From Liolophura sinensis (Eukaryota > Mollusca > Polyplacophora > Chitonida > Chitonidae): 64,000 bases of DNA. Position 1 is the first letter of the stretch, and the number at the start of each line of letters is the position of its first letter. This document shows positions 1 to 64,000 of this stretch, piece after piece. The position numbers were made by a program, and so were the translations under genes. The stretch spans positions 25,057,953-25,121,952 of the forward strand of contig NC_088307.1 in NCBI RefSeq assembly GCF_032854445.1, given 5' to 3'. Under the pieces are notes generated by a model, which was not told the origin of the DNA, ran no database searches, and was given only the letters and a program-made list of their open reading frames with translations.

Positions 1-108
1 ATTTTTTCCCAGCAACTTGCACTTAAACTCTTCTGTTGCTATTATTTTTTATTTTCTTTTTTGAAATTTTAACATCCCTGGGGTACCACTGGTGTTGTAA
101 AGCCAGTG

Positions 109-207
109 TTGTGGCCAGTTTCCTCCCACCATAATGCTGGCCACCATCGTATAAGTGAAATATTCTCGAGAACTGCATAAAACACCAATCAATCAAATAA
201 ATAAATC
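109..207 (+). mobile_element. SINE family A, 3' tail only
   Basis: The tail of the commonest SINE in the window is present: a cctcccaccataatgctgg block, then gtgaaatattctcgag, then aaaacaccaatcaat and an AAATA-rich end. The tRNA-like head is missing, so this is a 5'-truncated copy. Confidence 0.65.
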
Positions 208-608
208 AATGTATGTGTGTACACTTTTGCATTTTTTTTTATAATTTTAAAAATACACATGTACAATCAATTACAATGTACTTGAGTTAAATAAATGTAT
301 GAGATCAAAACACATTTTGTGTTTTGTACACACATTTTATAAAATACATACAATATGAAAACATAACTGAAGGCACATTGTTGCCCAGACTAGACTATGT
401 AACATGCAATAAGCAGATATCATATGTACAATGCATGATGACATACCAGCTGTGAAGGCATTTGATTCATGCTGTACCAAATCAGCTACACATACAAACA
501 GCATTAAGAACAACATTGTATACATGTACAACAATAACATATGAACATATACATGTAATTACATGTATAAATCTAAATGTAGGCCTACATGTACCTCCAA
601 CCATATGA

Positions 609-808
609 CCTATGAGAGATAGGAGTTCACGGGAGTTCCACATGGGGGCACTCGTGCATATTTACGTACAGGAAGTTGGGGTTAGAACCCTGACGTTCTA
701 TGGACTTCACGCAGGAGCGTTGGGCGAATGGAGTGCTCTCTAACCCCAACTTCCGGTATATGCGGAGCACCCCACATGGAACTCCCGAGAACTCATATCT
801 CTCATAGG
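609..808. mobile_element. 200-bp fold-back / MITE-like palindrome
   Basis: Two arms of about 75 bp face each other. The left arm starts CCTATGAGAGATAGGAGTTC and the right arm ends GAACTCATATCTCTCATAGG. The match continues inward through the TTCCACATGG and TAACCCCAACTTCC blocks (their complements in the other arm) to a loop of about 40-50 bp. There is no internal coding sequence. A terminal inverted repeat structure of this kind is typical of non-autonomous DNA transposons. No clear target duplication was identified, so the superfamily is open. Confidence 0.7.
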
Positions 809-2027
809 CACTATATCAAAGTGAACTAAACTGTAAACTCTAAATGTACTAAGCGCATCCTTACAAATGACTGTCAACCTCCAGAGGAAGTAGGACCAAT
901 TGTTATTGAGACTGACATATACATGATACAAATTTCAGTACACTTCAGAAATACAATATATACAAAGACAGGAGTAAGTTGGTCACATGTTTCCTTCTTT
1001 GTTATGGAGAGCTACTGTAGGCAGGTTTTGTTGTTCAAGTATTCCTGTATGGGTGTATGTATTATGTGCATAACGGTAATCAAAAGCCTACAATTAGAAA
1101 GTGGGTGTATCCAGTAATGACACATACATGTATTCAAATCCTGTTTGTCGGATTAACATGTACAATATATATATATTATATATATATATGTGAAAAATAA
1201 TGCAGATACATGTAGTTGTGGATTATAATGATTATAATGAACACACATAAGAACACATGGGTACCTGCATGAGCAAGCATTCAGACATGTACACATTAAC
1301 ACATGTATGTGTTGCCACATAATAAGAAAGGCAAAAGCAAGGCAGAAACTGAAAATACCACATATCATGTTATAAACATGAAAACCAAGCCCAATCATGT
1401 CATGAGTCGATGGATATTTCAACAAATACATGTATGTAAAGAGGTAAAATGGAGACGATAGCAGATATTTTATTCATATGTAAATATGCCCATGCATATG
1501 CATTGCATAGCTGCATGAATATTCTGACACTGAAGTTTCAACTTTTAATGTCCACATTATATAAATGTACATGTATACAAGCCAAGCTGCCGAATTCCTT
1601 CCCTTTTAAGTAATGCCTAAGTATTGCACATTGTACATAAATTTACATTAATAGAAGAATGCGATGGTTGATATTTTAATGCTTGTAGAGTTTGTTGTCA
1701 GAAAATCTCATAACTATCCAGAAATTATAAACTTAATATTAGCTAAAGTAATATTTCATCAATATAAAATTTATACTGATATCAAAAAAAAAAAAAAAAA
1801 AAAAACTGAACTGATTGGTAAATGACTACATACATGTATCATTACAGCTGGGTACACCACATGTAACATCAGTATCAAATCAGCATTAGAAAATAATTCT
1901 ATAAAAGGCTGAATTCTGAATTCTGCATGCCAATTACATCATGTACATGTGAACTAGACAGTGGCGAGAAATTGTGGAGTTAATGACACATATAACTGGA
2001 AACCTTGTCGTTTTGAATCTGTCAGTT

Positions 2028-2177
2028 ACTTACAGGATTTAATGCACAACCAACATTGCAGTGCACAGCAGCCACCATTGTGGAGCATAGCAGACAGAAA
2101 TCCTTGTCAAGCTGGTCTCCAATATGGCTGCTGATGGCACTGAAATCCTTGTTCTGCAATACCCGGTTCAGGGCAAA
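2028..2177 (-). other. Possible exon with uncertain reading frame
   Basis: On the minus strand an acceptor-like ...ACATTTGCAG is followed by about 150 bp of open frame and a good donor (CCT|GTAAGTAAC). The open frame reads protein-like (for example KDFCLLCSTMVAAVH). However, the large exon at 2283-4967 ends in phase 0, while this frame needs a phase-2 junction. Spliced in phase 0, the frame meets a stop within about 25 codons. It may be an alternative exon, a terminal exon in the other frame, or not an exon. An unspliced read-through of the large exon also passes through this frame to a stop at 2022. Confidence 0.25.
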
Positions 2178-2282
2178 CCCTCTGCAAATGTACATTTTCC
2201 TGTATACTTGCACTGTTGCTAAAGAATTATGATAAAAAAATACTGGAAACAAATAAACATCATCTGTGGAACATGGACTTAC

Positions 2283-4967
2283 CTTCTGAGCTTTCTTCTT
2301 CGTCTGTAACAGTCCCTTTCCAATGATGACATGGCTGCCAGCAAACTGGTAATTACAAGGTTGCACTTTCTTCTGTGCTGGGGAACCACGTGGGGAAGGG
2401 GCCGATTTCTTACTGTCCGTTATTACAGACAAATCTAAACGCGGAACAACCCCATTCCCATGAGCACCACTTCCCACATGTACATGGGCATCAATGTCCG
2501 TCACTGGTATATCCTGTGTGGCGCCATTGATATTTATATCGTCTATGTTTGACCTAGGTGTCACAGGCCCATCCAAAGAATCCTCTGTCAAGTTCAGAAC
2601 AGTGACACCAGGGGGTGCTGGCGATGTGCGTTTCTTTGGTACTGGGGCTTGAGCCTTAGAACTATTGGGTCGTTTCACTCCCTCTGGATTGGCCTTGAAT
2701 TTTCCAGCTTGGTAAAACCACGTTTTTCCAGCGTGAACTGTTTTTTGATCTTCTTTCTCTGCACCAGAGAATCGGTTCCTAGAGCGATAACTTGACCCGT
2801 CAGAATCGTTGGCAGTTTTTGGACCAACGTTAACCATAACTTTTGGTTGTGAAGTAGCAACTGGGGCAGTGTTAACCACTGCTTCAGAAACCTTGCTAGC
2901 AGTTGGTGGTTTCGGAGCGGGGCCTTTAGAGGAAGTGGTGACCGATGACTGGTTTGTCATCAAGACTGAACTTACAGAACTAGTAACTTCCTTTGTGTCA
3001 GACACATTTGTCTTACTGACTTTAGCATCAGTTTTTTCCACTTTTGAGCTGGAGGAGGTCAAATCACTTGAGGAATTCGGTTTCGACTCCTTAATGGCTA
3101 TACTCTTTCGAATGCTGGCTGTTGGTTTCTCTTGTCCAGAGTTTTCAGTTTTCTTCTGCTGCTGAGTATTATTTGTCTTCGCTTTTTCCAACACTTGTGA
3201 GTCATTCACTGATGACTTGTACAAAACAGACGAAACTTTGCTACTATTATTTGATGTTGTTGTTGTTGTAGCAGATGGTTTTGGGGTCACATCGTTATGC
3301 TGTATCGGTACCTTAATATTCGAGACAGATGTGCTTCCTTGTGAAATATTAGTACTGTTTATTATATTTGCAGTGCTTACAAATAAACTTGATTTCTCGT
3401 CAATTTGATCGCTACCACTGTGACGTTTCCATGAGTACGTGATTTCTTCATCCTTGCCGGGTTTGACATGGCGTAGTGAAGCCCTGATAGCATCATAGAC
3501 TGGGTTTTCGTAATCCTTCTCCGGGTAGTTTGCATCCAGTGAATTATTACCTGATGTATCGTTTTGCATGTCAAAGCTACTGTCTCTGCTGGACTCTCCA
3601 TTAACTTTAATCATGTCAGGAAGATTATCAACTTGATTGTGTTTCGAACCGTTTGTTGCCGAGTGATTAGACAGAGAGGAAGTAGCTGGTGCATTAGGAG
3701 CCCGATCTCTCTTCTTCCTTTGTTTGGACAGAACATCATTTTTCTCGATACGCACTGATTCAAACTTCTTACGATAAGAAGAGACAGTATTGGGCTTAGG
3801 AAGTTCATCTTGTTCGAGCTGTCTTTCTGAGGAGCTTGTTCGTCTTCGGCGTGATGCCTTTTTCATTGGATCATCATCCAAAGGGCGAGGTGAGGGGGTA
3901 GTTTCAATAATAATGATGTCCTCTCGAGCCAGATTAGCATCAGGGGCTGGGTGCGAGCGCCTGAGGTCAGACGCTGAACGATGACGCCCATGCTCACGTA
4001 GCTCCGAACCAGAGCGTCGTCGGCTCTCGAAACTATCCAACGACGACCTCTCAGATGTACCTTTGTGTACTAAACTTTCAACACTTTTAGCCTTACTGTA
4101 GTACTGTAGGTTAGACTTGGGACTGGTCGTGAACACTTCATCCCCAATGCTTTTCCTGTTGGCTGACTTATGGCTTTCGTTGTCCACCAAATTTTCGAGA
4201 CTAGAGGACCTCATCCGTAGATGATGGTTGAGCCCCGGGCGATGGGCCTCCTCTTTAGCAGTAAGTAGAGCAAATTTATCCAAGATTTTGTGAACAAATC
4301 CCGAGCCTGGCCGGTAGTCCTCCTCCTCCATTTCAGGCATATCTGCTTCAGTACCTGACAGTCTATTACCCGAAGATGAATTCACTGTGAGGTCACCGCC
4401 AGGCCCGTGTACTGACGATGCGGGTTTGATAACATGTTTCAGTCCAAAATTTTTCACAAACGGGTTGTCATGGACTGATCCAATACGTTCTTCGTCCACC
4501 AGAACTCCATTCACAACAGAAGTTGATGAGGTAGTGACAGTGGGCCCATTTGCATTTACTTCTGCCTGTTTTGACTGGCTTACCATGTTATTTACCGAAA
4601 CTCGACCAGCATTGCTTTCTCGGTCCCCTGCTACGGCCGGTTGTAAATTCCATTCAGTACTGTCACAGTTGGCTAAAATTTCAACGTCTTTCTCTGAGGG
4701 ACGAGCCTGAAGTGAAGTTCCCACCGATCTAGCATCGTTTCGGTTGAGATCCCGTGCAGATGACTGTCCGCTGTGTGAAGAATAGAAAAAAGAGCGATCA
4801 CTTATCTGAGTTTTTGTCAGGATATCCCTCTTCCGTGCTGACGTCGGATCTCCCGACGAAACACCAGCCTGTGAGTGGAGATCATTTGAATCCTCCGCAC
4901 GACGCTTTTTCTCCAAAACAGCCTGCCTCCACGGCGGTACAGAAGCCATTTCGACCAAAGCTGTCAT
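2283..4967 (-). CDS. Phostensin/taperin-like protein, large 5' coding exon (partial gene)
   Basis: This is a single 895-codon exon, closed at its left end by a consensus donor (CTCAGAAG|GTAAGTCC) in phase 0, so the gene continues leftwards. The first ATG is at 4967; a second in-frame ATG (4949) begins MASVPPWRQAVLEKKRR. That tryptophan/basic motif resembles the N-terminus of phostensin (PPP1R18) and taperin, vertebrate actin- and PP1-binding proteins. The rest is mostly disordered: Ser/Thr/Asn/Lys-rich, with a conserved-looking island GSGFVHKILDKFALLTAKEE near residues 220-240, a basic YRKKFESVRIEKND segment near 400, and an ordered-looking end (NYQFAGSHVIIGKGLLQTKKK). A cytoskeletal or PP1-regulatory role is inferred from the N-terminus only; I did not see an unambiguous RVxF site. 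The length and lack of stops make the coding call strong, while the family name is tentative. Confidence 0.6.
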
Positions 4968-7321
4968 AAATACGGTTATTATTCCACCCGGAGAAAAAAT
5001 AATTCAACGAAAAGTCTTCGAAATTTAAACACAAAATCGAGAGCCACTACAACAACTATCTGTTCGGGCACTGGAGGTCGATGACGTCACCAGTCAACAC
5101 CCGGTGCGAGGTCCACCGTCCGACCGTCGAGTCACACCCCGTTTTTCGGAGGGATCTTAAATTAAAACTGTGCAAATTTTCCTGTAGACCATCGCACCTG
5201 CACCTCCCCTCCCCGTTTCTGTTAGCCTGGTATCCATTTTTCTCTTACACAAAGACAACAAAAGGTTTCTCAAATCGATTAATCGAGTCGCGATAAATTT
5301 TCCAGTTCATATCTGACATTCCCCTACAGATTATAGAGGGCCAAAGGGAGATAACTATGGCACGTTTTACCGCAACATTTTTGACAACCTGTTTAACATA
5401 AACTTTTTTTCAGACTTCGATGTTTTCGAATCAAGTTAAATCTGTTACAGTTGATGCCAAGACCACCGTGGTTTTGTTTGCTTCCACCAATACTGTTTGC
5501 GCAACAAATTTCAATGTTTCATACAAAAAAAAGGGATCACTGTTGTAATATTCCATTCACGAGTTTCGTTCAGTTTGTGGTGGCTAGTATATCATGATAC
5601 ACATATGCTACGGCTTTATACATCATCATTGTTAATTAATACGGCCCATCTGGCAACAGTCACTGACAACAATTAGTGAGCAGGCGATCGATATGAAAAA
5701 CTGCCAATTTACAGAGCACAACACCCTTCAAGGTATATAGATCTATATATAATTGCATGCACATACAGATTCTCCATGTATAGCCCTGTACCACATGACT
5801 ATTACAGGTTTATAGGCCAATATGGTCACAGCTATAAACGAGGAAACTATATGGTATCATGCTATACTATAGGCCTATTTCCCAGGCATACGTTGTCCTT
5901 TAAAACACCTATATAGGATTTCCATTCACTTTAAATACAGACATATACAGCATAACGTCTAAATTTCAGACAAGATTGATTTCTGAGCTACCATAATATA
6001 GCTATATATCCCATATAGTGTTGATGTGTTAATTTGTTTTAAAATACATACGCGGCGCACACGTCTTGTTTTACGCATATGGTCACGTTTAACATTTAAA
6101 GACATTCCTCCAAACATTCTTAAACATAATACCAACAAATTTAGACTGTATAACCGGTGGCATATATGGTATATAATCGAAGCGATTTAAGGCTGTGGGA
6201 ATATTAAAGAAACACATGATTTTAGCTTTACGTGAAAAGTATTGATAATATAGTTACCAGGTATTTCATCCTAGAAAAAGAGGCACGGGTATCATACATT
6301 TGTCCCAGCACTGACAGAGCCCCACGTACACCGGCTAAGCCCACCGCTGTAAGGATCACCTGTAAAGGGTGCTAATCCGCGATGTTGTCAGGTCGAGGCA
6401 TGCCTGTATTATTTTTTTAGCCACCCAATGATTATTTATGAGGAATTAGTACTTAGATAAGTTACACCGTTTTGAGTGCCGCAGACAGCAGGGCATAAAG
6501 TCCGTATACAGCACGCGCATAATATATATGGTATATATCGTTAGGTCTTATACGTGTATGTTGGCCGATACCACAAACGACATATGCATATATAATTAGG
6601 AGTTATAAATATTGACTGCACAAAATCAATGGGTTCCGTAAATATTCCGTATCCAGCGCAACAAACCAACACAAAAGCCATAGTTAACGCCTAAACTGTT
6701 AACATATTGTGTGCATTGTCCGCGTTTTGACATGTATTTATACAATATTCATATTGGAATTCCTCAAAATCGCTTCTTGGACAAGCATACATATAGCCAA
6801 GAGATATATAAATTCACTTCCTCATTGCATGGTTCATTATACACATTGCAAGACTGTAGCTTAAGTCATTTCTTCCCTACTATATATACACATATGCATG
6901 TTTTCACCTCATATACAATAAACATGCATGCACATGCAGTGCTTGTCTTTGATTTAAAAAAAGACATTTGATGTCCAACGCCCGGTCGAATACCATTTTC
7001 ACCATGTATACACAGGCATATATATTGTGTCTAGATATCGCAAAAAGATGTATATGGAGGCCTATCGATCGTTTATATATATATATATAGATATGTGTAT
7101 TTCATAAAATTATATTCTACTCCACTGGTGCTAATAATTATTTGTTTGATTGGTCTTCTACGTCAGCAAGTTTTTTTCTTATATCATACACAGTGGGCAA
7201 ATTTACAGATGTAGGAAACCACCCTACGCCAGCTACCTATATATAAGAAAAACATCGACAGCTGCATAACATGAATTTGAGAATGCGGTCTCATCGTGCA
7301 CATGCCGATCTTGTAACCAGG

Positions 7322-7406
7322 TCGACATTTATTTATTTATTTATTTATTCATTTATTTATGTATTTATTTATTTATTTATTCATTTATTCATTTATTTAT
7401 TTATTT
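7322..7406 (+). repeat. (ATTT)n microsatellite
   Basis: About twenty tandem ATTT units with scattered ATTC and ATGT variants. A second, shorter run lies near 8236-8280. Similar tetranucleotides form the 3' ends of SINE A copies, so this run may be a degenerate SINE end. Confidence 0.85.
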
Positions 7407-8604
7407 CAAGATTTTGTTACTTAGACGATGCATACACGATGGTCGTTATATGGGGCGAATGGATGAAACAGTATAGTATACCCGAGAGTAAACCACCGGT
7501 CTTTGGTGACTGACTGACGAACTTTCCCACGCGTGAGGTACAGATGTGCTAATGTACCATATATGTGTTGGTGAAAGACAAATGGCCTTCAAGATCAGGA
7601 TGTTCGAGGTCAGGTTTGAACCCGCATCTCCAACGCTATAGTAAACCGCGCCAGCGAGAGCATCGTCTAGTTGATCAACCTCACATGCCTATACATGTAA
7701 GGGTACATGGTCCCGTACAAAACAACTGTTTCTTTCCTTCATGAGTTATTTTAGACTGAACATTAATTCAAACGTGGAAATACTGTACCATACACTGGAT
7801 TAATTACGACCCATATACAAACACACAGAGACGACGCCTCGAACTGTGACGCCGGAAGGTGTAATTTTTACACTGGCTCAAGTGTGAGGCCTATGTCGGA
7901 TTAAGATAAACGAAGGTGACGTAAATACTGATAAGGTACGACACTCACGTTATACAAATACACGAGGATTCTGTGTATACACTGAAGGGTATATATGGCC
8001 GTAAAAGATTCACACGCAACAGTACATTTAATCGCCATGTTAATTATAACAAAAATACAATTTTTCTCTTATCAAGATAAACAGACCTTCCAGAAAGTTG
8101 CGTGCATGCATGTTGATTGTATATACGTATATAGTTTTCAAATAACTCTAAAAATATTTATTATTTTTGCAGGTATATTATTCCATGATCCGTACCAGAT
8201 TAATTCATTTTCTCAGATGCACAATGTTGTATTTTATTTATTTATTGTTTTATTTATTTATTTATTTAGTTAGTTAGTTACATATTTACTTAGTTTGTAA
8301 TTGCCTGTTCATTTGGGGGCTGTGTTTATTTGTGTGTTTGTGTTTCTATGAGGTATTTCACGGAAAATAGTAAGCACAGATTTGACTGGCATTTTGTGCA
8401 AGTGTTGGATTTAATAGGCTCGAGGACCATGCAACTCATGCAATATCGTTTGGTGGTGACCTATAATAGGGCTCCGGGGGTTGGGGTGGGTTCTACTTAG
8501 TCATACATCGTTTTAATAACTTGACAAACTTGCTTTTGGATAACAACATCTGTCTTTATTCTACGCGACGTTTCGGTGTGGATACTAACGCCTGCCTCAA
8601 GTCA

Positions 8605-8947
8605 GTGAGTGAGGGCTTGGGGTTTAACGTCGTACTCAACAATTTTTCAGTCATATGACGACGAAGGAATCATTAGGGTGCATGTACGTGTAATGTGCCT
8701 CCTTGTTGCAGGACGGATTTCCTGCTGCTTCACTGAGACGACTTACCGAAGGCAAATAAGCCGCCCCGCCCGAGCCATTATACTGATACGGGGCAACCAG
8801 TCGTTGCACTATCCCTTCATGCTGAACGCCAAGCGAGGAAGTTACAACTTCCTCTTTTAAAGTCTTAGGTGTGACTCGATCAAGGATTGATCCTGGATCT
8901 ACCGGTCTCGAAGCGGACGCTCTACCAACTGTGCTATCCGGGCCGGT
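8605..8947 (-). mobile_element. SINE family B, near full length, tRNA-derived
   Basis: Read on the minus strand, the right end is a tRNA-like head. It has an A-box-like TAGCACAGTTGGTAGAGCG and, further in, a B-box-like GATCGAGTCACACC. The body ends in GTTAAACCCCAAGCCCTCAC and a CTCACT tail. The element is flanked by a 9-bp direct repeat CTCAAGTCA (8596-8604 and 8948-8956), which reads as a target-site duplication and fixes the ends. Other copies or parts lie at 20333-20640, 31582-31722 and 32597-32862. Confidence 0.8.
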
Positions 8948-9219
8948 CTCAAGTCAATGCGATCAAATCCAACTTCTAAATGCCACTAAAAGATGTCATA
9001 CATCGTTTTACAGTGAACTGGAAACTTCCTTATAGCAATATACATTTACATAGTATGCATAGGCTAACTTGTTCAGAGTAAACAGCTTTCGCTTACACAT
9101 AGCTCTCAGTTTATTAGTTGGACAAACTGAGTAATATACCGGTATCAAAAAATAATTTGTCTTAGTATATTCCTTGTTTTATTTCATTCGAGAAAAAAAT
9201 AATAATAGCCAAAATCTTG

Positions 9220-9461
9220 CTATTTATTTATTTATTTGATTGATTGGAGCTTTACGCCGTATTCAAGAATATTTCACTTATACGACGGCGGCCAGCATTG
9301 TGGTGGGAGGAAATTGGGCATAGCCCGGGGGAAACCCACGACCATCCGCAGGTTTCCCACGGGCTCCTCCCGGTTTCCTCCCACCAGAATACTGGCAGCC
9401 GTCGCATAAGTGATATATTCTTGAGTACGGCGTAAAATACCAATCAAATAAATAAATATAA
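9220..9461. mobile_element. Two SINE A 3' halves joined as an inverted pair
   Basis: The left arm (from about 9220) is SINE A read backwards, tail outermost. The right arm (to 9461) is SINE A read forwards, tail outermost. Both lack the tRNA head, and they meet near 9340-9350. The arms are imperfect complements over about 100 bp, so both strands carry almost the same short open frame. The whole could fold into a long hairpin. Confidence 0.8.
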
Positions 9462-10573
9462 AAACTAGTCATATTCGTTTCTTTGTAATAGAAGTTGTCT
9501 GCCCTACAGGATTGCCTCGTTTTTGGCGCTGAGAGTTATCTCCCTTGATTGAAATTATGAATTTGGCGTTTTCCAAACCCTGAAAAGGGATGATGCACGC
9601 CAGAGAGCTTCCTTGTATATGAAATAACTGTAGTCACGAAGCTGCAGCAGTAATATATATATATATTTTCACTTGTGTGTGATGCTGGAATTTTCATAAA
9701 TTCAAGGGTGTCTCCTTTCGATTATCGCACAGAGCGATACCAGTTGAGCATTAACGACATGCTGTGATGAGATTATTATCAGCTCATGCATGTGTATAAT
9801 ATAGGGCTTTATTATATATACATATGTCCAGTTTAATGGGTAATAATATACAAATATAAGTGTTTGCAATGTGTAGAATCCATTGTTACGCTTGTAGACA
9901 TTATGTGTTTGATGGGGAAATTTGGACTGGTCAAATTAACTTCTGGTATTATTCATAAATCTCTAACTATCCATTCTGTTTGTATTTTTTTAATACCCCC
10001 CATGTTACCCCCCCGCTCCCTGCAAACCCTCTTGCATGTTTGCAGATGCACAGAGTAGTCGGTCTCTGATCTCGTCTGTAGGCATATTCATATATATTTT
10101 CTCTTATCGTAACAAGTGGGGCTTACATAGGTGTAGGCCTATATGAACATCAACATTGACAGCTCATGTAATACGACAAAAACGGGCGTGTTTTTCTCAC
10201 GAAAGTGTCTGACACTGAAACTAAAAGCCAACTGTAAAACTCTTTAAAGTTTACCACTAACATGCGCAGTGATAAATAAATCTTTATTTGCGTTCCAAGT
10301 TTATTCCTTCAGTGCACGTGCCTTGAGTTGGCATTTAAAAATTCCCGCCATTTGCGTATGGCCCTTTTTGATCGCTGTAGTAACAGTGGTTCGGGAGTTT
10401 CCGCCAAATTCCGGGAGTCCAACGATTATCACTAAATGAATTTACGCAAACAAAAAGTTCCAAACATTTTCAAATGTTTATTCTCCATACACTGAACAAT
10501 TAACAAGTAACGGATGTTTCCGTTGCAATTGCAGCTAACGGGGTGTTGAGCTACCTGTTCGGCGGCGAAGGTC

Positions 10574-10588
10574 GTTGCTAGGGGCAAC
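10574..10588 (+). promoter_or_regulatory. X-box-like RFX binding site upstream of the tektin-like gene
   Basis: The 15-mer GTTGCTAGGGGCAAC is an inverted repeat of two RFX half-sites (GTTGCY and RGCAAC) with a 3-base spacer. X-boxes of this type lie upstream of many ciliary genes and bind RFX factors (established). Here the site is 181 bp upstream of the ATG of a predicted axonemal gene, in a locally GC-richer stretch. That position supports a real promoter element, but the function is inferred. Confidence 0.65.
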
Positions 10589-10754
10589 GTTAAGTGGTGG
10601 GCGACGCCGTTGTCAGCAGTGGGGAGGTCGCAAAGGTGGTTATATCGCTGGGTTTAGGCAGTTTACAGTATTGTCACTTTCGGGAATGATAGACACAAGA
10701 TAAGGACAACTCTTTAAAAACCATATTCGCCCGTTTTAGCACTCTGCAGACACC

Positions 10755-13700
10755 ATGGCTTTCGCTAAAGGTACACTCTCCAACACGGTTACTGTCGGAC
10801 CGGAATCATGGAGGAATACGACCATGCGAGGTATGAAATTATCACAGACATTCGTTCAAAAAAGTGACAGAGCTTGCGAAATCGGGCGATTGTTGGACCC
10901 CATTCCCCAACTGAGAGACACGGTGGCCGACCTGAGCAACGAGGAGATTCACAAATACTCGAGAGAAGTGCGCTTAGTTGTTGCACGTTTGAGAGAAAGT
11001 CTCCTGGAAACCAACGAGGAAATAAAGTCTCTGAGCCGTGGTAAAGAGGCCTTGGAAACATCACTGGAACACATCCGTAAAGACATCCAGCTGAACAAGG
11101 ACAGTCAATTCTTCAGGTTTTCACGGCCACTTCGTGAAAGGGTAAGGCAAAGTTGCAATCAGTTATCAAAAATAAATGTATGGATTATTTATGTTAGAAT
11201 CTTAAAATGGAATATATTCGGTTATAGAGAGGCTAGTCTAATGAAATAGAAGTTGTATACTAACGACATCGTCACAACGTCTAATTCATTAGGTTATGGA
11301 GAGGCATCACCTCAGCACTGAGAAATAATGCAACAAAAAACACTTTGTACAACATGATCCTATATTACTAGTTTTCCAGGAATACTTTCCATATCATCAG
11401 GTTTATTGGCAACTGCAAGGGGGTAAGCTACAATCAGATTTCATATACATACTGGTTATATGTACATACTAAAATGGAATATACACAAGCCCGCAAATAA
11501 AACATTCAGACAAGGACATTGTTATGAAATTCCATTTGTTAGGCACAAACTAAGTGTTGCCTAACAAACGTCACATGTAAATAACCGAGGGAATACACTA
11601 GTTGGATTTAGTTCTGCATGCCTTCAACTTCACTCTCAGGCTGTTACATGTAAGAAAGTGAAGGTGTTGGCATATAGGACTAAGCTGGGTTTAGAAATGT
11701 ATACATGTCCAAATGCTCACAGTTTTTTTTCTTCTATCAATTAAGCAGTTGACACTCACAGTCACATGTCAAATGAAATCTCAGTCAACATGACACTGTA
11801 ATTTATAACACCTTGGGCTTGTTTATGACATCATTGTATCTCTGCAAAAAGTTCCTGATGATAATAAATCATTTTCAGAAATGAACATACCCTGGCTTGA
11901 CACTCCTGAAGATATCATTTACTGACTGGATATACACAACCTGTCAGTCATGTCATAGAGCTTATCTTACATTGTACACATCTCGATGAAGGCCCTTGCT
12001 GATTTATGTGGATAAAGCATTGATCTTGCAACTGCAAATCAGCCCCTGGCCAGTAATTTCACAGTCTGAGCAAATCCAGCTATTCGTGGTTTGGTTGTGG
12101 TTTATAGGCACAAGGTTTATCAGGTACTGACGATATTGGCCGCAGTTTGTTCCAACACTTCTGCTTTCTTCATCGATAAACCTGATTGACTGTCATCATT
12201 AATGCTGAAAATTTGCTGAATAGCTGGTGTTAGACACCAGTCAGTTAATAAATAAATAAATTGGTAAGTAAGAATCTTTATTAATTCCACAAAAACATAA
12301 TCATGTAAAGGTGATTTTCAATAAATAATGAGCCAGGCTCCCTTCGTTACTGGCTCTGTTAATTCACATTGCATGTTAGTTTACAGATGCCTATAGTACA
12401 TGTATGTATATGAACTCATGAAAAATTTACAGGTGTATCCAACAGGTAATTAAAGGCTTAGTTGAATGAAAGCATAAACTCACTGTACTATTGGTCATAC
12501 CCAAGGTAACAGAGAAAGCAGAGGAAGATTTGGAACATCTTAGTGTGGCACTAGTCAGGACTTAATAAGTCTTAATCCTCTGATAGGCCAAGTGAAATTT
12601 TCAGACATATTTCTACTGGTGCTGTCTTTACTTTTTTTGTTGCTTTTCCATTAACATCAATCAACAGATTATTGGAGGCTTAGAGAAGTTATTGCATTTT
12701 TACCCACAGTGGCTTTTGACAAATAAAGTTACTGTACCTCTCTTGTTTTGTACTGCACAGGCCGCAGATGGAGCTGATGACTTACTTAGTGCTGAAAGAG
12801 CTCACCTCCTTAATCTGAAAAGGTCATTAGAGGCTCAGCTAGCTTTGGTTCAACAACAGCTTCAGGTAATTGATGTTACATCAACCTATTTTGCAAGCAG
12901 TAGGTACATATAGCACAACAACATACAACTAATATTGCAATATAATGACATGGTAGTTTAATACTATACATAACATTTTCATAGTTTTTAAAATAGGACC
13001 CTGGTCAATATATCTGTGGTCATGAAAAATTCAGTTTTTATGTGCTTATGATGGTAGATGTACAACTGATAATAATAATACCTCACTTAAATTTTGCTAG
13101 TTGTCACGAAAATAAAGTAATAATTGACATGTACCTCACCTTCAGCCATCTCATAATTCTTTTATGAGCAAATAAAAATAATTGATGATGTTTTGAGAAG
13201 TATTGATTGATCCGTTTTATAATTTGATGGTTTGATTTACTAAGAGTTTGTTAAATCAGGAGAATGGCTTGTAAGATTATTAAACCTTATTAAACTCTAA
13301 ACTTTGCTTTTCTGGATGCTCACTAATTGAAGGAAATTATGCCACTTTGTAATGTCATGCATACAACATACAGCCTGTGACCAACTTGTATTCATGTTTA
13401 CAGTGTTTTCATGTACATGGCTGCTTCTTTTTCAGGTTCTAGATGCTGCGCGCAAACGCCTCTTTGCTGTTCTCCAAGAAAGATCTCGAGTTATGGACTT
13501 ACTGTGCCATTCCATTTCATCTGGTCACAGTGGCCGACGTAGTCATCAGTCCCAAGAAATGAACTGTGTCAAAGGACGAGGGTCCTCCATGGAGAACTTG
13601 TCTGCTAACATCACTGACCAGCTGGGTCCCTTCACCCCTGAATGCGAGCATTCCTTGGCTGATGCAAAAGAGGCACGAGCACGCTCTGCCTATCTGAGGC

Positions 13701-16700
13701 GAGAAGTTCACGAGATCATTGACAAGACAGAGAAGCTTCAAAAGGCTGCTCACAAATCTGTCAATGACGGTCTGACTCAGAAACTGGCTGAAACTGTCAC
13801 TCTGAAGGTAAAACCAACATAGAATTGAGGTCCTTTACATTTAGCATTCAGGCCTCCATCATATTAAGTCAATGGCTCAAGTTAAACAAAAGACAGGATG
13901 TTGTAGCCACTAAATTAATAATATCATAATCAGCAAGATTCACAACAAATCATGTATAGATAATCAGGCACAGTTAGAGAAGATCTTTGTTTTAGATGGA
14001 TTGAGTGTGGTCATGATATTTATTTGTCTTTCAGCTGCTAGAAAACACAAAGTTCAGGTCAGTCCTAGCCTTTGAACAGGGAATTCCCCTGAGCTCTCAC
14101 TGTTCATGGAGTCTTCATGACAATAAGTGGTCGATGACGCTTGTGTGGAGTGTTTGTAGTCAAACTTTTGTAGAAGAGCAATTGCTTTCCACCAAAAATA
14201 GGGCGAACATGTGCATGTCACATGTGGGAAAGTTTTCACATAACACATGCAGTCACATAAGTGAAAAATGATGGCATTAAACAACATTCAAATAAATGCA
14301 AATAAAAGAAGTTTATAAGCTACTGTTACGTATGGTACATATACAGCCCCAAATTTGAATATTCAATGGTTTCTTTGTGCCCGATACAGCAACATCTGGG
14401 TGTGTCACTTGGAGAGAACAGACATGCTGTACACAGAGCCCATCGATTCCTTGACTCTACAGAAAAAGCCAGAGGTTATACTTTGGTGAGTTATTTTATA
14501 ATTGTGCCCTGTGTAAATAAACTGCATATCACTACATATAGCTTGCAAATTTTTGAATATATACATGAGCTTACCTTGTCAGTTTTACTGATAAAATCTC
14601 ATCTTTTGTCAAGAACCAGTGCGCCCAAATAAATTATTATAATCTCAGCTTTTGATTTGACTTTACCTAAAATGTTCTCTATTTTTTTTCAAGTTCATTC
14701 TGCATTTTACACTATTTCTTAATCCACTGTAGAGATGCATGAGTTTTCAAATAATAACAGTTAAGTTGGAATTTTGTTGAATAAAGACTGATATAATTCA
14801 ATGTTCCTGTCTTTCTTTATTTTTTCTTTTCTTTTTTATGAAGGTAAATGGCATTGCAATTACTTTTCTCCATTTTATTTTTGTAGGGTCCTGTCATAAG
14901 TTCTGATCTCACCACACGAGAGCGTCTTGATCGTCCTTTGGTGCGGGTTTTCCAGAGGCATCCGGGAACTCAGCTTCCAGAAGCTCAGGAAATTGTTAGG
15001 GTAAGAATTCCCCCCTAGCTGATAGAGATGAGTGTGACCTGAAGATTGGTCACAGGAATCATAAGATGATTCTTATGATGATCAGATGGGTCCAGAAGAT
15101 GATGATGTCAGATTGAGAGTGGGTGGGGCCAGAAGATTATGATGTCAGATTGAGAGTGGGTGGGGCCAGAAGATTATGATGTCAGATTGAAAGTGGGTGG
15201 GGGCCTGAAGATGATGATGTCAGATTGAAAGTGGGTGGGGTCTGAAGATTATGATGTCAGATTGAGAGTGGGTGGGGCCAGAAGATGATGATGTCAGATT
15301 GAGAGTGGGTGGGGCCAGAAGATTATGATGTCAGATTGAGAGTGGGTTGGGCCAGAAGATTATGATGTCAGATTGAGAGTGGGTGGGGGCCTGAAGATGA
15401 TGATGTCAGATTGAAAGTGGGTGGGGTCTGAAGATGATGATGTCAGATTTAGAGTGGGTGGGGCCTGAAGATGATGGTGTCAGATTGAAAGTGGGTGGGG
15501 CCTGAAGATGGTGGTGTCAGATTGAAAGTGGGTGGGGTCTGAAGATGATGATGTCAGATTGACAGTGGGTGGGGCCTGAAGATAAAGATGATGTCAGATT
15601 GACAGTGGGTGGGGCCTGAAGATAAAGATGTTGTCAGATTGAGAGTGGGTGGGGCCTGAAGATGAAGTTGTCAGATTGAGAGTGGGTGGGGCCTGAAGAT
15701 GAAGATGTTGGCAGATTGAGACTGGGTGGTGCCTGAAGATGATGATGTCAAACTGAGAGTGGGTGGGGCCTGAAGATGAAGATGTTGTCAGATTAAAACT
15801 GGGCGGGGTCTGAAGATGATGATGTTAGATTGAGAGTGGGTGGGGCTTGAAGATGAAGATATTTTCAGATTGAGAGTGGGTGGGCAGAATGGAGAGGTAA
15901 CAACTCTCCAAGTAAATTTTGTGTAAGTTTGTGAGACTGTATATGTAGATGGTTCTCAGGCTGGATGAATGACAGTAGAGAGACCAGAAGTGAAATGTAA
16001 CAGGCTGTATTAGAAATGAATCTGAGCCATGATGTGCTAATATGGACACTGAATACAAAGCCTGTACATGTAGCAGGCCATGAAGTATGACAAGAGCCAC
16101 ACGTGTAAATTTGAAATGTGATCTTAAAGCTTATTTTTTGGCTTTGGAAATTAAAATTTCATCCAGCTTATCAATGTTACCTCAAGACAAATGGGTCTAA
16201 ATTTCAATAACAATAACTGAGCATTGCGAACAGGTTTTAAAGTTTGACTTAAGTTACAAATGGCTTTGGTGAGTCAGCCCCTGGTCATCCTGGTGTCTGT
16301 ATACTGTGACTGAGAGGGACATCATAGGTGGTATCTTCATGATGGTGTCCAGTGAGATGCAACACTCATATTTTACAAATCACATTTGAACTGGCCTGGT
16401 GTCACTCAAATTTTCAGAACTTGGCCAACCCAACCAGTGTAGTTTTGACTCCGAAATCAAATTAAAAAAGCACATAAATTGGAGGGAAAGTTGTGTTTCA
16501 TATGGTAGAGGAATTAGGGTAATGGTCAAACTTCCTGTACAGTCTAAAATTTGTAAATGAAAAAATTATTCATTCATTTTTTCAGGGTGGGGATTCACTT
16601 TTGGACTCGATCTCAGCAACCAGCAGAAACATTAACTACTTGTCGCTAGCGCAGCTGCGTTTGCGTGAAGACATGCGCAGTAAAACAGCCGCAGCCAGCA

Positions 16701-16771
16701 TCGACAGCAGTATCATCCGCATGCGTCGAAGGAAGGGAGACCACCGCTGGAGTTTAGGTGCAGCGTTTTAA
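10755..16771 (+). CDS. TEKTL1: Tektin-like protein 1 (CCDC105-like), complete, six coding exons
   Basis: Coding exons: 10755-11141, 12761-12865, 13436-13807, 14390-14485, 14887-15000 and 16586-16771 (stop TAA). All five introns are GT-AG and phase 0, and the joined frame is 419 codons. The protein is mainly alpha-helical. Its N-terminus (MAFAKGTLSNTVTVGPESWR) precedes a KSDRACEIGRLLDPIPQLRD segment and coiled-coil helices (RLRESLLETNEEIKSL, SLEAQLALVQQQLQ, REVHEIIDKTEKLQKAAHK). Exon 5 encodes RPLVRVFQRHPGTQLPEAQE, a block I associate with tektin-like 1/CCDC105 in place of the RPNVELCRD signature of true tektins. The last exon ends in helical, basic sequence (RMRRRKGDHRWSLGAAF). Vertebrate TEKTL1 is a filament protein inside sperm axonemal doublet microtubules, and a similar axonemal role is inferred. 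An X-box-like site lies upstream. The family call is from memory of motifs; a divergent tektin is the alternative. Confidence 0.78.
15075..15895 (+). repeat. 37-41 bp G-rich minisatellite in intron 5 of the tektin-like gene
   Basis: About 21 tandem units built on GAAGATGATGATGTCAGATT followed by GAGAGTGGGTGGGGCC. Unit length varies, mostly by gain or loss of GAT/GAA triplets. Each unit carries a GGGTGGGG run, so the plus strand is periodically G-rich. The array is confined to the intron between exons 5 and 6. Confidence 0.92.
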
Positions 16772-19464
16772 ACAATCATGTGTTTACTCGACTGGGATGT
16801 ACATATATCATTAGTTGTATCATTGCGAACAAAGTTATGGTGTGTATATTCGGAAAGATTCTGAGAGCCTGGATTTGTTGCTGAAGACTTTTTGTTTTTG
16901 TTCACTGTTTGTTCTTTCACAGCATTATGAGCTAAGTTGAAATACATCAATGTTTAGTGGATTGGGAGGACAACTTTTGGTCTGGAATACAGCAAGATTT
17001 GGGCAAGTCTCTGGTAGGTGTCAAGGTGTTTATTATGTCCACAAGGTTTTGTTTAGACAAGATTTAGGCAGATCTGTGATAGGGCTCAAATGTTTATTAT
17101 GCTCCTCAGGTAGGTATCAAAACAAAATTTGGGCAAATCTGTGATAGGTCTCGTGTATTTACTGTATTTTGCCTCAAAGGTTTCGACTGAAGCAAGATAT
17201 GGTCATCCGTGATAGGCGTCATTCAAAAAACAGGGTTGAGTTACATTTTCGTTGTCATGCTCTACTATGGTAGTACTTAATATTGAATGATATAAGAAAT
17301 GGATAGGTTAATTGTGTGTAACCCACTCACTGCAAAAGATGTGTCTCTGGTGTAAGTAGGAATGGTTTGTTAAAGTACGGTCACACACATGAAATATTGT
17401 ATCACCCATTTGACTTCTTTGCTAGGCATTCAAGTACTGTGCCATGCATTCAAGCAGTGTGTCACACATTAAAGTACTGTGCCACACACTCAAGTAATGT
17501 GCCACACACTCAAGTACTGTGCCACACATTGACCCAGCTTACAGCTTTTGGACCTCTTTATGGCCTAGTAGTTGTTATTTCTAGAGGTTGTGTGAAGAAT
17601 GTATTCTTTCATGACTTACATTTTCGATCCTTTATGCAGGAAATAGCAAGGCTATCAGTGTATGAGATATAACTGTCTGAATTCTTTGTTTCTGGGTGTA
17701 TTTTAAGGCAAGAAAAGCCAGGGGCAAAGTGAATTGCTTGAACTTGGCATATTGCTTTGGCATTAAGTTTTGCTTAAGCATTACAGGACAGGTTTTTCTT
17801 GTAGGTTAATAGCTCTATAGCGTGTTTGGTTCTGAATGGGTGTGAAAGGTGGATTATCATTTTGTGGAAATAATTAAAATGTTATTAAGACATAATGTCT
17901 TAAATGCTAGGGTTTTTTTGAACGTTTAATGAATTGAAAGTGGTAACATGTAAATACATGTAGCTTCATCTTATATAGTATCAATTTAGTGTACATAGAA
18001 GTCGTTTTGTTGATTTTGAAAATGGTTTGCAGTGGCTGTTTTTGTTTTACTTGTGTACTTTTTAATAGATATATGAAGATTCATAAATTTAGTGATATTT
18101 CAGCTTTAAAGTTAAATGATATATCACTACAAAGGTATCCCTAGCAAGACAGTGCTAGGATTGTACATTACTTGTATAAATAATTTGCACTAATTTTTTC
18201 TGTTTCACTTTTTTTTTCTTTTAAATTCTCATTTTACTATACTAAGTGTCATAATATTTTTTATTATCATATGTAGATAAACAATATACACAAGGAAATT
18301 GATAAACTTAGTAGCATTTATTTTTTATGCCACAATGATTGTTCAAGCTGTGATATATATATTGTACATGTTGAATAGATGTATTACTTTTGCACCAAAT
18401 ATTTGTTGTTAGCTGGTAAGGAACCATAGCTTGTAGTATAAATTGAACCCAGTCACTGAGCATGACATTCAAATTGTGTATATATAGACCAGCTAGGTGA
18501 GTTTATATGAACTATGGATGTTAATGACTTATATTGGCCAAGCTTTAAGGTATTATATAACACGTGAATGTTTCCAGCAATAATACTCTTTTCTGCAGTA
18601 TTTTACAGATGCGAATTATTACAGTGAACATAGTAATTCACGCTGTTTGCAGTGCCAAGTTTTTGCTACAATTACAACTTTTCACATTCAGTATTAACTC
18701 ACTTTATTAAGTCCAGTAGTGTACAGTAATAGTGCAGTAGGAATTTTTTGCCCTGTAGAGACATCTTTCCACTCACTACGCCCATTAGTGAGCGACATTA
18801 CTCGTGACGGATTTGGTCAGTATTAAGTACATTTTACTGCTAATTTGATACTCATACTGTGCAGTATTCTTTGTTTTCCTTTCAAAGTAGCTTCGTAAAA
18901 GTACTAATGTAATTTGCACACTGGTTTAATAACATGGTTATACCTTGTGATCTGTTATGTTAAAATATATATACATAATAAACAAGTCATCTTTTGTGTT
19001 TGTGGATTCCCTATAAAAATATCAAAACCACTTCAGTATTATGGCATTATGATGTGATATGTAATGCCTGCAATTCATTTTTTTCCACTGGCAGGAACTG
19101 CTATTTTGTTTATGGAGTATTTGCAACTGCAATATACATTTTTTTATTATTTGCAAAGTATGCAGCTTCAGCTTGTTCAGTTGCAGCTGGCAAAAAGGGT
19201 AGAGTGACTAGAACTGGAATAAGTGTTATCTTAGAGACTGTACAATTTTGAGTGGTATTTTCTTAAATTTTGAATGATTCTATTTTAAAACAGTATTGTT
19301 TTCTTGTTTGTGTGAGGTGTAATTATTTATTCATGTATATTATATCAAAACACAAGAGCAATAAATAAGTTTTCACCAAAGATCAGCTTTATTGGCGTTA
19401 CTTAAATCTTGAATTATTGGTAAAATTTACATGTCACAGGTTTTTGTGATAGTAGTGAGAGGAC
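16772..19464. other. 3' flank of the tektin-like gene
   Basis: No further coding exon was recognised. The stretch holds three imperfect copies of a roughly 75-bp unit (16965-17200, with gatttgggcaaatctgtgatagg blocks), six copies of a roughly 20-bp unit (17400-17530, CAAGTACTGTGCCACACACT type) and AT-rich unique sequence. AATAAA-type signals occur near 18977 and 19358 and could end the transcript. Just before it, in intron 5, about 16120-16280 resembles the element at 48701-48913. Confidence 0.5.
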
Positions 19465-20332
19465 TTGCATTTCTTTGCATCAGTCACAGCGCACAGATTT
19501 TTGGTATCAGCCACTGGACACAGGTTTGTTAGCATCAGTCACATGTTACAGGTTTGTTGGCATCAGTCACATGTTACAGGTTTGTTGGCATCGGTCACAG
19601 GGCACAGATTTTTGGTATCAGCCACTGGACACAGGTTTCTTAGCATCAGTCACAGGGCACAGATTTTTGGTATCAGCCACTGGACACAGGTTTCTTGGCA
19701 CCAGTCACATGTTACAGGTTTCTTGGCATCAGTCACAGGGCACAGATTTTTGGTATCAGCCACTGGACACAGGTTTCTTGGCATCAGTCACAGGGCACAG
19801 ATTTTTGGCATCAGTCACATGTTACAGGTTTCTTGGCATCAGTCACAGGACACAGGTTTCTTGGCATTGGCCACTGGACAGAGGTTTCTTGACATCAGTC
19901 ACAGGACAGGATTTTAGCATCAACCACTGGACACAGGTGTCTAGAAATCAGAGGTTTTGAACACAGATATTTTGGAATCAGCGACACTGGACACAGGTTT
20001 CTTGGAATCAAACACACCGAGCATGGGTTTCTTGGCATCACAGGCAAAGGAGACGCCTCTTGAATCAAAGACACTGGACAATGGGTTTTTGGAATCAAAA
20101 TCACTGTGCACAGCTGTCTTCCAATGAAAGGCACTGGGCGCAAGTTACTTGGGATCAAACACTGGTTACGGATTCTTTAAAATGAGGGACACTGGGCACG
20201 TTTTTTAAAATGAAGGGCAATGGGCATAGGTTTCTTAAATGAAAGGCAATGGGCACCGGTTTCTTAAAATCAAAAACACCGGGCACGGGTTTCTAGGAAT
20301 CTAAGACACCAGACACAGGTTCATTAGAATGG
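19465..20332 (+). repeat. Minisatellite array, left part (28-bp unit)
   Basis: Tandem copies of a 28-bp unit of the form CATCAGTCACAGGGCACAGG plus TTTCTTGG. Towards the right they drift to a 30-bp form (AATCAAAGACACTGGACACG plus GGTTTCTTGG). The unit lacks stop codons and 28 is not a multiple of 3, so all three plus frames stay open for 150-160 codons. These are not genes. The array resumes at 20641 and again at 25690. Confidence 0.93.
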
Positions 20333-20640
20333 ATGTATGTATGTATGTATGCTTGCGGTTTTTACGTCGTCTTCTATAATTTTTCAGTCATATGATGACG
20401 ACGAGTCATTAAAGGTGTGTGTTCATATACTGTGTCATGTGGAAGGGCGAATCCACGCCAAAGAAACCAGACAAAACACCCCACCAAGTCACATTATGCT
20501 GACATCGGGACAACTGATCATGTTTCCGTGCTCTAACCTCTCTGAACGCCATGCAAGGCGGCAACCATTTTTTAAAATCTTTGGTTTGACCCGACTCGAC
20601 TCCCAGGTCTTCCAAACTTCGAGACGGACGCTCTAAACAT
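20333..20640 (-). mobile_element. SINE family B copy inside the minisatellite
   Basis: A diverged family B copy. It has ATGTATGT repeats and TTTTTACGTCG at the tail end, the TTTTTCAGTCATATGA block, and a tRNA-like remnant (CTTCGAGACGGACGCTCTA) at the right. Minisatellite units (TCTTGGAATCAAAG type) lie on both sides, so it inserted into the array. Confidence 0.75.
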
Positions 20641-21270
20641 CGGACACGGCTTTCTTGGAATCAAAGGTACTGGACACCTTGTTCTTGGAATCAAACCCAC
20701 TGGACCCGAGTTTCGTGGAATCAAAGACACAGGACACATGTTTTTTTAACACTCGATATACGCATTTCTTGGCATGAAAGGAACTTGACACGTGTTTCTA
20801 GAAATCAAACACTGGACGAGGGTTTCTCGGAATCAAACACTAGGCCTACAAAACAATGTACACAGGTTTCTTGCAATGAAAAGCGCTGGAGACGGGTTCC
20901 TTGGAATCGAAGGCAGAGGAGGCGGGTTTCTTAGAATAAAAGACACCGGACTCGGGATTCACTGGTCTAGAATTGTTCAAAATATTGCACTGTCATCACA
21001 TTTAACTTAAAAGACATTAGCTTAGAAGGCATTTCATGAAATCATAACCACTGGATATACGGGTGTCTTGGAATCAAAGACACTAGAAACGGGTTTCTGC
21101 ATGGTAAAGTGAGTTTACTAGTATCAAAGACACTAGCTAGCTTAGCGGCAAACGAATTTCATGAATTTCATCGTTACGGGTTTCTTGCAATGAACGGCAC
21201 TACTCTGGTAATTTGGTAATACGAGTTTATTTGTATCAAAGACTCAAGCTTGGCAGAAAACGAATTTCAT
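20641..21270 (+). repeat. Minisatellite array, middle part (degenerate)
   Basis: Strongly decayed 30-bp units (TTCTTGGAATCAAAGACACT type) continue to the right of the SINE B copy. They fade by about 21270 into unit-like fragments (for example TATCAAAGACACTAG). From 21270 to about 21790 the sequence looks unique and non-coding. Confidence 0.8.
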
Positions 21271-21824
21271 GTGTGACATCCAACTATAAAGGCCTTTTAG
21301 TTAGAAGAACACTTCAATTTAATGACATTGACTTTTGTTTACAACATGTCTGCCTACACTCGCAGCCATGCTGCTTGCCAGCCGCTTTTTGGCATACAAT
21401 GATATATGTATTGGCAGTCACTCATATGTCGTAATCGACCATAAACACTACGTCTCTCCCGTTCTTTGGAATGAAACTTTTAAGAATCCTTTTAATATTA
21501 AACAAAGGGTTTTGAACATCAAACATGGAAAGGTAACTCTAGGTAATTACATGTTAAACAAAGTAAAGGACACATGCCTGTACATTCATTTCTTAAACAC
21601 AGATTGTCTGAAGTGAGCCTTGTAGATACATGTAATCAAACATTCGTGCACAACATCGCTGGAATTAAAACTGGAAAAGAATGTTCATGCATAATGTCAT
21701 TGGAATGGAATAATGATGTATAATGTCACTAGAATGATGGTTAATGTCAAATACATGAAAACGGAACTTCTAAATTTAGGGTGGCTAGGCGACTGCGGCA
21801 GACGATGATATACAGTGAGTGAGT

Positions 21825-22334
21825 CTATACCACAAAGTCTTTGAAACGAACTGGGGGCTTTCGTTTTCGTGTTGATCTCCGCTGTTCACCTGGAGGATTC
21901 AGGCAGGGACGAAGCTGCGCGGAGGGACCATTTGACAGCTGCGTTGGTGAACTCGGAGGGATTGTCGACCTTGGAGGGCTGTTGGGCAGTGGGACGCTGA
22001 GATCCTCCTTCCCTGCGAAGGTAGGATTAACATCTCCGACGACTGGCTTGAAGTTCGATGTATTACGGGTGAAGGCGTGCTGGCCACGATGAGCAGTAAC
22101 CATGCTGCCCTTCAGACTAGCGATTCTGTACGGACGAGGGTCAAATGGAGTAGAAAGTTTATTTCTTTTCCGTTGTCGCACAAGTACGGTGTCACCTACA
22201 GGCATTTGATTTTGTTCTGCGTTGCGTCTGTTGTCGGCGTATGATTTCGCCTTCTGCTTACTGAGGGCGTCGTACTCAGCAATTCTGCTGTGACTGTCAG
22301 AGGTGATCGGCATCTGTGGAAGAACAATGTTCAT
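21825..22334 (-). pseudogene. Integrase C-terminal part of the Ty3/Gypsy element
   Basis: A 169-codon open frame. Its first half (AEYDALSKQKAKSYADNRRN, then PVGDTVLVRQRKRNKLSTPF) is the usual post-catalytic integrase region with a GDxVLV beta-strand and a YRI...G SMVTA block. The second half is a Pro/Ser-rich tail ending in basic RRSTRKRKPPVRF, as in related elements. No chromodomain is visible. The stop at 21825 is the natural pol end. Confidence 0.75.
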
Positions 22335-23043
22335 CTGACGTCCGGTCAGTGCTTCAAATGGCGAGACATGGGTGGAGGAATGTGGTGTCGCACGGAAATG
22401 TCTGAAAAATGTGAATAATACCTGCTTCTAATTCCTTTGATCGACTGATGAAGCTCTGATGTTTTTGTATAGGGTTGCCATAAAACGTTCTACGTCACTG
22501 TTGGCTTTGGGCCAGAGAACGGTAACGCGCTGGTGTTCGAAAGCAAGGTTTGCGGCAAAGTTTTTGAAGTCCCCCTGTTGAAAGGCGGTCCGTTATCGGA
22601 TTTGACTCTTTGTGGAACACCTTATCTCGCGCATATAACAGCCAATTTCGGAATACCACTCTGGATGACTAGATGAGAAATGTCCTGTGAGATCAACCGG
22701 TACTTCTTCCCATGGTCCACATGGAAGTTTTGTCATGCACAGTGGCTCGCGCGTTAACGGACGGCTCGTAGAAGCTTGGCAGGGAAGGCATGAGCTGATG
22801 CATCTTTCGGTTAACGTGGGAACCAGACTTTCAGACTTTCTGTCTAAGCAGTTGTTTAGTCTTCACAATCCCCTGGTGACCAATGTGGGCAAGGTCTACA
22901 GCTTTCGCTCTCAGAGGTTGGGGAATCACGATTCGATTGCCGTGGACGACGATTTCATTGCACATCGTTAGCTCATTTTTTACAGTCGCAAAGTCACTCA
23001 CGCCTGAATCAGCAGTGGAAATGGCTTTTAGCAATTTCTGCAT
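22335..23043 (-). pseudogene. Integrase N-terminal zinc region and decayed catalytic core
   Basis: Positions 22831-23043 encode an HxxxH-type half of the HHCC zinc-binding domain (VDLAHIGHQGIVKTKQLLRQ). The CxxC half follows in another frame (CLPCQAS) near 22770-22800. The region expected to hold the DDE catalytic core (22335-22770) is broken by stops and frameshifts; only short readable pieces remain. Integration activity is therefore lost. Confidence 0.6.
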
Positions 23044-23296
23044 CTCAGGGTCATTCTGAGTGTTCTATCTGACCTCTTCGAGTGTCATCATGGCTTTCGG
23101 AACTGCGTTGGAAACAACATAGTTGATGAAGGCTTCAGCAACATTCTCTGTCGTTGGTGAAGTTTGCGGGTGACGGCTAATAAAGTCAGCTGGGTTGTTC
23201 TCATCTTTTCCAGGTCGGTAAACGAGTTTACATTTGTACGTCGTGAGACGTAAACGCCAGCGTTCCAGATGAGCTGAGGTCGGTCTTTGACTCTGT

Positions 23297-23536
23297 TTAT
23301 GGTTTATGGTCTGTCATAATGGTCAAGTCAGAACCAAACAGGTGCAAATGGAAATGCTCTGCTTCCCAAACGGCGGCGAGCATTTCGCGCTCGGTTTGAG
23401 AGTAGCGTTGCTCTGTGTCGGTTAGTGCGCGGCTACCGTAGTTAATCACTTCTTGACAAAGGATTGCCCCTAATCCTACAGGGCTTGCGTCGACTAGCAG
23501 TTCCGTGGGCAGGTTCGGATCAAAGAAACTTATCAC
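23297..23536 (-). pseudogene. RNase H domain of the Ty3/Gypsy element
   Basis: The frame shows LLVDASPVGLGAILCQ (the first catalytic Asp context), then YSQTEREMLAAVWEAEHFHL (the Glu-bearing helix) and ending LTIMTDHKP (the second Asp context). It overlaps the end of the RT frame by a few bases in another frame, so the original pol frame is broken here. The segment after DHKP is shifted out of frame. Confidence 0.85.
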
Positions 23537-24472
23537 CTCGGCGCTGGTGAGAGCATGAGTTCATCAAGTGCGTTCTGTTCACGTGGACCCCATGTCCAGT
23601 CGATGTCCTTGTGTGTCAGACGTCTGAGCGGCTCAGTCATAGAAGCGTAATTTGGCACAAAACGCGATGCGTATTGAGCCATACCCAGAAGGGATTTTAG
23701 CTCACTCACGTTCATAGGAGCTGACAGGTTTGTGATCGTGTCAACGTTGCGAGGATCTGGTGAGATGCCGTTGGCGTCAAAAATGTGTCCGTAGAACTCG
23801 ATTTGGTTTGTAGAGAATACACATTTGACAGCATTTAGTTTCACACCACTTTCGTACAGTCTCTGCAGTACGGCTTGGAGATTTGTGTCGTGTTCACATT
23901 GGTTTCTACCTTGTATCATGATGTCATCTGATAAGTTCATTGGACCTGGGGGGTCACGGATCAGCTCCGCGATTGGGTTTTGGAAGATTTCCGAGGCTGC
24001 GTTGACGACAAACATGAGACGCTTGTACAGTCTTAGACCAAGATGTGTACTGAAAGTGGTTATGTTGCGACTGGCAACATCGAGTTCTAACCGGTGGTAT
24101 CCAGCCGTTAAATCTAGCTTACTGAACACTGTGGCAGAGTTCAGATCGGCGATCAGGTCATCGACTGTAGGCATTGGATTGTTTTCGCGCTTGATTGCCT
24201 TATTCGCCTCCCTCATATCGACGCAGACCCGAACGCCTCTAGATCTCTTCGGGGCTGACCCATGGGATTGGTCCTTCGACTTTTTCGATTATGTCTACAG
24301 ATTCTAATCTCTGTAGCTCGGCCTCGACATCATTGCGGACGTGGAAAGGTATGCATCGCTGCGGTTGGTGTTTCGGACAAACTGATTGGTCGAAGTGAAG
24401 GTGAACGTGCTTTTCTTTGGTTTTGCCGATACCCTCAAACAAATCAGGGAACTGGTTATCGCTTGTCTTCAT
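23533..24472 (-). pseudogene. Reverse transcriptase of the Ty3/Gypsy element, frameshifted
   Basis: The N-terminal part (24239-24472) carries QRCIPFHVRNDVEAELQRLE and GPIPWVSP. After a frame change the main part (23533-24216) carries PMPTVDDLIADLNSATVFSK, the catalytic SKLDLTAGYH, and NLSDDIMIQG with SDD at residues 96-98 of that frame. Further on are the thumb-like FYGHIFDANGISPDP and LKSLLGMAQYASRFVPNYAS. The SDD form in place of YxDD is usual in this lineage and is not itself a defect; the frameshift near 24220-24240 is. Confidence 0.9.
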
Positions 24473-24560
24473 GACTTGGAGTCACGTGACTGATTTGCTG
24501 AGATAGTGCTCTCACTAGGTCGAATGTACAACACTTTAAGTTTTTTTATTGTCTGATGGC

Positions 24561-24929
24561 TCAAGAGGTTACTGGTCTTACCAGTAACAACAAAGAATTT
24601 CTGTGATGTGGTGATGTTGTCATGGGTAATATCAAAAAAAGCACGGTTCCACAGACAGTAAGGGGGAATTTGTGCCATATGGAAATAGCTGATGGCTTTA
24701 AACTGAGGTTTGAGTTGGCACGCTTAATGCTGTCATAGGTGTCAATGTCAATTATTTTTACAGATGAGCCAGAGTCAGTCATAAATGGTATTGAGAGTTC
24801 ATTCAGTACAAATTGTCGTATGGGCAGAGTGTCAACTTCATTCATTTTGCCCATGACAGCAAAACGAGTAAACGTATTCGTCGTCACTGTCAGACTTTGG
24901 TCGCGATTCTTCACACACTTTACGTACAT
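24561..24929 (-). pseudogene. Retroelement aspartic protease remnant
   Basis: A 122-codon frame holding the retropepsin active-site motif FMTDSGSSVKI (Asp near base 24776). It is preceded by a RQFVLNELSIPF strand and followed by the expected YDSIKRANSNLSLKP region. The end runs into a low-quality frame, so the pol junction is broken. It lies between the zinc-knuckle remnant and RT, as expected. Confidence 0.75.
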
Positions 24930-24974
24930 CTTGTTTATTTTGCTTGCGGAGTCGCGATTGGCATAGAGACGAAA

Positions 24975-25699
24975 AGTGGTTTAATTTTTCGACAATAGTT
25001 GCAGGTTTTTACCTTCGCAGGACAGGATTTTATCCACAATAACCACATGTCGACTGTCCGTTCTGCGTGTATATAACTGTAGGTTACGCGACAGCGATCT
25101 TTGTTTGGTGTCCGCCCACCTCGCCAACCTCGCGAATAACGCGACGGGTTTTAGTCACCTTGCAGGCGTTGGTTAGCGTTGACAAGTGCTGGCTGGTGAT
25201 TGTTGTCATCTTCCACACAGCTGGCTTGTACTTCGCTGACTTCAAAGGCACGTCCTGCATCTAGGAGGTCTCTTAACTCCTCGTAAAGTTTTCACGTAAA
25301 TCACGTCGCTGTAGTCTCTAAGATGTGCACGTCAGGACGATTTGTTGTTATTTAGTTATCATCATTCGTGAAGTCACAAGTTTTCGCCAGGCGTCGTCAA
25401 CCGGTATGATAGGAGTCTAGTGTTTCATTCTCTCCTTGTTTTGCTTGGCGGAAGTTATACAGTTCGTAAGCAGTGTTCACTTTGGAAGAGAAATACTCAA
25501 TCAGTTTTCCAACAGCAGTGTCATGGTCATCGCTCTTTCCGGTATCCGGAAGTGTATCTAAGATTTCATCAACATCTGCGCCAGCGTAATGAAGCAGTAA
25601 GGCACGCTTACGGAGTGGGTTGTCGATTGCTAAGGCGATCAGCAGACGTTCCAAGCGCGACAGCCATTTTGTCCAAGTGGAATCTATGACGGCGAACAC
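24975..25699 (-). pseudogene. Gag remnant with capsid part and zinc knuckle
   Basis: The best-preserved piece (25397-25699) reads WTKWLSRLERLLIALAID, then RKRALLLHYAGADVDEILDT, then YNFRQAKQGENETLDSYHT, the usual N-terminal gag pattern of the mag-type lineage. The rest, to about 24975, is shifted and stop-ridden. It ends in a recognisable zinc-knuckle remnant (CGYCG, later CPAKVKTCNYCRK in another frame). The upstream (right) gag end merges with the minisatellite at about 25680. Confidence 0.75.
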
Positions 25700-26425
25700 G
25701 GGCCTCTTGGAATCTATGACAGAAAACGGGTGTCTTTGAATCTATGGTGCGGAACATGGGTGTATTGGGATCTGTGACACAGAAAACGGGTTTATTTGAA
25801 TCTATGACGCAGGACAGTGGAGTATTGGAATCTATGACAGATCACGGTGTCTATGAATCTATGACGCAAGACACGGGTGTATTGGAATCTATGGCAGAAC
25901 ACGGTGTCTTGGAATCTATGACACAGTGTAAGGGTGTCTTGGAATCTGTGACACAGAACACGGTGTCTTTGAGTCTATGACGCACGACACGGGTGTATTG
26001 GAATCTATGACACAACACGGTGTCTATGTAGTCTATGGCACAGGAGACGGGTGTCTTGGAATCTATGACGGAAAACGGGTGTCGTTGAATCTATGGCGCA
26101 GGACAATAGTGTATTGGAATCTATGACAGGATACGGAATTTTCTAGTCTATGGCACAGAACAAGGGTGTCTTGGAATCTATGACAGAAAACCGGTGTCCT
26201 GGAATCTATCGCGCAGGACAATAGTGTATTGGAATATATGACAGAACATGGTGTCTTGGAATCTATGACGCAGTGTAAGGGTGTCTTGGAATCTGTGACA
26301 CAGAACACGGTGTCTTTGAGTCTATGACGCAGGACACGTGTGGATTGGAATCTATGACAGAGCACGGTGTCTTTGAATATATGGCGCAGGACACGGAGTC
26401 TTGAAGTCTGCCGTTGTCTCAGCCT
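25690..26425 (+). repeat. Minisatellite array, right part (30-bp unit)
   Basis: About 24 tandem units of the form AATCTATGACACAGAACACG plus GGTGTCTTGG, with deletion variants of 24-30 bp. It clearly resembles the 28-30 bp units left of the retroelement (both end in TCTTGG and share the GAACACGG/GGACACGG core). The two sides look like one array interrupted by the retroelement. A minus-strand open frame of 121 codons here is only the repeat. Confidence 0.92.
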
Positions 26426-26737
26426 CAAGTTTTATGGTTGGAGGAAACCAGTGTTAATTGTATACAAATTTGTACTCATTTAAAATCTGAAATGTTATAA
26501 CATTAAAGAGGCTATATACCGGTGATTTTTGGCAGAAAATCCACATTCGATAATCAGATAAAATTTCTGTATTTACCACGAATAGCTCAATTGCCTTTCA
26601 GTAAATGTCAGACTAGGTTCGGTACCAGTGTTAAACTGAATCTTAAAATTTATAATGCTGCTCGCTTTTAGGAACTTTACTACCGATTTTGAACGTGCAG
26701 ACATGAGGCTGATATTTGAAACGTGAATTTCCACCTG

Positions 26738-27000
26738 ATTCTGCAGTTTCCTCCCACTATAATGCTAGTCGTCGTACACATGAAGTACGTGAATCTTGAG
26801 TATATGACGTAAAACTACAATCAAATAAATAAACATGTACGTGTCACATGCATCTGCAAATGGGATCAGTAACGTCAGTGGTTTACGCCACGCGCTCCGG
26901 TTTCCTCCATCCACAATACACTGACCGCCATCGTACGAGTGAAAAATTATCGAGTATGGCGCTAAACAAAATTTAAAAAGGAAAATAAACAAATAAAATG
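26738..27000 (+). mobile_element. Two 5'-truncated SINE A tails in tandem
   Basis: The first tail spans about 26738-26835 (tcctcccactataatgctag ... cttgagtatatgacgtaaaa ... caaataaataaac). The second spans about 26890-27000 (ggtttcctccatccacaata ... gagtatggcgctaaac). Both lack the tRNA head and are diverged. Confidence 0.65.
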
Positions 27001-27167
27001 GACTACACAAACTGTATCTTGCCTTCGCCTCAATACAATGTTGTGCAGGATATAACCTCTACATATTTATATTAAAAGTGCCAAATCACAAGGGATGGTC
27101 TGTTTACCACCTGGGACTAGACTTAGTCTGAGATATCGTGCTATGCACTTCCACACTTCACCCTCTA

Positions 27168-27692
27168 CGAGGACGCGTGCTAGCGCAGCACAATGGCTTG
27201 GGAACCTCTCATCAATACAGTCTTAGTGGGTTCAAGTCCAGCTCATGCAGGCTTCCTCTCTACAAGGTCGCACGTGGGATAGTGTATTGCAGAAACCTGC
27301 GGATGGCCGTGGGTTTCCCCCTGGACTCTATCCAATTTCCTCCTACCATAATGCGGGGATCTCCGTGGCTCATTTGGTTAGCACGCTAGCGCAGCGTAAT
27401 GGCCCAGGAGCCTCTCACCAATGCGGTCACTGTGAGTTCCTTGTCCTGGTTTCCTCTCCGTCTGTACGTGGCAAGGTCTGCAGCAACCTGCGGATTGTTG
27501 TGGGTTTTCCCCGGGATCTGCCGGGTTTCCTCTCAACATAATGCTGGCCGCCGTCGTATTAAGTGAAATATTCTTGAGTACGGCGTAAAGCACCAATCAA
27601 ATAAATAAATAAATCCTACCATAATGCTAGCCGTATAGTCCTACAAGTGAAATATTCTTCACTACAACATAAAATACGAATCAAATAAATAA
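27168..27692 (+). mobile_element. SINE A copy split by a second SINE A insertion
   Basis: The host SINE starts with its tRNA-like head near 27168 (GCTAGCGCAGCACAATGG) and runs to 27354. It resumes at 27614 and ends in the AAATAAATAAAG tail near 27692. The break falls at TCCTACCATAATGC, which is present on both sides (27341-27354 and 27614-27627) as the target duplication of the inner element. Confidence 0.85.
27355..27613 (+). mobile_element. Full-length SINE A (259 bp), ends defined by its target duplication
   Basis: The element begins GGGGATCTCCGTGGCTCATT and its A-box-like region is TGGCTCATTTGGTTAGC. A B-box-like GTGAGTTCCTTGTCC follows, then the GCGGATTGTTGTGGGTTTTC body and the TGAAATATTCTTGAGTACGG block, ending in AAATAAATAAATAA. 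It is bounded by a perfect 14-bp direct repeat. This copy gives the true length of the family and shows its tRNA-derived head. Confidence 0.88.
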
Positions 27693-28403
27693 AGACATAC
27701 ATATGACTACGTATAATACAATACAGCTTGTATGTGCATGCAGGCAGGGATTGGCTAAACAGAATTTGCTGAACTGTAGAAGAACAATTCAATTTGGAAG
27801 CCCTTAACGCCAAGCCTCCTGTCAGTTAAAATGTAAGTGAACAGGACAACTGTTTACCTAATGCATATGGAGATACATGTATAAAGGTTGTATTGCGTTG
27901 ATGTCAATAAGCCAGCATAGATACACCGCCAGTTTGTCCCGTGTATTTCATGCATAATCACGCTTGCTTATACGAAAACAATCACGGAATACCAGCTACA
28001 GAGAATAACAGTGGAAGTTGATCCGGTATTGTTATACAGGTCAATGGTGAAAATCGTGCCATAAATACATATCACTTAACAATGAGCACATTAATTCCAG
28101 ACAGACGAGTGGAATCGCCCTGGAGAAGGGACTCCTTACATGGGGAAACAAGATGGGTGTGTATAAAGCGTTAGGGTAGCCCTATCGACACAGGTTAACA
28201 TACAACAGAAAATGATTTCGCGTCTGCCTGTAGAATCATATACTGTATTTATTTGTTTATTCCTTTATTTAATTTGGTGTTTTATACAGTGCTCAAGAAT
28301 ATAGAATCATATAATAACAAGATTGCACACGAAATGGTTAAAACATAAGGCATGCACGTCAGAAAGAGAAAGAAACTGGTGAGTTGTTATCGTTTGTTAC
28401 AGT

Positions 28404-29120
28404 CTAATGCAAAAAATGAAAAATTTCATCCAAAGATTTGATGACATGATCGTGGTCCACTTCTGCTGGAATCTCCCCGGTTTTACTCAGAAGAAGGGCT
28501 TTCATTCCGATTGCGCGTGCGCCGTGATAATCATTGGTAACGTGATCTCCGACATGAATCGCGTCAGCAGGTTTGACGTCAGCAAGTTCCAAAGCTTTGT
28601 GAAAAATGGCACTGTCCGGTTTAGCCGATCCGCACTCAAACGACAACAGCACAAAATCGAAATTGTCAATTAATTCTAAGTTTTTTAAAACAGTTTTAAG
28701 TCTTGAGTCAGTGTTAGAAATCACTCCGACACACAGTGGTCTGGACTCTTTCAAAAGTTTTAATTTCCGTAAAACCTCATTGGATCCAGGTAAAATTTCC
28801 CAGGGTTCAGCGGACATGAAATATCGATACAGCTCTTCGTTGATTGGACGTAGTTGTTGTTCCGATACAGAATGGCCAGCGAATCGAAAAGTTTCTTCCA
28901 CGACGCCTGCCCACCACTGTTGGCAACTCTGACCTGCTGCTTGTCCAAAGTTCGGGTACAACCTAGAATGAGTCAGCCACACACCTTTAAAGGCCTCGTT
29001 AAGGGACCTGACGTCCAAACTGACGTTGAACTTTTTGGCGACGTGAGCGTACTGTTGGCCAACACTCCCAGCGACACGCAAAATCGTGTTGGTGACGTCA
29101 AACGTCAGAAGTTTCGCCAT
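28404..29120 (-). CDS. HDHD3: HDHD3, haloacid dehalogenase-like hydrolase domain-containing protein 3
   Basis: One 238-codon exon. The start chosen is MAKLLTFDVTNT (29120). The open frame extends 21 codons further up, but an acceptor (TTATTTATTTTCAG|AAACGAATGG) lies just before this ATG, so the upstream part is probably intron and the 5' UTR is spliced. HAD motif I is LTFDVTNTIL (nucleophile Asp8), motif II VISN (Ser135), motif III SAKPDS (Lys167) and motif IV HVGDHVTNDYHGA (Asp192, Asp197). The cap region carries SRLYPNFG and CQQWWAGVVEETF, matching vertebrate HDHD3 (NYG...QWW). The acid normally two residues after the nucleophile is Thr here; in human HDHD3 as I recall it, it is Lys, so the family may lack classical phosphatase activity. 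The substrate is unknown. Length is close to the 251 residues of the human protein. Confidence 0.92.
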   Translation of the reverse strand: MAKLLTFDVTNTILRVAGSVGQQYAHVAKKFNVSLDVRSLNEAFKGVWLTHSRLYPNFGQAAGQSCQQWWAGVVEETFRFAGHSVSEQQLRPINEELYRYFMSAEPWEILPGSNEVLRKLKLLKESRPLCVGVISNTDSRLKTVLKNLELIDNFDFVLLSFECGSAKPDSAIFHKALELADVKPADAIHVGDHVTNDYHGARAIGMKALLLSKTGEIPAEVDHDHVIKSLDEIFHFLH

Positions 29121-30344
29121 TCGTTTCTGAAAATAAATAAACATACCGTAATTAACCATTCCACTGTATGTACGCGGCATCAAATTTATTGTTCCACGTA
29201 TTGATTGCCAAAAAATTAGTTAACTGGTTTATACACGGGGAAGCAGTCACATGTACAATCTGTATAAATTGGTACTTTGGTACATTTATTTATTTGACTG
29301 TTTATAGATTGTTAAATTTAGCAAGTCTTCTGTCTATACTGAGCGATGCTAGAAAGTACACTCTTGTTATTGCGGCAGATTATTCTGTTAGAGTAACAAG
29401 ATATTGTATTGAATAGTATACAGTATTGTGTTATAAATAATAATAATATTAATAATACATTCGAGGATCACTCATATACTGGGCCTACGTGTATACCAGG
29501 CTTTATGTTATTAACAGATCATTTTTGAGTAAATGGTTAACGCCACAATCAAGAGTTGTACAATGGCGTTTCCGAAGCCAATTCATAAAAACAAGGAACA
29601 AATTTCGAGTTCCGGTATACATTATATTTTATAACAGCAAACATCAAGGAATTTAGAGCCGTTTGACTTCTGAAAATTGCTACAGCAGATCTGACATCAA
29701 ATTTCCCTAATATTCCAGGACAAAACCATTAAAATCTTAAATTTCCTTACATTCCTGTGTCTGGAACATGCACTTCTGTTTTCCCTGATCTGTGAGAACA
29801 TAATTAACACATCAATCATTTTTTGACTGAATGGTTGACGCCACAATCAAGAATTTTTCACTTCCACGACGATGTGAAGGAAGGTTTTTGGAAAACCATC
29901 AAGGTTATGTGCTTTTAATCTCAGTTTATGGATTCAATTAATAACTGTCAGGTTTATGTGTGATGGGAACCGAACGGTGCATGCAGAGAGAAACACAACG
30001 CACCTCAAAAGGGTACATGCATGCACCTAAAACAATGATGGCTGACTTGTGCCAAACGCGAATTTGCGAAATCATGACCTTGCGAAAACAAAAAAATGTG
30101 GAAGAAAAAATGTATATAAAACGAAAGGTTGACAGCACGCGAGACTGCTAATGCGAGAATGCAAAAAGATGAGAAAGCGAGAAAACGAAAATATAAACTG
30201 TTATATAGGCCTATAGCCTATGTATACCCGTGAACAAGTGAAAAGACATATGTAAATGATATCTGTGGGCTCCAAAGTGATAGTAATCTGTGAAAAATAT
30301 ACACTCTTCAAAGCAAATCAAAGCAAATTGATATTTTCTTTCTT

Positions 30345-30472
30345 TATTTAATTGATTGGTGTTTTAATTACGCCTTTTTTCACTTATATGACGGAGGCCA
30401 GCACTATACATGGGTAGAAATCGGGCAGATCCCAAGAGAAACCCACGGCCATCCGCAGGTTGCTGCAAGGGT
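30345..30472 (-). mobile_element. SINE A fragment, 3' half
   Basis: Read on the plus strand: a TTTATTTAATTGATTGGTGT tail end, CACTTATATGACGGAGGCCA, then CCCACGGCCATCCGCAGGTT. The copy breaks off before the tRNA head. Confidence 0.75.
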
Positions 30473-31581
30473 ATAACTTAATGTTGTACAGGCCTATACA
30501 CTCACACATTAAAGCTGTCGGTCACGGTGTCGGTGCCCAGTTTAGTTTTTGGCCAGTCACTGGGTTGCTGTGGCCACCCATAGTATACAGGTAGCCAATC
30601 ATCAGTAGCGATTTGCATATCAAAGACCAAGGAAGTCACAGGGTTGCAATTATCTCCCATAGTAGATGGATTGCTAAATGCAGTTCGCGATTTGAATACA
30701 GACCTCTGCGGTAAATTTTTGCACTCACTCCCCACAGTACCTTTTACCACCACAGTGATTTACAACTCCGTAACATGTGAAAGTGATTGCCCTGAAATCC
30801 TTACGCATACTATAAACAGTGATAGTTGTGACAGTATAATAATCTTGGTCTTTCTTGTTGACTTAATGTTAAGATCTTAGCACTGTATCATGAGGGTATA
30901 CTATCTGCGTATGACAGTGTCAATGATTCTACTTTTTGGGGAGTTTTGAGATCAATTGTCGAATGCATCACGTAACTTGAACATCATACAGTTTTCCAAA
31001 CTCCCCAATCGGGTGAACCACCGGTAATCTCTGAATGTCTTCCCTTTCTCTACATTAATGTACAAGCCAACTTTTTGTAAACATTAATTATTAACATAAT
31101 CTTTCACTTGTCAGTAAACAGAGCTATTCCAACATTAAAAACTGTCTTTTAGAGTGGGAAAAATCGCTTGTGACACTAGAGTACCCAAACACCAGTTATA
31201 CTGTATACTTCATAAAGCTCATCATAGAATTCAGACATTCAGATGCATTCTAAACTATACATGAGAGTTCTTTTACGCATAGTTTTGAGTTGACTGTGGT
31301 ACAGAGGAAACAGAGACAACTGGATACTCAGTAGTATAGACAAAAAGAAGTCAGGCTCACCATTATTCAAGTATCTGATTGCATTTAACTCTATTTACAA
31401 GAAACAAATCGAAAAAACAAATGAAAGCACTTTTGCACATGGCTTTCAGCTGTCCATCCTTATTTTGTTTGGCTTTCTTTAAATTTAAACACACTGTAAT
31501 CCTGTTCTTGGGCAGGGAATTTGTGGATTCTGTTGGACTTGGTGACAATTTAAATTCGCCGACAATGCTGGTGTAATCAAT

Positions 31582-31722
31582 GCACTAGATAAAAGAGCGC
31601 TGGAAGTCCGTCCTGCCACAAGGAGGCACATTACACGTACATGCACCCTAAGGATTCCTTCGTCGTCATATGACTGAAAAATTGTTCAGTACGACGTTAA
31701 ACCCCAAGCACTCACTCACTCA
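31582..31722 (+). mobile_element. SINE B 3' half, plus orientation
   Basis: It runs from GCACTAGATAAAAGAGCG through GTCGTCATATGACTGAAAAA and GTACGACGTTAAACCCCAAG to a CACTCACTCACTCAC tail. The first 65 bp are repeated in inverted orientation at 32597-32661. Confidence 0.8.
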
Positions 31723-31988
31723 CAATCTAACGTTCGTTGAAATCTGTCTAAATATAAGTAAAGTTAACATCATCTTGCCAAAGGTCAGTGGTTTACCCAG
31801 TGCACTCTGGTTTCCACTACACATAAAATTGATTGCTATCTTAAATGTGAAAAATTTTTGAGTATGTTATTTAACAACCAGTAAATAGACAAACTACTAG
31901 GCTGGGCTGATCAGTCCAGGCGCCAACCTCTTAATACTGAGTATCAGTAGAGGTTGATGTTTTCTGGCATGGTACAGGACTGAACCTG

Positions 31989-32552
31989 GATTACTCGACT
32001 ATAAGGAGGTGCCCCAACCTGCGCTGCCATCAGAGTGGTGGAAATGGGGAAGAACATTACATGACAATGCTGAATTCGCACAGATTACTCGACTATAAGG
32101 AAGTGCCCCAACCTACGCTGCCATCAGAGTGGTGGAAATGGGGAAGAGCGTTACATGACTATGCTGAATTCGCACAGATTACTCGACTATAAGGAGGTGC
32201 CCCAACCTGCGCTGCCATCAGAGTGGTGGAAATTGGGAAGAACATTACATGACAATGCTGAATTCGCACAGATTACTCGACTATAAGGAAGTGCCCCAAC
32301 CTACGCTGCCATCAGAGTGGTGGAAATGGGGAAGAACATTACATGACAGTGCTGAATTCGCACAGATTACTCGACTATAAGGAGGTGCCCCAACCTGCGC
32401 TGCCATCAGAGTGGTGGAAATGGGGAAGAACATTACATGACAATGCTGAATTCGCACAGATTACTCGACTATAAGGAGGTGCCCCAACCTGCGCTGCCAT
32501 CAGAGTGGTGCAAATGGGGAAGAACATGACAATGCTGAATTCGCACAAAAAC
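31989..32552 (+). repeat. 94-bp satellite, six units
   Basis: The unit begins GATTACTCGACTATAAGG at 31989, 32083, 32177, 32271, 32365 and 32459, an exact 94-bp spacing. The body includes GTGCCCCAACCTGCGCTGCC and ACATTACATGACAATGCTG. Units differ by only a few bases, alternating AGGAGGTG and AGGAAGTG forms, so the array is young or homogenised. The last unit is shortened. Confidence 0.95.
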
Positions 32553-32596
32553 AAGATATAAGAGATACTGGGTGTGACTAAACTGCAAAAAGAGTT

Positions 32597-32862
32597 GTGC
32601 ATGTACGTGTAATGTGCCTCCTTGTTGCAGGACAGATTTCCACCGCTCTTTTATCTAGTGCTGCTTCACTGAGACGACTTACCGAAGGCAAAAAAGCCGC
32701 CCCGCCCGAGCCATTATACTGATACGGGGCAAGCAGTCCTTGCACTATCCCTTCATGCTGAACGCCAAGCGAGGAAGTTAAAACTTCCTCTTTTAAAGTC
32801 TTAGGTGTGACTCGATCAAGGATTGATACTGGATCTACCGGTCCCGAAGCGGAATGCTAAAA
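32597..32862 (-). mobile_element. SINE B 5' half, minus orientation
   Basis: The segment GTGCATGTACGTGTAATGTG continues through CTGCTTCACTGAGACGACTT and AGCCATTATACTGATACGG to CCCGAAGCGGA, where the tRNA-like head is cut. It is about 95% like the copy at 8605-8947 over this span by eye. It lacks the tail half, which lies inverted at 31582-31722. Confidence 0.8.
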
Positions 32863-34636
32863 TTGAATTTTGCTATGTGTGCTTAAGTATCATATAGATA
32901 TGCACACAGACATATAGGCATTCTAGCAGCCTCCAGAACAAAAATATACATGTATGTATATAAGCCTATACATGTATATATAAAACAAAATATAATTTAT
33001 ATACCGCTTTTTAAATAATCAACTATAAAAATAGAGTCAACTTTCTTTCTTTCCCTCCTATAGAGGCAAAGAATTAAGACTTTAACATCTCTTTGGGAAA
33101 ATAAATAGGTGAAAATACTGGGCTTCTTAGCTTGAGTTGCTTTTTCTTTATGCCTCTTAAAAATTATATGCACATTTCCAACAGCCAGCAACATTCCGGT
33201 TCTATTTCCAATGGCTTCAGTTTAATAGCAAATCTGTACAGTTTGGTATGTCCACCCCATTTAAATGCTTCAATATCAGCCATGAATAATTTATATGTCA
33301 AATTTATTGGTTTAACGTTCAGCCATTTAAACACCAAACGTCTCGGATTTCAAGGCCAAGGATATGTGCCGACGACACTGTGTGCGCTGCCTATAAGAAT
33401 AAGCAAGTTATAGCTAGTGTACTAAGTCGGCCTACTTGGCCTACAACTGAACGTGTCCCAACATGACATGCAGTTCTTAATCAACGGTAGCATAAACCAT
33501 AATGGCACAGCCTTACTGGTGCCTTATTGCAGGTTAATGAATATTTCTGTGGCTCTAATGAGCAATTCTCCAGATTGGACTGGGAAATACAGTTTGGAGA
33601 ATTCAAACACCAATTCAGTGAAGAGGGTACATCAAAGGTGGGTTCAGGTTGATGTATGGAAAATCCGCTTCGGTTCTGACTGCAGTACTGTTGTTTATAG
33701 TGCCCAGAATGGAGTTGAGAAAAAAGTTTTTTTTTTGGAATCAGAAGCGAAAACAAGCGCACTATGCTTCCTGTAATCAATGGTGATGTTAATTGTGATA
33801 CTTTAAAGAGAAATCTGAATCCTTTGTACAGGTTTTAGATCAAAGGTGAGAACAATTCAGATCTTGATATCGATGAAAAATAACTTAGCAACACGACGCG
33901 AATGTTTTGTGTTATGATGGTGTTGTTGTTGCACTGCTTTTCGCGCTGCCAGTTCACTAAGCCTTTGTCAAGCCTGTGTCGTTACACGTCAGCCAGGTGC
34001 ACTTAAGCCTTGTGTTTTTGTCAAATACATGGTGGTAGAAAATTAAAACTCACGTTTTGAGGATATCGCTTTCACAGAATTCTAAATTTCAGCTTGTAGA
34101 CATGTTCATGCAGGCGCGGGAGAAGCCAAAACAATCATCAGAATTGCATTGATGCGGAGATGGACTTCATTTGAGTAAAGATACTGTACAATTAACTGAT
34201 ACAATAAATAATTGATAAGTATCAACATATCACAACAAAACAATAACGTTGGTGGAAGACTGCATGGGTTCGTGTATAGGACAATATTTAACATTTAAAA
34301 ACAGTTTTACAGCTAATTCAATAATTGCTGTAATTTGTCTAATTAAGCCTACTGCTGCACTGGTGCAAACTTGTCAAAATGGTGGATTAAAATATTTTAT
34401 TCTTGACTGTTAACTTGAATTATTACCAATATAAAGAATATGTCAATGCCTTTTTGGTAAGGTGAAAAAAAGTGTTAGAAAACCAAATGTTCCATTGCTT
34501 TTACTTCTGATTGAATTGACTATAAATCTCAACAAAAGAAATTAAAAACAAAGAAAAGAGAGTAAATAAATATATTTGGTATATATGTATTTATCTATTT
34601 TCAGTTGAGGACAAAGTAGCACTCTAGACGACGAAA

Positions 34637-37600
34637 ATGAAGAAGTCCAAATCCCCTCTCACTGTGTTCTCCCCCAAGCTGTCGTCTGGACTGCCTACAA
34701 AATCCGGGGGGAGAGGTAAAGCTCTACAGGCCAGGTCTGCTGAGGATATCCCCAAAGTGGTTTCCAGGTCGTCAGGCGGAAAAGATGCTGTGGCAGGGTC
34801 GAAATCTCGCGGCAGCTCACCTGCTGCCACAGGTAGGCTGTGTGTTTAGGATTTAATTACACATTTTGCCTTTTTTTTTTGCATTTTGCCTTTTTTTATT
34901 GTGTGCTTGTTTCTGTGAAGAAAGTCCACAATAGTAATTCTGTTTTAAATTTTGTTTATATAAATTTATAAGTTCCAAAATTTAATGACACTGAAGTAAC
35001 TGATACTGTATTCAAATAAATTTTGGTATGTAAAAATGCACTTTCAGAAGCACATGTGGCCATGAAGCAGATTTTGTATTAACTCCCATATGTTTGTGAG
35101 ACTATAATTTCACTGAGGTGTCTTGAATAAAACATGTTGGCTTCAGTAAAACAGCAAATGCCTGAATGTCCACGGTCTCAAATAGAACAGAGTATCAATC
35201 TCTATATGTTCAACTCCAGGTCCAGCCCAAACTGGTATACGATACATCACAGAGGGCCTCATCAAAAAAATAGCAAAAGAAGACAATCTCGAAATGATTA
35301 CCTCCCTTAATCTGATGCTCTCCAAGGAAGGCGGAAAGAAAATTAGAGTAAGTCACTGTTATTTGAGTTGTGTTCGATGCATTCGATGGGGCTGAACACT
35401 TCCCACAAACTGTACAGGTGTCCCTTAAACCTGCGTATTTGACAACTCTTGTTGTGCCTTTTCGATGTTAACATGTAACTGGCTGAAATGTTGGCAATGC
35501 GGTGTTAAACCTTAAGCATTCATATTTGTTGGTGAAACATGTAGTAGAGTGCTGTGGCTGAAGTTTAAATCTGCCTGATCTGACTGAAAATGATGTAAGC
35601 AGATCAGCTAAATGTTCCTACTAGGCCACACCACTTTAAACTGTTGTTTTGCGGGCAGAATAAATCTCTTTCCAATGTCCGAGGATGGTGTAAAAATAAA
35701 ACTTGCAGCTCTTCTAATTTGTGGTAAATGTGGACTGTCCCAGTAATTGTTCTTGCTAAAGACATATTTACATGATTGGAATGCTTTGAAAAACAGGTAG
35801 ATCATAAATTTATCAAGGTCAAACAAAATAAAAGGTGTATTTTTGGTTTTGTTGATATTCCCTTTTTGGATTGTTTATTGCTGGCTGTATAACACAAAAT
35901 AAAATTGGTGCGCCTTGGCAGAATTGGCATTACAAATTCCGCAGTGGCGATGTTTCATCATGATTAAGTCCTCTTCATTCCAGAGCTATGTAACATAATA
36001 TTCGCCGAAACAATCTGATGGCCTTGGTTCAGCGTTTTTTATTGCACTTTCTGATAGTGTGTTGGTCAAACGATCATTTCATAAATATGACGTACCATAA
36101 CACCATAAACGACACCTTGGTTTTTAAGGTGTGATTATCACACTCCTTGCAAGAAACCATGGCTGTGATTTGCACACCTACATGTAAGCTCACGTACCAT
36201 AACACCATAAACAAATCCTTGGTTTTTAAGGTGTGATTATCACACTCCTTGCAAGAAATCATGGCTGTGATTTTCACACCTACATGTAAGCTCACGTACC
36301 ATAACACCATAAACAACACCTTGGTTTTTAAGGTGTGATTAACACACTCCTTGCAAGAAACCATGGCTGTGATTTGCACACCTACATGTAAGCTCACTAT
36401 TGATTATCAGTATGTCAGAAGTGTTATTAGCACACCTCACCTTTGTCTTAGAGGTGCATGAGGTATGGGAGTGTTTTTGCTTGCATAAAGGCTTGCATAA
36501 ATCATTTAAATAATTAATTAAATCTGCTATTTATTATTTCAGTACATAGAAAACTTGCAGCACCTAAAGAGACTGCAGACGCTTAACCTCAGCTGTAACG
36601 TCATAGAAAAGATCGAGAAACTAGAAAGACTGACAAAACTGCAAGAGTTAAACCTGTCTTTCAACTGCATTAGTCGGCTGGAAGGTTTGGAAAGCCTTGT
36701 GAATTTGCAGACGTTGAATGTCAGCGGGAACCAGATTGAACACGTACCTGTTTGGCTGAGTAAGAAGCTCCGAGCGCTGCGAGTGTTTCGCATCGCCAAG
36801 AACAGAATTACCTCAGTGAGTTGCTTACCTGTAATCTTCTGTGTTTCCTGCAAGTAACATAATCTAATGATTGTGTTTTTCTGTCTTCCAACTTTGACCT
36901 AAGGTTATTGATATAGTCACGTCCCACCTTTTCAGGCCTGAATTCCTCCTTTACTTCAAAACTTAACCCCTTCAATAGTTGACCCAAATTCAACAAAACT
37001 TACATACATCAATTCACTAGAACGTCCTTTGTATCTGTTCAGTTTTTGGTCAGTGTAAGTGACCTTTGACCTTCGACTTGTGACCTTCGATTTGTGACCT
37101 TCAGGTCATAAGATTCAGGGTTTGTTCAGTGTACCCTAATTGTTCAATCTTTTCAGCCGCCTCTGCAACTATGGGGTGTAGAAAAATAATTTGCACAGTT
37201 TTATGAAGCTTCCGTTGAAATGACACAAACTTATCAATTTTGCCACATTTTCATAACAATTGTATGCAATGTGTGTGACATTTGACCTACTTTTTCGGGC
37301 CACAAGATTCAGATTTTGGTCAGTGTACATGACCTTAGACCTACTTTTTCAGGCTATAAGTTCAAACATTGTTCTTGGCGGTTTAAAGCTTGTGAACCCA
37401 ATGTCTCTAATTTTTTGTGATGAGCTGCAGACCTGAGGGATTATGGTACATAATTTATAACGCTTAGTGTTTTCTTTTTCCTGTGAACTGTGCCTTGTTT
37501 GTGTTAGTGTACTTAGTATAATTGAGGCTATTAGTGTGCAGTATTTCTGTATTTCACCAAAAATTTGCCTGTTAAAATGCACTTGCAGAAGCATATAAAG

Positions 37601-37802
37601 GCCTTGAAATGCTCATTTTGATGCCAACACATTTTTCTGATAAGAAATTACTCCAGCTTCATAAAAAAACTCTTTAAGTTGCCCCTTGTGGTGAATAAGT
37701 CAATCAAAATTAAGCTAAATTTGTTACTTTAGGAATGCTAAACTTTAGGTGAAATATGGTAGTCTCTAGTAATCATTGTTAGACAAGACACAAAAAAAGG
37801 AA

Positions 37803-37842
<40 letters not shown>

Positions 37843-38079
37843 TTCCATGAGATATATACTAAATACTGATTTTATAATGATCTTTGTTTCAGCTAAATGA
37901 GTTCTCAAAGCTGAAGACTCTCCCTGACTTAGTGCAGCTGTCCGTATCAGAAAACCCTGCGGCTGATCTGCCTCATGCTCGTCTCTTCCTCATTTTTCAC
38001 CTGCGGTCACTAGAGAACTTGGATGGACAGAGTATTCTGACAGAGGAGAGGCAGGACGCACAGAGCAGATTTGAACAAG
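34637..38079 (+). CDS. CNTRL: Centriolin exons 1-4: basic head and leucine-rich repeats
   Basis: Residues 1-65 are Ser/Lys/Gly-rich and disordered. Residues 66-108 hold the conserved entry helix (RYITEGLI...SLNLMLSKEGGKK). Residues 109-261 form the LRR fold: LQTLNLSCNVIEKIEKL, LQELNLSFNCISRLEGL, LQTLNVSGNQIEHVP, then LVQLSVSENPAADLP and the LRR-cap-like FHLRSLENLDGQSI. Exon ends are phases 1, 0, 0 and 1. The intron after exon 4 starts with GC. Confidence 0.93.
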
Positions 38080-41000
38080 GCAAGCACAGATTTAAGCGAT
38101 CAGACAAAGGAAAGAGGCTGTAAAAAGACTACAAGAAAGTGAACTAGTTCATTTCTTTAGAATTTTATCTAAATATGCCTCCCCAGCACGGACAGGAAAA
38201 ACACTCTGCCCAGCAATAACATCTCAAACATCTCAAACACAACAAATGTCTTTGTGAATTTGTCCCTTGTCGGATGGGGCAAAGGAGTAGTTACTACTAT
38301 ATCTGTATTGAAAACTTTCTTGTAAGATTTGGGATGATGCTTACCATCTCAAACAAACACATGGAATGTATAATACATAGGTGAAACCATTCATTCACAT
38401 CAAATGAATTCATATCGCAAATAGGGAAGCAATGTTAAGTCTTTTTTGAAAATAGTGTTAAATAGTGTTAAAAAATAATTTCTGTTGAGTTTTTTTGAGC
38501 CCCCCTCACCCTCTCACAAAAAGCTCAGTATATAATGTAATTGATCTCATCTTCCTCAATTATATTCTCAGATGAAGTTGAACAGCTGGAGCGTCAGTTG
38601 GAGGAAGGAGAGTCTCGCTACAGGAAGTTAGAAGAAGACCATAATAAATCCGTCCACGAGCTCCAACAAAGGGAGGCCACTGAGCAAGAGCGAAAGAAGA
38701 AAGAGCTTCAGAGTCAGGATAAGATGCAGGAGTTACAGCGAGAGCTTGACACCAAAAATGACTTGGTGAGGCAGCTTCTTTACATTGTAAATCTAGTAAA
38801 ATTGGAAGTGAATAACTTTACCAGGGAGATTAGGGTACAGTAAAAATTTTGGAACTCCTCATAGTAGAGAATGTGCAGACATTACCTCTCGTAGGAGACA
38901 TCAGCATAATATGACGAAAATAATGGTGAAAGTGGTGTTAATCTCAAGGTAAACAAAGATAAGATAATATACAAAAGGCTCTAGCCTGGTGTCATTGAAG
39001 ACTGGAATGTTGCCACACTTATATGGCAGTGACCTTTGGATACCAGGTATGTCAGGAATAAACAATGTACTGTGGTTTACTCGCTAGGTTCCTCATCTTT
39101 TAAAGCTGATATGCCACCATCATGTGTTTAAAATATTCTCACAGTATTAAACATCAGTTAGCTAAGTAAATATTGGCTTGCATGCAGTTTAGTGGAATTC
39201 CTTATTAATGTCCTGTATTTAAATCACCCATTCAATCATGAAATCATGTCTCTTTCTTCTATTACATCAGCTGAAGAGGAAAACAGCGGAGCTGACAAAA
39301 GCCTGTGAGAAACATTATCAACTGGAACAGGAGCTGGCCTTTTATAAAATCGACTCGAAATTTGAGACACTGAGTCACAGGCCACAGACAACAGACCTGG
39401 TACGATGTGGCTGGTGGAGTCAAGGTTTTTGAATGCCGTCAAAAGTTTGGACTCCACCACCTTTCTCCTTGGTTTTTATAGAATTCTACTAGCCTGTCTT
39501 TTCTTTAAAATGTACTAAAAATTAACAGTATTTTATATAGGGTTGCATTATGTCATTCTGAACTTAAAGAAATAAAATAAAACCATCTTTCAGAAACGTT
39601 TAGCGTGAAATTGGTATCCCTTTCAAGAACCCATTCATGTGTAAAATTTACACATTGTCCCATTTGAAATTATTGAAATGCTGTCAGTTGCCATTTGCTT
39701 ATGTTTTTCTAAATGTTCATATAAAGATCAAATAACAAAACATTTCAGGATTTAATGCTGATTAATGAAAGAAAAGTTTTCTTACATCCTGAATATTTTA
39801 ATTACATAATGAAATTTAAATAAATTTGTCTTGTACCTTTACATATATGATGATTATGCTCATGAGGTGGGTGTGTCATTTACATGTTAAATAAGTATAC
39901 ATGTGAATAACTTGTCTTAATGGCTTATAGGACGACAGTGGTAACCTGGATGAGAGCCCTTATATCGGTCGGGCTCGTTACAAAGCCAACAAGTTTGCGC
40001 AGGAGCAGGTAATCACGGCCACGCCTCAGCAGGCACAGCTTCACCAGAGTCAGTCAGCGGGTATATCCACATTAGGAATCCACCCTGATGTACGGGAACA
40101 GATGAACGAGACTTTAGACAGAGAAATCGCGGGTAAACAACAGGCCATTGAGAGAGGTAACTAAAATTTATTTATTTATTTATTTATTTATTTGATTGGT
40201 GTTTTACGCCGTACTCAAGAATATTTCACTTATACGACGGCGGCCAGCATTATAGTGGGAGGAAACCGGGCTGAGCCCGGGGAAAATCCACGACCATCCG
40301 CAGGTTGCTGCAGACCTTCCCACGTACGGCCGGAGAGGAAGCCAGCGTGAGCTGGACTTGAACTCACAGCAACCGCATTGGTGAGAGACTCCTGGGTCAT
40401 TACGCTGCGCTAGCGCGCTAACCGACTGAGCCACGGAGGCCCCAGGTAACTAAAAGAAAACAGACATAAAATTGATTAATCCAATATGAATATGTGTGTG
40501 ATATATTACATTCCATTTATGCCATCGTAAAACAGTACGGATTTGGATAAAAAGACCACAGTCATTCATTTATGTGTCTGTAATTATGATTACTAGCATA
40601 AATCTTTGTGATGACCAGGGCTCAATTTTGAGCTCTTAAAGTTTGTGAATTTTAAATATTTTGATACCTAGATCTGGAATCATAGAACGATCTTAGAGTT
40701 GAGTCAAAATTTCAAATCATTCTAAAATTATTATTTCTAATGTAACCAGGTCAGAAAGTTGCTTGACAACTTAAATTGTGGTTAAATTATTGTACAACAA
40801 ATTTTAGCTAAAATAACGGAAAGGAACGTACAAAAGTTAATGCCTGAAAAAGGCTTTGTGATCCCAGGGCCAGGTTTATTGTTTAATGCACATATAAAAT
40901 ACTGAAAGATGGAGGTTGTTATCTGTTGCCCTTTCATATCAGTTGACTATAATTTATCTGGACCACCATTATATTTACTCATTTATTTAATTGGTTTTTT

Positions 41001-44000
41001 ACACGGTTTCACTTATATGATGGTGGCCAGCATAATGAGCCCAAGAGCCCAAGTAAATACGAAAATATTGAAAGCTGACAAGTTTCATTCCAGAAGAAAG
41101 ATGCTGAACTGAAGGCTAAAGGTATAAGATGTGATTTCAGCTCAAGGCCGCCTGGAACGTCTCCAGGAGGAGCTGACACGCACAGAGAAACAGGTGCTCT
41201 CTGCTGCCCAGGAGCTGAAGAGAGTCAGTGAACTGACCCCCTACGCTGAACACATGGAACAGCACAAACAGCAACTCAGACAAGTTCTCGCCAAGAAAAT
41301 GCAGCATGTAAGTTGACCAGAGCATGTGGTCTAATGGGCGTTCGGCAAATACCAGACAGCAAGACCTTGGCCTTTGCATTTTACTGATGTCAGAATTTTC
41401 CTTTCCCTGCTCATCATTACGACGTCACATTAAAGACAGAAAGATGTGACAGCAAAAGCTAATACATTGTGGTCTTGTAGACATATGATTGTTACTTTCA
41501 TGACCTTGAATGATGATGGTTTAATAACATGTCGGCAATCTTTCAGCCATATTGTGGCGAGCTTATGACCTTTAATATTCTGACTCACTTTATTTTTGCT
41601 TTACGTACGATACATCTAATGTTGACTGATGAGACGACCTACAGTCCTCTTGACCTTTGACCTACTTTTCATTCCCAGGTAAACCAGCTGCGTGATGCTG
41701 CTGCCCAGGTAGAGGATGACATGGACCGTGTCCAGTCAGACGCCCAGCAGACCCGTGGTGACATCGCGGACCTCCGCAATAGACTTAGTGGCATGGATCC
41801 CAATGACCCGAACTATGTAAGTGAAGAATTTTAACTCAGGGTATGTGTTATACATACAGGATTGTCAGTCTTACCACACTGTTGGTGTTCATATGCATGG
41901 GGTATAGAAATGGCATTTATAGAGGGCAACAAATGTTATAAATTATTACTTTTGGTGCTGAAACAGTACGATATCATCGACCTCCCGAACAAATCTCAAA
42001 ATACATTTCTAAGATCAATACAACTTGTAGAATCAGGCAGCATGTGAAACAAGAAATAAATGAATAAATTTTAGATTTTAGGTAAATTTAATGTACCGTA
42101 TTAGGCAAAAGCTATTTTCTAGTTGTATTTCAGCAAATGATGCATTTAAAATTTAGGTTTCACTTACGTGAGCTTGCACTGCAGGTAAGAGCATGTGCAT
42201 GTGGAAAAGTCCTCCAGTGTCTTGGCAGTAGTCTGTGGTTTATCATTGATGAAGTCAAGTAAGCATCAATTAATCAGTCTTACAAAATATCGCTCAGCGT
42301 CGACATGTTTATGAGACTTTATGCAGGTAGTTCTCTCTGGAAATCATGCTGTTGGTTTTATTTTTTATGGGACTTATCCTCAGAGAAAAACTTACGCTGA
42401 AATGGTTGACAAAGAGCAACAGATCAGTGAAACTTCACAAATGTTTGGGGATTTACAACAACAACTGGAAGACATGCTGGACACTATCGCCACTGAAACC
42501 AATGAAATCAGGAAAATGGAACAAAAAGTTAATGAAGGTTGGTGAAAAGTCTAGATGGATACATGTACCTGTTTGGACTTGATTTCTGAGTTTAACATAA
42601 CCTCGAACAATCTTTAATCTCACTTATCACAGACAGGCTTGATTATGGTCGGATGTAAAAGCTTCATGAAAGTAGGGCCTGGAATGCACTTGAGTCTTGT
42701 GCAGACATGATATTCGCCCGTTTTAAAACGGAATTTTGTTTTTCATATTCCTGGCTTCCAATCTTTAAATTAAAATTCCGTTTTTTAAGCATGGGTGATA
42801 CTTTTTGCAAATATTTCCGTTATTTACCAGGTCACTCACTAGGCGTTTTTGGAGGGGCTCACCGCCCTTCCCTTATAAAACTGCATCTTGCTGCCTTTCT
42901 TAAAAAGATAATTGAGTCCTGCTGCCTTTCTTTCTTTCCTGTCATTATTTCAAACAATAAAACTCTGCCCAATAGGGTACAGCTGTCTGCTAAAACTCGT
43001 GTTGTTGTTGGGTCTAACTGTCAGTCCCTCAGTGTGATGCTAGATTGTTTCATTCTACACTGTTCAGCATTCAGCTGGTCGTATCGCATAGGAAGTGCTC
43101 TACCCCACAAAAACCAAATACTAGAGTCAAAACATCGCCTGAGTGCATGTGTCAAGCAGTTCAATTTGCCATTATTTTCGTGTGTGTGTGTCGAAACAAA
43201 AGCTTACAAGCCTTATGCTCAACAGCTCAAGAAGGGCAAAAAAAATGAGCCCATGACAAGGTAGCCTCGCCATTACAAAGCTCTTCAGTGGCATCTTCAT
43301 TAACAAGAACAACAACATCATCTCCAGCAGATCGTTCCAACTTGATTGCATTCAGTGGTAGAAACTCCAAATGAGGAAATTCGCAGCCAACCTGATGTGC
43401 CAGCATCATTTCTACAGAACCCAAACCCCAGAACCTCAAACAACAGCTTCTTGTGCTGAACTTTGATTGGTTGCTCATTAAAGATGACTTCACTGAGAAT
43501 ACACAACAAACATCCTCAGGACTTCTCTGTAAACTCTGTAAAAAGTTTAACACTTGTGCTTCAAATGGTAATTATATGTGAGCAAATGAGGCATTTAAAA
43601 TGCTTAGGAAGGATAAGGTCAAGGTGCACCTGAAAAGTTCTCAAGTTCGGTAAATAAATGCTGGGCAGTCCTCTCTTTCAGTTAAATATTTATTTATTTA
43701 ATTGGTGTTTTTTATCTGTTCTATCACATAAAATGAATGTTAATAGTATAAATCCTCAACAGTGTGCAATTTATGCATTAATATAATAAATGTGCTTAAA
43801 ACTATATTCTTTTTGTAATAAAAGAAATTAGACAGCATCACTTGCAAAATTAATGAGGGATTACAGTAATCACAGTTTGTCTTCTATGATCAACTTATGA
43901 CTGCTGTATTATGACGAAATCATTTCCGGCAATGTAGGATCGTTGGCAGTCGAGGGCGTCCAAACCCCAAACCCCCATTTATTTCACTCTCATCTGGTGG

Positions 44001-47000
44001 TGTCCTATAGGGAGAGAGGTCTAAATAAAGCACTGTGGAAATCCATCTCTGCTGCATTAAGTATGACGTTGACCACTATACACTCGCCTGTAATAGCTTG
44101 TCCCCAGGGGCTAAAACTAAAGGCCCCGTGGGGTCATGGGTGTCAAAAGGATAGGGTCCCAGTTGTGTAGAAAAGCTTATCATAAAGGGTGACTGATCTT
44201 GGGCACTGTTGTTTACATGTCATGTCATGTCTACAAGTGTTGTGTTCTTTCTTCGTTGAATGTAACTGTTCTCGTTGCGGTTAAACTGAGATATTGCTTA
44301 TTGGACGTAAAACACGAATCAATCAATCTAAGGCTAAAGTATGTTGAGGAAGGTTTCAGTTTTTGTTTTTTTTTTTGCCTCAGAATCACCCCTTCTTGTG
44401 GATCCACCAATATGCTGAGTTGATTCGCAGTATCTGTCTGTTAAAAACATTGCACCAATGTTGTAGCATGTGATTTGAAAGAGAATATATTAATTCTGGT
44501 GTTTTTGTGATTGATCACAGATCAGATCTCCCAGAATGACGATCTGCGAGAGGAACTAGGCAGCATCGTGGGGGGTCTGCAGACATACCTTCAGTCTATG
44601 AAAGCCCAGAGTGAACAACAACAACGGGACTTGAGAGATCTGCTGGCAGAGAAAGAGGCTCTGGAGGGTAAAATACGCATGCTGGAGACAGACCTTAGTT
44701 TGATGGACACAGAAGGCACAGAATATATGGAGTTGAAAGCAGTGAGTTTTGGGTTCCAGGAATCAAGGCATTTGATGTGATTTAATTGCCAAGTTTGAAC
44801 AATAGCTGGGACAGTCCTCAATTTCATCAAAGTAGATCTTTTCTCTATTTTATTTTTATACCTTCTGCCAACATTGAAAGAATCCATGTTGCCCTTACAA
44901 CAAAAATTTAAATTTTGTGGCCTTAGCATAATTTCAAAAAGCAAAAGACGTCTCTTCATTTTTGTTTTGTGAATTTTTGGCTTGGCGGTAATATTCACAG
45001 TGATCATTGTCGTTACAGAGACTTGTGGAGTTGGAGGAGTCTCTGCAGGAGCAGAAGGAGCAGAATGATCTCCTACAGGAGCAAGTTCATCTCTCCCAGA
45101 CGCAAGAGCCCGAGATACAGGACCGCATCGAGCTGGCTGAGACAGAGATCAAAGGGTTGAGGAAAGCACTCAAAGATACGCAGAAAAAGGCGGAGCTGGA
45201 CCGCCTGACCCTAGAGAAGGAGCTAGATGAGGAGAGAGAGCGGCTGAAACAAGCGAGTAGAGAATCGCAAGGAGCACAGAGTAAGGACGGCGTAGTGAAG
45301 CATCTGACCCAACAGCTAGAGGCTGTCAAGGTAACAAGTGTGAATTCGCAAAATCTGCGACATCATGTAAAAAGTCATTGTTGTTGTCTTAACCTCAGGC
45401 CCCATGTTAAGTGAACAATCACATTAAAAATCAGGATCCGGAACACAAAGAGGGACTTACAATTTGGCACTGACTATTGTCTTAATCTCAGGCCCCATGT
45501 TAAGTGAACAATCACATTAAAAATCAGGATCCGGAACACAAAGAGGGACTTACAATTTGGCACTGACTATTGTCTTAATCTCAGGCCCCATGTTAAGTGA
45601 ACAATCACATTAAAAATCAGGATCTGGAACACAAAGAGGGACATTAAAATCAGGATCTGGAACACAAAGAGGGACTTACAATTTGGCACTGACTTGTCTG
45701 AAACTCGGGCCCCATGTTAAGTGAACAATCATGTTAAAAAACAGGATCTGGAACACAAAGAGGGACTTACAATTTAGCACTGACTGTTGTCTTAACATCA
45801 GGCAACCATGTTAAGTGAAGAAGCACATTTAAAAACAGGATCTGGAACACAAAGAGGGACTTACAATTTAGCACTGACTATTGTCTTAACCTCGGGCCCC
45901 ATGTTAAGTGAACACTCACATTAAAAAACAGGATCTGGAACACAAAAGAGGGGCTTACAATTTGGCTGTGACTGTTGTCTTAACCTCGGGCACCCATGTT
46001 AAGTGAACAGTCACATTAAAAAACAGGATCTGGAACACAAAAGAGGGGCTTACAATTTGGCTGTGACTGTTGTCTTAACCTCGGGCACCCATGTTAAGTG
46101 AATAGTCACATTAAAAAACAGGATCTGGAACACAAAAGAGGGGCTTACAATTTGGCTCTGACTGTTGTCTTAACCTCGAGCACACACATTAAGTGAACGA
46201 TCACATTAAAAAACAGGATCTGGAACACAAAGAGGGACTCTCAATTTGGCACTGATTGTTCTTTTAACCTCAGGGCCCCATGTTAAGTGAACAGTCACAT
46301 TAATAAACAGGATCTGGAACACAAAGAGAGAATTACAATTTGGCACTGACTGTTTAATTGTGAACATAAAGGTCTCAGATTTTTGTCAAAGAGCAGTTTT
46401 GATGCACAAGGCCCAATGAAGTAGTAGTGTCTCTGATCACAGAAAGAATTCTATAGGTGAACCAGATTTACCACACAATGGACACATAAAATATGTTTAT
46501 TAAAGTTATTGCAGCACTTAAGTTTTGAACCTCTTAATACATGCATCACTAAGTTTTATCCTAGCATGTAAACGAATGTAACTTAAACCAGATATATTAA
46601 AATAATAAGAGAATGTCATCAAAAAAATCATTGAAAAATAATCAAAAACAGCATCTCCAGTTATTTATTTTACATTCGACATCCTTGACACCAGGAGAGG
46701 TTGATAAGGCTCTCCTTACCTTTCAGTCATTTGGCTACATTTTGTTTTTCTCCAAAAAGAGAAAAAATAAAAAAAAAAAACATTTAAATAATGGTTAATG
46801 GATAAAGGTCTCATCAGATTACACTTTATGGATGAAAAGTCATTTACCAGACTTGTTTTTTTTTTCACTTCATGTTCCAGTTTTTAATCCTGATATTCAT
46901 TATGAAATAAAAGGATCTTGATGTTTCAAGGCTTAAGCAGAATTTATCTGAGTAACGCCATTTTTTTTCTTTCCTTCAGGCTCTAAACCACAGTCTGCAG

Positions 47001-50000
47001 GAAGAGATGGAGGATCAACGTCAGCAGTTACAACAACTGAATGAGACAATTCCGCCCGAGGACCTTCGTCGCAGGCTTGAGCACCTCGCAAACGTTCTCA
47101 CCAGGGGAAGATCACCCATACAGCCTGAGAATCGCAAGGATTTTGTCGGGCAGACTTTCAAACATATTCAGAACTTTCTGCAGGACAAGTTGAATTCTAG
47201 CATGAAAGACACAGAGCGACTTCAAAATGACAATGCACGATTGGATGCTGAGGTTGAGGCTATGAGGTCAAAGGTGAATGATCTTCGAAATCAGGCGTCA
47301 AATTCTATGAACTCTGAGCTCCGCGGTCAACGGGAGAGCTATTTGGCTAAATTGGAAGCTGCGCGAAAGAAAGACGCTGATCAAATCAAAAAGTTGGAAG
47401 AAGAGTTGACGAAGCTCAGCAAGGCCCTGAAAGATGTCCATGCGAAACAAAAGCAAGGGTCGATGGGAACACAGGCAGGTACAGGCGCACGGACGCAAAT
47501 GGTGCATGATCCTGATACGGCTACGGAGACAGAAGGCGATTCCCTTAACACTGAAGAACGGGACCTCTTGGATGAACTACAGCGCGAACTAATGGAGTTG
47601 CGCAACAGCATGCGAAACAAAGAGCTGGAACAAGCAAAAAAATTAGCAGATGCCGAAGTCGAGGCTCTTGCCCGAGACAATGAGATTCAGCAGAGACAAG
47701 CAGCATTTCAGCAGGATGTAGATCGTCAGCGCCGTGAGCTTGATCTTGAACGCCAGCGTCAGGAAGCTCGTGCGCGCGTACTGGAGGATGATCTGGCTAA
47801 GGCGCGCTCAGATGCCAATGCTCTTCAGAGGATGCTGGAGGAAAAGACGTACAATCTGAACAACGGTCAGAATCCAGACATATCCAATCAAATGATAGGT
47901 GAGCTGCTTGATTTTACTTCTGTATTTGTCTTGTTTGTGGATATATTTAGGGTTTTATCTGTTACTTTCAAATTTGGTGCATAAAAAATTTTCTATTTTA
48001 AGTCTGTTTGTAGTGGTTTGGATCTCTGAAAGTCCAGCTTTGAAAACATTGAAACGCCTGGGATTTGAAAGTCATTTTACCACACCTGGGAAAGAGTTTT
48101 CTTGTGGTCAGTCTAGAAAAGCTCTAAATTGAGACAACAGAAGCAACCTAATTTACCGTGGTTGGGAATTTATTTTCCAGTGGCTTTGAAATTGCTTAAT
48201 TCACTATTGTGTGAAAAGGTTAAAGACTGATAGTATAACTATATGTAATAAAGGTCATTTTTTTAAACTTGTGTAAAATATTTAAGTAGTCTGGAAAATG
48301 TGAAATTTGGGTCTGGAAAGTTTTGAAGGGGAAATTTGAAATCTTTAAAGTATATGAACTCTGGCTCCAACTTTTAATCAGGCCATAGGCCTACATCTGC
48401 AAGCTGTCAAAGCGAAAGGCTTTATGTATGCTCATCTTCACTGACTTCGTTTAGCCCAAGTGGATAATTAATAATAATTTGTTGTTGTTGTACTGTCCCC
48501 AGCTGCACAAGAAGAAGAGATAGCTCATCTGTACGACATTTTAGAGCGACAGAGAGGAGAGATTGACCGGCTCAATGGGTCCTTACATCATGTGACAGGA
48601 GAAGGCCCGGACAGATGTGAGTAAATGGGACATGCAGACCATGGAAAAAATATTGTTATTTAACAACAGTTTTTATTGAAACCTTTGTAATCTGAAACCG
48701 ATTCCACAAAGTCATTTCTGATTTTAGTCAAAATTTGAGTACGATCTCAAAGCTTATATTTGGGTTTTAGAAATTAAAATTTTATACCCTTCGTCAATGT
48801 TATCTTGTATCTTGTGAAAAATGTGTCTAGATTTTCAATTTCCAGTACCTTATACTAGTAACTTATACACAGTTTTTAAATTTTAACGTCAGGCAGAAAG
48901 GACTTTGTGGAATTGGCCCCAGAGCCATAAGCAGTTTGGTTCTAGTACAGGACAAGTCAGTATAATGCTGTGTAGTTTTATCCCAGTAGTGTGCCTCTTG
49001 CCTGCCAGGGGCTTGTCTGTGGTCCACGCATAGAACAGTTGTGGTTGCAAACTAGATTTACTCACGTGTATTTATTAGAGTTTTATGCTGTTCTCATTAA
49101 TATTTGACATATGACAGCAGCCGGCGGCATGGCGAGAGGAGACTGAGCCCAAGGGGAGCTGGTCACCTTCTGCAGAGGAAGGCTAATTCTACAGTAGTGG
49201 AATGGTAGAAGTATGCTGAAGATGCACCAGTGGTGAGCCAGTGGCATGCCACTGAGAATCTTGGCTGGAAAATGGCTGGAACTGAATATTATAGCTTTAC
49301 TGAAACTGAGATAAATTCAAGCACTTCTATTGCTTGATTTACACTTTTAACACTGATATATTAAGGACACAGTTGAGCATAAACTCGGCTCTGATTTGAA
49401 ACTAGACTTTAGATTTCAACAAACTTGTTGGCCATAATTATACCCCTCTCTACAAAGTTGCCGGAATGTCTGTCTGCCTGTAGACACAATTTTGTCCATT
49501 TTGTCCCACCATAATGCTGGCCACTGTCATATAAGTGAAATATTCTTGAGTATGGCATAAAACACCAGCGAAATAAATAAATAGATAATGTGTTGCATTT
49601 TCATTCATTTGAAAACATTCTGCATTTCTGAAATTTTCATATTTTCAGACGGGCCTGGGTATGAAGAAGAAATGTCTCGTCTTAGAGGGGAAGTGAATCG
49701 ACTTAAAGAGACACTGGCCATGCAGTCACAGTACATCCAATCCATGTCCCCCACTGCCCATCAGTCAAGTGCCACACCACACCCACGTGGAGTTGCCACG
49801 GGGACTCAGTCCCAGATATACCCGCCAACACAGTCAGTGCCTGGTTTCAGGCAGCCTATCCCACAGCCCCCCTATCAGTTTCAGCAGTCTGTCTCTCGCC
49901 CCCACCCTAGGGCCCAGCACACTGGAGCAGTCCACCACCACGACCATCCGCATGCCCACATCCAACCCCACCACCATCACCCACAGGCAGCACAACATGG

Positions 50001-53000
50001 AGGTCACAGGTCAAGGTCAGGTCAGCCACACCCACACATGGTAGGAGGCGGAGACATGACAGATGGGGCCTTCCCACATCATGGATCAGACACACATGGG
50101 TATCACCCCTCGGTGAGCTACTACTAATTTTACTGCCATCAAATGCATACATGTTTATCATTGATACATGGAGAGGGACCTCTGTGCAGGACAATGACCC
50201 CAGGAACCTCTCACCAATGTGGTCGCTGTGAGTTCAAGTTCAGCTTATGCTGGCTTCCTCTCCATTAATGCATGGGACAGTATGACAGCAACCTGCGGAT
50301 GGTTATGAGTTTCCACTGGGCTCTGCCTGGGTTACAGCCAACATAATGCTGCCCCTCATCATATAGGTGTAATATTAAGGAGTACTAGGGCAAAAATATC
50401 AAAAAATTTGGCTATGGCGTTATTATTGCTGCAGACCAAATTGTCACTAAATCACTAAGATTGTCTGGCCCCTGTTCATAAAACTGGTTGCTTTGACAGC
50501 TACCCACCAGATAAGTACAAATACAAGGGCGTTTTGATGGTTTAGAGGTACCCTAACCTCTGGATTTATTTATATGATTGGTGTTTTACGCTGTACTCCA
50601 CAATATTTCACGTATATGATGGTGGCCAGCATTATGGTGGGAGGAAACCGGGTAGATCCCGGGGGAAAACCCACGACTATATGCAGGTTGCTGGAAGACG
50701 TGATGCCTAAATTACAGCATGCCCCCCAAAAATCTCAAGTTATGGGTAATTCTGCATGATGCAGTAAGTGCAAAAATTGTGTCACTTGAAAAATGCTAAG
50801 CTTTAGGCGAAACTTTAGTACTGTAACCCTTAAGTCTGCAACACTTATCAAATTCATTACTGTATCTCACCTAGTTGAAAGTTGACTTGATTCGGGTTTA
50901 TTCATCAACTTTATAGGGCCACTAAAGATTTTAATTTCTCATCAGAAAAAAATATCGGAGTATGCAATTATATCCTAATTCCTCAACCTATCAGTGCATT
51001 TTTTAAGTTGATTTTGGAGACAAAACTACATTGGTTGAATTGGCCGATTTCAAGGCTTTACAAAAAAGAGTAATTTTATCATTGTACACAGAATAATGCC
51101 TTCAAAATGTACTTGGACAAACATCTTGCAAACATGCAAAAAGGTTGAAGAATTATAGTACATATGAAACTTTAGATGAAATAGAAATCAATGTAGATAA
51201 ATGATAATCATAGTATTCACATTTGTCAGACTGGACCAGGCAAAGTTCCGGACACCACCTCCAGAATCACGGATCAGCACTGGGCAGATCATCCCCAGCC
51301 TGGACCCACTGGCCACCAGGGGGCGCCACGTCAGGTAAGACCAGCATCAATAAAATGATTTATTGTGACTCATCTCCAACTGTAAGGTAGACCATTTAGT
51401 GGTTGTTAATTTTGGCTTGATAGAATTAGGCAACGTGTAGTGCTGGAGGGTGGGGGATGGGGGAATGTTAGACTTGTCTAGTTTTGGAGGGTTTGAATTT
51501 CGTACACTGCAAACTTCTGATGCAGAAAGTGAAGCATGTTTTTGAAGAAATCACAATTTTTCTGTGCCACAAAACTAGGGTGTAATAATTGAAAACAAAT
51601 GAAAGATTTAATAATTAGCCCGACATTGTCAGGAAAAGGTGGAGTCATTTTTGCACCGGGATGTCATTCCGGCTAATAGTAATGACACGATTCGAAAAAA
51701 ATTGGTATTGTGTGGCCTGTAGCTGACAGCTGACTGTTTTTTTTTTTGGTCTTGTCTTTCCTCAGGTTGACCAGCCGACCCCTCTTCACTCTACCCCGAC
51801 CAGACCAGGAGAAGCAGGTGACCAGCTTGACAGTCAGACCGATCAGTTTGTTGACCACCGTGAGAGCAGGACCGGTTTGGGCCGCTATGGGGGCACTGCA
51901 CGGGGGCCAACAACCTACACTGACAGGCGGGAAAAGAAGGCTGGCTCCCCACCACGAGCCAAGATGACCCCCGGCCACCCAGATGTTGATCCCCAAACCC
52001 CCTATGGGGCCCCATCCCAGCCTGCCAGGTCGCATGATGTCCCATACAGGCCACCAGGTATGGGTGCGGCCAATATCAGAGGTAAGGATGGAGTGTTTTC
52101 AAGCCTTTTTTTTTTTGGTTTGAGTAATGTGTGTGTCGTCAAAATCAGTGGATTTTTAGAGGCAAAATACAGATCATAAAATGCTACTTCAGGTGTTGAA
52201 GCTTACATTTTTCCTGTGCAACCTTCCAAACAAGCCTCAAAACACATTTCTAAGATTAACCCAACTCCCAGGTAAAATCTGTAAACCTGGTCACAGCCAT
52301 ATGAATTGTAAGTAAAACGTTTTTTTTCAAACCACAATCAGGGAAATCAATAGATTCCTGTGGATCAATGAGTTGTGGCTGTGAAACTGGCCATTATTTG
52401 TCAGAAATCAGATAAAGACAGCATCTACATATATTTTTCTCGAGCACACTGTTCTTGTTGGTGCAGGCGTTCTGACTTCTGAGTTCTGGCACGAAATACC
52501 TTTTCCATGTGTTGAGAACAACACTAAACACCTGATATACTATGCATAGTCTAATTTTTCAACCTTTTCAACCGCCTATGTAGCCAGCATTTTGAAACAT
52601 TCTGAGAGAACAGTGGGGTGTTGAGAAATAATTTGCACAGTTTTATCTCTTTATTTACACAAACACATCCTTTTTAGTGCCATTTTCAGAATAATTGTAT
52701 GCATAAATTCCACTGATAGAAATGCTTTGTAGTTTGAAAAGTTTGAAGATTTTCATTGTGTAGTAGTGTCTTTGAACTTTCCCCTGCTATGCTCAGAGAG
52801 TTGAAAGTTTTTCAGACAAGTGATTAACCTATCTGCATGCATTTCTGGCTTTGCTCTCACTTGAGTGTTTTTTTTTATTTGTCACTGCCTTACTAAGATG
52901 CACAGGAAGTTGTTCCCTTGGCCCCTGCAACCCTGCACCCCCCAGGGGTTGGTGATGGGACGGTGCACTGTGCCACGGAGATGGGAGAGCCTTACTGCAT

Positions 53001-56000
53001 GTTTGATCCTGCTGACATTCACCTTAACCTCAATGATGACTTGATGGGTTGGTCTGCATGTGGCTTATGGATTTGAATGTCATTGTGACTGATTCTCTAA
53101 TTTGATATGATGTTTTCACGTGTCGTGGGTAAGGCCATGCCATTTTAAATTGTTGTTTTATGGGCAATTCTATTTCCAATTTCGAAGGAGGCTATAAAAG
53201 CAAAAGTATGTAAAAATCATCTAATTTGTGGGAAATGTGGACTGTCCCAGCATATTTTACGTGAATGGGAAACCTTGAAAAAACAGGAAAAAAAATGAGG
53301 TGGATTTTCAGTTTTATTTTTATTCCATTTCTTTAATTGGTTGGCTTGCCCATTAAACACAAAATAAAATTGGCGTTGCCTGACTGACTATGGTCGTATT
53401 GTGTTATCTTCTTTCACTGCAGTGGGCAGTTCTATATGGCCGATGGCGTTGTTTCTGTTTTTGTTGTTGTTGCTTGGATGGTGCCTGTCTCGTGCTTGAT
53501 CCTGCAGGGGCTCTGTGGATGAGAGTGGTTAGCATGTTAGCCCAGGAGTCTTGCACCAATACAGTTTCTGTGTGTTCAAGCCCAGTGCATGCTGGCGTCT
53601 TTTTCAGCTGTGCGTTCAAAGGTATTCTAGCAACCAGCAGATTGTCGTGAGTTCCCTCAAGTCATAATGCTGGATATTACGTCGTATGTAACAGTGAAAT
53701 ATTCTGGAGTATGGTGTTTAACACCAATCTAAAAAATGAACTGAATACAAAGTGTAGTGTATGATATTTATTTATTTGATTGGTGTTTCGCGTTGTACTC
53801 AAGAATATTTCACCTGTACGAGTGCAGCCAGCTGTATGGTGGAAGGAAGCCAGGCAAAGCCTAGGGGAAACCCATAACCATTCGCACTTTGCTGGCAGAC
53901 CTATCCACGTACAACAGGGTAATGTACATTGATCATGCAGGGCATTTTTTCGAAATGTCTGTTGTTTCTCCATAGATCGTTTGACTTTTGTGTTTGTTTT
54001 GATTTTACACAGAGCCATTTGTACTAGTTTATAGATTTTCACCTCTTTTCTTAATTTTTACCTCTGCCGGGTTTCCTCCCACCATAATGCTGGGTGCCAT
54101 CGTATAAGTAATGTATTCTTGGGTGCAGCGTAAAACACCAATCAAATAAATAAATAAATGAATAATTTTTTACCTCTTTCTTTAATTTTTTAGTTTTTAA
54201 ATTTTTACCTGTTTAAATTTTCACCTGTTTAAATTTTCACCTTTTTTATTTATTATTATTTTCATTATTTTTAAATTTCATCTTTTATTTCTAAATTTTT
54301 ATTCTTTGTGTGGTGTTGTTTAAGATTCTTCTGTACTGCTTGCATCTCTCATACTGTTCTCACTAATAACCAGTGCATAATCCATGCTTTTGGCTGTCCC
54401 TCTGTTTTGTACATGTATGTGATGATCTGGCATGGTTCTGGCTAGTTGTGTTTGACTGTTGTCAACTCAGATTTCAGATACGAATGTGGATGTTGTATTT
54501 TTTATCTTATGGTTGGTGGCTGGAAATGTGATCTTGTTTTAACATTTTTTGCTGGGACGAAATTTCTCTTGGAGCCATTGTTGTAATGAATAAATATTAG
54601 TGAGGATATGAACCACTGTTCTTACATGAGGAATTAGTATTGGACAATTCTTATTTTTTGTATGGAGACAAATTTTTTAACCTCTCCGCCACCAACACTG
54701 GTATAATATGGAGGTGTGGTGTTGTGTATTTGGTTGGTTGGTAGAGTACCATAAAATTCAGTGTTTAAAGTAATTTTAAATCCAATGCTTTGTGGCAGAC
54801 TTTACGTTTCACTATGATGTTAAGTTGAAATTAAATATTTGGGAAAAGATAACGGTCAATCAGGATTAAAGTTTAGCTGAAAATCTTGCATATTTTCTAT
54901 CGTGTATTGGAAGAATTCCATTGGCTGATTGAGTATGAATGTATTATGAGGATAAGTAGTAAATAAAGGAATAACAAACACTTGAAAAAAACAATAATAA
55001 AAATTAGTATAAAAACTGGAAGCATTATCTGGACATAAAGGTAACTAAATATTACATTTTGTGAAAACTCACATTTTTTCAGTAGGATACCATCGTACCT
55101 GTAAGAAAAATCTTGAAGCAGTTTGAAGAACAGAACTTAAAATTAAGCAAAATGAGTGACATAGACATTGACAGAACTTCAGGTCAAATACAGAAATTAT
55201 AGACAGCAATTACTGTTTTTAAGTGACATATACAGCAGTTATTGTTTTCAAGAGACATATACAGCAATTATTGTTTTCAAGAGACATATACAGCAATTAT
55301 TGTTTTCAAGAGACATATACAGCGATTACTGTTTTCAAGAGACATATACAGCGATTACTGTTTTCAAGAGACATGTACATTAAGTAAAGCTGTTATCTAA
55401 CAGCATTGCTTAGATCCACGTCACTAGGCTTTTACCACTTCTTGTAGGCTGGTGTCTGTACAGTTCATGATAATGGAAAAAAATGCGTTCCCATGGTAAA
55501 CTGCATTGAATGGTTTCATGCAGTCTAGCACAAAGCTCCCATGTTATTTACATAGGCCTGTTTTGTCCAATTTTTGTTGTTTTTTATCATGACATGAGAA
55601 CAGCACAAGGTACAAAAATAGTTCTTGTACATTTGTAATTGTGACATCAAGGGGCACCAGATAGGGTGCTTGTTTAGTGATTTTAAGCAACTTGAAAAAT
55701 TGACCTACTTGTGGAGCCAAGTTCATTGGTCATTTTTGGCCTTTTTTGCATACCAAACTAAAACTTTTTTACAATGTACGTAGGGCGATCCACCTAAAAA
55801 CTGAAAATGAAAAGTTTATCTCCGTAGATTTAACTGGAGAAAGTTTTTTAGCTTATCAATAAAATTCAAAATGGGGGCCAAATGAAGTGACTGGTAAAAC
55901 AGCAGAAAACGTCAAATGTTTCTTCATATGTTCCTTATTAAGACTTCTTTTTCTACCTTTACCAGTTTTGGAGATATTGCAATTTTACGACTTGACCAAG

Positions 56001-59000
56001 AATAATAATAATCTGAACGATTTCAAGAGGTGACATATACTTTATTTCGCCTAAGGTTTGGTCAGTATAAATGCACTTTCAGAAGCACATAAAGGCCATA
56101 AAATGCCAACACATTGAGTTTTTCTGATAAAAAATTAATGCAAAATTTGAATGGCCCTATAACTTGGATAAATTGGTCAGAATCAAGTAAAATGTGTTTC
56201 TTTGAAAATACTAAACTTTAGGTGAAATACAACAATTTACTTTCTCTGTTTATGATAATGGATGATAATCTGCTCATGGTGTACGTCACATTGTGGTGTG
56301 TTTTAGGAACTGGTAGAGCTTTCCCCACAGGTTGGCTACCCTATCCCCCAGGGGCTACAGGCGATCACCTCCAGCCCACCCCAGAGATCTCCCCAATAAG
56401 GCCAGTCCCCGTGCACCGGGCTGGCCCAGGCCAGCGTGAGCCACATAGTGGTCGCGCCACAGCAGTGATGCCTACTTCAACAGTGCCTCAGCATACCATG
56501 CCAGCGCCTCGGGATTTGATGCCGCCACCCCCTGTCCCGCCTCAACATCATCGTGACACGCATTCCATGCCGCTTCCTCACCAGTATGCCGACTCCACAG
56601 ACAGACACCAGATAGCTGCACCCACTTTCATGACCCAAGCTCCGACCATACCAGCAGATCCAATCCCTAAGGTTGCCCCCTCTGGGGCGTCAGGCACCCC
56701 AGTGATGTACCCACCTGTCTCAGCTGTGCCTGGTCAGCCCATGTTCATTCCTGTGACACCTGTGTATGCCCCTGGTAACTTGAATGACGCTGTCACTCAA
56801 ACTGATGCTCCACCCCCTGTCAGTCAGCAACCTACTATTTTGATGCCGATCAGCCCAATACGTAAGTACATGTGCTCTTTCAAAATGTATGGATTTTTTT
56901 TTTTATATCTACATGTATTTTATTGTGTATGATCATTCCTGAAAGATATGTTTATGTTGTACAGGCAGTATTTTGATATTGTATCACTATATGAAATACA
57001 AACACTGTTGTTGTCAGTATTTTTTTTAATACTCAGCATTCTCCACCCATAAGCATAACTGCTTTCGTATAAGGGAAGAAGTGTAATGTTCTTCATTGCA
57101 GCATTAAAGTCGATCAAATAAATAAATACTTCTCTGAAAATGTTGAGAGACACCTTAAGCCTCCAACCAGCATCAAAGGGTTACACCTTGTTTGTCAATT
57201 CATCAAGAATCAGTTTTCAGGACCGATCTTTTTCAAAAGAGTCCATTGTTGGTTAGTGCACTAGCGCAGTGTAATGACACAGGAGCCTCTCACCACTGCG
57301 GTCACTGTGAGTTCGAGTCCAGGTCATGCTGGCTTCCTCTCCGGCCATACGTGGGAAGGTTTGCCAGTAACCTGCGGATGGTCTTGGGTTTCCCCCAGGC
57401 TCTGTCCTGTTTCCTCTCACCATAATGCTGGCCGCTGTCGTATAAGTGAAATATTCTTGAGTATGGCGTAAATCACCAATCCAATAAATAAATAAATAAA
57501 TTTACCCACTTTCAGTTCATCACATTAGGCATGTTGAAACTTGGTACCTGGCTTCACCATTAACACTGATCAAATATATAAATAAAAACTGTTTTTGATA
57601 GTTGTGATTTTGCTCTCAGGGTATAGCATGGACTCTTGCCCTGAAAATGTTACTAACACTACTTTGACGTCTGACCTCAAGAGCACTACATCTTGTCTGA
57701 CTGGCTGAAATGACTCAGTTTCCATCTCCCACTACTTGTGTTGTTGCTTTTTGTATGTATGAATGTATGTAGCTTCACTTTTCAAACTACACTGTGCTTT
57801 GTCTTCTTTTATATGTATATGTTTTGGCAGGACTGTGAAGTACATGTTTATTGTTTTCTCAGTGAAGGCCTTGGGGAAGAACAGTTTCATTGTAAACTGA
57901 CCAAGCTACCTTTGATAAATAAAGATATTATTATTATTATTATATACTAGCACAAATAACCGATAGTAGCTGATGCAGAGGTAATAAGAAGGTCTTTATT
58001 TGAAACCTGAGCAACACTTCACAAGTAGAGCTTATTTGGGTCATAGTATGGGTAGATACTATATCCCAGATATGACTAGTGTTCTCTTGCATTCATCAGG
58101 CACATGTAATACATTACCACCTCGAAATATGTGAGCATAGATTAGCTCAGAGGAATTTGAGACCTCGTACATGCGGCACTTCAGTCGCATGTGGCAGCGG
58201 CAAGCAGACAGTGAGATGCCATGAAGCAGAGTTTTATGTTAACGTCCATAATATTGAATTGACAGTGTTTTTACCTTGTGAACATTTTGGCACAAGTTAT
58301 ACTGCAAATGAATGAATGTCTGCAGTCTAGAACCAAGGATTCAAACCAACGACCTCAAAATCTGACACCTAATCGGCAGCAAAACTTGTGAACTTTCCAA
58401 GCCGTGATATAGCTGATAGATTTTCCACAAAAAGAGGCGTCAGATAACCAACAAGCTTTACTGTATTTAATCTGAGCTTGCATACTTGCAACAAGAAAAA
58501 CATTAACTTTCCTGGAACCTTTCTCAACGACACGCATTGTGGACATGCATTACGCTTTCATTGTCAGTATCATTTTATGGCCGGTCACAAAATCTTTTCA
58601 TGTGTATGTTGAATTTTGTTCTGTGGTTAATGTGCTATAAAGGTGTTTGCTGGTTTGACTCCACTACCAATAGAAAAAACCTGTGTACTTACAATGCTTG
58701 GCTCACTGACTGTTGAAAGTCAAATGCGTTAATTCCTTTAGGGTGAGAGGTGGTGGTGGGGCAGGAAGCGTGGGGGAGGGGATGGGTGGATGAGGGCTGC
58801 AGAAATAGAGGATTAAAGGAATCACATTACATGCATTACTTATGAGTTATACAAGGTGTTACTGGATTAGAACCTTTCCTGAGATGGTACTATAAGGAAT
58901 CACATTACATGCATTACCTCTGAGTTATACAAGGTGTTACTGGATTAGAACCTTTCTCGAGATGGTACTATAAGGAATCACATTACATGCATTACCTCTG

Positions 59001-62000
59001 AGTTATACAGGGTGTTACTGGATTAAAACCTTTCCTGAGATGGTACTATAAGGAATCACATTACATGCATTACCTCTGAGTTATACAGGGTGTTACTGGA
59101 TTAGAACCTTTCCTGAGATGGTACTATAAGGAATCACATTACATGCATTACCTCTGAGTTATACAGGGTGTTACTGGATTAGAACCTTTCCTGTGATGGT
59201 ACTATAAGGAACACAAACTTTTAGCCATTCAACTTACAATTCATTGCATGTCTCTACTCCTGCTCTCTGGCACAACTTGAGAATGTTTCTCGACCACTAG
59301 TCTCAACAGCAAGCATTAATAAATTCTACACGTATATACCCATAGGTAACCATGACGGCTAAATCCACCTGTCATGGAGAAATTTAACATGCCTGGAGCA
59401 GGCAAAACCTATGCTATTTTGACCCTGAATTATATGTGAAAATAGATTATATTTTTTACACAGTGTTATATCCTCTATGACATACGTGAGTTCCTCATGC
59501 TTCCTCATCCAAGACAGTTTTTCGTCTATGGCGACACCAGTTTGATTTTTGTGTTTTTACAGGCGAATCCGAATAAAACTGAAAATTCAGTTTTTCTGTC
59601 ATGTTTTTTCTGTCATAATGTTTTTGTTATTTTTCTGTTCTTTTTTTTAAAGCTTTCCCATCATGTAAATACTTACATGTCTTCAGCAGGGAAAAATACC
59701 AAGATACAGGCAGTCAGTATATATATTTTCCACCAGGCTTAGATGATTTTCTGGTTTTATTTTTATACCTTCTCCGACATTGAAAAATTGATTTATTCTG
59801 ACTGTAAAACAATGAATCAAATTGGTGTGGCCTAAAGTCTTCTCTTTTTTATTAGCTTCTCATCTCTCCCAACCTCCTTATGTGTAGTCTAACCCCCCCC
59901 CCCCCCCCCCCCCCCACTCCCCTTCCCCTCCAGAGAGTGATTAAATATCTAGACCATATACATGCTGAAGTACCTGAAGTTAATCAGGCTGATCCCCTTA
60001 CCTGTGAAGTGTGTGATTGTCTGGACTTGTTAGCACAGGTAGACAACAATACAGGTCAAACAGCTTACCTGTCCATTACATGGGCTTAGATAGGCCTGTG
60101 CTTGTCCCACTAACAGCACCCCCACCCCCACCCAAGTACCTGCAATGGGCCAGGGCTATTGAACTGCTCCATAACACTAACAGCACTGTCTGTATGTTGC
60201 CCCTTTGGAAATGTCTTTCGTTATATGAGAGTCTGGCTTGTTGTTGTTGTTGCTGTTGGCTTTGCTGAATGGAATAGCCCTTGACCAGATATTGTCTGTG
60301 ACGTCCCTGTTAAAAGGTGACATGTAATTCCCTGGATGTCATCTTGCTACCTGTGCTCATCTTCAACCCAGGTGTCTAGAATTTCCATAGTCGGAGCTCT
60401 GCACAGCTGTTTCCTGGATCATTTGCCTAGTGTTATACATTTGTAGTGTCAATGGCATAGCTGTAGAAATGTGATGATTTTTTTCACAAGTTGTGGCTAA
60501 CGATATGGATTTATTAATTACCGCTGTGAAACTGTCTTCTATGTGAATTGTTTCACCTCTTGACGCTAAACCAAAAGTGTGTGGTGTACTTATTTCACCT
60601 CTTGACATTTTAGCCAAAAGGGGAATTTGAAAGTTGTGGTGGTTATCACATGGTAAACTGATGTCGTTTCATTAAAGAGCCAGCATTTCACAATGAGCAT
60701 CTGAGAAGGGGTGAAGGAGCAAACCGAGCCTTTACAGCTGCCTCCAAAAGTGTGAACGGAATTCTTTTACCTCTTTACACTTTAACCAGAAGGAGTGTGG
60801 TGTACTTGTGACATACTAGCCATTTTTGGACAGTTTTGTGTGAATTTTTAGATACTTTTAAGCGAATGTTTACTAACTGGCAAGTTTTGGACGTCTCTAT
60901 GGGCAGGTTCGCCAGTCAGGGAGTTTACTTCGGTCAGATCTATATGAACGTGCTTCATTAATTCTCAGATTTGATCTTGATAACTATCCAGTTACATGAT
61001 AAAGGTAAAGTTACCATTTCTGTTATATTTTCACAAATTTATATGTTCAGTTACTTGTGCAGTCTTGTGTGGTTGATGAATGTGCATCACATGTAACTAA
61101 AGGTAAATGTGCATCACATGTAACTAAAGGTAAATGTGCATTACATGTAACTAAAGGTAAATGTGCATCACATGTAACTAAAGGTAAATGTGCATCACAT
61201 GTAACTAAAGGTAAATGTGCATCACATGTAACTAAAGGTAAATGTACATCACATGTAACTAAAGGTAAATGTGCATCACATGTACCTAGGTATGGACATT
61301 TATTATAAAGTTAAATTAAATATATGCTCTGTGTGATTTTATTTAACAGATATTAAATATAGTCACTTCTGATACTTTTGAGGAGACAGGCTGAGAGCTT
61401 TATAAGTGTATTAATTATCCTTGTGAATGACAGTTTACATGTGTTCTGACGTTTTACCTTTCATTGGTTAACACAGGAAATGCATATTCATGTACATACA
61501 CTGGCGACCCTAAGTGGGAAGGTCTGCCATCAACCTCTGGATGGTGGTGGGTTTGCCCGGCCTCTGCCTGGTTTCCCCCCACAATAATGCTGGCCACCGT
61601 CATATCAGTGAAATATTCTTGAGTGCGTCATAAAACACCAATGAATCAAACAAATCAAACTCCGGCTGTTTGCTGTCAGAATATTGCTTTTGGTGTTTCA
61701 AAATAAATGGTACTCTTGCACCTGTTGACTTATTAATTATACATGTAAATGTAGCAAACCGTTATTTTACACAAAATTTGTGCCCAAAGAAGTACATCTT
61801 TAGTTTTACATTGTGCCAGTATATACCCTAAATTAAAACTTGGTTTTGTAAAAAAACTAAAAGACTTTGTCTTGAGCATTTACATGTCTGATAATAACTG
61901 CTCTACCTGTGTGTGACCTACCTGTGGTTGTTAGGTCTATTAATGAGTTTACCTGCTCCAATTAACACATTAGTTGCAGGTGTGGATATAAGTGTGCCAA

Positions 62001-63206
62001 GTTTTGGATTGTCCTACTTTCTGTACTTCATTCATAGATGGAGTAAGTTGAGCCGCACCTATCTGTGCTAGTATCAGCTAAGAATGTGTGGTGACGACAT
62101 TTGTCTCCCGTTCATATTCAGCCTTATTCATACACAGGCTGCTTGATTGATCGTGTGACTGACTGACTGACAGCTATTAGGAATTCAGTCAGTTGGACAA
62201 CCATTCAAGTCAAATCAGAACTTTTGGTTCTGAAATTTTTACCAAACAAATCTCAGAAAACCTTCCTGAGATCAATCAAACTCTCAGAATCATAATGTGG
62301 TGAATTTTTGGGTCATTAACCCTAATTATTATTCATTCATGGACTGTTACTTGCAGAACACCTGTCAACACATGCACATGCGGGAGCAGTTCTACATAAG
62401 CTAACATCCTTACTGATGAAAGAGTTTCTTTTTTTTTTTTGGTGCTCAAAATAATGGCCAAATCTAGAATCCCACCACTTCAGTAAAAGTTTATTGACTT
62501 CAATTTACTGTTAATAAAAGGACTGGGGGATATCCCATATAAATGAGCCACACCAATAGCGAATTTTCAAGTTGGAACTCTTTTATTGATAAAATTTTTT
62601 TTTTAAAATCCAATCGTACCCTGTGACCTGTCAGAAATATTTTGATGCAAGGTTTGTGTACATTTACTATAATATGTGAATATGAAAACTTTCACATAAA
62701 ATTATTTTGAGTAGATGGACAAGAAAGAAACAACAGGAGCTTGTTTGTGAACTTGAAAGTTTTCCGAAGGAAAGAGGTGTCTTTTCGTTTAGAGAACACA
62801 GCGAGGCAGGTTACCTGTAAACCGATGTCCGCAAAAGTTGAATAACATTTTTCGTGAACAGCCCATTCACATTTATACGGTCATGTTCTGGATAAATACA
62901 TGCATCAAGGCAAACTGATGTTTTTTGTTTAAATAGTATACGTGTGTTGTAATGGAAAAACAAAGCTTGTGTGCTTGTACTGCATATGACAGGCTCTTCC
63001 AGTGAAAAGATACTTTTGTTTACACACATGCATTTGTATCACTGTTTTTTTTTTTAGATTACCTGATGCATATTCATATTGCAGGAGCAGCCAGTAGTAA
63101 AATGGAGAGGGTCCCAAGGAGGGGTATACTGAAGAAGCCAGAGGAGGAAGGAGAGGGCAGTGAAGACTCTTACCTGTATTGTAATGTGCCTGACCATCAT
63201 GAGATG
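34637..63206 (+). CDS. CNTRL: Centriolin, N-terminal two-thirds (20 coding exons, open at the window end)
   Basis: Exons: 34637-34832, 35220-35347, 36543-36815, 37893-38079, 38572-38765, 39271-39399, 39931-40156, 41141-41307, 41679-41816, 42384-42537, 44521-44741, 45019-45330, 46980-47898, 48503-48616, 49649-50112, 51230-51334, 51766-52081, 52898-53047, 56307-56861, 63085-63206. All join in frame: 5,070 nt, 1,690 codons. All introns are GT-AG except intron 4 (GC-AG). Match to vertebrate centriolin (CEP110) runs throughout: GIRYITEGLIKKIAKEDNL, VPVWLSKKLRALRVFRIAKN, ELAFYKIDSKFE, DESPYIGRARYKANKFA, and in the last exon LYCNVPDHHEM. Centriolin sits on mother-centriole subdistal appendages and the midbody and serves cytokinetic abscission and ciliogenesis (known in vertebrates). 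The start is MKKSKSPLTVFSPKL, after a 5' UTR acceptor at 34604. The C-terminal coiled coil lies beyond the window. Confidence 0.95.
35624..35930. mobile_element. MITE-like element with GGCCACACCA ends, in centriolin intron 2
   Basis: The left end AGGCCACACCACTTTAAACT is matched, inverted, by AAATAAAATTGGTGCGCCTT at the right. Further inward, GGGCAGAATAA pairs with TTGCTGGCTG-type sequence. A related copy lies at 53140-53390. Partial copies (AATTGGTGTGGCC or AAATTTTGTGGCC ends with ATTTTTATACCTTCT) lie near 44800-44930 and 59745-59840. There is no coding capacity. Confidence 0.65.
36091..36400 (+). repeat. 102-bp tandem repeat, three units, centriolin intron 2
   Basis: Units start CGTACCATAACACCATAAAC at 36091, 36193 and 36295. 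Each contains the near-palindrome GTGTGATTATCACAC (TAACACAC in the third). A minus-strand frame of 107 codons across them is repetitive peptide only, since 102 is a multiple of three. Confidence 0.93.
37144..37268 (+). repeat. Dispersed repeat shared between centriolin introns 3 and 17
   Basis: The block AATAATTTGCACAGTTTTAT, with TTTTCAGCCGCCT before it and ATAACAATTGTATGCA after it, recurs at about 52560-52700 in intron 17. Family unknown. Confidence 0.6.
37570..37775 (+). mobile_element. MITE-like element with CTAAACTTTAGGTGAAATA end, centriolin intron 3
   Basis: It shares with 56036-56232 the order AGAAGCATATAAAGGCC, TTTTTCTGATAAGAAATTA and GCTAAACTTTAGGTGAAATA. The left end is less clear in this copy. 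Other members lie at 50861-51183 (reverse), 56036-56232 and 63776-63990, with a fragment near 35026-35075. Confidence 0.6.
37797..37842 (+). repeat. (GA)n microsatellite, centriolin intron 3
   Basis: About 20 GA units with one AAAG interruption, about 50 bp before the acceptor of exon 4. Confidence 0.95.
38080..38571 (+). other. CNTRL: GC-AG intron 4 of centriolin
   Basis: Exon 4 ends GAACAAG and the intron starts GCAAGC; exon 5 follows ATTCTCAG. Joining them gives ...RFEQ-D-EVEQLERQLEE in frame, matching human ...RF...EEVERLERDLE. No GT donor nearby would keep this frame. GC donors with an otherwise strong AG|GCAAG consensus are a known minority class spliced by the major spliceosome. Confidence 0.85.
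38572..48616 (+). CDS. CNTRL: Centriolin exons 5-14: central coiled coil
   Basis: Residues 262-1119, almost wholly heptad-type, Glu/Lys/Gln/Leu-rich sequence. Exon 6 keeps the conserved TAELTKACEKHYQLEQELAF and exon 7 the non-coiled ESPYIGRARYKANKF linker. Exon 11 carries ELGSIVGGLQTYLQSMKAQ (the human EGVISGLQEYL region). Exon 13 is one unusually large exon of 919 nt (residues 776-1081), including RRRLEHLANVLTRGRSPIQP and a Thr/Asp-rich non-helical break (DPDTATETEGDSLNTEER). Exon 14 has ILERQRGEIDRLNGSL, matching ETMERQRTEIARLQNVL of the human protein. Confidence 0.93.
40167..40443 (-). mobile_element. SINE A, near full length, at the 5' end of centriolin intron 7
   Basis: An antisense copy: tail (TTTATTTATTT, GATTGGTGTTTTACGCCGTA) at the left, tRNA-like head (read on minus: GCTCAGTCGGTTAGCGCGC) at the right. 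It is flanked by the 12-bp direct repeat AGGTAACTAAAA (40155-40166 and 40444-40455). The left repeat contains the last two bases of exon 7 and its GTAACT donor. Confidence 0.92.
43358..43581 (+). pseudogene. Broken fragment resembling KIAA1586/ZMYM-type (hAT-like) zinc-finger proteins
   Basis: Two frames read protein-like in succession. The first (from 43358) gives EEIRSQPDVPASFLQNPNP and then meets a stop. The second gives FDWLLIKDD followed by GLLCKLCKKFN, a CxxC finger start like those in KIAA1586-like and hAT-transposase-derived proteins, and stops at 43581. The frame change and early stop mark it as decayed. It lies within centriolin intron 10. The family call is from motif memory only. 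Confidence 0.4.
45395..46360 (+). repeat. 93-bp minisatellite in centriolin intron 12, about ten units
   Basis: Units carry CCCCATGTTAAGTGAACA, then CAGGATCTGGAACACAAAG and GACTTACAATTTGGCACTGA. Phase marks at 45401, 45494 and 45587 give a 93-bp period. The next interval is longer because a part of the unit is duplicated, and later units carry an extra A in AAAAGAGGGG. Confidence 0.93.
48701..48913. mobile_element. 213-bp MITE with 20-bp inverted ends, centriolin intron 14
   Basis: The left end ATTCCACAAAGTCATTTCTG and right end CAGAAAGGACTTTGTGGAAT are inverted repeats with one mismatch, and the match may extend outwards by CC/GG. The interior is AT-rich and non-coding. A diverged relative lies at about 16120-16280 (shared AAAGCTTAT, GAAATTAAAATTT and TCAATGTTA blocks). 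Confidence 0.8.
49080..49585. mobile_element. Two SINE A remnants in centriolin intron 14
   Basis: About 49080-49165 is a degenerate minus-oriented copy (AGAGTTTTATGCTGTTCTCA, CATATGACAGCAGCCGGCGG). About 49497-49585 is a plus-oriented tail (TGTCCCACCATAATGCTGGC ... TTCTTGAGTATGGCATAAAA) that ends 60 bp before the exon 15 acceptor. Confidence 0.65.
49649..56861 (+). CDS. CNTRL: Centriolin exons 15-19: expanded Pro/Gln/His-rich linker
   Basis: Residues 1120-1649. Exon 15 starts with a short conserved helix (EEEMSRLRGEVNRLKETLAM) and then becomes low-complexity, including a histidine cluster (HHHDHPHAHIQPHHHHPQAA). Exons 16 to 18 are Gly/Pro/Asp/Thr-rich and share little visible homology. Exon 19 is Pro-rich with PMFIPVTPVYAPGNLNDAV and PPPPVPPQHH, comparable in kind to the PPPPG...VYGPPP linker of human centriolin but much longer. 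Splice junctions and frame are consistent (phases 0, 0, 1, 1, 1), yet exons 16-18 rest mainly on splice sites and open frame, so their boundaries are less certain than those of the coiled-coil exons. Confidence 0.8.
50190..50705. mobile_element. Two SINE A copies in opposite orientation, centriolin intron 15
   Basis: About 50190-50395 is a degenerate plus copy with a head remnant (CAGGAACCTCTCACCAATGT, GTGAGTTCAAGTTCAGC). About 50565-50705 is a minus copy (GATTGGTGTTTTACGCTGTA ... CCCGGGGGAAAACCCACGAC) truncated before its head. Confidence 0.75.
50861..51183. mobile_element. MITE-like element (TATTTCACCTAAAGTTT family), reverse copy
   Basis: The left end CTGTATCTCACCTAGTTGAA and right end GAAACTTTAGATGAAATAG are rough inverted repeats. 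Inside, GATTCGGGTTTATTCATC, TATAGGGCCACTAAAGA and TTCTCATCAGAAAAA are the complement of blocks in the copy at 56036-56232. It is longer than that copy, so it may contain an extra insertion. Confidence 0.55.
53140..53390. mobile_element. MITE-like element with GGCCACACCA-type ends, centriolin intron 18
   Basis: It shares with 35624-35930 the left GGCCATGCCATTTTAAATTG, the internal CTAATTTGTGGGAAATGTGG and ACTGTCCCAG, and the right ACACAAAATAAAATTGGCGT. The ends are inverted relative to each other, as in that copy. Confidence 0.6.
53513..54165. mobile_element. Cluster of three SINE A copies in centriolin intron 18
   Basis: 53513-53740 is a degenerate plus copy with head (GTGGTTAGCATGTTAGCCCA) and tail (TGTTTAACACCAATCT). 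53765-53925 is a minus copy from the TTTATTTGATTGGTGTTTCG tail to TATCCACGTAC, where it is truncated. 54065-54165 is a plus tail (GTTTCCTCCCACCATAATGC ... AAAACACCAATCAAATAAAT). Confidence 0.75.
55190..55383 (+). repeat. 29-30 bp tandem repeat, centriolin intron 18
   Basis: About six units of AGACATATACAGCAATTATT plus GTTTTCAAG, in places with GCGATTAC for GCAATTAT. The short frame through it is repeat-driven. Confidence 0.92.
56036..56232. mobile_element. MITE-like element, best copy of the TATTTCRCCTAA family, centriolin intron 18
   Basis: The left end ACTTTATTTCGCCTAAGGTT and right end AAACTTTAGGTGAAATAC are inverted repeats over about 17 bp with two mismatches. The interior holds AGAAGCACATAAAGGCC, CTGATAAAAAATTAATGC and ATGGCCCTATAACTTGG. 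It ends about 75 bp before the acceptor of exon 19. Confidence 0.68.
57247..57501 (+). mobile_element. SINE A, near full length, centriolin intron 19
   Basis: The head GTTGGTTAGTGCACTAGCGC is followed by a good B-box (GTGAGTTCGAGTCC), the CGTGGGAAGGTTTGC body, the GAAATATTCTTGAGTATGGC block and an AAATAAATAAATAAA tail. It is among the best copies for defining the tRNA-derived promoter. Confidence 0.88.
58815..59215 (+). repeat. 78-bp tandem repeat, five units, centriolin intron 19
   Basis: Units start AAGGAATCACATTACATGCA and contain GAGTTATACAGGGTGTTACT and TTTCCTGAGATGGTACTAT. The period is 78 bp and units are nearly identical (CAAGGTG versus CAGGGTG variants), so the array is recent. Confidence 0.94.
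59893..59915 (+). repeat. Poly-C run of 23
   Basis: An uninterrupted run of 23 C followed by ACTCCCCTTCCCCTCC. Its exact length may be unreliable because such runs are hard to sequence. Confidence 0.9.
61075..61290 (+). repeat. 27-bp tandem repeat, eight units, centriolin intron 19
   Basis: The unit is AAATGTGCATCACATGTAAC plus TAAAGGT. As 27 is a multiple of 3, one frame stays open and would encode CASHVTKGK repeats. It contains the palindrome ACATGT. The frame is within an intron, so it is taken as non-coding. Confidence 0.93.
61505..61655 (+). mobile_element. SINE A, 3' half
   Basis: GTGGGAAGGTCTGCCATCAA, GGTTTCCCCCCACAATAATG, GTGAAATATTCTTGAGTGCG and AAAACACCAATGAATC follow in the family order. 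The tRNA-like head is absent. Confidence 0.75.
63085..63206 (+). CDS. CNTRL: Centriolin exon 20: conserved CNVPDHHEM junction
   Basis: The acceptor TCATATTGCAG is followed by 41 codons: a basic RVPRRGILKKPEEEGEGSED stretch and then YLYCNVPDHHEM, closed by ATG|GTAAGAC in phase 0. Human centriolin has LHCNVPEHHNLENEV at the start of its C-terminal coiled coil, so the next exon to the right should begin that coiled coil. Intron 19 before it is 6.2 kb. Confidence 0.9.
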
Positions 63207-64000
63207 GTAAGACAATACAGATTTTGTGGGTTTTCTCACTTCCTTTTCAACCCAAAGCAAAAATACATAAACCCCTTTTCTTTTTCATTGTCCTTGACCT
63301 TGACCTATTTTTGTTATTTCACCTTTACTGTATTTTCAAGGTCATGGGGTCTGTGCTGCCAATGCCTTGAAAACACAATCAGTTCCAATTGTACGTATGA
63401 CCAACAAGTAGGTTATTTAGCCTGGGACCTAAAATTTCTGAAAATTCCATGTGAAATACCTGTACATGGCAGGGCTTGGTTGTTTTAAGCTTAAAACAGA
63501 TTTAAGTTTAAGCCAAGTCTTCAGTTTTGTACTTAGACTAAAATAATTTTGAAAAATTATATGAAATATGATCCAAATCTGCTATTATTATACTTTGACT
63601 TTGGAGAACTGCATTGGCTGCTGAGTTTTGCTAAAAATTTAAATATAAAATATGACTTAATACCAGGATTAGCTAATACACTTTCGAACAACCGGGCTGA
63701 GAATGAACAACTTGGCTGAGAACGAACAACCGGGCTCAGAACAAACAACCCAGGCTCAGAATTCACCAGTGAAGTTCCAACATTTACTTTATTTCATCTG
63801 AAGTTTAGTATATGAAAATGCAGGCAGCACGTAAGATAACACTGATGATGTCAACACGTAAGTTTTTCTGATGAGAAGTTAGTCACACTTGAGAACAGCA
63901 ACACTTAAGTGGCCGTACATAGTAGATGAATCGGGCAGAATCAAGCCAAATGTGTTATTGAGAAATACTAATTTTGAAAGTGAAATACAGTATGTATCCT
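63207..64000. other. CNTRL: Start of centriolin intron 20, with a MITE-like element
   Basis: No exon is visible to the window edge. At about 63776-63990 lies a member of the TATTTC family: it begins CTTTATTTCATCTGAAGTTT, has CTGATGAGAAGTTAGT and AATCGGGCAGAATCAAGCC inside, and ends near AAAGTGAAATACAG. A short GAACAACCGGGCTCAGAA-type repeat (about three units) lies at 63690-63765. Confidence 0.55.

Follow-up and report, generated by a model that had tools for sequence, protein, structure and literature searches.

The window, the whole stretch of 64,000 nucleotides that was analysed, contains a centriolin-like gene on its forward strand. At the end of one exon of this gene lies a SINE-type repeat in antisense orientation, flanked by two copies of a 12-bp sequence that covers the exon/intron junction and its donor (Table 1). 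Following the initial annotation, we take the gene to be centriolin and the exon to be number 7, its peptides presumably resembling those of human centriolin. Pfam retrieved leucine-rich repeats in two upstream exons and nothing in three other pieces, exon 39931-40156 included; leucine-rich repeats followed by a coiled coil are, we assume, an architecture consistent with centriolin. A PDB search with the exon returned a single match (E value of 0.13), which was disregarded. The search for a second haplotype or paralogue showed that the exon DNA matches the assembly once only.

Table 1. Features at the SINE insertion site (positions in the window)
Feature	Positions	Strand	Evidence
Exon (number 7 in the initial annotation), 226 nt, phase 1 end, coiled-coil coding	39931-40156	+	Open frame, heptad register, codon score
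Left copy of 12-bp target-site duplication, covering exon/intron junction	40155-40166	+	Exact match
Proximal donor GAG|GTAACT	40157-40162	+	Sequence; 3.8 bits (generic matrix); U1 duplex −6.6 kcal/mol
In-frame TAA for any transcript running beyond the proximal donor	40162-40164	+	Translation
SINE copy, 277 bp, antisense to gene	40167-40443	−	Repeat comparison, assembly matches, duplication
(AAAT)n tail of SINE, (TTTA)n in gene sense	40167-40193	−	Sequence
Box-B-like motif GAGTTCAAGTCC	40354-40365	−	Sequence by eye against consensus
CTAAC, branch-point-like, 24 nt before end of AG 40444-40445	40418-40422	+	Sequence compared with consensus
Box-A-like motif TGGCTCAGTCGG	40422-40433	−	Sequence by eye against consensus
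Right copy of target-site duplication	40444-40455	+	Exact match
Distal donor CAG|GTAACT; AG 40444-40445 doubles as possible recursive acceptor	40446-40451	+	Donor score 4.7; U1 duplex −8.0; acceptor score −2.8
Next exon (number 8 in the initial annotation), phase compatible with 40156	41141-41307	+	Open frame 41128-41316; acceptor score only −2.5

The end of the exon

The open frame from 39931 to 40164 ends in a stop (...KQQAIERGN*), so the exon end lies before 40162. The phases match when 40156 is joined to 41141, and the resulting protein is free of stops and keeps a single heptad register throughout, in which the fraction of strong hydrophobic residues at positions a and d is 0.69. With the alternative donor at 40132, which is also phase compatible, the register is shifted and this fraction is 0.46, the upstream piece used for the comparison being short. 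Three codon models, none of them trained on this exon, all give a coding score to the final 40 codons upstream of 40156 and place them first among the 53 SINE loci described below. The GTAAAC at 40133 forms a better U1 duplex than the proximal donor (−7.6 kcal/mol) but has a lower matrix score (1.6 versus 3.8 bits). An automatic ranking of introns by generic splice matrices places 40008/41212 first and leaves 40156/41141 out of the four best because the acceptor at 41141 is weak. The pair 40156/41141 is preferred despite this ranking because of the open frame, the codon score, and the heptad register, and these three lines support the left copy of the duplication as marking a real exon end at 40156, against the call of the matrices.

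Shortly upstream of the next exon, region 41094-41140 contains a 28-nt stretch, AAGAAAGATGCTGAACTGAAGGCTAAAG (KKDAELKAK in one frame, coiled-coil-like), situated between CAG and GTATAA and 19 nt before that exon. Its acceptor scores 1.9, above the acceptor at 41141 (−2.5), and it does not match the phase of the preceding exon. This stretch is possibly a relic or a cryptic exon start.

The SINE and its target-site duplication

The sequence AGGTAACTAAAA is present exactly twice in the window, which is improbable by chance (the mean in shuffled sequences was 0.02, and none of 100 shuffles reached two). The two copies, which the initial annotation had correctly placed at the flanks of the SINE, form a perfect 12-bp target-site duplication across the exon/intron junction. 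They enclose a 277-bp SINE-type repeat on the minus strand that starts with GGGGCCTCCGTGGCTCAG and carries an (AAAT)n tail. The motif AG|GTAACT starts at 40155 and again at 40444, and the donor motif lies wholly inside both copies of the duplication. As had also been noted from the sequence, the left copy thus holds the end of the exon and the GTAACT donor, and the right copy restores AG|GTAACT at 40446, with a spacing of 289 bp (277 + 12) between the donors. The predicted SINE-free site, AGAGAGGTAACTAAAAGAAA, reconstructed from the flanks of the SINE-bearing allele, agrees with the flanking sequence.

The survival of the splice site had been regarded as unusual, but retention is automatic when the duplicated target covers the site, and in this gene the donor was retained because it does. 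The arrangement supports target-primed retrotransposition of the SINE into a 12-bp target that covered both the exon end and its donor as the way in which a donor survived on both sides. What is rare is striking a real donor at all, not keeping it afterwards.

A search of the host assembly (609 Mb, 632 contigs) showed that the SINE family is dispersed. The 40 places scored out of 2600 candidates all matched, the 39 others being 92 to 97% identical to the copy in the window, and the 17-base 5' end of the SINE has 7011 exact occurrences. Target-site duplications were detectable in 28 of 30 fetched copies, with lengths of 11 to 29 bp and of 12 or 13 bp in 21 of the 28; two of these, L014 and L025, are unsafe, as an equally good repeat was present in the shifted control. 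The duplication-bearing copies have (AAAT)n or A-rich tails, except for L025 and L028, in which the detected duplication does not come after the tail. The element is thus a short, many-copy dispersed repeat with target-site duplications of variable length and a simple 3' tail, as is typical of SINEs. The 12-bp duplication in the window is of normal size for the family, and the insertion is an ordinary retroposon event with a family-typical target duplication.

The box-like motifs of Table 1 were judged by eye against the consensus, and ARAGORN retrieved no tRNA gene in 40100-40520. An Rfam search with the SINE gave no matches at E values up to 1, and a text search of the literature with 24 letters of its 3' part gave no match. 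SINEs of the tRNA type are described as widespread in molluscs, for example, RUDI and Nin-SINE (PMC11121367, PMC6934838), and the present element is a candidate for a SINE of this type. The SINE in the window differs from the consensus of its 30 nearest copies at 8 of 251 positions (3.2%; range within the set, 1.6 to 4.4%) and has no private substitutions among the 71 of 74 copies compared (three with short matches were left out), but, with C/T and G/A variants being shared, both figures are ambiguous and do not date the insertion.

SINE copies at AGGTRA and related systems

The 7011 exact 5' ends were surveyed in both orientations for AGGTRA within 8 nt, which retrieved 66 copies, 46 in the orientation found in the window and 20 in the other. 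By arithmetic, chance alone would give about 31 AGGTRA motifs across 7011 ends with nine offsets each. A duplication covering AGGT is present in 37 of the 46 and 16 of the 20, giving 53 copies. Four of the 46 (L041, L048, L052, and L065) are not independent, since they have one common flank; they share the duplication CAGGTGACATTGA along with this flank, as the SINE had landed in a larger repeat before this was copied. The more than twofold excess of one orientation comes at least partly from an AGGT at offset 0 and from this four-copy flank.

On the exon side, the copy in the window has coding scores of 14.4, 10.0, and 13.3 bits under three codon models, the highest of the 53 under all of them, with runners-up at 4.4 (L075), 6.6, and 5.4 (both L049). 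It is the only clear coding-side case among the 53, in a test of moderate power. In a kinase control, the model trained on both, with the tested locus left out, placed 42 of 68 chunks above 5 bits, many real exons thus being missed, and the centriolin-trained model alone placed 15 of 68 chunks above 4.4 bits; two of the ten kinase loci were left out of this control for internal stops. A possible second case of a SINE on a coding donor is L049 (G000:C6:6207945-6208812), where a 15-bp duplication covers AAAGAG|GTAAGAT and a 60-codon open stretch with a weak coding score precedes AAAGAG|GTAAGATT. The expected number of antisense hits on AGGT donors is 5, 10, or 16 for an assumed 100,000, 200,000, or 300,000 donors, a comparison that is loose and yields no firm conclusion on depletion because the survey took AGGTRA only. 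Insertion of this kind is an ordinary process, but few SINE copies lie on a donor that is demonstrably coding, and clean cases in coding genes are rare.

A close known system is canine merle, where an antisense SINE at the intron 10/exon 11 boundary of PMEL is described with a 15-bp duplication containing the original acceptor, and where long tails go along with splicing to a cryptic acceptor in the SINE (PMC7349775). As described there, merle has in common with the locus in the window an antisense SINE at an exon/intron boundary and an original splice site inside the target duplication, and it displays the alternative splicing with a SINE-derived cryptic site that is possible in the centriolin-like gene. 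In merle, the sites concerned are the exon 11 acceptor and a cryptic acceptor after poly(T), whereas here the duplication concerns a donor and has left two nearly equal ones. That account of merle also includes a phenotype and RNA evidence. The locus is the donor-side counterpart of merle, and its mechanism is already known.

Two published accounts of intron gain are also related: introners are described as drawing splice sites from target duplications (PMC9860276), and one published model explains precise intron gain by the insertion of transposons into AGGT (PMC3443670). As in these accounts, a duplicated target holding AG and GT yields a GT-AG unit that is potentially removable without trace. 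In contrast, the insertion in the window struck an existing exon/intron junction and involves a SINE, whose family is not generally found at coding AGGT. The family was considered as a candidate introner, with many copies forming introns at element ends, and this was rejected, as one of 53 copies is clearly coding by a test to which many real exons are lost (42 of 68 control chunks above 5 bits).

Donor competition and the predicted fate of the transcripts

The initial annotation described two equal donors 289 bp apart. The spacing is as described, but the donors are not equal, as base −3 is G in the proximal donor and C in the distal one. Because of this C, the distal donor has one more base pair with U1 and pairs better with it (−8.0 versus −6.6 kcal/mol). 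It also has the higher matrix score (4.7 versus 3.8 bits) and is the strongest donor within 40100-40470. Folds predicted over 200 to 700 nt give the proximal donor an unpaired probability of 0.30 to 0.32 and the distal donor one of 0.42 to 0.66, the proximal one being less accessible. As judged from the sequence, donor strength alone would favor the new, distal site, whereas exon context and exon size would favor the old, proximal one. When donors are duplicated, the one nearer the acceptor would generally be favored; a text search of the literature on this proximity effect in duplicated donors found nothing.

The codons past 40156 are GGT AAC TAA, which places a stop inside the left duplication copy, 6 to 8 nt beyond the normal exon end and 281 nt upstream of the junction at 40445. 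Use of the distal donor would exonize the whole SINE, as had been proposed; this holds for the mRNA but not for the protein, which is truncated after two extra residues because of the in-frame TAA. The value that had been implied for such an isoform is therefore not supported, since the distal isoform is truncated whatever follows. A stop this far upstream of an exon junction is expected to lead to mRNA decay, and the distal-donor transcript is expected to be a poison-type isoform that would be degraded. Pairing of the distal donor with SINE-internal acceptors allows 17 exons, of which 16 contain a stop and one, of 15 nt from 40431, is open; among all AG...GT pairs of at least 15 nt in the insert, 6 of 61 are open. 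SINE inclusions are thus nearly all, but not all, unproductive.

These data probably reflect a donor duplicated by a SINE, where 40156 is the ancestral and mainly productive site, 40446 competes with it and gives a truncated product, and the insertion has been kept. The putative tRNA-type SINE would have been inserted by target-primed reverse transcription, antisense to the centriolin-like gene, into the 12-bp target AG|GTAACTAAAA at the exon/intron junction, and duplication of the target left a donor on either side of it, as the sequence shows. Frame and heptad register suggest that the exon ended at 40156 ancestrally and, most likely, that this end is still the mainly productive one. The donor at 40446 would compete with it through slightly better U1 pairing and a position nearer the acceptor, and its use as a simple exon extension would lead to the TAA, truncation, and presumably decay. 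We propose that splicing at 40156 in a sufficient part of the pre-mRNA explains why the insertion persists. The observation in the initial annotation is confirmed by this analysis, and of its interpretation, the insertion on a 12-bp target, the competition between donors, and the inclusion of the SINE through the second donor are supported.

It is unlikely that the distal donor is instead the main one, which would make the allele a partial loss of function with most transcripts SINE-extended and truncated, and the insertion recent, heterozygous, or deleterious. Such a 515-nt exon would need defining, the SINE copy is in the only assembled haplotype, and 3.2% from the consensus is not low within the set, although the distal donor surpasses the proximal one in U1 pairing, matrix score, and accessibility in the folds and lies nearer the acceptor, and the SINE may be young because it has no private substitution among 71 of 74 copies. 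A SINE-derived cassette exon of the kind known from exonized antisense Alu elements, running from an acceptor in the antisense SINE (the best at 40304, with a score of 0.6) to the distal donor and joined to the proximal one, is scarcely to be expected: such acceptor scores are modest and a stop is found in 16 of the 17 exons of this kind, even if the internal acceptor beats that of the next exon (0.6 versus −2.5) and the exon would be closed by the strongest donor in 40100-40470.

The interpretation in the initial annotation lacked a third route, two-step (recursive) removal. Since AG and GT are both part of the target, the inserted unit (40157-40445) starts with GT and ends with AG, with GTAACT directly after it, and the right AG|GTAACT could act as a recursive splice site: 40157-40445 would be removed first, rebuilding the donor, and the rest of the intron second, to give a normal mRNA. 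The geometry is exact (left GT, right AG|GT), and a CTAAC derived from the complement of the SINE box A region lies 24 nt upstream of the AG. The published ratcheting-point consensus, (y)nncag|gtaagt (PMC2773006), and the insertion of transposons into AGGT as a route to precisely bounded introns (PMC3443670) also point this way. As in recursive splice sites (PMC2773006) and in [D1,2] stwintrons, removal of an internal GT...AG unit would rebuild the donor of the outer intron, but the present locus differs from these in its weak acceptor and short intron (984 nt). With an acceptor of −2.8 bits that ranks 18th of 58 among the AGs of the intron and has hardly any pyrimidine tract, this route is improbable. 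If it operated, any antisense copy that keeps the complement of box A and lands on AG|GT would bring part of its own splicing-out equipment; the SINE would be excised and the donor rebuilt each time, leaving the mRNA unchanged.

If RNA confirms the preferred reading, with 40156 mainly productive and 40446 in competition, the locus would be a natural version of the classic duplicated-donor competition. The same GTAACT would be present twice with one acceptor, differing in base −3 and exon context, and a wrong choice of donor would bring a stop at once. A comparison of populations that carry or lack the SINE would measure how much exon context counts against donor strength and proximity, as well as the frequency with which a retroposon is tolerated on a donor.

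Other repeats are present in the window. At 40972-41036, the intron holding the SINE contains a second family member in the same orientation, a short and old relic (71% over 77 positions). Tandem arrays are located at 15050-15883, 31895-32625, 58738-59289, and 61025-61315, with periods of about 37, 94, 78, and 27 bp. A sense fragment at 49499-49588, which lies 9.2 kb downstream and precedes a later candidate exon of this gene, is 87% complementary over 90 nt to 40176-40265 of the antisense SINE. Their pairing is a possible stem around several exons, with a bearing on exon skipping, on circular RNA, or on RNA editing.
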